Positions 1 through 34,997 of a DNA stretch of 34,997 nt are shown one piece after another. Numbering within the stretch: position 1 is the first letter of the stretch; every line of letters begins with the position of its first letter. The position numbers were made by a program, and so were the translations under genes. A model generated the notes under the pieces. It was not told the DNA's origin, searched no databases, and worked only from the letters and a program-made list of their open reading frames with translations. Source of the stretch: a bacterium BMS3Abin14 (GTDB taxonomy: Bacteria > BMS3Abin14); the NCBI GenBank assembly GCA_002897695.1, contig BDTG01000016.1:1-34997 (forward strand), in the 5' to 3' direction.

Positions 1-764
<764 letters not shown>

Positions 765-843
765 CTTTCTATTTACCTTTGACAGGTTTTGTTCCCTGTC
801 CAGGCGATGGCGAAATTAACCTTAATCTTCAGAATTCAGATTT

Positions 844-960
<117 letters not shown>

Positions 961-967
961 ATTATTC

Positions 968-1010
968 GAAAGCCCCGATGGCTCGATGCCTTTGGGGCTT
1001 TCCTTTTTTC
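968..1010 (+). terminator. Rho-independent terminator of the rRNA operon
   Basis: A perfect 9-bp stem, GAAAGCCCC (968-976) with GGGGCTTTC (994-1002), closes a 17-base loop and is followed by a T-rich tract (1004-1009). It sits 8 bases after 5S and faces the same way, so it most likely ends the rRNA transcript. Confidence 0.93.
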
Positions 1011-1190
1011 CAAGCGTTTTATGTAGAGAATTTGCTTTGTCCGTTAAATGGGCACTACGCTGCATCTAAAGGCACGGTTTGACAGGAGGGCAGGATTTGA
1101 ACCTCCCGGGTTAATCTGCTATGAAAGCCTTCTGGGAGAAAAAGTTTGTCAGTGACGAAACCATGCGGCGGACAGGGGAACGATATCGAG
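1011..1190. other. Intergenic stretch with a tRNA T-arm-like remnant
   Basis: No gene was recognised between the rRNA terminator and the first small protein. On the minus strand, about 1085-1108 reads GGGAGGTTCAAATCCTGCCC, which looks like a tRNA T-arm. The T stem has a mismatch and no matching acceptor, D or anticodon arms could be assembled around it. It may be a decayed tRNA fragment or chance. The 15-mer GGAGGTTCAAATCCT also occurs in the intact tRNA-Pro of this window. Confidence 0.3.
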
Positions 1191-1388
1191 ATGAGCAATT
1201 TCAAGGATTCCAAAATGGGCGCCGCCGGAACCATAAGCATTTACTGTGCCGAATGTGGTAAAAAGATTGAAGGGGAACCTTATGAGATGAGTTTTTCCGG
1301 GGTCTGCGCTTCTTCCGAACCGGTACACTTTTGCAGCAAGAACTGCTGGGAGGCCAGTGAGGAGTATAATACCGACAATTGGGATTAA
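1191..1388 (+). CDS. Small Cys-rich (TRASH/MYM-like zinc-binding) protein, copy 1
   Basis: A 65-aa protein with a CxxC pair (CAEC, residues 19-22) and a distal FCSKNCW motif, a spacing like TRASH/MYM-type treble-clef zinc fingers. A metal-binding role is inferred from the Cys pattern; the actual function is unknown. An in-frame ATG at 1146 exists. I prefer 1191 because the protein then aligns from its first residue with the neighbouring paralog at 1510 (shared KIEGEPYE, FSG and FCS..CWE), and a GGGGA tract lies a short distance upstream. No membrane segment or signal peptide is seen. The two copies are separated by repeat DNA and may have arisen by tandem duplication. Confidence 0.75.
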   Translation: MSNFKDSKMGAAGTISIYCAECGKKIEGEPYEMSFSGVCASSEPVHFCSKNCWEASEEYNTDNWD

Positions 1389-1447
1389 AAAAAGTTTGAG
1401 GTTTGGGAGTTTGAGGTTTGAGGTTAAACCCTGGAACCCGGAACCCC
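1386..1447 (+). repeat. Degenerate heptamer repeat (GTTTGAG units, then CCTGGAAC units)
   Basis: Several near-identical GTTTGAG/GTTTGGG units are followed by TTAAA and a run of CTGGAACCCGGAACCC. The same architecture (GTTTGAG array, TTAAA, then a second short-unit array) recurs at 25984-26040 between pheS and pheT. It begins right at the stop codon of the upstream gene. Confidence 0.7.
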
Positions 1448-1449
1448 TG

Positions 1450-1476
1450 TCCGCCGTAGCTTTATGCGAAGGCGGA
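1450..1476. repeat. Small palindromic element (TCCGCC...GGCGGA)
   Basis: Six-bp arms TCCGCC (1450-1455) and GGCGGA (1471-1476) enclose GTAGCTTTATGCGAA. From memory, similar TCCGCC/GGCGGA palindromes are dispersed in several deltaproteobacterial genomes. Only one copy is in this window, so its repeat status here is inference. Confidence 0.45.
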
Positions 1477-1509
1477 TGGACCCTGTCAACACCTGGAACG
1501 AGGTGCAAC

Positions 1510-1728
1510 ATGAACACTTTTTTCAGTCAGTCCAGGCTTTGCACCACCGGCACAGTGAACCTCTGGTGCGAAAGCTGTGGAGAGAAGATTGAAGGGGAAC
1601 CCTATGAAACTACCTTTTCAGGGTGGTGCTGTTGTTTCGACCCGATTGATTTCTGTTCCAGGGAGTGCTGGGAAAATCCCGAAAACATGTTCAACACTGA
1701 AAACTGGCCTGAACCGGCCAAGGAGTAA
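1510..1728 (+). CDS. Small Cys-rich (TRASH/MYM-like zinc-binding) protein, copy 2
   Basis: A 72-aa paralog of the preceding small protein. CESC (residues 20-23), GWCCC and FCSRECW supply the Cys pattern. The central KIEGEPYE motif is identical to copy 1. The ATG at 1510 has a purine-rich AACGAGG about 7 bases upstream, and this start aligns with the chosen start of copy 1. Compared with copy 1 it has extra Cys residues in the loop before the FCS motif (CCC versus one Cys). A zinc-binding, TRASH-like fold is the best guess; no pathway can be assigned from the sequence. Confidence 0.8.
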   Translation: MNTFFSQSRLCTTGTVNLWCESCGEKIEGEPYETTFSGWCCCFDPIDFCSRECWENPENMFNTENWPEPAKE

Positions 1729-1735
1729 AAAGCCG

Positions 1736-1762
1736 TCAATGGACCTTTTGCGACCCTGTCGA
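1736..1762 (+). repeat. Dispersed intergenic element half-site (GGACCTTTTGCGACCCTGTC)
   Basis: AATGGACCTTTTGCGACCCTGTC lies just upstream of the pseudopilin gene. Closely related copies occur at 12917-12939 (minus strand), 12389-12460 (paired arms) and 17209-17238. It is a single arm of the palindromic element seen complete elsewhere in the window. Confidence 0.65.
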
Positions 1763-1770
1763 ACAGTAAT

Positions 1771-2424
1771 ATGAACCACTTGAGCAGAGGGCCCGAAAAA
1801 GGTTTCACCCTGATCGAGGTTATGGTCGCCTTTACAATCCTGGCTGTTATGGCCGGCGTGGCCTTCTCGGTAGTGTTTTCCAGCACCAAAAGATCCCGTG
1901 CTCTTGACAGGCAGATGAACCTGAGCATGGAGGCCGGCTCCATTATGAATTTGATCACCGAGGACCTTGCGGGGACCTTTCGGAGGGAAGGGACTATCCC
2001 TTTTTTTGTGGGTAGTGATGTATTCCACGAGGATATACCCTCCGATGAAGTTCAGTTCCTGACCACATCGACCCTGCCTGTTGACCCACAGGCCTCCCGG
2101 GGGGACCTTGCGGAGGTGGCTTACCGCCTCACATTCGACGAGGAGGGCAGAAGTACCCTTTTTCGCAGGGAGCAGTCGCCTCCGTCGGGAGCCTATGATG
2201 AAGGTGGTGTGAGCAATGTGGTTTCCGACAAAGTCAGGTCTTTTAACCTCCGCTACTATGATGGCCGGGACTGGGTGGATGAATGGGACAGCCTCGATAC
2301 AGGTGGAGGCAGTGATCATGGAAAAATACCACTGGAGATAGAGATCGAGATTAAACTTTCAGATGGCGATTTTTCAACCACACTGAGGACCAGGATCGCA
2401 CCCCCCATGGCCGCGGCACAGTGA
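1771..2424 (+). CDS. gspJ: Type II secretion GspJ-like minor pseudopilin
   Basis: A 217-aa prepilin-like protein. Residues 1-11 form a short leader ending in Gly, followed by FTLIEVMVAF. This is the type IV prepilin peptidase site (cleavage after G11, methylated F12, conserved E16) followed by one hydrophobic helix (about 12-36). The C-terminal half has the GspJ features LFRREQ, FNLRYYDGRDWVDEWDS and a final P-(L/V)-E-I-E-I strand. GspJ caps the pseudopilus of the type II secretion system with GspI and GspK. No other gsp gene lies nearby, so it is an orphan here and could serve another pseudopilus. The symbol is by similarity only. No strong ribosome-binding site is seen. Confidence 0.78.
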   Translation: MNHLSRGPEKGFTLIEVMVAFTILAVMAGVAFSVVFSSTKRSRALDRQMNLSMEAGSIMNLITEDLAGTFRREGTIPFFVGSDVFHEDIPSDEVQFLTTSTLPVDPQASRGDLAEVAYRLTFDEEGRSTLFRREQSPPSGAYDEGGVSNVVSDKVRSFNLRYYDGRDWVDEWDSLDTGGGSDHGKIPLEIEIEIKLSDGDFSTTLRTRIAPPMAAAQ

Positions 2425-2453
2425 GGGAGGAGGCTTTTTTTTGCTGTTCCCTC

Positions 2454-2481
2454 TGGACTAAAGTACCCGTGATGATATAAT
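2454..2481 (+). promoter_or_regulatory. Predicted sigma-70-type promoter for the HIT-family gene
   Basis: A perfect -10 hexamer TATAAT (2476-2481) is preceded at 16 bases by TGGACT (2454-2459, 4 of 6 matches to TTGACA). It lies 44 bases before the HIT gene start, in the gap after the pseudopilin, and could drive the long forward gene run. Confidence 0.55.
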
Positions 2482-2524
2482 CCGCTGAAGGTAACCGTAA
2501 CCTGAGCTGACGGTTTGGAGGAAC

Positions 2525-3007
2525 ATGAAGATACTCTGGGCGCCGTGGCGAATGAAATATATACTGGGGGAAAAAGAGGGTGGGTGTATCTTCTGCCGTC
2601 TTATTGATGCTGAGCCCTCCGAGGACAACCTCCTGCTCTACAGGACGTCGAGTGCTATGGTGCTCATGAATCGCTATCCCTACAACAATGGGCACATCCT
2701 GGTGGCGCCCAATGAGCATACGGCGGACCTCAACGGACTTTCACCGGGCCAATACCTCGACCTGATGGAACTTTTTCGATCCAGTTTGAAAGTCCTGGCG
2801 AAGGCACTGAATCCTGAAGGTTTCAATGCCGGCCTGAATTTAGGAAAATCGGCAGGCGCCGGGGTTGAGGATCACCTGCATTTTCACATCGTGCCCAGGT
2901 GGCAGGGCGACACCAATTTCATGCCTGTCATTTCAGGGACGAGGGTAATACCGGAGGCCCTGGAAACGACCTACAGAACTTTTGCTCCCATCTTCACGGG
3001 GCTGTAA
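2525..3007 (+). CDS. HIT-family nucleotide hydrolase/transferase
   Basis: A 160-aa protein of the histidine triad family, Fhit/Ap4A-hydrolase-like branch. The triad H117-L-H119-F-H121 lies in DHLHFHIVPRW, preceded by GKSAGAG. An N-terminal CIFC (Cys21, Cys24) may bind zinc with downstream His residues. The N-terminal WAPWRMKYI is typical of bacterial members. The family hydrolyses or transfers nucleotidyl groups from substrates such as dinucleoside polyphosphates or AMP-X; the specific substrate cannot be read from sequence. GGAGG lies directly before the ATG. It is probably the first gene of the forward cluster that ends with glnD. Confidence 0.9.
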   Translation: MKILWAPWRMKYILGEKEGGCIFCRLIDAEPSEDNLLLYRTSSAMVLMNRYPYNNGHILVAPNEHTADLNGLSPGQYLDLMELFRSSLKVLAKALNPEGFNAGLNLGKSAGAGVEDHLHFHIVPRWQGDTNFMPVISGTRVIPEALETTYRTFAPIFTGL

Positions 3008-3071
3008 TATCGGCGGAAGTTTCGAAAACCATTAATAACCATTAACGTTGAAAGCCGGCGAGGTGAGGGGG

Positions 3072-3503
3072 ATGAAATACTTACAGGCACTTCTGGTTTT
3101 GCTGCTGGCGTTGGTGCTCGCGGGGTTCATTCAGCAGAACGCACAGACGACAACTCTGAACTACTTCGGCTGGCACTCGATCGGTCTGCCCCTTTCCCTG
3201 TTCATGATCATCGCCTTCGGTATCGGATACCTTTCGGCGGTCGTCATCGGTTTCTCCGGTGATATCCGTTCCAGGTTCCGGCTGTTTAAGGCCGAGAGGG
3301 AAACAAAGCGCTTGAAAAGAGAACTTGCAAAGAGGGAAAAGGGCCCCACCGAAACCGGGCTAACCATGGATCGTGCCTATGCCCCTGAGGAGGCACAGGT
3401 CGAACCGGATATCCGGCCCCCCGCCGCAGCAAAGCAGGAAGACGAAACCCCGAACGACACACTGAACGACGACACCGGGGAGGAAAGGACGGAGACGATC
3501 TGA
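3072..3503 (+). CDS. LapA-domain (DUF1049) inner-membrane protein
   Basis: A 143-aa protein with two predicted transmembrane helices (about 3-21 and 38-61), a short conserved NYFGW segment between them, then a basic coiled-coil-like stretch (about 68-90) and an acidic, disordered C-terminus. This is the LapA/YciS-type (DUF1049) arrangement. In E. coli the family works with LapB in LPS assembly and LpxC control. A TTG at 3048 would add eight residues, but the ATG at 3072 has GAGGTGA at ideal spacing. The next gene, a TPR protein starting 1 base after the stop, could be a partner in the same way LapB (also TPR) follows LapA; that is inference. Confidence 0.85.
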   Translation: MKYLQALLVLLLALVLAGFIQQNAQTTTLNYFGWHSIGLPLSLFMIIAFGIGYLSAVVIGFSGDIRSRFRLFKAERETKRLKRELAKREKGPTETGLTMDRAYAPEEAQVEPDIRPPAAAKQEDETPNDTLNDDTGEERTETI

Positions 3504-3504
3504 A

Positions 3505-4344
3505 TTGGATTACCGGATAGCCTCCAGGCCCCGGTTAGAGGCCGTCCTTGTCTTGCCGGCTTTTTTGCTTATCACAACCCTGTTCTTGGCTGTTTCCAGA
3601 CCAGCATTCGCTGCCCACTCGCAGGACCTTCTCCTGATGGGGCAAGCTCATTTCATGTCGGGCCGGCTCCTGGAGGCTATTCCATTCCTTGACAAGGTCG
3701 CCGAATCCCCGAATCCGGAATCCGGTAAGGCCCTGTATCTGCTTGGGAGAATCTATCTTCTCACCGGAAAATACAGACGCAGCAAGGAATATTTTGAGCG
3801 CGCACTTGAGAAAACCCGTCAGGGCGTCGGTGAAATTAGTGAATGGAAATCCCTTGCCGGCATTGGAGATGCGCTTTACGCCAGTGGACGGTATGGGGAA
3901 GCCATAAGGAGATATCGGCTGGCGCAAGTTGACGCGCCGGCCTTTGGCAGAGCCCATGTCCAGATCAAGATGGCCCTTTGCGATGTCGCGGAGGGCAGGC
4001 AGGGTGATGCCCTGGAAAGGCTGAAGAAGGCCCTGCCCCGCATTCCAATCCTTTCCCGGTGGATTGGCAGGGAGGAAGAATTTCTCCGATCGCTTGCAAT
4101 GCAGGGCACCAGGGTGGTTCCGGAGAGGATAGCGCGATACCATGTCCTCGTCGGTCCCGTTAGGGGAGACACGACCGACCTTGCTTCCTCCGGGATCGGC
4201 ACGGATATTCCCGTACAGGTAGTCAGGGAAGGGGAAGAATATTATCTGGATTATGGGCCCTTCGCCGATCCGGTTGAAGCGATGATCTATGTGGAAAAAG
4301 TCAAAGGCGCAACATCGTACGAGGCGAGGATCCAGGAAAAATGA
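3505..4344 (+). CDS. Exported TPR-repeat protein with SPOR-like C-terminus
   Basis: A 279-aa protein. A basic N-terminus and hydrophobic segment end at AFA (about residue 36), a likely signal peptide. Residues about 40-200 hold tetratricopeptide-like repeats (ALYLLGRIYLLTGKYRRSKEYF; GIGDALYASGRYGEAIRRYRLA). The last 70 residues (YHVLVGPV...YYLDYGPFADPVEAMIYVEKVK) look like a SPOR-type fold that binds denuded peptidoglycan glycan strands. The start is TTG at 3505; later ATGs would remove the signal peptide. A periplasmic envelope role is likely, fitting the amidase gene downstream. The 3' end overlaps mutS by 4 bases (ATGA). Confidence 0.72.
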   Translation: MDYRIASRPRLEAVLVLPAFLLITTLFLAVSRPAFAAHSQDLLLMGQAHFMSGRLLEAIPFLDKVAESPNPESGKALYLLGRIYLLTGKYRRSKEYFERALEKTRQGVGEISEWKSLAGIGDALYASGRYGEAIRRYRLAQVDAPAFGRAHVQIKMALCDVAEGRQGDALERLKKALPRIPILSRWIGREEEFLRSLAMQGTRVVPERIARYHVLVGPVRGDTTDLASSGIGTDIPVQVVREGEEYYLDYGPFADPVEAMIYVEKVKGATSYEARIQEK

Positions 4345-7010
4345 ATCAACCCGGCATTGATCTGACAGCCGCCTCGACCCCGATGATGAAGCAGTATCTT
4401 TCCATCAAAAGGGAGCATCCGGACGCCATCCTTTTTTTCAGGATGGGGGATTTTTATGAGATGTTCCTGGAAGATGCAGTTCTGGCTGCGGACATCCTGA
4501 AAATCACCCTGACCAGCAGGGAGAAAAACAAGGAAAAAGCCGTACCGATGTGCGGTATTCCCTACCATGCGGCCGAGGGATATCTGACCAGACTCCTGAA
4601 GGCGGGGCACAAAGTGGCCATCTGTGAGCAGGTCGAGGATCCCGGGAAGGCCCGCGGCCTGGTAAAAAGGGAAGTGGTAAGGATAGTTACGCCCGGCACA
4701 GCAATGGAGGAATCCCTCCTCGATGCGCGAGAACCCTCCTATCTTGCTTCGATTTATCGTACGAAAGAGGGTGTGGGCCTATCCCTGGTGGATGCGTCCA
4801 CAGGGGATTTTCGGGCCGCCCAGTGGACCGGTCCGGACGCTGTTTTGCGGCTGGATGTTGTCATGGCGCAGTTCGCCCCCAGGGAGGTGCTCTTCCCGGA
4901 GAATGCCCATGGTCTTGAACCGTTCGGGGACGGACCGGACCGGGACGTCCACCTGACGAAGGTCGAGGGTTTCCGGTTTTTCCCCGAGGCAGGGGAAGAG
5001 GCGCTCAAGAACTTATTCGGTGTGCACACCCTGGCGGGCTTCGGGCTGGAGGGGTTGCGGCTTGCCACGGGAGCGGCCGGAGCGGCCCTCTGGTATCTCC
5101 AGAAGGTATACGGAGATCGGCTTGGGCATCTGAGGCCAATCCGCGTGATCAGATCTGAAGACTGGCTTGTCCTGGACGGAAACACCCTGAAAAACTTGGA
5201 GATATTGAGTTCACAGCCTCACGGGCTCAGGCAGGGCAGCCTGCTTTACCAGATGGATAGAACCGTAACGGCCCAGGGGGCTCGTCTTCTCAAGGAGTTT
5301 GTCGTCCGGCCGCTGAAAAATGCCGAGGCCATCAACGATCGGCTGAATCTTGTTCAGGAGCTGGTGGAAAACCCCCTGCTTCGAGGCTCGATCAGGGAAA
5401 GGCTCCGGAAGGTCTCCGATCTGGAGAGGATCGTCTCCCGTGTGGGATCCGGGATCGCGGTGCCCAGGGATCTGGGTGCACTGCGCCGGACGTTGAGGGA
5501 GGTTCCAGCCATCCGTGGCCTCCTCGCCGAGCTTGATTCCGACATGGGTGACGGAATCCTGCAGGAACTCGACGAGAAGCCTGAACTCCTGGAATTTCTC
5601 CAATCCTCCCTCAGCGATGAACTCCCAGCTGGGCTCAAGGCAGGTGGAATCATCAGGAAAGGTTTCAGTGCGGAACTCGACGAGATCCGATCCCTGGCCG
5701 GGGACGGCAGGAAATTCATCTCCGACCTGGAGAAGAGGGAAAAGGAACGAACCGGCATCGCCTCGCTTAAGGTCGGCTTCAACAGGGTGTTCGGGTATTA
5801 CATCGAGGTGACGCATGCTCACCGTGATATGGTCCCGGAGGGCTACACCCGGAAACAGACACTGGTTAACGCCGAGAGATTCGTCACTCAGGAACTAAGG
5901 GAGGTGGAGGAACGGATTCTGCACGCCGATGAGAGTATTGCAGCCCTGGAAAAACTGCTTTTCGAGGAGATATGCTCCAGGGTCATTGCATCCTCCAGCC
6001 CCCTTCAGGGTGTCGCCGGAGCATTGGCTTCCGCCGACTGTTACACTTCCCTGGCCGAACTTGCTCACACCTCCGGATATGCGAGGCCGGAGATTCTTGA
6101 GGATGATATGGCCGGAAGGTTATCTATCTCCGATGGAAGGCATCCCGTTCTCGAGATGTTGGAGACAGGGAAAAGCTTCGTTCCCAACAGCGCCTATCTG
6201 GACCGTGTGGACAACCGCCTGCTTATAATTACGGGACCGAACATGGCCGGTAAGTCCACATTCATGAGGCAGGTCGCTCTCATCGTCATCATGGCTCAGA
6301 TAGGTTCTTTCGTGCCGGCCGGAGATGCGCTCATCAGTCCGGTGGACCGCATCTTTACCAGGGTAGGGGCCTCCGATATCCTCTCCCGGGGGCTTTCCAC
6401 ATTCATGGTCGAGATGGTGGAAACCGCCGAGATCCTCAACAATGCCACACCCGACAGCCTGGTGATCCTGGATGAAATTGGGCGGGGTACGAGCACTTTT
6501 GACGGTATCAGTATAGCCTGGGCGGTTGCTGAATATCTTCTCTCCGGGGAACGAAACGGATGCCGGACAATGTTCGCAACCCATTACCATGAGTTGACTG
6601 AGCTGGCCCTGACGTGTGACGGGGTCAGGAACTACAACGTTGCCATCCAGGAGTGGGGAGAGCGCCTTGTTTTTCTGCGCCACGTCCAGGAGGGGGCCGC
6701 CGATCGCAGTTATGGAATTCAGGTTGCGAGACTTGCGGGCCTGCCCGATGAAGTTGTAGAACGCTCCAGGGAAATCCTGAAAAATCTCGAGAAAACGGCA
6801 ATCGACACGACGGGACGCCCCAGGCCGGTGGCCGGTGATGTCGAGTTGGATGCTACGATGGCTTCCCCGGTGGACAGCGAGTCTCAGATGCCTCTTTTCG
6901 ATGGGCACGAAGGCGAACTGATCAAAGAATTGAGAGAAATTGATCTGGAGGAAATGACCCCTCTGGAGGCTATGAATTTTCTTGCCGCGATGAAGAAACG
7001 ACATGTCTAG
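4341..7010 (+). CDS. mutS: DNA mismatch repair protein MutS
   Basis: An 889-aa protein, normal length for MutS1. It recognises base mismatches and small loops and recruits MutL. The mismatch-contacting Phe-X-Glu motif is at residues 38-40 (GDFYEMF). The connector, lever and clamp regions follow. The C-terminal ABC-type ATPase has Walker A GPNMAGKST (632-640), Walker B with D711-E712 (VILDEIGRGTSTFDG) and the FATHYHEL switch. The start codon overlaps the stop of the TPR gene (ATGA) and the stop overlaps the amidase gene by 8 bases, so it is translated in a coupled run. mutL lies 7.5 kb downstream in a second forward cluster, with rarA between. No defects are seen. Confidence 0.98.
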   Translation: MNQPGIDLTAASTPMMKQYLSIKREHPDAILFFRMGDFYEMFLEDAVLAADILKITLTSREKNKEKAVPMCGIPYHAAEGYLTRLLKAGHKVAICEQVEDPGKARGLVKREVVRIVTPGTAMEESLLDAREPSYLASIYRTKEGVGLSLVDASTGDFRAAQWTGPDAVLRLDVVMAQFAPREVLFPENAHGLEPFGDGPDRDVHLTKVEGFRFFPEAGEEALKNLFGVHTLAGFGLEGLRLATGAAGAALWYLQKVYGDRLGHLRPIRVIRSEDWLVLDGNTLKNLEILSSQPHGLRQGSLLYQMDRTVTAQGARLLKEFVVRPLKNAEAINDRLNLVQELVENPLLRGSIRERLRKVSDLERIVSRVGSGIAVPRDLGALRRTLREVPAIRGLLAELDSDMGDGILQELDEKPELLEFLQSSLSDELPAGLKAGGIIRKGFSAELDEIRSLAGDGRKFISDLEKREKERTGIASLKVGFNRVFGYYIEVTHAHRDMVPEGYTRKQTLVNAERFVTQELREVEERILHADESIAALEKLLFEEICSRVIASSSPLQGVAGALASADCYTSLAELAHTSGYARPEILEDDMAGRLSISDGRHPVLEMLETGKSFVPNSAYLDRVDNRLLIITGPNMAGKSTFMRQVALIVIMAQIGSFVPAGDALISPVDRIFTRVGASDILSRGLSTFMVEMVETAEILNNATPDSLVILDEIGRGTSTFDGISIAWAVAEYLLSGERNGCRTMFATHYHELTELALTCDGVRNYNVAIQEWGERLVFLRHVQEGAADRSYGIQVARLAGLPDEVVERSREILKNLEKTAIDTTGRPRPVAGDVELDATMASPVDSESQMPLFDGHEGELIKELREIDLEEMTPLEAMNFLAAMKKRHV

Positions 7011-8706
7011 AAAAACATCCGGAACCCTGTTGACCGGCTTCATTTTGAGCGCAATTTTCTTCGTGCTTCTCCCACTGGGGGCCGCCAGGGGGGCGTCCTA
7101 CTGTGAGCGTCTGTACGATTCAGCGAAAAGGGACTACTACTCGCTGTTGAAGAGTGATCGCAAGCAGAAGTTCCACGACAGTTGGGAGAAGGTGATAGAA
7201 AAGTTCAGCACGATCTACGAGAAGTATCCAACCTGTTCCCGTTCACCGGATGCTCTTTTTAATGTCGGGGTTCTTTACCGGAAGCTCTATCACAGGTCCT
7301 GGATCGGGGCTGATCTGGACCGGGCGCTGGGAACATTTTTGAAGCTTCAAAGCAGGTTCCCGAGCAACCGGCTGGCCGACGATGCTCTGCTCAATGCGGC
7401 CCAGGTACAGGAGGAAAAAGGGCGCAAAGGTGATGCCTATCGTACCTACGCCAAGCTTGTAAAGGCCTATCCTGAAGGGGACATGGCCTCACGGGCGAAA
7501 AAAAGGCTTAATCAGCTTGCCTCTTTTGCCCCAAAACCTCCTGTTTCTAAAACCAGAACCAGGGCCAAAGCCAAAACACGCCCTGGGAGGACTGTCAACA
7601 TTACAGATGTCAAGCACTGGTCCAATCCCGAATACACCAGGGTAGTTGTCTATGCCACAGACAAGCTGAATTACGAGGAGCATCGTCTAAAAGGCGATCC
7701 GCGCACCGGAAAACCACCCCGGCTTTATATCGACCTGAACAATGCCCGTATTCCTTCCGCATTGTCCAGCCCCATTTCCATCAAGGATGGGCTTCTTCTA
7801 AGGGCGAGATTAGGCCAGTACAATCCTGATACGGTTCGTCTGGTACTTGATATTGACAGTATGGGGGACGATCGCGTCTTTACAATGGAAAACCCATCAA
7901 GGCTTGTTGTAGACGTTTTTGGCCGGGATGCCGGGTCGTCGTCTTCAAAGGCAGGCAGGCCGGGCAAGGGGGCTGGAGCGCCCTTGCCCCTGGCCAAGCA
8001 GCTTGGCCTGAGAGTGAAGACCATTGTGCTCGACCCTGGTCACGGGGGAAAGGATCCAGGAGCCGTGGGACGGGGAGGGCTGAAGGAAAAGGATGTGACT
8101 CTGGCAATTGCAAAACTGCTTAAACCCATGCTTGAGGCCAAGGGATTCCGAGTCCTGATGACGCGCGACAAAGATGTTTATGTCAGCCTGGATGAAAGGA
8201 CGGCTTTTGCCAACAGCCATCTGGCCGATCTTTTCGTTTCGATTCACACCAATGCCAGTCGAAACCGGCGGGCTCGCGGGGTGGAGACCTACTTCCTGGG
8301 CGTGGCTATGGACAGGGACTCCAGTGAGACAGCGCTTCTGGAAAATGCGATAACCCAGCAGACGTTGGCTGATCTGGAGAAGATTCTTCTGGATCTGACC
8401 CGAACCTCCAACCTTAAACAATCGAGCATGCTCGCTGAGTCTGTCCAGGAGAATTTATTCCATGGGCTCTCCAAAAGAAACAGACTTGTGAAAGATCATG
8501 GAGTAAAACAGGCCTCTTTCTACGTCCTGATTGGAGCCCAGATGCCCGCTATTCTGGTTGAAACCTCTTTTATCAGCCATCCAACGGAAGAAAGGCTCTT
8601 GAGAGATCCCAGTTACCTGAAGCTGGTCAGTAGTTCCATTCTTCGGGGCATTCTCGATTATGTGGATGGACTGGCAACGGCCACAGACGGAAACAGTCAC
8701 ACATGA
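7003..8706 (+). CDS. amiC: N-acetylmuramoyl-L-alanine amidase (AMIN + Amidase_3)
   Basis: A 567-aa exported enzyme that cleaves the amide bond between MurNAc and L-Ala in peptidoglycan, usually during cell separation. Domain order: signal peptide (about 1-30), TPR-like region (about 45-170, AYRTYAKLVKAYPEGDMA), a basic linker, AMIN domain (about 195-310), and a C-terminal zinc amidase. The zinc ligands are visible as H347 (DPGHGG), E362 (LKEKD) and H415 (SIHTN); a late Glu is in ILVETSFISH. The N-terminal TPR extension makes it longer than E. coli AmiC and may replace other envelope contacts. It overlaps mutS by 8 bases and glnD by 4 bases. The symbol is by similarity; it could equally be named amiA/amiB. 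Confidence 0.93.
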   Translation: MSRKTSGTLLTGFILSAIFFVLLPLGAARGASYCERLYDSAKRDYYSLLKSDRKQKFHDSWEKVIEKFSTIYEKYPTCSRSPDALFNVGVLYRKLYHRSWIGADLDRALGTFLKLQSRFPSNRLADDALLNAAQVQEEKGRKGDAYRTYAKLVKAYPEGDMASRAKKRLNQLASFAPKPPVSKTRTRAKAKTRPGRTVNITDVKHWSNPEYTRVVVYATDKLNYEEHRLKGDPRTGKPPRLYIDLNNARIPSALSSPISIKDGLLLRARLGQYNPDTVRLVLDIDSMGDDRVFTMENPSRLVVDVFGRDAGSSSSKAGRPGKGAGAPLPLAKQLGLRVKTIVLDPGHGGKDPGAVGRGGLKEKDVTLAIAKLLKPMLEAKGFRVLMTRDKDVYVSLDERTAFANSHLADLFVSIHTNASRNRRARGVETYFLGVAMDRDSSETALLENAITQQTLADLEKILLDLTRTSNLKQSSMLAESVQENLFHGLSKRNRLVKDHGVKQASFYVLIGAQMPAILVETSFISHPTEERLLRDPSYLKLVSSSILRGILDYVDGLATATDGNSHT

Positions 8707-11396
8707 GCCTGCTGGACCTGAATAAGCTCGGATCGGTTCCATCGGGGAACCGGTTGGGCAAACTGCTTCGGGAGGAATACCTTGTCGCCTGGAACATACT
8801 GAAGTGGGAGCACAGGAACGGCATGGACAGCCTCGAAGTGGTCTCTCAACTGACCAGACTGATGGATGAGCTTATCGATTTTGTCTACAGACGGGCGGCG
8901 AAAGATACCGAGAAGAGGGGGCTAAAACAGGATAACCGTCTTGTTCTTATGGCTCTTGGTTCCTATGGAAGGCGCGAACTTGCTCCCCACTCTGACATGG
9001 ATCTTATCTTCCTGCTCCCGGAAAAGGTTACGGATTGGAGCAAGGAATTCACCGAAATGGTCCTTTATACATTGTGGGACACCGGTCTGGATGTCGGATA
9101 CAGCACCCGTTCCCTGAGTGAATGCATGGCCCTTGCTCCTGAAAATTACGATGTTCTGACTTCCCTTCTGGACGCACGATACCTCCAGGGGAACCTGGAT
9201 CTTTTCTCGAATTTCAGAAAAGAATTCCGGCGAAAGGTGTTGAATAAAATAGGCAGCCGGTTTGTGACCACCAAGCTGGAGCTTATGGAAAAACGGTTAA
9301 AAAAACACGGAGGCACCATCTATGTTCTGGAACCGAACCTTAAGGAGGGGATGGGTGGACTCCGGGACTTGCATACGGCCATGTGGGTCGCTAAAGTTTT
9401 ATTTGGCGCCGACGACCTTGAAAAGCTTTGTAATATAAAAGAGTTAAACGTTTTAGATGAGAAAGACCTCCAACTTCTTAAGGGTTCTTTTGAATTTCTC
9501 ATGAGGGTCCGGTGCGAGCTGCACTTTGCTTCCAATGCCGCAAGAGACCTTTTGAGCATGGAACGGCAGCCCTACCTGGCGGAACGTTTCGGGATTAAGG
9601 GACGCCGTGGAGTGCTGGCCGTCGAGAGGTTCATGCAGACCTATTATTCCCACGCAGGGCAGGTGCACCACATCACGGGAAGCATAATCAAGCGTTCCAT
9701 CGAGCGAAAGAAGAGGTCGCCCAGGATACTGACTCGTTGGAAAGAGAAAGATCTGGGCAGGGGGTTTTTCTCCAGAGGCGGAGAGATTCATACCACGACT
9801 GATCCGCTGAAGTTCTTCCAGCGGTACCCGGGAAGGATGTTAAAGGCTTTCCGGCTGTTTCAGGAGTCCAACCTGGAACTGTCACCTGAAGTGGCCCTGG
9901 CGGTCAGAAGATCCCTGAAATTGGTCAACAATGAGTTCCGTAAGAGAAAAAGGGGCCGTGACGCTTTCTTCAGGATCATGTCTGATGAGCGGCGGCTCTA
10001 TGAAACCCTTCTGTTAATGAACGAGCTGGGGTTTTTAAAGAAATATATCCCGGAGTTCGCCCCCATCTTCTGTAAGATGCAGCACGATTATTACCATACC
10101 TACACCGTGGATGAGCATAGCATCCGAGCTGTCAGGGAGCTTGTTGATCTACCGCTTGCCTCCGATTCATCCCTTGAGCTTTATCAGGAAGTCTACAGGG
10201 AGACGAAAGCCAACCGGCTTCTCCTTTTTTTTACCATTCTGCTCCACGATGTGGGGAAGGGAAGTGGGGCGAACCATGCCGATAAGGGAGCCGTGATGGC
10301 CATGAGGGCCGCCAAACGCATGGGAATGTCCCGTGAAGATGTTGATGACATGGGGTTCGTCATTAAACACCATCTGCTTCTGTCTCACGTTGCCCAACGC
10401 AGGGATCTGCACGAGGAGAGAACGATCCTGGAGGTGGCAAACCTGATGGGGAGTCCCAGGAGACTCAAACTCCTGTTTCTACTCACCATGGCCGATCTCA
10501 AGGCGGTGGGGCCCGGTGTGTGGAATGAGTGGAAGGCATCCCTTCTCGCTGAACTTTTTCTCGAAGCAGCCAGGGCGATCGAGGGAGGAGGGGCCTTTCG
10601 TGAGGACCTTTCAAAGAGGATTGAAAAAACCAGGGCCAAAGTCACGAAGGCCCTCGCCGATGAATTTGACCCCCGGTTGGTGCAGGCTGAGCTGGACGCC
10701 CTTTCCGAGAGAGCGTACGCGGTTTACAGGCCACGAGCTCTGGGGCAGTTTGTAGCGCTTCACCTGAAAATAGGGAACAGGCCCGTTATTACCTCCTGGC
10801 GCCGGGCCAGAAGGGGCGGATATACGGAGCTTTTTATCGTTGCTCAGGATCAACCCGGATTTTTCTCTCGAATCGCCGGTGTCCTGACTGCAAATAACGT
10901 TAACATCCTCGGCGCCCAGCTTCTTACCCGGAATGATGGAGTTGTGTTCGACCTTCTTTACGTGACCGATAACGTAATGAAGCCCATCAGCGACAGGATG
11001 AAATTCAGAATGGTCAACCGGGAACTGGCCAAGGTTGTCGGCGGGGAGCTTGACGTCGATAAGTTGCTGAAAGCAAGAAGATTGTCCCTTCCGCTGGACC
11101 GGAGGGAAAGGGCAGCCATGCCGGCGGCCACCCGGGTCGACATCGATAACAGTGTGTCCGATTCCTTTACCGTTATCGATATCTATACCACCGACAGGAT
11201 CGGGCTCCTGTACGCCATAACATCGAGCCTGGCTTCATCCAATCTGTCTATTTACACCGCCAAAGTCTCCACCAAAGTGGATCAGGCGGTGGACGTCTTC
11301 TACGTGGCTGACCTGAAGGGGAACAAGATAGTGGATGAGAAGGAAATCGAGGCGGTCAGGAATACCCTCATGCACGCCCTGACCGAGGAGGATTGA
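8703..11396 (+). CDS. glnD: [Protein-PII] uridylyltransferase / uridylyl-removing enzyme
   Basis: An 897-aa bifunctional nitrogen sensor that uridylylates PII (GlnB/GlnK) when glutamine is low and deuridylylates it when glutamine is high. The nucleotidyltransferase motif GSYGRRELAPHSDMDL has G86-S87 and catalytic D98/D100. The HD hydrolase motif LLHDVGKG has H515-D516. Two C-terminal ACT domains bind glutamine (about 705-775, FIVAQDQPGFFSRIAGVL; about 820-890, IYTTDRIGLLYAITSSL). All domains are intact and the length is typical. The start overlaps the amidase stop (ATGA). No glnB or glnA is in the window. A convergent gene starts 13 bases beyond the stop. Confidence 0.97.
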   Translation: MSLLDLNKLGSVPSGNRLGKLLREEYLVAWNILKWEHRNGMDSLEVVSQLTRLMDELIDFVYRRAAKDTEKRGLKQDNRLVLMALGSYGRRELAPHSDMDLIFLLPEKVTDWSKEFTEMVLYTLWDTGLDVGYSTRSLSECMALAPENYDVLTSLLDARYLQGNLDLFSNFRKEFRRKVLNKIGSRFVTTKLELMEKRLKKHGGTIYVLEPNLKEGMGGLRDLHTAMWVAKVLFGADDLEKLCNIKELNVLDEKDLQLLKGSFEFLMRVRCELHFASNAARDLLSMERQPYLAERFGIKGRRGVLAVERFMQTYYSHAGQVHHITGSIIKRSIERKKRSPRILTRWKEKDLGRGFFSRGGEIHTTTDPLKFFQRYPGRMLKAFRLFQESNLELSPEVALAVRRSLKLVNNEFRKRKRGRDAFFRIMSDERRLYETLLLMNELGFLKKYIPEFAPIFCKMQHDYYHTYTVDEHSIRAVRELVDLPLASDSSLELYQEVYRETKANRLLLFFTILLHDVGKGSGANHADKGAVMAMRAAKRMGMSREDVDDMGFVIKHHLLLSHVAQRRDLHEERTILEVANLMGSPRRLKLLFLLTMADLKAVGPGVWNEWKASLLAELFLEAARAIEGGGAFREDLSKRIEKTRAKVTKALADEFDPRLVQAELDALSERAYAVYRPRALGQFVALHLKIGNRPVITSWRRARRGGYTELFIVAQDQPGFFSRIAGVLTANNVNILGAQLLTRNDGVVFDLLYVTDNVMKPISDRMKFRMVNRELAKVVGGELDVDKLLKARRLSLPLDRRERAAMPAATRVDIDNSVSDSFTVIDIYTTDRIGLLYAITSSLASSNLSIYTAKVSTKVDQAVDVFYVADLKGNKIVDEKEIEAVRNTLMHALTEED

Positions 11397-11397
11397 A

Positions 11398-11414
11398 AAT
11401 AACCCTTGGTTATT
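11398..11414. terminator. Small hairpin between convergent genes
   Basis: AATAACC (11398-11404) and GGTTATT (11408-11414) form a 7-bp stem with a 3-base loop in the 13-base gap between glnD and the convergent GGDEF gene, overlapping the latter's stop codon. It is short, AT-rich and lacks a clear T run, so it is only a weak candidate terminator. Confidence 0.25.
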
Positions 11415-12369
11415 CGTCCGATTCAGACGGGGCCGCGTAGATCTGGTGCCCGCCCAGTTCCTTGGCCCTGTATAATGCCGTGTCCGCCGAGATGATGACC
11501 TCGTCCGATGATTTGGCCGTACCCTCCGGGAAGGAAACCAGTCCAAGACTGGCATGGATCATGTGTTCCCTGTCATTGATGACTATGGATTCGGACAGAC
11601 AATCGAGAACCTGCCGGGCTACCCTCTGACCGCCCACCTTATCGGTCTGGGTCAGGAGGAGAGCGAATTCATCCCCCCCATACCGGGCCAGAATATCGGT
11701 CTCCCGAAGCCCCTGCTGCAGCCTTGCAGCGATCTCACGGAGGACAAAATCTCCATGCCGATGACCGAATGTGTCATTGATCTTCTTGAAATCATCAAGG
11801 TCGAGTAAAATCATGGTGATGGGAGTGTGGTACCGATGGCTTCTTTTTATCTCCTCCTCAAGTTTCTCGATGAGATAACGGTAGTTGGGGATGCCTGTGA
11901 GGCCGTCGGTGATCGCCATCTCCTCTAAAAGACGATTCTTCTCCCTCAACTCGTCCTGCAGATTTTTTATCCTCAACATCGCCTTGCTCTTGGCAAGGAG
12001 CAGGGTGGTATTAAACGGTTTGGTAATATAATCGTCGGCCCCGGCATCGATTCCTCTCATGATATCCTCAGGCTGGTCCTTCACAGAGACCATGAAGATG
12101 AGTGTGTCTGCGAACCTGGGGTCGATTTTGATCATTCGGCATACTTCAATGCCGTCCATTGCCGCACCCTGGGGCGCTTGGGCATCAGGCAGCATGACAT
12201 CCAGAAGAACCAGGTCAAAGGGCCCCTTGTTTGACATGGCTTCCATGGCTTCTCTTCCACTAAAAGCGGGGACGGGGTTGTACCCTTCCGACTCCATGAT
12301 CTTGCAGAGGATCTCGTTAAGGCTGACATTGTCCTCGACTACCAGGATACGTATGTTTCCAACCGACAT
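11410..12369 (-). CDS. Response regulator diguanylate cyclase (REC-GGDEF)
   Basis: A 319-aa protein. The receiver domain (about 5-130) has acidic residues E12/D13, phosphoacceptor D57 (LVLLDVMLP) and K118. It contains a short insert (AQAPQGAAMDG) after the phosphorylation site. A coiled linker (about 130-152) leads to a GGDEF domain with DGLTGIPNYR, the metal site LLDLDDFK and an intact GGDEF (231-235). An RxxD inhibitory site (R222-D225) sits five residues before GGDEF, so product inhibition by c-di-GMP is expected. The predicted activity is phosphorylation-dependent c-di-GMP synthesis (PleD/WspR type). ATG at 12369 is preferred over upstream frame extension: AAGGAAA lies upstream, and the extension would translate a repeat element. 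Confidence 0.93.
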   Translation of the reverse strand: MSVGNIRILVVEDNVSLNEILCKIMESEGYNPVPAFSGREAMEAMSNKGPFDLVLLDVMLPDAQAPQGAAMDGIEVCRMIKIDPRFADTLIFMVSVKDQPEDIMRGIDAGADDYITKPFNTTLLLAKSKAMLRIKNLQDELREKNRLLEEMAITDGLTGIPNYRYLIEKLEEEIKRSHRYHTPITMILLDLDDFKKINDTFGHRHGDFVLREIAARLQQGLRETDILARYGGDEFALLLTQTDKVGGQRVARQVLDCLSESIVINDREHMIHASLGLVSFPEGTAKSSDEVIISADTALYRAKELGGHQIYAAPSESDE

Positions 12370-12388
12370 TCCAGATTTCCTTGTTTTT

Positions 12389-12460
12389 AACAGGGTTGTA
12401 AAAGTCACGAACCTGCCTGTGCGTCGTACGCAGACAGGCGAACTTTTTGCGATCCTGTCA
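12389..12460. repeat. Imperfect palindromic intergenic element (paired AAAAGTC arms)
   Basis: Left arm ACAGGGTTGTAAAAGTC and right arm AACTTTTTGCGATCCTGTC are near-inverted copies. Between them CCTGTGCG...CGCAGACAGG forms an inner hairpin. It lies between the single-domain response regulator and the GGDEF gene, in their shared minus-strand orientation. Related arms are at 1736, 12917 and 17209. Confidence 0.7.
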
Positions 12461-12505
12461 CAGTCAGCGCCGGCATAAAGGCCCGCTGACGATAACTTGC
12501 AGGGT

Positions 12506-12883
12506 TTACGCAGTAAAATTGGTGTAGTGACGGATCTTCCCGACGACTTCGGAAACTTTGAAAGGCTTGGTAATGTAGTCAACCGCACCCATGTCGAGAC
12601 CTTTTTGAACCATCATTGCCTCGTCCATCGCCGACAGGAAAATTACGGGTATGTTCCTGGTTTCGTTCTTGTTTTTCAGCGCCTTTAAAAGATCAATCCC
12701 GGACAGGCGCGGCATCATGATATCGGCAATGATCAGATGAGGCTTAACGTCCTCGATGAATAAAAGAGCTTCCAGCCCGTTGGCCCGGGTTGAGACGTCG
12801 TATCCATGTCCCTCAAGCCCGGAACGTATCAGTCTGAGTATGTTTTCCTCGTCGTCAACCACGAGGATCTTGGGGCCTGCCAT
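12506..12883 (-). CDS. Single-domain response regulator (CheY-like receiver)
   Basis: A 125-aa stand-alone receiver with D10/D11, phosphoacceptor D54 (IIADIMMP), S84 and K106 (ITKPF), all conserved. No output domain is present, so it must act through protein contact or phosphotransfer. The start at 12883 (ATG, with AAAGGGGA seven bases upstream) is preferred over an in-frame GTG at 12901. It is transcribed toward the REC-GGDEF gene, 136 bases downstream and separated by a palindromic element, so the pair may form one signalling module. No histidine kinase is adjacent. Confidence 0.93.
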   Translation of the reverse strand: MAGPKILVVDDEENILRLIRSGLEGHGYDVSTRANGLEALLFIEDVKPHLIIADIMMPRLSGIDLLKALKNKNETRNIPVIFLSAMDEAMMVQKGLDMGAVDYITKPFKVSEVVGKIRHYTNFTA

Positions 12884-12912
12884 CAAGTTGTCCCCTTTCA
12901 CCTTGGATAACT

Positions 12913-13074
12913 TTCTGATAGGGTCGCAAAAAGTCCATTCGTGGCTTTTTGCTCAACGGAAAGCGAAAAGTGTCATTTTCACTTTCCTTACAGATCAAGG
13001 ACCTGCGTTGCAAGTCATCGATCTGAGCGCCCTCCCCGGGCGCGTTGATGACTTTTTGCGAAGTCATCAACTTT
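12913..13074. repeat. Complex palindromic intergenic region (dispersed element, full copy)
   Basis: It fills the gap between the divergent response regulator and rarA genes. It contains GCAAAAAG (12926-12933) pairing with CTTTTTGC (12945-12952), a GCGCCC/GGGCGC hairpin (13027-13043), and a perfect 11-bp hairpin GTTGATGACTT/AAGTCATCAAC (13044-13071). The outer arms, TGATAGGGTCGCAAAAAGTC and GACTTTTTGCGAAGTCATCAA, are inverted near-copies. Divergent promoters are presumably in or beside it, but none could be assigned confidently. Confidence 0.72.
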
Positions 13075-13125
13075 GGTAATTTATGAAATATGCCTAAAAA
13101 AATCAAGTATTTTGGAGATGCTGCG

Positions 13126-14502
13126 ATGAAGGATGCGGACACAGGGGATCTCTTCCGCCCCACTGATAAACCTGATGGGTGGGAGGCAGGCAGGCCTCTG
13201 GCTGACAGGATGCGCCCGATTTCTCTTGACGGATTTCTCGGACAGAAGGACCTTGTGGGAAAGGATGCGGTTTTGAGGAAAATGATAGAGGAGGACCGGC
13301 TGAGTTCGGTCATCTTCTGGGGTCCTCCGGGATCGGGGAAAACCACACTGGCCCGCCTTGCCGCCCAGTGGACGGATTCCCAATTCCTGGAGTACAGCGC
13401 CGTCACCTCGGGAAGCAGGGAGATGAAGCAGGTCATGACGGGGGCGAGACGACTGCGGCGTGCCGTCGGCAGACGAACAGTTCTTTTTGTTGATGAGGTT
13501 CATCGCTTCAACCGGGCGCAGCAGGATGCATTCCTGCCCTACGTCGAGAGTGGGGACGTCGTCCTTGTAGGCGCCACCACGGAAAATCCATCCTTCGAGG
13601 TGAATGCGGCCCTTCTGTCGCGAAGCAAGGTCTTTGTCTTCAGCCCTTTGGCCGATGATCAGATACGTGAGCTTCTTCTTCGAGCCGCCAGGGAGGACAG
13701 TGAACTTTCGTCTCTTAATCCCGATCTTTCTGAAGAGGCCCTGGAGACTATCTGCAGGAACGCCGACGGTGATGCCAGAAGGGCGTTGACTGCGCTGGAA
13801 CTGGCTGTCCTCGTTGCTGAACCAACTGTTGAAGGAAGATTGAAAGTCGGGGCCGACGAGGTTCTACGCGCCATCCAGGGAAAGGCCCTGGCCTATGATA
13901 AGACCGGCGAAGAACACTACAATGTGATCAGCGCTCTACACAAGAGCCTCAGGGGAAGTGATCCGGACGCATCCCTATACTGGCTGGCAAGGATGCTTGA
14001 AGCCGGAGAGGACAGGAGATACATCCTGAGAAGGCTGGCCAGGGTCGCAGTGGAGGACATTGGAATGGCCGATCCTGATGCCCTCGTGCAGGCTGTTGCC
14101 GCCAGGGATGCCTTTGACTTCATGGGGCCGCCTGAGGGTGACCTGGTTCTGGCACAGCTTGTTGTCTACCTGGCGCTCGCCCCAAAGAGCAATTCCATTT
14201 ACAGGGCATGGAAAATGGCCCTGGGCGATGTTGCCGGCCGGCCCGCCTACCAGGTTCCGCTTCACATTCGGAACGCTCCAACTGCTCTTATGCGGGGGCT
14301 CAGTTACGGCAAGGGATACCAGTATTCACACGAGATGCCCTATTCCCTGTCGGTTCACAGCTTCTTCCCGGAGGAGTTTGGTGAAAGGCGCTATTACAAT
14401 CCGGGGAAAGCGGGGAAAGAGAGGGCCGTGGCGCAAAGGCTGAAGGAGATACGCGACCGGATCAGCCGTCTCAGGGGAAGGGAGAAGGGTGGGAAGGGAT
14501 GA
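13126..14502 (+). CDS. rarA: Replication-associated recombination protein RarA (MgsA/WRNIP1 family AAA+ ATPase)
   Basis: A 458-aa AAA+ ATPase acting at stalled replication forks. Walker A GPPGSGKT (66-73), Walker B FVDEVHRF with D123-E124, sensor 1 VGATTENPSF, and the C-terminal tetramerisation/MgsA_C region (YNVISALHKSLRGSDPDAS...YWLARM) are all present. The start at 13126 has GGAG at good spacing; an in-frame ATG at 13090 has no ribosome-binding site. It ends in an ATGA overlap with mutL, so these repair genes are likely co-translated. The family is often described as a Holliday-junction-like ATPase related to the clamp loader. Confidence 0.95.
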   Translation: MKDADTGDLFRPTDKPDGWEAGRPLADRMRPISLDGFLGQKDLVGKDAVLRKMIEEDRLSSVIFWGPPGSGKTTLARLAAQWTDSQFLEYSAVTSGSREMKQVMTGARRLRRAVGRRTVLFVDEVHRFNRAQQDAFLPYVESGDVVLVGATTENPSFEVNAALLSRSKVFVFSPLADDQIRELLLRAAREDSELSSLNPDLSEEALETICRNADGDARRALTALELAVLVAEPTVEGRLKVGADEVLRAIQGKALAYDKTGEEHYNVISALHKSLRGSDPDASLYWLARMLEAGEDRRYILRRLARVAVEDIGMADPDALVQAVAARDAFDFMGPPEGDLVLAQLVVYLALAPKSNSIYRAWKMALGDVAGRPAYQVPLHIRNAPTALMRGLSYGKGYQYSHEMPYSLSVHSFFPEEFGERRYYNPGKAGKERAVAQRLKEIRDRISRLRGREKGGKG

Positions 14503-16181
14503 CCGTCCGTCCCATTGTCGTTCTTTCCGACAGCCTGATAGATCTCATTGCGGCAGGGGAGGTCGTTGAGAGGCCGGCGTCTGTTCTCAAGGAGCTGATT
14601 GAGAATTCCCTGGACGCCTCGGCTTCCCGTATCACCGTGGATATCCAGGGCGGCGGAACCCGTCTTGTCCAGGTGGCCGACAACGGTGAGGGCCTTAGTG
14701 AACAAAATGCCCTCTTGGCCATTGAGCGTCATGCCACGAGTAAGCTCGCCAGGGCTGAGGATCTGGAAGAAATACTGACCATGGGGTTCCGGGGCGAAGC
14801 GTTGCCCAGCATTGCCGCCGTCGGAAAGTTTGTTATGGAATCCTGGGATGGCTCGTCAACTTCGGGCACGCGTGTGGTGATCCGAAACGGAAGGCTCTCA
14901 AAGGTTGAGCCCTGCGCCCGTTCGCGGGGGACCACCGCTTCGCTGGAACGTATTTTTCAAAACATCCCGGCCCGCCGGAAATTCCTGAAATCCAGGGGGA
15001 CGGAGATGGCCTGGTGCCTGAGGGCCGTCGAGGAGGCTGCATTGGCACGCCCCGATGTCCATTTTGAGTTCCATGCCGACAGAGGGGCCCCAATCATATT
15101 TCCATCAGCGTCAAATCTCAAGGACAGGATTGCCGCCCTTTGGGGCGCCGCGGATGCTCGAGGCCTGTTTCCCCTGGAATCTGAACTTGACGGCATCAGG
15201 GTTAGAGGATTTATCAGCGCTCCCAACCGGACCTACGGGAGGAGAAGCCGGCACCATGTCCTGGTAAACAGAAGACCGGTACGGGATCCCGGGCTGAACA
15301 GGACTATCTCATCGGCACTCGCTTCGGTATATCCCTCCGGGAGGTTTCCCGCCCTCGTGCTTTCGTTCCATTTCCCGGCGGGGGAGTTGGATGTCAATGT
15401 ACACCCATCAAAAAGGGAAGTTCGCGTCCGAAATCTGCCGGTTGTTTCAACCCTTTTGAAGATGGCGATCAGAGGCCTGCAGAATGTCTCCTCTCCCGTG
15501 AGGAGGGATTACGCCCCGCCGCCTTCCACCCACGGGGCCCGTGCCTCAGATGGAGATGGCCTCTCCGGTACCCCATGCGTGTCCAGGCAAGCAACGGCGC
15601 CCCTGCCTATGGAGGACCGCGGTCAAGTCATTGGCCAGTTTTTGGGGGCCTATATACTTGTTGAGGCCGGCGATGAACTTCGTCTCATCGACCAGCATGC
15701 CGCTCATGAGAGGATCATGTTTAACCGCCTGTTATCCCTTCGCAGCGCGGGCGGGGGGGCCTCCCAGAATCTGATTATCCCGGCCCTTGTGGACCTCTCT
15801 TCCTCCGAGGTAATAAATCTTCTTGAAAAACAGGATGTCCTCCGTTCCTTTGGTTTCGGTGTTGAGGACTTCGGCGGGACACAGGTACGGGTAACAGCTG
15901 TGCCGGCGCAGATCCCCGAGAGGATCGTCTACGATCTGCTAAAGGGCCTCGCTGCGGATTTTGGCAGGAGCCCGGATCTTCCCGAAGATGTGGCCCTGCT
16001 CATCAGCAGTCGGGCGTGCAGGATGAGCGTTACCGCCGGCAGGAACTTGAGCCCCATGGAGATGAGGCGGCTCGTTCAGGATCTTGAAGATGCAGAGGCC
16101 GGATTCTCCTGCCCCCACGGACGGCCCACGAGCGTATCGTTGACACGGACAGACCTGGAAAGGCTATTTAAAAGAAGATGA
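14499..16181 (+). CDS. mutL: DNA mismatch repair protein MutL
   Basis: A 560-aa protein. The GHKL ATPase motifs are clear: ELIENSLDA, DNGEGL, ATSKL, GFRGEALPSIAAV. The C-terminal dimerisation domain carries the endonuclease-type MutL motifs: DQHAAHE (398-404), ACR (in SSRACRMS), CPHGRP and a final F-K-R. In the DQHA(X)2E(X)4E metal motif the last position is Asn409 (ERIMFN) where Glu is usual (Glu473 in Bacillus subtilis). The enzyme would nick DNA after MutS activation if active. Start and stop both form 4-base overlaps (with rarA and miaA). Confidence 0.96.
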   Translation: MTVRPIVVLSDSLIDLIAAGEVVERPASVLKELIENSLDASASRITVDIQGGGTRLVQVADNGEGLSEQNALLAIERHATSKLARAEDLEEILTMGFRGEALPSIAAVGKFVMESWDGSSTSGTRVVIRNGRLSKVEPCARSRGTTASLERIFQNIPARRKFLKSRGTEMAWCLRAVEEAALARPDVHFEFHADRGAPIIFPSASNLKDRIAALWGAADARGLFPLESELDGIRVRGFISAPNRTYGRRSRHHVLVNRRPVRDPGLNRTISSALASVYPSGRFPALVLSFHFPAGELDVNVHPSKREVRVRNLPVVSTLLKMAIRGLQNVSSPVRRDYAPPPSTHGARASDGDGLSGTPCVSRQATAPLPMEDRGQVIGQFLGAYILVEAGDELRLIDQHAAHERIMFNRLLSLRSAGGGASQNLIIPALVDLSSSEVINLLEKQDVLRSFGFGVEDFGGTQVRVTAVPAQIPERIVYDLLKGLAADFGRSPDLPEDVALLISSRACRMSVTAGRNLSPMEMRRLVQDLEDAEAGFSCPHGRPTSVSLTRTDLERLFKRR

Positions 16182-17128
16182 GGAAAAAGCCGTTCGTACT
16201 GATTATCGGAGGGCCAACGGCATCGGGCAAGTCAAACCTGGCCATGGAGATCGCCAAAATCCTCCCTGTGGAGATTATCAACGCCGACTCCATGCAGGTA
16301 TATCGCGGAATGGATATCGGAACCGCAAAGCCGGGGCGAGGGGAGAGAAAACAGGTCGTCCATCATCTTATTGACATCCGGGACCCCGACGAGATGTTCA
16401 GTGTCGGGGAATATGCCGATCTGTTTCGCCAAACCGTCCCATCCGTTATTGGAAGGGGGACGCTGCCCATCATGGTCGGGGGCACGGGCCTTTACATCAG
16501 GGTGGCCCTCGGCGGAATCTTCCCAGGGCCTGCCCGGGATGAGGAACTTCGTAAAAAACTGCAGGAGGCGGAAGATTCGGACCCCGGGTCACTTTTCAGA
16601 CGGCTGGCGAAGGACGATCCCACCGCCGCCGGTCGAATTCAGGGTGGTGACACGAAACGTATTATCCGGGCGCTGGAGGTCCTTATCCTCACCGGAATAC
16701 CCATAAGTGTCCACCAGAAGGAGCACGCCTTTGCCGATCATCCCTTCGAAACACGCTTTTTCTGCCTGACTCCCCCGAGAGAGACCCTTTACCGATGGAT
16801 TGAAGAGCGCGTGGACCGGATGATTCAAAGGGGACTTGCCGGCGAAGTGAGGGGATTGTTGGAGAAGGGGTTCAAGCCGGGGTTAAACTCCATGCAGGGT
16901 CTGGGATATAAAGAGATCACGGCCTATCTCATGGGGGATATGGACATCGAGGAGACAATTGGTCTTATCAAAAGGAATTCCCGCCGTTTTGCCAAACGGC
17001 AGATGACATGGTTCAGGGGGGAACCGGATGTCCGGTGGAAGGAGGTCAGGTCGAGGGAGGACCTGACGGCCATGGCCGGCGAAATCACACGGGAACTCGG
17101 GGACGCCATTTCCCGGCAGGTTTCCTGA
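16178..17128 (+). CDS. miaA: tRNA dimethylallyltransferase MiaA
   Basis: A 316-aa enzyme that adds a dimethylallyl group to N6 of A37 in tRNAs reading UNN codons, the first step of ms2i6A formation. The P-loop is GPTASGKS (12-19), followed by the conserved NADSMQVYRGMDIGTAKP region (substrate binding), VGGTGLYIRV, and the C-terminal QGLGYKEI and MTWFRGE segments. Length is typical. The ATG overlaps the mutL stop by 4 bases, the frequent mutL-miaA arrangement. No hfq follows. Confidence 0.97.
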   Translation: MRKKPFVLIIGGPTASGKSNLAMEIAKILPVEIINADSMQVYRGMDIGTAKPGRGERKQVVHHLIDIRDPDEMFSVGEYADLFRQTVPSVIGRGTLPIMVGGTGLYIRVALGGIFPGPARDEELRKKLQEAEDSDPGSLFRRLAKDDPTAAGRIQGGDTKRIIRALEVLILTGIPISVHQKEHAFADHPFETRFFCLTPPRETLYRWIEERVDRMIQRGLAGEVRGLLEKGFKPGLNSMQGLGYKEITAYLMGDMDIEETIGLIKRNSRRFAKRQMTWFRGEPDVRWKEVRSREDLTAMAGEITRELGDAISRQVS

Positions 17129-17202
17129 ACACCGCCCCGATGGTCGCTTGCGTGAAACAGTTATTTATTTTATGAACATAACGCGGCAGAAAACGGATGG
17201 AG

Positions 17203-17240
17203 TAAAAAACCATGGATGGACTTTTTACAACCCTGTCAAT
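17203..17240 (+). repeat. Dispersed intergenic element half-site (GGACTTTTTACAACCCTGTC)
   Basis: CCATGGATGGACTTTTTACAACCCTGTCAA closely matches the arms at 1736, 12460 and 12939. It sits just before the next gene, and an in-frame ATG inside it (17212) would translate the repeat, which argues for the downstream start at 17260. Confidence 0.65.
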
Positions 17241-17259
17241 TTTCAACGGCAGACGGATA

Positions 17260-18909
17260 ATGATGATAATCTCGCTGACCCTCTTCCTTTCGGCGGTCTG
17301 GCATCCTTCCATTGCCGCAGCGAGTGAGGATGTCATCGGTGTCTCGGCGTTCTCTCACATAACCGCCGGGGATGTGGCGGAGGCACAGAAGAGCGCTGTT
17401 CTTTCTGCCAAGGAGAAGGCGATAGAAACCGCCCTTAAGCGGATTCTTCCTGAGGTGACCCTCCAGGCCCTCTCTTCGCTGATCGAGGCCAGGGTCGTCC
17501 CGCAGGCGGAGGCCTTCATCTCCAATTACAAGATCGAAAACAGGGATGTCAGCGACCTGGCCTACTCTGTGCGGCTTTCGGTCACGGTCAACATGGATCT
17601 CCTTCGTAATGCCTTGGCATCTCTCGGGATTATAAAAGAACCCGGGAGCCCGCCCCTGACCGCCGTGTTCATTACCATGGACATTCCCGCAGACCTTGAT
17701 CAGGTCAAGGCAATCGGGTCCGTGGCGAACAAAATTTTCAGCTCAGCACTGGCGAAGGCAGGTGCTACGGTCATTCCCTCCCCGGAGGGTGACTTTGATT
17801 TCAGATACATTCGACCGCCGCAGTCAGTCGACTCACTGCTGGAAGGGGGAGCCAGGGCGCTGGCCGACCTGGCGTTGGGTGTTGTTATCAAGGCAGGCCC
17901 CAAAAGCGATCAGGCGGAATCCCCGATGCCGACACCCCTGTTTGTTGCATACCAGGTCCTGGATCTCAGGTCCGGAGCTGTAATAGGCTCCGAGGAAAAG
18001 GAGTCGGCGGTTTCGCTGCCCGGACAAGGGGAAATTCCCGATCTTGGCTCGCTGGCGAAGTTTTTTTCCGTGATGTCCGATTCCCTTGTTTCTGTAGTGC
18101 GAAACTATGTGGTTTCCAACCGCGTCAAGAACCGTGCATACAAAATAGTTTTGAAGGGGGCGATGGACGCCGCATTTTACAGGGAGTTTACCTATCGTCT
18201 TGTCAACCAGGGCGGGGATAAGGCGAGCATCATCCCCGACCGTTTCTCCCGGGAGATGACGGAAATCAATTTCTGGACTGCCAGAGAACCGGGGGAAGTT
18301 TCCGCTCTCCTTGGAAAAATTCGGGTAGCAGGCGCTCCCCTTCAGTTTCAAAGAACTTCCGACGGATTCGCCGTTACCCTCCCGGGAGGAAGAAAAGCAG
18401 CGGTTGGGGTGAGGGAGTACGGGGAAAACGTCAACTTCTATCGGAGACTGCCCTTCCCGGGCGTTGAAAACCCGGAAGATATCAAAAAGACTGAATTGGT
18501 GCCGTGGAGGGAACAGGAGGATAATGGAACCTTCTTCACAGCCAACCTGGCCCCTCCCGGTGCGGGCATTTTAGGGAAGATTGATCCGGCGAAGGACCAC
18601 GATCTGTATCGTTTCAACCTCCCTGCCCATACCATTGAGATGACCGTCCATGTTGAACAAACGGGCCCGGGTGAGTTTCAACCAAGGGTCAGGATCTTCG
18701 ATTCCAAAGGAGAGCTCCGGGGAGACGTCCGTGCCCGGCGACGTGGACGAAGCCTCTATTTCGTCCTTCCTGTCGATTTTGAGACAGCATGGATTATCCT
18801 TTCCGTTGAGGACAACCTGGGCCGCCACGACTCCATGTTTCCCTACGTCCTTAATCTTGGATTAAAGGGAGAAGAAAAAACGAGCCAGGGGGAAAATGAA
18901 CCTTCCTAA
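17260..18909 (+). CDS. Exported protein of unknown function with PPC-like C-terminal domain
   Basis: A 549-aa protein not confidently recognised. The start at 17260 gives a clean signal peptide (MMIISLTLFLSAVWHPSIAA). Residues about 20-120 (AEAQKSAVLSAKEKAIETALKRIL..., then a beta-strand pair) resemble the FlgT-N/LPP20-type domains of periplasmic or outer-membrane accessory proteins. The middle is alpha/beta without a recognised motif. The last ~110 residues (GKIDPAKDHDLYRFNLP...PRVRIFDSKGEL) resemble a bacterial pre-peptidase C-terminal (PPC) beta-sandwich. It is likely periplasmic. The 3' end overlaps the pgsA-like gene by 14 bases, so expression is coupled. Function is unknown; envelope role inferred from export and neighbours. 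Confidence 0.7.
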   Translation: MMIISLTLFLSAVWHPSIAAASEDVIGVSAFSHITAGDVAEAQKSAVLSAKEKAIETALKRILPEVTLQALSSLIEARVVPQAEAFISNYKIENRDVSDLAYSVRLSVTVNMDLLRNALASLGIIKEPGSPPLTAVFITMDIPADLDQVKAIGSVANKIFSSALAKAGATVIPSPEGDFDFRYIRPPQSVDSLLEGGARALADLALGVVIKAGPKSDQAESPMPTPLFVAYQVLDLRSGAVIGSEEKESAVSLPGQGEIPDLGSLAKFFSVMSDSLVSVVRNYVVSNRVKNRAYKIVLKGAMDAAFYREFTYRLVNQGGDKASIIPDRFSREMTEINFWTAREPGEVSALLGKIRVAGAPLQFQRTSDGFAVTLPGGRKAAVGVREYGENVNFYRRLPFPGVENPEDIKKTELVPWREQEDNGTFFTANLAPPGAGILGKIDPAKDHDLYRFNLPAHTIEMTVHVEQTGPGEFQPRVRIFDSKGELRGDVRARRRGRSLYFVLPVDFETAWIILSVEDNLGRHDSMFPYVLNLGLKGEEKTSQGENEPS

Positions 18910-19441
18910 TGCGCTTACCGTCATCAGGATTCTTCTGATACCCCTGTTCCTGTACGAGGTACTCAAAGGGCACTTCACCTTTGCCTTCGCGGTTTACATG
19001 ACGGCCGCCCTGACCGATGCCCTTGATGGAGCCATTGCCAGATTGTGTCATATGCAGACGGCTTTAGGCGCTTTTTTGGACCCTGTCGCCGACAAGATGC
19101 TTGCTACCACCTCCTATCTCAGCCTCGCTTTTCTTCACATTGTCCCACTGTGGCTGGCCATAGCGGTTATAAGCAGGGATATCATTATCGTGGCTGGGTC
19201 AGTTGCCGTCTATTACCTGAAAAATTCCCTGGAAATCAAACCCCATCCGGTGAGCAAGTTGACAACCTTTTTCCAGATCACAACCATCCTGCTGGCGCTT
19301 GTCCTGAACTCAGCTCTTCCTGCCGCCGGATGGCCTGTTTTTGTGCGATCCTTCCGTCCCATCGGCCTTATAACGGGAGCGATGACCGTCCTGTCCGGGG
19401 CCATATATATATTCGCGGGGTTCCGGTCTATTGAAGAGTGA
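18896..19441 (+). CDS. pgsA: CDP-alcohol phosphatidyltransferase (PgsA-like)
   Basis: A 181-aa integral membrane enzyme. The full CDP-alcohol phosphotransferase signature D(x)2DG(x)2AR(x)8G(x)3D(x)3D is present (D41, D44-G45, A48-R49, G58, D62, D66) in DALDGAIAR...GAFLDPVADK. Five or six hydrophobic helices follow the usual pattern. The most likely reaction is CDP-diacylglycerol plus glycerol 3-phosphate to phosphatidylglycerophosphate. Related cardiolipin synthases share the motif, so the substrate is inferred. AGGGGG precedes the ATG. Both neighbours overlap it and both are predicted exported proteins. Confidence 0.9.
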   Translation: MNLPNALTVIRILLIPLFLYEVLKGHFTFAFAVYMTAALTDALDGAIARLCHMQTALGAFLDPVADKMLATTSYLSLAFLHIVPLWLAIAVISRDIIIVAGSVAVYYLKNSLEIKPHPVSKLTTFFQITTILLALVLNSALPAAGWPVFVRSFRPIGLITGAMTVLSGAIYIFAGFRSIEE

Positions 19442-20723
19442 GGGCCACATTCGTAAACTTATCGCCGCTGCTGCGGCCCTGTACTTTATTGTCCCGGCCG
19501 CGGCATTCGGGAGCACCTGGACGCTGACAGGCGGACCTGGACTGTCCGTCCTGACCGACAGAATCAGTAATGACCGGACCACTCTCCTTCTTTTAAATCT
19601 CAGCCCCTCCTTTCACGACCCCATGTGGGATTTTGCCCTGGACCTTGATCTGCGATGGAACCCTGCGGATAAAACCTTTTACAGCAAGGATTGGAACCGT
19701 GACGGCGACTGGCTCCGTCCTTTGAAGAGGATCGAATACAGGACATCCGAAAACACGTGGAAGGTGGAAGTCGCCGGTTACTCTCAGGTGACACTGGGAA
19801 GCGGTCAGGTTATTCGAGGCCTGATTGGCGGGGCTGAGACAAACTACAGGATTCCCGGGCTTATGGTTAATGGGGCGGTGTCCAGCGCATCCTTCCAGCT
19901 GTTTGTTGACCGTGTTTATGATCCCGATGTTGCTGGGGCAGCGGTCACCTGGCACCCTGGATCAAGCTTCAGTCTCTCTCTGGAGGGTGCCGTTGATCCG
20001 GCGGCGCCTCTCGTTTTTTCAGGCGGGTTCCATGGTGGACGTCCCATCGCGGATGACCAGAAGACCATCAGGGGGCTGGGGGGTGAGGCAAAGTACCGTT
20101 TTTACGACGGTGATATTCTGGGAATTTACCTTATGGTCAACGCCGGAAGCTTGAACCGGGAAGCCAGGGGATCCGGTGGGGGGGTCCAGGTGGACCTCGA
20201 TTTCTCGAACTTCTATCGAAATCGCCTCACCCTGAGGGCAGGGACGACAAGGTGCCGTGCGAACTACATTCCAGCCTATTTCGATAAGCTGTATCAGATT
20301 GAGCGATGGGGCGTGTCCGGAAAAACCCTTCTTCAGCAAAATCCCCTGGATGCCGGCGGAGCCGACAGGGACATGCTGTCCGCCTTCATGGAGTACGGGT
20401 TGGGGGATTTTTTTAACGTACGGGCCGTGTACGATCGGTTTGACGACGATTCCATGAGGAGAGCCGGACTCCTGCTTGACCTGTCCGAGGAGGACAACAG
20501 GGGACTGGAAGTCATCCTGTGGTCAAAGACCCTGAATAAGAGCGAGAAGCTCTTCAACATCGATTCGAATACGTTCGTCCGGGTGTCGGCGCTCTATAAG
20601 TTTTTCCCCCATATTTTTGTCAAGGGATCCTATGAGTTGTCATGGGATTTTGTCGCGGAAAAAGGCGGGGCCGTGTCCACGTCGAACATTATTCTCGCGG
20701 CCCTTTATACCATATCCTTTTAA
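19431..20723 (+). CDS. Predicted outer-membrane beta-barrel-like protein
   Basis: A 430-aa protein of unknown function. The TTG start at 19431 (11-base overlap with pgsA) gives a short basic N-terminus and a hydrophobic segment ending at AAAFG, a likely signal peptide. The rest is rich in alternating polar/hydrophobic strands with aromatic girdles (WDFALDLDLRWNP, LTLRAGTTRCRANY, FVRVSALYKFFPHIFVKGSYELSWDF). It ends in NIILAALYTISF with a C-terminal Phe, as in BAM-inserted outer-membrane proteins. No specific family is recognised. It might work with the exported protein two genes upstream. Confidence 0.68.
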   Translation: MKSEGHIRKLIAAAAALYFIVPAAAFGSTWTLTGGPGLSVLTDRISNDRTTLLLLNLSPSFHDPMWDFALDLDLRWNPADKTFYSKDWNRDGDWLRPLKRIEYRTSENTWKVEVAGYSQVTLGSGQVIRGLIGGAETNYRIPGLMVNGAVSSASFQLFVDRVYDPDVAGAAVTWHPGSSFSLSLEGAVDPAAPLVFSGGFHGGRPIADDQKTIRGLGGEAKYRFYDGDILGIYLMVNAGSLNREARGSGGGVQVDLDFSNFYRNRLTLRAGTTRCRANYIPAYFDKLYQIERWGVSGKTLLQQNPLDAGGADRDMLSAFMEYGLGDFFNVRAVYDRFDDDSMRRAGLLLDLSEEDNRGLEVILWSKTLNKSEKLFNIDSNTFVRVSALYKFFPHIFVKGSYELSWDFVAEKGGAVSTSNIILAALYTISF

Positions 20724-20751
20724 AACGCCTGTCCCACCGACGGCTAATATC

Positions 20752-20780
20752 TTGACAAAGGAATTCCGAGTTGTTAGTTA
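20752..20780 (+). promoter_or_regulatory. Predicted tRNA-Val promoter
   Basis: A perfect -35 TTGACA (20752-20757) lies 17 bases before a weak -10 (TAGTTA, 20775-20780) and about 15 bases before the mature tRNA start. The position is right for a short tRNA leader; the -10 match is poor. Confidence 0.45.
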
Positions 20781-20794
20781 AGCTCTCATTGCAT

Positions 20795-20869
20795 AGGCAC
20801 GTAGCTCAGTGGGAGAGCACTGCCTTGACGCGGCAGGGGTCGGCGGTTCGAAACCGCCCGTGCCTACCA
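20795..20869 (+). tRNA. tRNA-Val (anticodon GAC)
   Basis: The 75-nt gene includes an encoded CCA end. The acceptor AGGCACG pairs with CGTGCCT, the anticodon arm is CTGCC-TTGACGC-GGCAG with GAC at positions 34-36, and the T arm is GGCGG-TTCGAAA-CCGCC. Discriminator base A. All arms are intact. Confidence 0.95.
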
Positions 20870-21084
20870 TCCTATTCAATAAGCGCTACGTTTCTACTTC
20901 AGGGGGCATCTTGACTGCGTCATTTCAGGGTGCCCCCGGTTTATTTGAGGAGTCTAACGTCCAAGGTCCAGGGTCTAACGTGATAAACCAGTCCAGAGTC
21001 CAGAGCCCAGAGAAGAGAAAGGCGTCTGCGGGGGACGAGAGGGCGTGTGGGAGTAAGGACCTGGGGGGATAGAAAGGTCAAACC
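20870..21084 (+). repeat. tRNA-thrS spacer with degenerate GTCCAGA repeats
   Basis: The stretch about 20958-21012 contains short imperfect units (GTCCAGGGTC, CAGTCCAGAGTCCAGAG CCCAGAG), the same style of heptamer-like repeat seen at 1386 and 25984 but with another unit. No tRNA-like, T-box-like or terminator structure was recognised. AAAGG at 21073-21077 serves as the thrS ribosome-binding site. Confidence 0.5.
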
Positions 21085-22992
21085 GTGAAGATTACATTTC
21101 CGGATGGAGCATCAAAGGAATTCGAGAACGGGGCCACATTGACGGGAATCGCTGCCTCCCTTGGAGGTCGTTTGGCGAAGGCGGCTCTTGCCGCTGAGGT
21201 GAACGGGCGCCTGATGGATCTCGGGCATTCACTGGACGAAGATGCGAGCATCCGTTTTCTGACTTTCGAGGACCCCGAAGGGAAGGAGGTTTTCAGACAC
21301 AGCGCCTCCCATATAATGGCTCAGGCCGTCAAAAGGCTTTTCCCCGAGACAAAACTTGCCATCGGCCCCGCTGTTGAGAACGGATATTACTACGATTTTG
21401 ATACCACGGAGACCCTCCACGAGGAGGAACTGGCTCGCATAGAAGAGGAGATGGCACTCATCGTCAAAGAGAAGCTTCCGCTGGTGAGGGAGGTCCTGAC
21501 GAAAAATGAGGCCGTTGCCCTGTTCCGGGAAAGAGGAGAGATCTACAAGGTTGAAATGATTGAAGCCCTCGAGGACGACACTGTTTCAATCTACAGACAG
21601 GGTGATTTTGTGGACATGTGCCGCGGTCCCCACATTCCTGATACGGGGTATATAAAATTCAATAAACTCCTCAGCATCGCCGGAGCGTACTGGAGGGGTG
21701 ACGAACACAACAAGATGCTCCAGCGTATTTATGGGACGGCCTTTCCCGACAAAAAATTGCTCAAAGCCCACCTTTACCGGCTCGAGGAGGCACGAAAAAG
21801 GGACCATCGACGCCTGGGAAAGGAGCTTGAACTCTTTTCCATAGTCGAGGAGGCCGGTCCCGGATTTGCCATTTATCATCCAAAGGGCGCCCTGATTAGA
21901 ACCATTCTGGAGGATTTTGAAAGGAGGGAACACCTGAAGAGGGGGTATCAGATCGTCATGGGGCCTCAACTCCTCAAGGTTGACCTGTGGAAAAAATCCG
22001 GGCACTTCGATCACTACCGCGAGAATATGTATTTTACCGAGGTTGATAAAACCCAATACGGCATCAAACCGATGAACTGTCTTGCCCATATGCTCATCTA
22101 CAAATCCAGGATAAGGAGCTACAGGGATCTGCCCATAAGATATTTTGAGCTGGGCACCGTTTATCGACACGAACAGTCCGGCGTTCTGCATGGTCTTTTT
22201 CGGCTCCGTGGCTTTACCCAGGACGATGCGCACATCCTTTGTACCCCGGAACAGCTCAATTCAGAGATCAGGGGAGTTGTCTCTTTCGTGAAGGATGTCA
22301 TGGCCGTTTTCGGCTTTGAATACGAGATGGAGATTTCCACCCGTCCCGAAAATTCAATCGGCACCGACGGGGATTGGGAAAGGGCGACCGGCGCCCTAAT
22401 GGAGGCCCTGGACGACGATGGCATACCTTACGTCGTCAATGAGGGTGACGGCGCCTTCTACGGCCCCAAAATAGACGTCAAACTCAGGGATGCCATCGGT
22501 CGCATGTGGCAATGCGCAACCATCCAGTGTGATTTTGCCCTGCCTGACCGGTTTGAACTGGAGTATGTGGGATCGGATGGCAATCGGCACAGGCCAATCA
22601 TGCTGCACAGGGTCATCCTCGGGTCCATTGACAGGTTTCTCGGCGTGCTTATTGAACATTATGCAGGAGCATTTCCCACCTGGCTTTCGCCCGTACAGGT
22701 GAAGCTGTTGACAATAACCGACAGTAGTGTTACCTATGCCGAGTCCGTTAAGGAGCGCCTTATTCAGGAGGGGATACGGGTTGAAACCGACTTCAGAAAC
22801 GAGAAGATCGGGTTCAAAATAAGAGAATCCCGCCTGGAAAAAGTGCCGTATATGCTTGTTATCGGCGAAAGAGAGGCCGAGTCCGGCGCTGTGGCAGTGA
22901 GGCACCGGGAGGACGGCGACAGGGGTGCTTTGCCCCTGGAGGATTTTATTGAATTGGTGAGAGATGAGATCTCCTCGCCTGTTCTTCCCTGA
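21085..22992 (+). CDS. thrS: Threonyl-tRNA synthetase
   Basis: A 635-aa class II synthetase, usual bacterial length. N-terminal TGS domain (1-60), editing domain with HSASH (H72, H76) that hydrolyses Ser-tRNA(Thr), [11 protein letters not shown], then the catalytic core with motif 2 ([26 protein letters not shown]), motif 3 near the C-terminal catalytic end ([18 protein letters not shown]), and the anticodon-binding domain. The start is GTG, supported by AAAGG eight bases upstream and a natural TGS N-terminus ([18 protein letters not shown]). It heads the thrS-infC-rpmI-rplT-pheST block. Confidence 0.98.
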
Positions 22993-22997
22993 CAACT

Positions 22998-23003
22998 AGG
23001 AGG
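22998..23003 (+). promoter_or_regulatory. Shine-Dalgarno (AGGAGG) that fixes the infC AUA start
   Basis: A perfect AGGAGG lies 6 bases before ATA at 23010, the only initiation-like codon in the infC frame at suitable spacing. ATT at 23004 abuts the Shine-Dalgarno and is too close; the next candidate, TTG at 23043, is 39 bases away and would remove conserved N-terminal residues. Confidence 0.8.
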
Positions 23004-23009
23004 ATTGAG

Positions 23010-23525
23010 ATAGCCACAGGAAAACAGATACCCGTCAACGAGTTGATCAAGGCGCATGAGGTCCGGGTTATAGGACCTGATGGAGACCAGTTGGGCATCC
23101 TGAAGAAAGGGGATGCTATTGCAGCGGCGGAAGAAATGGGGCTTGATCTCGTTGAGGTCGCTGGCAATGCTGTCCCTCCCGTCTGCCGCATCATGGATTT
23201 TGGCAAGTACAAGTATGAGTTGAGCAAAAAGGCCCAGATTGCCAGGAAAAAGCAGAAGATAATCCTGGTAAAGGAGATAAAGGTCAGGCCGAAAACGGAT
23301 ATCCATGACCTTGAGGTTAAAGCGAAGCACGCCAGGAAATTTCTCATGGAAGGCAATAAAATCAAGGTTACCGTTCGGTTCCGTGGGAGGGAGATCGTGC
23401 ATACCGATCGCGGCAACCTGGTCTTGAAAAAGCTGCTGGAGTTGTTGGATGACGTTGCTGCGGTTGAGTCACATCCGAAGATGGAAGGCAGGACCATGAT
23501 CATGATCCTCGCTCCCGTGGCCTGA
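23010..23525 (+). CDS. infC: Translation initiation factor IF-3, with rare AUA start codon
   Basis: A 171-aa protein beginning (M)ATGKQIPVNELIKAHEVRVIG, the conserved IF-3 N-terminus. IF-3 binds the 30S subunit and discriminates against non-canonical start codons. N-domain (about 1-80, including GDQLGILKKGDAIAAAEEMGLDLVEVA), lysine-rich linker helix (KYKYELSKKAQIARKKQKI), then the C-domain (VKEIKVRP...VTVRFRGRE). The start is placed at ATA 23010 because of the AGGAGG six bases upstream and 17 bases after the thrS stop. infC genes commonly use AUU/AUC/AUA so that excess IF-3 represses its own translation. An annotation using TTG 23043 would lose 11 conserved residues. Confidence 0.93.
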   Translation: MATGKQIPVNELIKAHEVRVIGPDGDQLGILKKGDAIAAAEEMGLDLVEVAGNAVPPVCRIMDFGKYKYELSKKAQIARKKQKIILVKEIKVRPKTDIHDLEVKAKHARKFLMEGNKIKVTVRFRGREIVHTDRGNLVLKKLLELLDDVAAVESHPKMEGRTMIMILAPVA

Positions 23526-23572
23526 CAGAACCGGGAGTTGTTTTTCGACCCTTTTGGTTACTGGAGATATAG

Positions 23573-23770
23573 ATGCCGAAAATCAAGACGAACAGGGGTG
23601 CGGCCAAACGGTTTAAGAGCACCGGAACAGGAAAGCTGAAACGACGAAGGGCCTATCACAGCCACATTCTTACCAGCAAAAATCAGAAACGCAAGAGGCG
23701 GCTCAGGTCCGGCACAATGGTTCACAGCGCCGATGCTGATAGGGTCAGAAGACTCGTTCCGTATATTTAA
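23573..23770 (+). CDS. rpmI: 50S ribosomal protein L35
   Basis: A 65-aa, very basic protein starting [28 protein letters not shown] with the L35 consensus and the C-terminal RLVPYI. GGAG lies before the ATG. It sits in the canonical infC-rpmI-rplT order. In other bacteria, L20 represses this unit by binding the leader; the 47-base infC-rpmI gap is short and no clear pseudoknot was identified. Confidence 0.97.
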
Positions 23771-23792
23771 TAGACGAATCGGGAGATAAACG

Positions 23793-24158
23793 ATGCCCAG
23801 GGTAAAAAGGGCGGTTCACGCCAGAAAAAAGAGAAAGAGTCTGCTGTCACAGGCGTCCGGCTACAGGGCCGGAAGAAAAAACCTGATTAAACAGGCCCGG
23901 AATACGGTAGAGAAGGCTCTCCAATATTCCTATCGCGACAGACGGACGAAAAAACGGGTTTTCCGCAGGCTCTGGATAGTTCGTATCAACGCTGCCGCAC
24001 ACAATAACGGCCTGTCCTACAGCCAGTTTGTCCACGGGTTGGCCGAGGCCGGTGTCTCGCTGGATCGTAAGGTCCTGGCTGATATCGCTGTCCATGACGA
24101 CGCTGCCTTTGCGGAACTGGCCAAAATCGCCCTCGAAGGCCTGAAGCAGACCGCATAA
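23793..24158 (+). CDS. rplT: 50S ribosomal protein L20
   Basis: A 121-aa basic protein ([35 protein letters not shown]...), needed for early 50S assembly and, in enterics and bacilli, an autoregulator of infC-rpmI-rplT. The conserved [22 protein letters not shown] and [11 protein letters not shown] segments are intact. GGGAG precedes the ATG, 22 bases after rpmI. Confidence 0.97.
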
Positions 24159-24163
24159 TTCCC

Positions 24164-24829
24164 ATGAAACAGATCGCTGTAATCGGACTGGGCCGTTTCG
24201 GAATGAGCCTTGCCAGGAGCCTCACCGAAAACAAGTGCCAGGTCGTTGCTGTGGACAGCGACATGGAAAGGGTCAAAAAAGCCCAGGTGTTTGTTGCGCA
24301 GGCCGCGCAGCTCGACGCCCGGGATGAGGATTCCCTGAAGGCTGTCGGGGTCACTGAAATGGACGCGATCGTAGTGGCCATAGGCGCTGACATTGAGTCA
24401 AGCATGCTGGCAACCATGACCCTCAAGGACATGGGGGTTTCCCGGGTTATTGTAAAGGCATCGTCTGAGCTGCATGGACGTTTCCTGAAGAAAATCGGCG
24501 CCGACCAGGTCGTGTTCCCTGAAGGGGACTCTGGCCGCAGACTTGGAATATTCCTGGCCAAACCCGGGATTATCGAGCAGATCGACCTTGGTGAAGAGTA
24601 TGGAATCTTCGAGATCAAGGTCCCGGATTCATGGGCTGGAAAGACCATCGCCGGGCTTGAGGTCAGGGTAAAATATGGGATAACCATCCTGGCAATTCGC
24701 AGCTCAGATCCGGACGAAGAGAAAGGATTCAGCATGATTATTTCTCCCCTGGCCACGCAAAAACTTAAGGCAGAGGATATTGTCACCGTTCTGGGCCACG
24801 TTGACGAGGTTAAAAAGATCCTCCCCTGA
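24164..24829 (+). CDS. KtrA/TrkA-like potassium uptake regulatory subunit (RCK protein)
   Basis: A 221-aa cytosolic protein with an RCK-N Rossmann domain (GLGRFGMSLARSL, VVAVDSD at the end of beta-2, about 1-130) and a TrkA-C-like domain (about 135-220, LEVRVKYGITILAIR). It likely binds ATP/ADP or NAD(H) and gates a KtrB/TrkH-type K+ channel. No channel partner gene lies in the window. It is inserted between rplT (5-base gap) and pheS, where it is not usually found, so it would be transcribed with the ribosomal block. The ribosome-binding site is weak. Confidence 0.9.
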   Translation: MKQIAVIGLGRFGMSLARSLTENKCQVVAVDSDMERVKKAQVFVAQAAQLDARDEDSLKAVGVTEMDAIVVAIGADIESSMLATMTLKDMGVSRVIVKASSELHGRFLKKIGADQVVFPEGDSGRRLGIFLAKPGIIEQIDLGEEYGIFEIKVPDSWAGKTIAGLEVRVKYGITILAIRSSDPDEEKGFSMIISPLATQKLKAEDIVTVLGHVDEVKKILP

Positions 24830-24951
24830 TTCAGGCGGGTTTGAAAAGCGGAGCGTTCTGGGCTTTCGTCCGCGGGGATGGAGGCCCTTTAATTTTTTGG
24901 GGCCTGGGGATCGTAAGGTATGGAGAATCTGTCCCTCGCTGGAGGAGGATA

Positions 24952-25971
24952 ATGAAGGCCAAGGTGGACAAGCTGCTGGAGGAGGTTCAAAAGGAGATTT
25001 CCTCCGCGGAAAGTTTAAAGGAGCTCAATGAAATAAAGGTGCGCTTCCTTGGGAAAAAAGGCTGGCTTACCGCACTGTTAAAGTCTCTCGGTGAACTTCC
25101 CCCGGATGAACGTCCTGAGGCGGGCCAGGCCGTAAACAACGCCAGAAAGAGCATGGTCATGGCCCTCGATCAGAGGGCGGGAAGCATCGCGGCCGCTGAA
25201 AGAGACAGGAACAGCGAGGAGCAGAAGGCCGATATTACCATGCCGGGGGTGTTGCGCAGACAGGGATATAGACACCCCATAAGCCTGGTCATGGAGGAAG
25301 CCCTGAGCATTTTTCAGGGATTGGGATTTTCCATTCGTCAGGGACCGGAGATAGAGAAGGATTATTACAATTTTGAAGCCCTCAATATTCCCAGGGATCA
25401 CCCTGCCAGGGATATGCAGGATACTTTCTACATCGACACGGATACCGTCCTGCGGACCCACACCTCTCCCGTTCAGATCCGCACGATGGAATCTGAACCC
25501 CCTCCCATGCGAATTGTATCCCCCGGAAAGGTTTACCGTGTGGATTTCGATGTAACCCATTCCCCCATGTTTCATCAGGTGGAAGGGTTCATGGTGGATG
25601 AGGGGGTTTCTTTCAGTGATCTTAAAGGGGTTCTGACCCAGTTTGTGCTCCAGATTTTCGGCGAATCAACCGCGGTGAGGTTCAGGCCAAGCTTTTTTCC
25701 GTTTACCGAGCCCAGCGCGGAAGTCGATATCGGCTGTGTAATCTGCGGAGGCACAGGGTGCAGGGTCTGCTCCGGTACCGGATGGCTTGAGATCCTCGGA
25801 TCCGGAATGATACATCCTGAGGTTTTTCGTTCGGTTAACTATGATTCCGAAAAGTACAGCGGTTTTGCGTTCGGGGTGGGTATCGAACGCATTGCCATGC
25901 TCAGGTACCGGATAGACGACATCAGGCTCTTTTTTGAAAATGATACAAGGTTCCTGAGTCAGTTCGGGTAG
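24952..25971 (+). CDS. pheS: Phenylalanyl-tRNA synthetase alpha subunit
   Basis: A 339-aa class II subunit of the (alpha-beta)2 enzyme. N-terminal coiled coil, then motif 2/3 elements (HTSPVQIRTM, FDVTHSPMFHQVEGFMVDEG, RFRPSFFPFTEPSAEVDI, GFAFGVGIERIAMLRY). A CxxCxGxGCxxC segment (C262, C265, C270, C273) precedes GTGWLEILGSGM, as in many bacterial PheS. The start at 24952 has GGAGGAGG upstream; a longer in-frame reading from TTG 24841 would add residues not seen in PheS. It is 122 bases after ktrA. Confidence 0.97.
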   Translation: MKAKVDKLLEEVQKEISSAESLKELNEIKVRFLGKKGWLTALLKSLGELPPDERPEAGQAVNNARKSMVMALDQRAGSIAAAERDRNSEEQKADITMPGVLRRQGYRHPISLVMEEALSIFQGLGFSIRQGPEIEKDYYNFEALNIPRDHPARDMQDTFYIDTDTVLRTHTSPVQIRTMESEPPPMRIVSPGKVYRVDFDVTHSPMFHQVEGFMVDEGVSFSDLKGVLTQFVLQIFGESTAVRFRPSFFPFTEPSAEVDIGCVICGGTGCRVCSGTGWLEILGSGMIHPEVFRSVNYDSEKYSGFAFGVGIERIAMLRYRIDDIRLFFENDTRFLSQFG

Positions 25972-26394
25972 AAAAGGGCGGAGTTTGAAAGTTTGAGGTT
26001 TGAGGTTTGAAGTTTGAAGTTAAAACCAGAAACCAGAAACTATAAAAACTTTATTAAACAATGTGTCACAGCTTAAACTTAATAAAATAGATTAATAAAA
26101 TCTGGTTCATCCGGGAAATGAGTATCTTATTGTTTTATTGTCATTGCGAGCCTGAGTGAAACCGCGGCGCGGCAATCCCGGTAAGTCAAAAGATAATTTA
26201 ACACAGTGCAGCCCATCCAAGGCAGCTACACAGGTGTTTAAAAAAGGGTCTCACAGAGGAGACCTTGGCAAAGATTAAACCCTTGTTTCTGGTTTTAACC
26301 CTGTGTAACTCTGCTTAACCCTGTGTACCCTGTGTCAAATTAGCTTTTCAGGTACGCATTTTTGTGATGAACCATTTCTTTAAGGAGCGAATCG
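25972..26394. repeat. 423-base repeat-rich insert separating pheS and pheT
   Basis: No gene was recognised. The contents, in order, are: GTTTGAG/GTTTGAA heptamer array (25984-26020); inverted pair GTTAAAACCAGAAAC (26019-26033) and its exact reverse complement (26286-26300), bounding about 280 bases; an AT-rich stretch; a REP-like palindrome with TCATTGCGAG...GCGCGGCAATCCCGG (26141-26181); and CCCTGTGTAA-type tandem units (26303-26338). AAGGAG for pheT ends it. The perfect 15-base terminal inverted repeats suggest a small non-autonomous insertion, though no target duplication was identified. Confidence 0.68.
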
Positions 26395-28446
26395 ATGAAA
26401 ATCAGTCTCCAATGGCTCCAGGAGTTCGTCGATCTGGAAGAAACACCGCAGCAGCTGGCTGAGGACCTCACCATGGCCGGGTTGGAGGTCGAGGGTATTG
26501 CGGAGGTTGACGGAGATACCATCTTCGAGATCGGGGTAACCCCAAATCGGCCTGACTGGCTTAGTCACCTGGGTGTTTCCAGGGAATTGGCGGCTCTTTA
26601 CGGCCGTGAGGTCCGTGTCCCTGAGATCGGCGTTAAGGAAGGTGACCTGCCGGTTGAGGCCATGTCCTCTGTGGAGATTGAGAATCCGGACGCCTGCCCG
26701 CGATATTCCGCCAGGGTGATTTCCGGAGTCAAACTCGGTCCTGCTCCCGAGAAGGTCAGGCTGAGGCTTGAGGCCCTGGGCGTCAGAAGCATCAACAACG
26801 TCGTAGACGCCACAAATTACGTCATGCTTGAACTTGGACAGCCGCTCCATGCGTTCGACTATCACAGGCTGAGGGAAAACCGGATCGTTGTTCGGAAGGC
26901 CATTGCCGGTGAGGTCATGAACACCCTGGACGGGCAGAAGAGAGACCTTGATGCCGGGGACCTGCTTATCTGCGACGGTCTGGGTCCGGTAGCCCTTGCG
27001 GGGGTCATGGGTGGTGAGAACTCGGAGGTCGAGGATGACACCGCTGATCTTCTCCTTGAAAGCGCCTGCTTTGATCCCGTGACCATCAGAAAAACCTCAA
27101 AAAGGCTTGGGCTTTCAACCGAGGCGTCCTATCGGTTCGAAAGGGGCACCGATCCGTCAGCCACCACGATTGCCGTAAACAGGCTTGCCCGGCTCATTAA
27201 CGAGTGGGCCGGCGGCAGAGTATGTTCCGGGGTACTGGATATTCATCCCAGGGACGAGGGCGAAAGAAAGGTTCGTTTCAGGCCGGCCAGGATAAACTCC
27301 CTTCTGGGCACGGAGATCAAGGTGGATGCCATGAAATCCATCCTCGCCGGACTGGATCTTGGCCCCCGGAAGGGAAAAGGTGGCTGGTGGACTGTGTCCG
27401 TGCCGGGGTACAGGAGAGACATTGTCAGGGAGGAGGACGTTGTTGAGGAGGTTGCGAGGATCTATGGATATCAGAATGTCCCCGTAACCATGCCCGTTGG
27501 CCGGACTGTGCCTGTAAGGCCGCCGGAACAGCGGGAGCTTATCCTCAGGGTTAAATCCCTTCTTGAGGCCGACGGCTTTTTTGAGACTATCAGCTACAGT
27601 TATGTAAGCAGACCGGAACTGGACGCGCTTGGGCTGACAGGCGGTCCGGAACCCGTCAAGATCCTTAATCCGATTTCAGAGGAGATGAGCGTTATGCGGG
27701 TCAGTCTCTTGCCCGGGCTGCTTAATTCGGCGCAATTCAATGTCAGCCGGAGGGTTGAGGAAATCCGTCTTTACGAGATAGGGAGGGTTTTTCTTCCCTG
27801 CAATGCCTGCAACATAGCAGAGGAAAGGATACGGGTTTCCGGCGTCATGGCTGGAACCCGGCGCCCGAAGACGTGGTATGGGGAGAGTGAAAAAGCTGAT
27901 TTTTTTGATGTAAAGGGCGTGGTTGAAAACCTCCTGAGGGGGCTGGGAATTAATGATATTTCCTTCTCCGAGGTCGAGATGCCGTATCTTCAGGCAGGTC
28001 AGGGCGCGTGGGCAATGGTGGACAATCAACCGGTTGGACCGGTGGGAACACTGAACCCGGATACCGGGGAAAGATATGGCATCAAGGGATGGTCTGGCTG
28101 TTTCGAACTTGACCTGCACCGTTTTCAGGACGAAGCCATGAAAATCACCCCTTATAAGGCCATTCCCAAATTTCCTGAGGTCCTCAGAGACCTTGCCCTG
28201 ATCGTACCGCCTATGGTCAAGGCCGGAGAAATAGAAAAGACCGCCATGGGGACCGGGGGAAATCTGCGGGCCGTCAACGTTTTTGATGAGTACAGGGGCA
28301 AAGGGGTGCCCGCCGGCCACAGGAGCCTCGCCTTCGCATTGCATTTCCAGAGTCCTGAAAGGACCCTCACGGATGAGGAGGTCGACCGGGATATGGCCGG
28401 GATTCTCAAGGTCCTTAAAAAGAAGTTCGGGGTTGAACTGCGATAG
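26395..28446 (+). CDS. pheT: Phenylalanyl-tRNA synthetase beta subunit, short form lacking the N-terminal tRNA-binding OB domain
   Basis: A 683-aa protein, about 110 shorter than the usual ~795-800. The N-terminal MKISLQWLQEFVDL...MAGLEVEG runs directly into VTPNRPDWLSHLGVSREL, so the EMAPII-like OB-fold (B2 domain, normally about residues 39-148) is absent. The remaining domains are present: B3/B4 editing region (INNVVDATNYVMLELGQPLHAFD, MGGENSEV, EASYRFERGTD), B5, catalytic-like core (ILNPISEEMSVMRVSLLPGLL) and C-terminal B8 FDX-ACB domain (PKFPEVLRDLALIVP, SLAFALHFQSPERTLTDEEV). AAGGAG precedes the ATG. Loss of B2 is seen in some short or organellar PheRS forms; a functional enzyme is likely. 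Confidence 0.95.
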   Translation: MKISLQWLQEFVDLEETPQQLAEDLTMAGLEVEGIAEVDGDTIFEIGVTPNRPDWLSHLGVSRELAALYGREVRVPEIGVKEGDLPVEAMSSVEIENPDACPRYSARVISGVKLGPAPEKVRLRLEALGVRSINNVVDATNYVMLELGQPLHAFDYHRLRENRIVVRKAIAGEVMNTLDGQKRDLDAGDLLICDGLGPVALAGVMGGENSEVEDDTADLLLESACFDPVTIRKTSKRLGLSTEASYRFERGTDPSATTIAVNRLARLINEWAGGRVCSGVLDIHPRDEGERKVRFRPARINSLLGTEIKVDAMKSILAGLDLGPRKGKGGWWTVSVPGYRRDIVREEDVVEEVARIYGYQNVPVTMPVGRTVPVRPPEQRELILRVKSLLEADGFFETISYSYVSRPELDALGLTGGPEPVKILNPISEEMSVMRVSLLPGLLNSAQFNVSRRVEEIRLYEIGRVFLPCNACNIAEERIRVSGVMAGTRRPKTWYGESEKADFFDVKGVVENLLRGLGINDISFSEVEMPYLQAGQGAWAMVDNQPVGPVGTLNPDTGERYGIKGWSGCFELDLHRFQDEAMKITPYKAIPKFPEVLRDLALIVPPMVKAGEIEKTAMGTGGNLRAVNVFDEYRGKGVPAGHRSLAFALHFQSPERTLTDEEVDRDMAGILKVLKKKFGVELR

Positions 28447-28456
28447 CCCGGGTTTC

Positions 28457-28496
28457 AAGAACCTAGCAGTCCCTGGTGCCTGGTCCCTGGTAAACC
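28457..28496 (+). repeat. Short degenerate CCTGGT repeats after pheT
   Basis: AGCAGTCCCTGGTGCCTGGTCCCTGGTAA contains three spaced CCTGGT units, another instance of the short-unit intergenic repeats in this window. It lies between pheT and the IHF gene. No clear terminator hairpin is seen, so readthrough into ihfA is likely. Confidence 0.45.
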
Positions 28497-28595
28497 TCCT
28501 TTTTTTTCCTTGACTGGAAGTCCTCAAACCGATTAAACTTTAACTTCTTGAAATTGAAAGGGATTGTGGTGGGGAATTAAAGAAAGGGATTAAAC

Positions 28596-28874
28596 ATGAC
28601 GAAGGCCGATATCGTTGAAAAGGTTCATGAGCGGACGGGGTTTTCCAAGAAAGAGTCTTCCGAGGCGGTAGCTGCTATTCTTGAGATTCTCAAGGAAAAG
28701 CTGGAAAATGGTCAGAAGGTCAAACTCTCCGGTTTCGGGAATTTTGTGATTCGGCGCAAGGACGTTCGAAAGGGGAGGAACCCCAAAACTGGAGAAGAGA
28801 TGGAGATCTCCGCCAGGAAGGTAATGTCCTTTAAACCCAGCCAGAAGCTCAAAGACTATATAAACTCCAGGTAG
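28596..28874 (+). CDS. ihfA: Integration host factor alpha subunit
   Basis: A 92-aa HU/IHF-family DNA-bending protein. The signature GFGNFVIRRKDVRKGRNPKTGEEM (residues about 47-70) holds the beta-arm and the minor-groove intercalating Pro of RNPKTGE. The gene order pheT-ihfA-merR is the conserved one for IhfA, which supports IhfA over HU. It shapes DNA for transcription, replication and, notably, site-specific recombination. The mobile element beside tRNA-Pro, 1.3 kb downstream, may use host IHF (inference). Confidence 0.93.
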   Translation: MTKADIVEKVHERTGFSKKESSEAVAAILEILKEKLENGQKVKLSGFGNFVIRRKDVRKGRNPKTGEEMEISARKVMSFKPSQKLKDYINSR

Positions 28875-28907
28875 TCCTGAAATCCGGTTCTCAATGGAAT
28901 TGAATCC

Positions 28908-29276
28908 TTGACAGCGATCATTGAAATACCTGACAAGCTTTTCTTCAAAATCGGAGAGGTCAGTCGCCTGACCGGGGTCAAACCCCACGTGCTCCGATAT
29001 TGGGAATCCGAGTTTCCCAATCTGGCTCCCCCAAAGAACCGATCTTCCCAGAGGGTTTACAGAAAAAAAGATATCGAGACTGTCCTGGTTATCAAAGGGC
29101 TTCTTTACGAGGATAATTTTACAATTTCCGGGGCCAGAAAGAGGCTTCGCGAGATGAGAAGCCGCAAAAGGGCCAAAGGTCAGATGGACCTTTTCCCCGG
29201 TGCCGACCGGAAACAGATCCAGACCGCCATCAGGGAACTGGAGGAGGCTCTGAATCTTATCGAAGGTAACAGCTAG
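28908..29276 (+). CDS. MerR-family transcriptional regulator
   Basis: A 122-aa protein. A winged-HTH MerR motif ([55 protein letters not shown]) occupies residues about 10-65, followed by a basic coiled region. There are no conserved metal-binding Cys residues, so it is not a metal sensor of the CueR/ZntR kind. The start is TTG at 28908, 33 bases after ihfA; no in-frame ATG is available. The gene almost always follows ihfA in deltaproteobacteria, but its target is not deducible here. Confidence 0.9.
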
Positions 29277-29473
29277 CTCCTGTCTCCCGCCTGCTTGTCC
29301 TGAAAATCTTTCCGCTCGCTCGCGCTCGCTCAAGTGCGTCCTTGGCGCCTTTAGTGAGTCCCACCGGAGGTGGAAAGAACGGGCGTGAGATAGCTTTTTC
29401 CGGAATTGACAAACGTGGCAGCTTTAGTATATTTATTAGTTCTGGGATAATATTTTCGTTTGAGGGGCCGGTT
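29277..29473 (+). other. Intergenic stretch with GCTCGC simple repeat
   Basis: No gene. About 29311-29331 is a GCTCGCTCGCGCTCGCTC simple repeat, followed by a promoter at 29406. The sequence up to 29400 shows no recognisable motif. A reading frame could extend from 29342 into the next gene, but the downstream ATG at 29474 is better supported. Confidence 0.5.
29406..29433 (+). promoter_or_regulatory. Predicted sigma-70-type promoter for the HTH-receiver gene
   Basis: TTGACA (29406-29411) and TATATT (29428-29433, 5 of 6 matches) are 16 bases apart. Transcription would begin about 29440, giving a short leader to the GAGGGG ribosome-binding site (29462-29467) and ATG at 29474. Confidence 0.7.
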
Positions 29474-30055
29474 ATGCGGATTAAAATAAAGCTGAAACAG
29501 AACTATACACCAAATGACGTGGGAATGATGCTCGGTGTCCACCACAACACCATCAAAAACTGGATAAAGAGCAAGGAGATCATGGCCTTCAGGACCGTTG
29601 GAGGGCATTATCGGGTTCCGCGAAGGGAGGTCGTCAATCTGATCAAGAGCCGGGGCCTGCCCATTCCCGAGGAACTGCAGGGTTCCATGGGGGTTGTCTA
29701 TATCGTGGATGACGATCGTCTTATCAGGAATGCCCTTCAGGAGGAACTGGAGGCCTCGTCATATGAGGCCTACGCATTCAGCAGCGGATTCGACGCTCTT
29801 ATGCAGATGGGCAGGCTCAAGCCCGATCTTCTCATCCTGGATATCTTCATGCCCGGCATTGATGGTTTTGCTCTGGTCAAGAGGATCAGGGACGAAGAAA
29901 AACTGGCGAGCATCCACGTCGTGGGAATTTCAGGCAGGGATGTGGATGCCTCCGAGGCGCTGGCCGCCGGTTTCGATGATTTTTTCCATAAAAGCGAGGG
30001 GTTGGAGCCGGTTGTCGACAGGGTGAAGGAGTTTCTGGGATCCGTCGGCGGCTGA
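29474..30055 (+). CDS. HTH (excisionase/MerR-like)-receiver fusion response regulator
   Basis: A 193-aa protein with the DNA-binding domain before the receiver. Residues about 10-58 form an excisionase/BldC-like HTH (YTPNDVGMMLGVHHNTIKNWIKSKEI...GGHYRVPRREV). Residues about 73-190 are a receiver with D79-D81, phosphoacceptor D123 (LLILDIFMPGIDG), S153 (VVGISG) and K173. K173 is followed by Ser rather than the usual Pro. The order HTH-REC is the reverse of most response regulators. The start at 29474 is supported by GAGGGG six bases upstream and a strong promoter. No cognate kinase is nearby. The partner signal and targets are unknown. Confidence 0.9.
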   Translation: MRIKIKLKQNYTPNDVGMMLGVHHNTIKNWIKSKEIMAFRTVGGHYRVPRREVVNLIKSRGLPIPEELQGSMGVVYIVDDDRLIRNALQEELEASSYEAYAFSSGFDALMQMGRLKPDLLILDIFMPGIDGFALVKRIRDEEKLASIHVVGISGRDVDASEALAAGFDDFFHKSEGLEPVVDRVKEFLGSVGG

Positions 30056-30083
30056 CCGTTTTACCCCGATGGCTTGACCTGTC

Positions 30084-30112
30084 TTGACTTGCCGGTTAAC
30101 TGCTGATACATT
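30084..30112 (+). promoter_or_regulatory. Predicted tRNA-Pro promoter
   Basis: TTGACT (30084-30089) and TACATT (30107-30112) are 17 bases apart, with the tRNA starting 18 bases after the -10. The spacing is ideal for a tRNA gene with a short leader. Confidence 0.6.
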
Positions 30113-30129
30113 TTGCCGCTGTTAAATAA

Positions 30130-30207
<78 letters not shown>

Positions 30208-30213
30208 TAAAAT

Positions 30214-30252
30214 CAAGGGGTTACGGATAAAAACCGTGACCCCTTGTTATTT
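30214..30252 (+). terminator. Rho-independent terminator after tRNA-Pro
   Basis: CAAGGGGTTACGG (30214-30226) pairs with CCGTGACCCCTTG (30234-30246), 13 bp with one G-U, loop ATAAAAA, followed by TTATTT. It faces the tRNA transcript and lies just inside the element, so it may have been brought or replaced by integration. Confidence 0.75.
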
Positions 30253-30278
30253 GAAATATTCACTGGCTAATGGTTTGG

Positions 30279-30449
30279 CTAACGTTTTTTAGGGGCAATC
30301 TCGCTGTCCGGTATAAGGTACCCCCGGCCCCCAGGTGAGACAATCGCCTTGATCTTTCCCTCGTGTATCCAGCCCCGGACGGTTGTTGGGGTGACACGGA
30401 ACAACTCGGCTACATCCTTGACTGTCCAGAATCGTTCCCGCCTGACCAT
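30279..30449 (-). CDS. Excisionase-type HTH (helix-turn-helix) protein, 56 aa
   Basis: A short reading frame, ATG at 30449 to TAG at 30279. The protein has an HTH_17/Xis-like core (FWTVKDVAELFRVTPTTVRGWIHEGKI, then a basic wing with GGRGYLIPDSEI). Such proteins direct excision (Xis/AlpA role) or regulate phage-satellite genes. It is the gene closest to tRNA-Pro, the expected position for a directionality factor. The upstream AGGT is too close to be a normal ribosome-binding site, so the start is less certain. Alternative role: element repressor/activator. Confidence 0.75.
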   Translation of the reverse strand: MVRRERFWTVKDVAELFRVTPTTVRGWIHEGKIKAIVSPGGRGYLIPDSEIAPKKR

Positions 30450-30523
30450 ACCTGGAATGTAGCATTTGACAACGCCGGCCGTCCAGGCTTCGATCGTTGC
30501 TTACAGGGGAAATTTCGAGGCCG

Positions 30524-30557
30524 AAAAAACCCCGCCCGGGCCAACCCTGGGCGGGGC
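30524..30557 (-). terminator. Strong Rho-independent terminator after the capsid gene
   Basis: On the minus strand CCCCGCCCAGGG-TTGG-CCCGGGCGGGG is followed by TTTTTT (plus-strand A run 30524-30529). The 11-bp stem has one mismatch. It lies 50 bases past the capsid stop, before the HTH gene, so the HTH gene probably has its own promoter or low readthrough. Confidence 0.88.
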
Positions 30558-30606
30558 CAAAGAAAGGAGCCCCGTCATGGGAAAGGGCCGCTCCGTAGAG
30601 CCTTTA

Positions 30607-32364
30607 TTAAACGTTTTTGCTGAACGCGGCCGCGTGGCCAACGCCGACGTCGTAGTCCAGGAACACCCGGACCACGAGTCCGCCGGCGGCCGCTTTGGTG
30701 GACTCGTCAGGCTTCACATCCATACCACCCCATAAGCCGATAAGGGTTTCCCGGAAGTTGCCGAACAAAATCCCATTTGTCGGCATATTCGTGGTGGCCC
30801 TCGCCGGATAGCCGTTGATCTGATTGTCCTGCATTAGAAATCCGGCGCCGGCATCCCCGGTGACTTTCACGGTGGCCTTCAAATATCCTTGAATCGCGGG
30901 GGTGATGAAATATGCCAGGCCGCCCCGGAGGGCTTTTGCCGTTAGCACGTCAGTTTCAAACTCTATGAGTTCGGCCCAAGTGGGGTTGCCGGCAGCGGCG
31001 ATGGTCACCGTTCCAAGCCCCGTTTGATTCAAAAGCCCCAAAGGTTGTGCAGCCGCTCCGGAGCCATCGAGGATTTTCGCTTCCATCTCGACCGCGGCGC
31101 CGCGGACCAGAAGATTACGAACCAGGCCCTCAGCGGCGGGAGTGGATTGTTTCAGGAACCGGCGGCTCATGGGCACGGACCCACCCAGGGTTTTGGGCGA
31201 GAGCGTGACCTCGGCGGTGGCGGGGGTGCTGTCAGTAACATCAACATCTTCACCGACATGGTAGAACGTCGCATCACCCATGCTGGGAATCTCGACATTG
31301 CCCACAAGACCCGGGAGAATCTGCGCGCCGAACTCGAAAATATAGAGTTCTTGCCGCAAAGCGTCCAGGAAGTTTGCTCCAAGGTGATCGGTGCCGACCA
31401 TTTCCCCACCCGTGGTGGCTGTACCGGCGGTGAGGGTTCTCTGACCTCCGAAGGGGATGTCCAGCGGTATCAGGAATCCCTTGGGGGCCTTATTTTGGCG
31501 CTCGGCTATGGTTCTGCTGCACTCAAGCTCCAGCCCCGCGTCGCGCCAATCGCCGGAAAGCTGGGCCTTGATAGCTCTCAGGATGCTATACTGCCGCGCG
31601 TCGCCCCTCGACAGGTCCAGATGGGCCGGCGAGGTTTCGATGGGGGGCTTGCTGGAGATCCTGGAAATAGCCATCTGCCTAAAGGTTTCCACATCGAGCC
31701 CTTCAAGGATCGCCCGGTCGGCCAGTTCCTGGACACCAGGGGCATGAGGGCTGAGGGATTTTCCGATAGCGGCAATTTCTTCGATTCTGTGATCCGATTC
31801 CGGCCGGTCTCCTTGCCGGATGGTTCGAACTGAAATTTGGTCTTGCTTGTCCATGATTATTTTCTCCTGTGATGACCGGCCGACACCGACAGAGGCATCC
31901 GCCGGGACGGCTGTTAAAGAAATCTCGTAGGGGGTCCATCGGGTGGCAAGAAATGCCTCCTTGCCGTCGATGGGGTCAGTCTGGCGCAGCGCCTCGATGC
32001 TGTAGCCAACGGAGACGGTCTTGCGGATCCCGTCGGCAACGTCCTGAAAAACTTCCTGGGCCCGGGTGGATCTCCCGAAGCGAATTTGCGCGCGGGCCTT
32101 TCCGTCCAGGTCAACCTGCGCTGCTTCGACCACTCCCACCACATCGGCGGGGTTGTGATCCATGATGAGATTTCCTGCCTGCCGGAGGCGTTGCAAATTG
32201 ACGGCCTCCGAACGGTGGTCCAGGATCTCGAAACCCCAGAAACGTTCCACTGGAGTATCTGAGCTGAAACTGAGGGTGGCGGTGCGCTGCTCGATGTTGA
32301 CTCCGCCCTCCAGTAGGGTAAAGGCGCGCCGGAATACCTGGCCCGCTATGGTTTTCATGTCCAT
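30607..32364 (-). CDS. Prohead protease-HK97 major capsid protein fusion
   Basis: A 585-aa single frame. Residues 1-165 match the HK97/S78 prohead protease: H70 (LIMDHNPADVVGVV) and S118 (RKTVSVGYSIEAL) are likely catalytic, followed by WTPYEISLTAVPADASVGVGR. After a linker, residues about 190-585 are an HK97-fold capsid protein with a delta-like helical part (195-260) and the coat domain (ANFLDALRQELYIFEFGAQIL...PMSRRFLKQ...ILDGSGAAAQPLGLLN). GAGGAG sits before the ATG (32364). The fusion implies self-processing during assembly. An internal ATG at 31854 with its own AGGAG would make the capsid part alone. No separate scaffold or portal gene is visible. Confidence 0.93.
   Translation of the reverse strand: MDMKTIAGQVFRRAFTLLEGGVNIEQRTATLSFSSDTPVERFWGFEILDHRSEAVNLQRLRQAGNLIMDHNPADVVGVVEAAQVDLDGKARAQIRFGRSTRAQEVFQDVADGIRKTVSVGYSIEALRQTDPIDGKEAFLATRWTPYEISLTAVPADASVGVGRSSQEKIIMDKQDQISVRTIRQGDRPESDHRIEEIAAIGKSLSPHAPGVQELADRAILEGLDVETFRQMAISRISSKPPIETSPAHLDLSRGDARQYSILRAIKAQLSGDWRDAGLELECSRTIAERQNKAPKGFLIPLDIPFGGQRTLTAGTATTGGEMVGTDHLGANFLDALRQELYIFEFGAQILPGLVGNVEIPSMGDATFYHVGEDVDVTDSTPATAEVTLSPKTLGGSVPMSRRFLKQSTPAAEGLVRNLLVRGAAVEMEAKILDGSGAAAQPLGLLNQTGLGTVTIAAAGNPTWAELIEFETDVLTAKALRGGLAYFITPAIQGYLKATVKVTGDAGAGFLMQDNQINGYPARATTNMPTNGILFGNFRETLIGLWGGMDVKPDESTKAAAGGLVVRVFLDYDVGVGHAAAFSKNV
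31852..31868 (-). promoter_or_regulatory. Internal ribosome-binding site and in-frame ATG inside the protease-capsid gene
   Basis: Minus strand reads AGGAGAAAATAATCATG. AGGAG (plus 31864-31868) is 9 bases before ATG (31852-31854), residue 171 of the fusion, exactly at the protease/capsid boundary. It is as good as the primary start, so a separate 415-aa capsid product is plausible. Confidence 0.6.
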
Positions 32365-32393
32365 GTTGTCTCCTCAATCGTCCGGGGAAATAC

Positions 32394-32444
32394 AAAAAAC
32401 CCCGCGACGGTGTCTCGGCATCAACCGAGAATCGTGTCACGGGG
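32394..32444 (-). terminator. Terminator between leader RNA and capsid gene
   Basis: On the minus strand CCCCGTGAC pairs with GTCGCGGGG (one G-U; as the plus-strand RNA this would be a C-A mismatch), with an inner CTCGG/CCGAG hairpin, followed by TTTTTT. It ends 30 bases before the capsid start codon. The wobble pattern and U tract support the minus-strand orientation. Confidence 0.82.
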
Positions 32445-32498
32445 CCTTGCGGGTCCCTGTCCTTTTGGGGTGACGCCCCATCAGGCAGACTGTTGTAT

Positions 32499-32600
32499 GT
32501 AGCTCTGCGCCAGTGCCCCATTCCGGGGGCCGCTGCGTCCGTCGGGTGGCGTTCCCGAGTTCCGCCGGCGCTGTGAGCTTGAAACCCCCGGGGGAGCTAC
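32499..32600 (-). ncRNA. Candidate structured RNA upstream of the capsid gene
   Basis: The 278-base gap between the small Cys protein and the capsid gene lacks a convincing coding frame but folds strongly. Plus-strand coordinates of complementary pairs: 32501-32505 with 32575-32579 (AGCTC/GAGCT), 32507-32511 with 32567-32571 (GCGCC/GGCGC); enclosed hairpins 32515-32519/32526-32530 and 32542-32546/32554-32558; alternative closure 32499-32505 with 32594-32600. CCCCCGGGGG follows at 32585-32594. The transcript would end in the terminator at 32394. It may be a capsid-leader attenuator or a separate small RNA. Orientation is inferred from the terminator. I did not match it to a known RNA family. 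Confidence 0.5.
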
Positions 32601-32643
32601 CTCCGAGAGTATGAAGTTATAGTTACGCAAAACTTACGGTCTG

Positions 32644-32889
32644 TCAATGCTCGATTTTCACGGACTCAAGGGTCTTGTCCAGAGCCTGCTTCTCCTGCTC
32701 AATGGTTTCCTTAATTAAAGCGCTCATCTGCTTCCTGGAAACGGGGAAGAAAACCAACCATCCAATCGCGGCCGTCGTAGCAGCCGCCTGGCGGTGTTCA
32801 CAATAAATGAGACGGTTTCCCCGAGGGGATAAAAGGTTGCTCTCCTTGTTGTCGAAACATTCTTGGCAGATGCCTGGGGGTGTTTTCAT
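32644..32889 (-). CDS. Small Cys-containing protein of unknown function
   Basis: An 81-aa protein. Residues 8-30 contain CQEC...YCEHR, a possible zinc-binding knuckle; a hydrophobic segment follows (AATTAAIGWLVFFPV, about 35-50) and then a Lys/Glu-rich helix. The ATG overlaps the Nu1-like gene's stop (ATGA), so it is translated with it. The position between small terminase and capsid would suit a packaging or head accessory protein, but no homology is recognised. Confidence 0.7.
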   Translation of the reverse strand: MKTPPGICQECFDNKESNLLSPRGNRLIYCEHRQAAATTAAIGWLVFFPVSRKQMSALIKETIEQEKQALDKTLESVKIEH

Positions 32890-33362
32890 TTTTCCTGCTC
32901 CTCCATTTCCCGCGCGGCCTTGCCGGCGGAATCCGCGATGGCCACAATCCCCTTGTCGAACTCCTTCCGCACCCGGGCGGCCGTCTTGACATCGAGGTAC
33001 CGTGAGAGGCGATCCTGGGCGGTGTAAATCATCTCCTTAACAATCCTGCAGAACTCCGCGACGCTTTTGACGACAACGGCGGTTTTAACGAGCTCGCCGG
33101 CGCGCACCCTGTTCTCGACCTCAACCTTCTCCGCTTGGGCCCGCGCCAGCCGGGCCCGCTCAGTGTTGAGATCCAACTCCCTTTCCGTTGTCTTGGACTT
33201 CTCCCTATCCAGGAGCCACGCGAGGATCTGGCTGATGTTATAAACATTCGGCTGTCCGCGCTTGGCCGCGCTTTCATAGGGCATCCCCTCCGCCTGGTAT
33301 CGGGTTAGGGTTCGTTCGGCAATGCCGGTTATTTGAGAAAGTCGCTTTTTGCTTACGTCCAT
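32886..33362 (-). CDS. Terminase small subunit-like DNA packaging protein (Nu1-type)
   Basis: A 158-aa protein. The N-terminal MDVSKKRLSQITGIAERTLTRYQAEGMPY is the lambda gpNu1-type winged-HTH start, followed by LAWLLDREKSK and the helical ERELDLNTERARLARAQAEKVEVENRVRAGELV typical of Nu1-like small terminases. These proteins bind cos/pac DNA and recruit the large terminase for packaging. GAGG lies upstream of the ATG at 33362. No large terminase is visible nearby, so the element may recruit the helper phage's large subunit (inference). Confidence 0.85.
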   Translation of the reverse strand: MDVSKKRLSQITGIAERTLTRYQAEGMPYESAAKRGQPNVYNISQILAWLLDREKSKTTERELDLNTERARLARAQAEKVEVENRVRAGELVKTAVVVKSVAEFCRIVKEMIYTAQDRLSRYLDVKTAARVRKEFDKGIVAIADSAGKAAREMEEQEK

Positions 33363-33410
33363 TTGTTGATCCTCGTAGGAAGGACACCCTAAGGGAGTCC
33401 GAGAGCCTGG

Positions 33411-33605
33411 TCAGGTCTCGCGCTCGCATGATCCGCATGGCTCGTTTGGCGGGTCAGTACCTTTTATATCCTCCGCCACACCCGCCAGCTGCTGCGACCG
33501 GGAGGACGTGCGCTTGTCAATGCCGAGGTCGGAAAGAGTGGACACTGGGGTTACAGGGGTGTTACCCCAGTAGTGTCCATCCGTTATCTCCCCGGCCGCC
33601 TTCAT
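33411..33605 (-). CDS. Small protein, possible fragment of a phage DNA-methylase/ParB-associated domain
   Basis: A 64-aa frame. TLSDLGIDKRTSSRSQQLAGVAEDI resembles the TLSDLGI..(K/R)..SSRWQ..A segment seen in many phage proteins linked to ParB-like nucleases or methylases. Those proteins continue beyond the LA..(P/V)E segment; here the frame turns into an unrelated PPNEPCGSCERET tail, so it may be truncated. A 33540-33578 inverted repeat (GGACACT/AGTGTCC) lies inside. GGGG directly precedes the ATG but is too close for a normal site. Function unknown. Confidence 0.4.
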   Translation of the reverse strand: MKAAGEITDGHYWGNTPVTPVSTLSDLGIDKRTSSRSQQLAGVAEDIKGTDPPNEPCGSCERET

Positions 33606-33615
33606 CCCCGGCCTG

Positions 33616-33876
33616 TCATGCCTGGCTGTCCCTGTAGGCAGCGAACACAGCCCGCCACCGCTTCGAGTAAGTCCTCAATGCTCGTTGGAATGCGGTGGCG
33701 TCGTTGGCCAGGATCGCCGTGTCGATGGATCTGGCGCTGTCTTCCACGGCCAGAGTGAGGTCAGGTCGTGATACCTTAACCCACCCCCAACAGCCGGCGG
33801 GATAGTCGGCATTGATAAGACGATGCCCCTCACCCAGTCGGTCGATCATGGACCTCTGTTCAGGGTGTTCACTCAT
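33616..33876 (-). CDS. Small hypothetical protein
   Basis: An 86-aa frame (MSEHPEQRSMIDRLGEGHRLINADYPAGCWGWVKVSRPDL...RALRTYSKRWRAVFAAYRDSQA), with a mixed alpha/beta look and a basic amphipathic C-terminal helix. Not recognised. It lies just downstream of the iteron-like cluster and the ATPase in transcription order, so it could be a replication accessory protein. The ribosome-binding site is only a weak GGGAT before ATG 33876. Confidence 0.6.
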   Translation of the reverse strand: MSEHPEQRSMIDRLGEGHRLINADYPAGCWGWVKVSRPDLTLAVEDSARSIDTAILANDATAFQRALRTYSKRWRAVFAAYRDSQA

Positions 33877-33891
33877 GAGAATCCCGGGTAT

Positions 33892-34075
33892 CGTTTGCCG
33901 TTTGCCAATCTATAGAATATAGATTTGGCAAACGCTAAACGTTTTACCGTCTGCCACCGTCTGCCAAGAAGGGGGTGGCAAACCGGCAAACGAAACAATA
34001 TTAAGTAGTTAGGGCTCATTGCTTAACCTCGTTTGCCAGGGTGTAATGCTTGGAATTGAAGGGGGGTCGTTTGCC
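33892..34075. repeat. Iteron-like cluster (CGTTTGCC), candidate replication origin or operator
   Basis: Nine copies of an 8-mer CGTYTGCC or its inverse: 33892, 33899, 33948, 33958, 34030 and 34068 in plus orientation; 33927, 33977 and 33985 inverted. The copies at 33899 and 33927 bound a near-perfect palindrome (33899-33934) with an AT-rich centre (CTATAGAATATAG). Two further copies (33948, 33958) are tandem 10-bp units. The cluster lies in the gap after the RepA-like ATPase gene, extending into its 3' end. This resembles iteron origins of plasmids and satellites; a regulator operator is the alternative. Confidence 0.7.
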
Positions 34076-34997
34076 GGCTGTCCAAAGCCGGTTTTCACCC
34101 TGTTTGAGAAGCCATCGGCTCTTGCTTCTGGAGACCCCCAGGGAGGCCATAATTTTCTCGACCAGGCGTCCGTGGATAGCCTCCTCGCCGAGGTCCACTA
34201 TCAGGTCCCCGACGAGTTCCAACTGGCCGGCGGACTCATCTTCCAGGAGTTCGAAACTACCGTCCTCCCAATGGTGAATGAGCTTCAGGTCTACCGGGAC
34301 CCCTCGCCTTGACTTGGTAGTATGGATCCCCAGCTTGGTCTGGCCGTCGGCCAGGTCGCCGTGCCCATTGCCGGTAGTGGTGCGCTGCATAATCAAGATG
34401 CTGTCCACCTGGTCCTCGATGGCCTGGGAACCCCTGATGCTCTCCTGGCTCCCCTTTCCGGTATGGGCGATCAAAATGATTGTGAACCCTTTCTCCCGGA
34501 GAGGTAGTAGTTTATGGATAACCCCCGACATCTCCTCGGAAGTGTTCTCCCGCAGGCCTTGAGCCGCTCGGAGGGAGTCAATAATAATGACGGACCCCTC
34601 CGGAGCACTACGTTCAACCTGGTCCCATGCGGTGCTGTCCAGCTTCGGCGGCGGGCCGTCCGCCGGATGGAATAAGAACACTCCCTCACCGAGCCCCGCA
34701 TTGCGGAACCGTGAAGCCAGGTCGCCGGCGTACATTTCGAAGTTGATCCAGAACACCGGCCGGCGCTCTGCCTGGAACCCGAGGAACTGTCCACCGCCGG
34801 CCAAGGCCTTCGCCAGCGCCATACAGAAGTATGTCTTGCTGATTCCCCGTGGACCGACCACCGCTGTTACCTGGTGTTCACCTATTAAGGGCGGAAGGAT
34901 CATCCGGGTTGGGTAGTCCAGGCGGGAGAACTGTTCCGCAGAGACGATACGCCTGGCCTTCGACTTTCTGTCCCCGACCCTGGCAAGCGACTCCTCG
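34016..34997 (-). CDS. RecA-fold RepA-like (AAA_25) ATPase, 5' end outside the window
   Basis: Open to the window edge; an ATG at 34903 exists but the frame stays open upstream (…SAEQFSRLDYPTRMILPPLIG), so the true start is outside. The Walker A region reads VVGPRGISKTYF; the sixth position is Ser, not the usual Gly of GxxxxGK(S/T). Walker B is SVIIIDSL, followed by a typical ILIAHTGKGSQESIRGSQAIEDQVDSIL RecA-core sequence. A C-terminal winged-helix-like part follows (GRLVEKIMASLGVSRSKSRWLLKQG). Such proteins are helicases/replication initiators in plasmids and P4-type satellites, often fused to a primase. The neighbouring iterons support a replication role. Confidence 0.85.
   Translation of the reverse strand, partial: EESLARVGDRKSKARRIVSAEQFSRLDYPTRMILPPLIGEHQVTAVVGPRGISKTYFCMALAKALAGGGQFLGFQAERRPVFWINFEMYAGDLASRFRNAGLGEGVFLFHPADGPPPKLDSTAWDQVERSAPEGSVIIIDSLRAAQGLRENTSEEMSGVIHKLLPLREKGFTIILIAHTGKGSQESIRGSQAIEDQVDSILIMQRTTTGNGHGDLADGQTKLGIHTTKSRRGVPVDLKLIHHWEDGSFELLEDESAGQLELVGDLIVDLGEEAIHGRLVEKIMASLGVSRSKSRWLLKQGENRLWTAGKRPPFNSKHYTLANEVKQ

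Follow-up and report, generated by a model that had tools for sequence, protein, structure and literature searches.

The 279-nt non-coding gap between a small gene of no curated family (orf81) and a capsid gene, within the 34,997-nt stretch of bacterial DNA analysed here (the window), is a leader closed by a strong intrinsic terminator a short way ahead of the capsid start. We consider it moderately probable that this is a promoter-proximal leader whose terminator serves as a read-through gate for the capsid of a phage satellite. Four properties were computed directly: the terminator itself, its position, its recurrence before capsid genes that have no portal gene, and the lack of a good promoter sequence in a sigma70-type scan between the terminator and the capsid ATG. 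From these we infer the gate action of the terminator.

The window corresponds to contig C16, which ends at 34997, in a genome of 2.28 Mb. A minus-strand element lies to the right of a tRNA-Pro gene (30130-30206, plus strand), its likely integration site. In the direction of transcription it carries an AAA_25 replication ATPase identified by profile match (34016-34903), small ORFs, a Nu1-type terminase small subunit (TerS; 32886-33362; PF07471, phrog_57), orf81 encoding a small CxxC...CxH protein (32644-32889), the gap, a 585-residue capsid-protease fusion that forms the major head protein (30607-32364; PF05065, E 2e-27; phrog_617, E 3e-124), an ordinary short terminator seen in the sequence (30524-30557), and a small HTH protein (30279-30449). 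The capsid, TerS, and ATPase ORFs are all intact, and the small ORFs adjoining the leader gave no family matches. Small CxxC...CxH or Cys proteins without a known family also directly precede the gap in the related loci L207, L201, and L204. The window, which holds the assembled part of the element only, contained neither a portal nor a large terminase subunit (TerL), and a whole-genome search found no GpA-type TerL. Since TerS and capsid are present in the window without portal or TerL, we rejected an ordinary prophage, contrary to the initial annotation, which had taken the locus to be phage; this element next to tRNA-Pro has the appearance of a phage satellite that carries a capsid gene. 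Its capsid is 59% identical to the prophage capsid of genome G005, a member of the same family, and in that full prophage the portal gene runs into the start of the capsid gene, leaving no gap between them.

The end of the contig at 34997 kept a second att copy out of view. The 25-nt 3' end of tRNA-Pro recurs only in another tRNA-Pro gene, and its copy on contig C7 was rejected as a candidate attR for that reason. Integrases occur in the related elements L109, L201, and L204. The window HTH gene shares 70% DNA identity over 135 nt with L007 6174-6395, where the prophage copy adjoins TerL. The satellite HTH protein thus resembles one that the G005 prophage encodes in its late operon, and so is perhaps not an excisionase.

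The gap runs from 32365 to 32643 on the minus strand, between the capsid gene start at 32364 and the end of orf81 at 32644, so that the initial annotation had located it properly and given its length one base short, as 278. It holds no convincing ORF, the only frame being a 49-residue one with a TTG start. The whole gap folded on the minus strand to -114.8 kcal/mol (z = -3.3, with 2 of 200 shuffles equally good), against z = -1.5 for the plus strand. The terminator hairpin (32396-32448, minus strand; dG about -28 to -32) consists of a lower stem CCCCGUGAC/GUCGCGGGG, an internal loop, and an upper stem CUCGG/CCGAG, and when folded alone it reached -27.7 with z = -3.9. Its U-tract (TTTTTT, 32394-32399) lies 29 nt before the capsid ATG, close to the 30 bases first estimated, and is followed by the Shine-Dalgarno sequence GAGGAG of the capsid gene (32370-32375). 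A single U-G pair in the lower stem would be A-C on the plus strand, which bears out the earlier remark that one position pairs on the minus strand only. The 190 nt upstream of the terminator gave z = -2.3, and most of the fold excess of the gap over shuffles stems from the terminator hairpin. From these two z values it follows that the terminator is far beyond chance and that the upstream part, previously described as branched, is only moderately structured. The gap had been assigned to no recognised family, and indeed Rfam (release 15) gave no match to it even at E = 5, the only matches overall being rRNA and tRNA. No DNA homologues of the window leader were found in phages or in 61 genomes, and its conservation therefore rests on analogous, not homologous, leaders.

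The top sigma70-type score in the leader region of the window belongs to a promoter-like element on the minus strand (32616-32647; p = 0.027 against shuffles), with TTGACA at 32642-32647 over the orf81 stop codon and TATAAC at 32616-32621, separated by a suboptimal spacing of 20 nt. TTGACA or TTGAAA overlaps the upstream stop codon in the same way in L153, L207, and L206. The scan scored sigma70-type sites only and left out L224, for which the upstream sequence was too short. In 8 of the 10 leaders that could be tested the best upstream site was better than shuffles (p <= 0.04), L253 having no clear upstream site, and the promoter-like sites precede the U-tract end by 113-223 nt. Where a clear site exists, in nine leaders, scores were 8.6-12.1 upstream of the terminator versus 3.5-6.2 within or after it.

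To collect relatives we used an alignment of five capsids, which recovered 80 viral and 80 genomic loci, and added further portal-less loci through the capsid protein from Nitrospirota and from the order of the Rhodocyclaceae genome. In most recovered loci the portal ends between a few bases and about 200 bases from the capsid. Among the 11 portal-less loci found by capsid protein alone, nine have a long terminator (dG -28 to -44) at 27-63 nt before the ATG; the two portal-less loci with no terminator before the capsid are L205 and L204, the latter with a stretch of N in its upstream sequence. A long hairpin with a U-tract just before the capsid gene is present in the window, in L207/L109, L206/L132, and L201 of the Nitrospirota, in L208/L137 of the Woeseiaceae, in L224 and L253, and in L209/L174 and L153 of the Rhodocyclaceae and Zoogloeaceae. 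Four further loci were found through the leader itself (L261 and L262 by a DNA pattern, L269 and L270 by an RNA model) and so are not independent evidence of the association. The leader terminators have hairpins of 51-75 nt, with dG from -28 to -53 and z from -3.3 to -7.6. The same gene set, minus TerL and portal, recurs across many genomes with an intact capsid.

When the same detector was applied to 140 control loci with a portal directly upstream, it returned two hairpins of -16.7 kcal/mol and no long ones; true phages of this capsid family are essentially without the element. Equally strong long terminators numbered 388 on both strands of 1.43 Mb of control loci, or about 1-2% per 100 nt per strand. 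In all 12 leaders scanned the U-tract starts at -27 to -63 from the capsid start, which is the sole recurring terminator position in these 12 elements; such placement is expected for the leaders selected by RNA and is not expected for the others. Strong terminators were absent from the portal-distant loci L083, L084, L133, L142, L159, and L162, several of which have tail-like genes and the look of rearranged phages, not of satellites. In the ordinary phages L256 and L258 the stop codon of the portal gene, immediately ahead of capsid, is covered by a short hairpin with a U-tract. Two capsid alignments (A3 and A4) searched against viral contigs gave mostly ordinary phages or nothing.

On the capsid tree, a quick tree with SH-aLRT support only that cannot separate gains from losses, the terminator-led state needs four changes. 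Well supported branches force three of these: they group the window with the G005 phage (100) and a Nitrospira trio with a resident prophage (97), each as sisters, and they set the beta-proteobacterial clade apart (100). Because at least three separate gains or losses are forced, the tree suggests that the terminator-led state arose convergently among satellite capsid lineages. Since the same arrangement recurs separately in unrelated elements, it is probably a switch that restricts shell production to the right moment.

The beta-proteobacterial leaders form a sequence family, common to L153, L209, L253, L261, L262, L269, and L270 and in part to L224. Conservation spans the whole leader, beyond the hairpin, and comprises a conserved 5' end, the element GGTTCAATnGCTTCGCGCTTGCC, a terminator with a variable tip, and a conserved unpaired stretch. 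A covariance model seeded with three of these leaders and run on 399 genomes gave five strong matches (the three seeds and two new ones), all directly before a portal-less capsid gene, and one weak match that is not. Once the alignment was fitted to the model, 95% of its stem cells pair, as compared to 38-55% when it is slid, and five pairs changed on both sides, a number reached in none of 500 shuffles; these counts lean towards structure because the alignment was itself fitted to structure. The double changes all lie in the terminator stem, and a putative conserved hairpin upstream has no double-sided change. A conserved ORF is excluded, because every pair of leaders differs by indels that are not multiples of three and stops are scattered through the frames of several members. 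The idea of a coding gap was accordingly rejected for this family, with Pfam and PHROG matches to its frames absent or weak (a single PHROG match at E 0.0019 over 20 residues) and no DNA match in phages. The beta leader is thus a conserved non-coding RNA with a covarying terminator stem and no Rfam entry, and neither of the two outcomes that the initial annotation had named as refuting was seen among these relatives: covariation and conservation are both present, and a conserved reading frame is not. A pattern scan for the conserved 5' end in helper phages returned eight viral contigs without this capsid or terminator, and a match in MT836603 was dismissed as a 21-base chance match inside a host-like gene.

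Under the gate that we favour, transcription would start around the orf81 end, or arrive from further upstream, and would normally stop at about 32394, yielding little capsid; capsid would be made only when RNA polymerase reads through the terminator. As the terminator separates any upstream promoter from the start codon, only read-through could then yield capsid, short of a promoter concealed within the hairpin. The opener may be a factor active in helper-phage growth, such as a Q-like antiterminator or an inhibitor of polarity or termination. An attenuator had been among the initial suggestions, and its outline has held up in that a capsid-proximal, attenuator-like leader recurs before portal-less capsids; what has not is a conserved upstream antiterminator stem, since upstream segments paired with the terminator 5' arm at chance level (p > 0.1) in 10 of 12 leaders, with 0.127 in the window, which leaves a self-contained attenuator unsupported. 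An antiterminator pairing of CGCGCTTG with CAAnGCGCG was attractive by eye and no better than shuffles. A conserved short ORF, as in a leader-peptide attenuator, was sought in the beta family and not found. With a self-contained attenuator unsupported, we prefer an external opening factor, and a helper antiterminator is our best guess. More tentatively, we put forward as a possible generalisation that unrelated satellites have convergently come to gate a borrowed capsid by a terminator that a helper antitermination factor opens, the helper transcription machinery being the trigger.

Pairing of the 3' arm with sequence past the U-tract was better than chance in L201, L206, and L207 (p <= 0.003), weak in the window (p = 0.03; CCCCG at 32383-32387, minus strand), and absent in the beta family. 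In the three former loci a copy of the terminator 5' arm directly follows the U-tract, which enables RNA made by read-through to fold a second hairpin with the 3' arm.

The rival that survives best, though we think it distinctly less probable than a gate, is an ordinary insulating terminator between an early or packaging operon and a capsid gene whose own promoter is unusual and overlaps the hairpin or is phage-activated and thus invisible to a sigma70 scan. Inter-operon terminators are common and our promoter scoring covered that one type, but in at least three lineages the 27-63 nt from U-tract start to ATG offer hardly any space for a promoter, a promoter-like site was found upstream of the terminator instead, and conservation in the beta family covers the whole leader, beyond the hairpin. 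An independent small RNA acting in trans on helper or host, its adjacency to the capsid incidental, is improbable. A promoter-like site of its own, a length of 113-223 nt, a strong terminator, and the conserved 5' end and unpaired stretch of the beta family would all suit such an RNA, but every strong match of the RNA model lies directly before a capsid gene, and the window, Nitrospira, and beta leaders agree in position and terminator and not in sequence, which fits a role in cis better than a common target in trans. A DNA site, either cos or another satellite packaging signal, would account for the dyad symmetry and for the place next to TerS that the leader has in L253 as well as in the window, yet we regard it as very unlikely: compensatory changes and the polarity of the U-tract fit RNA, the likely cos of L201 lies elsewhere, in an 89-nt stretch downstream of its capsid, and no sequence common to the L201 leader and its resident prophage was found. 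Equally implausible is a decayed prophage in which the gap is the scar of terL and portal loss and the terminator an accident; the element is seen only in part and its capsid is close to that of a real prophage, but its main ORFs are intact, its gene set recurs in many genomes, and GpA-type TerL is missing genome-wide.

We know of no answer to how capsid-carrying satellites time capsid expression to helper growth, and a terminator gate that appears separately in at least three capsid lineages would provide a concrete and testable one. The open-access literature that we searched contained no report of a terminator-gated satellite capsid gene. The nearest parallel to the predicted gate is the late leader of phage lambda, in which promoter pR', the 6S RNA leader, and terminator tR' are followed by read-through when the Q antiterminator acts. 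Both have a promoter (here by sequence only) at the head of a leader some 200 nt long, with an intrinsic terminator preceding structural or late genes; here, unlike in lambda, a single satellite capsid gene would be guarded, by a hairpin of 51-75 nt at 27-63 nt from the ATG. Among satellites, the elements resemble cf-PICIs and other capsid-encoding satellites in being chromosomal and in having an integrase (here in relatives), a replication ATPase, TerS, and a capsid of their own, with tycheposons and PICMI as contrast cases. The head and packaging set of cf-PICIs is fuller, whereas TerS and the capsid-protease are all that was seen of it in these elements, TerL and portal being absent from view. 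Satellites of the present kind may be recognisable by a sequence signature, a portal-less capsid gene with a long hairpin-terminator no more than about 65 nt away. The P4 satellite likewise uses transcription termination as a regulatory point, through termination-based immunity and the termination inhibitor Psu, but in P4 (PMC11718236) control bears on the replication operon and on Rho-dependent termination, and here an intrinsic terminator precedes the capsid gene.

One Nitrospirota genome appears to hold both partners. The 89-nt non-coding stretch lies downstream of the capsid in the L201 satellite (7561-7649) and, at 93% identity, upstream of TerS in the resident prophage L202 (12844-12932); it is likely a common cos or packaging site, making L201 and L202 a likely satellite-helper pair. 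The same prophage also carries a piece (L202 9789-10014) 98% identical to the small HTH gene region of the satellite (L201 2269-2540). It is antisense inside the late operon, has an internal deletion of about 46 nt, and is possibly a satellite-derived insertion.
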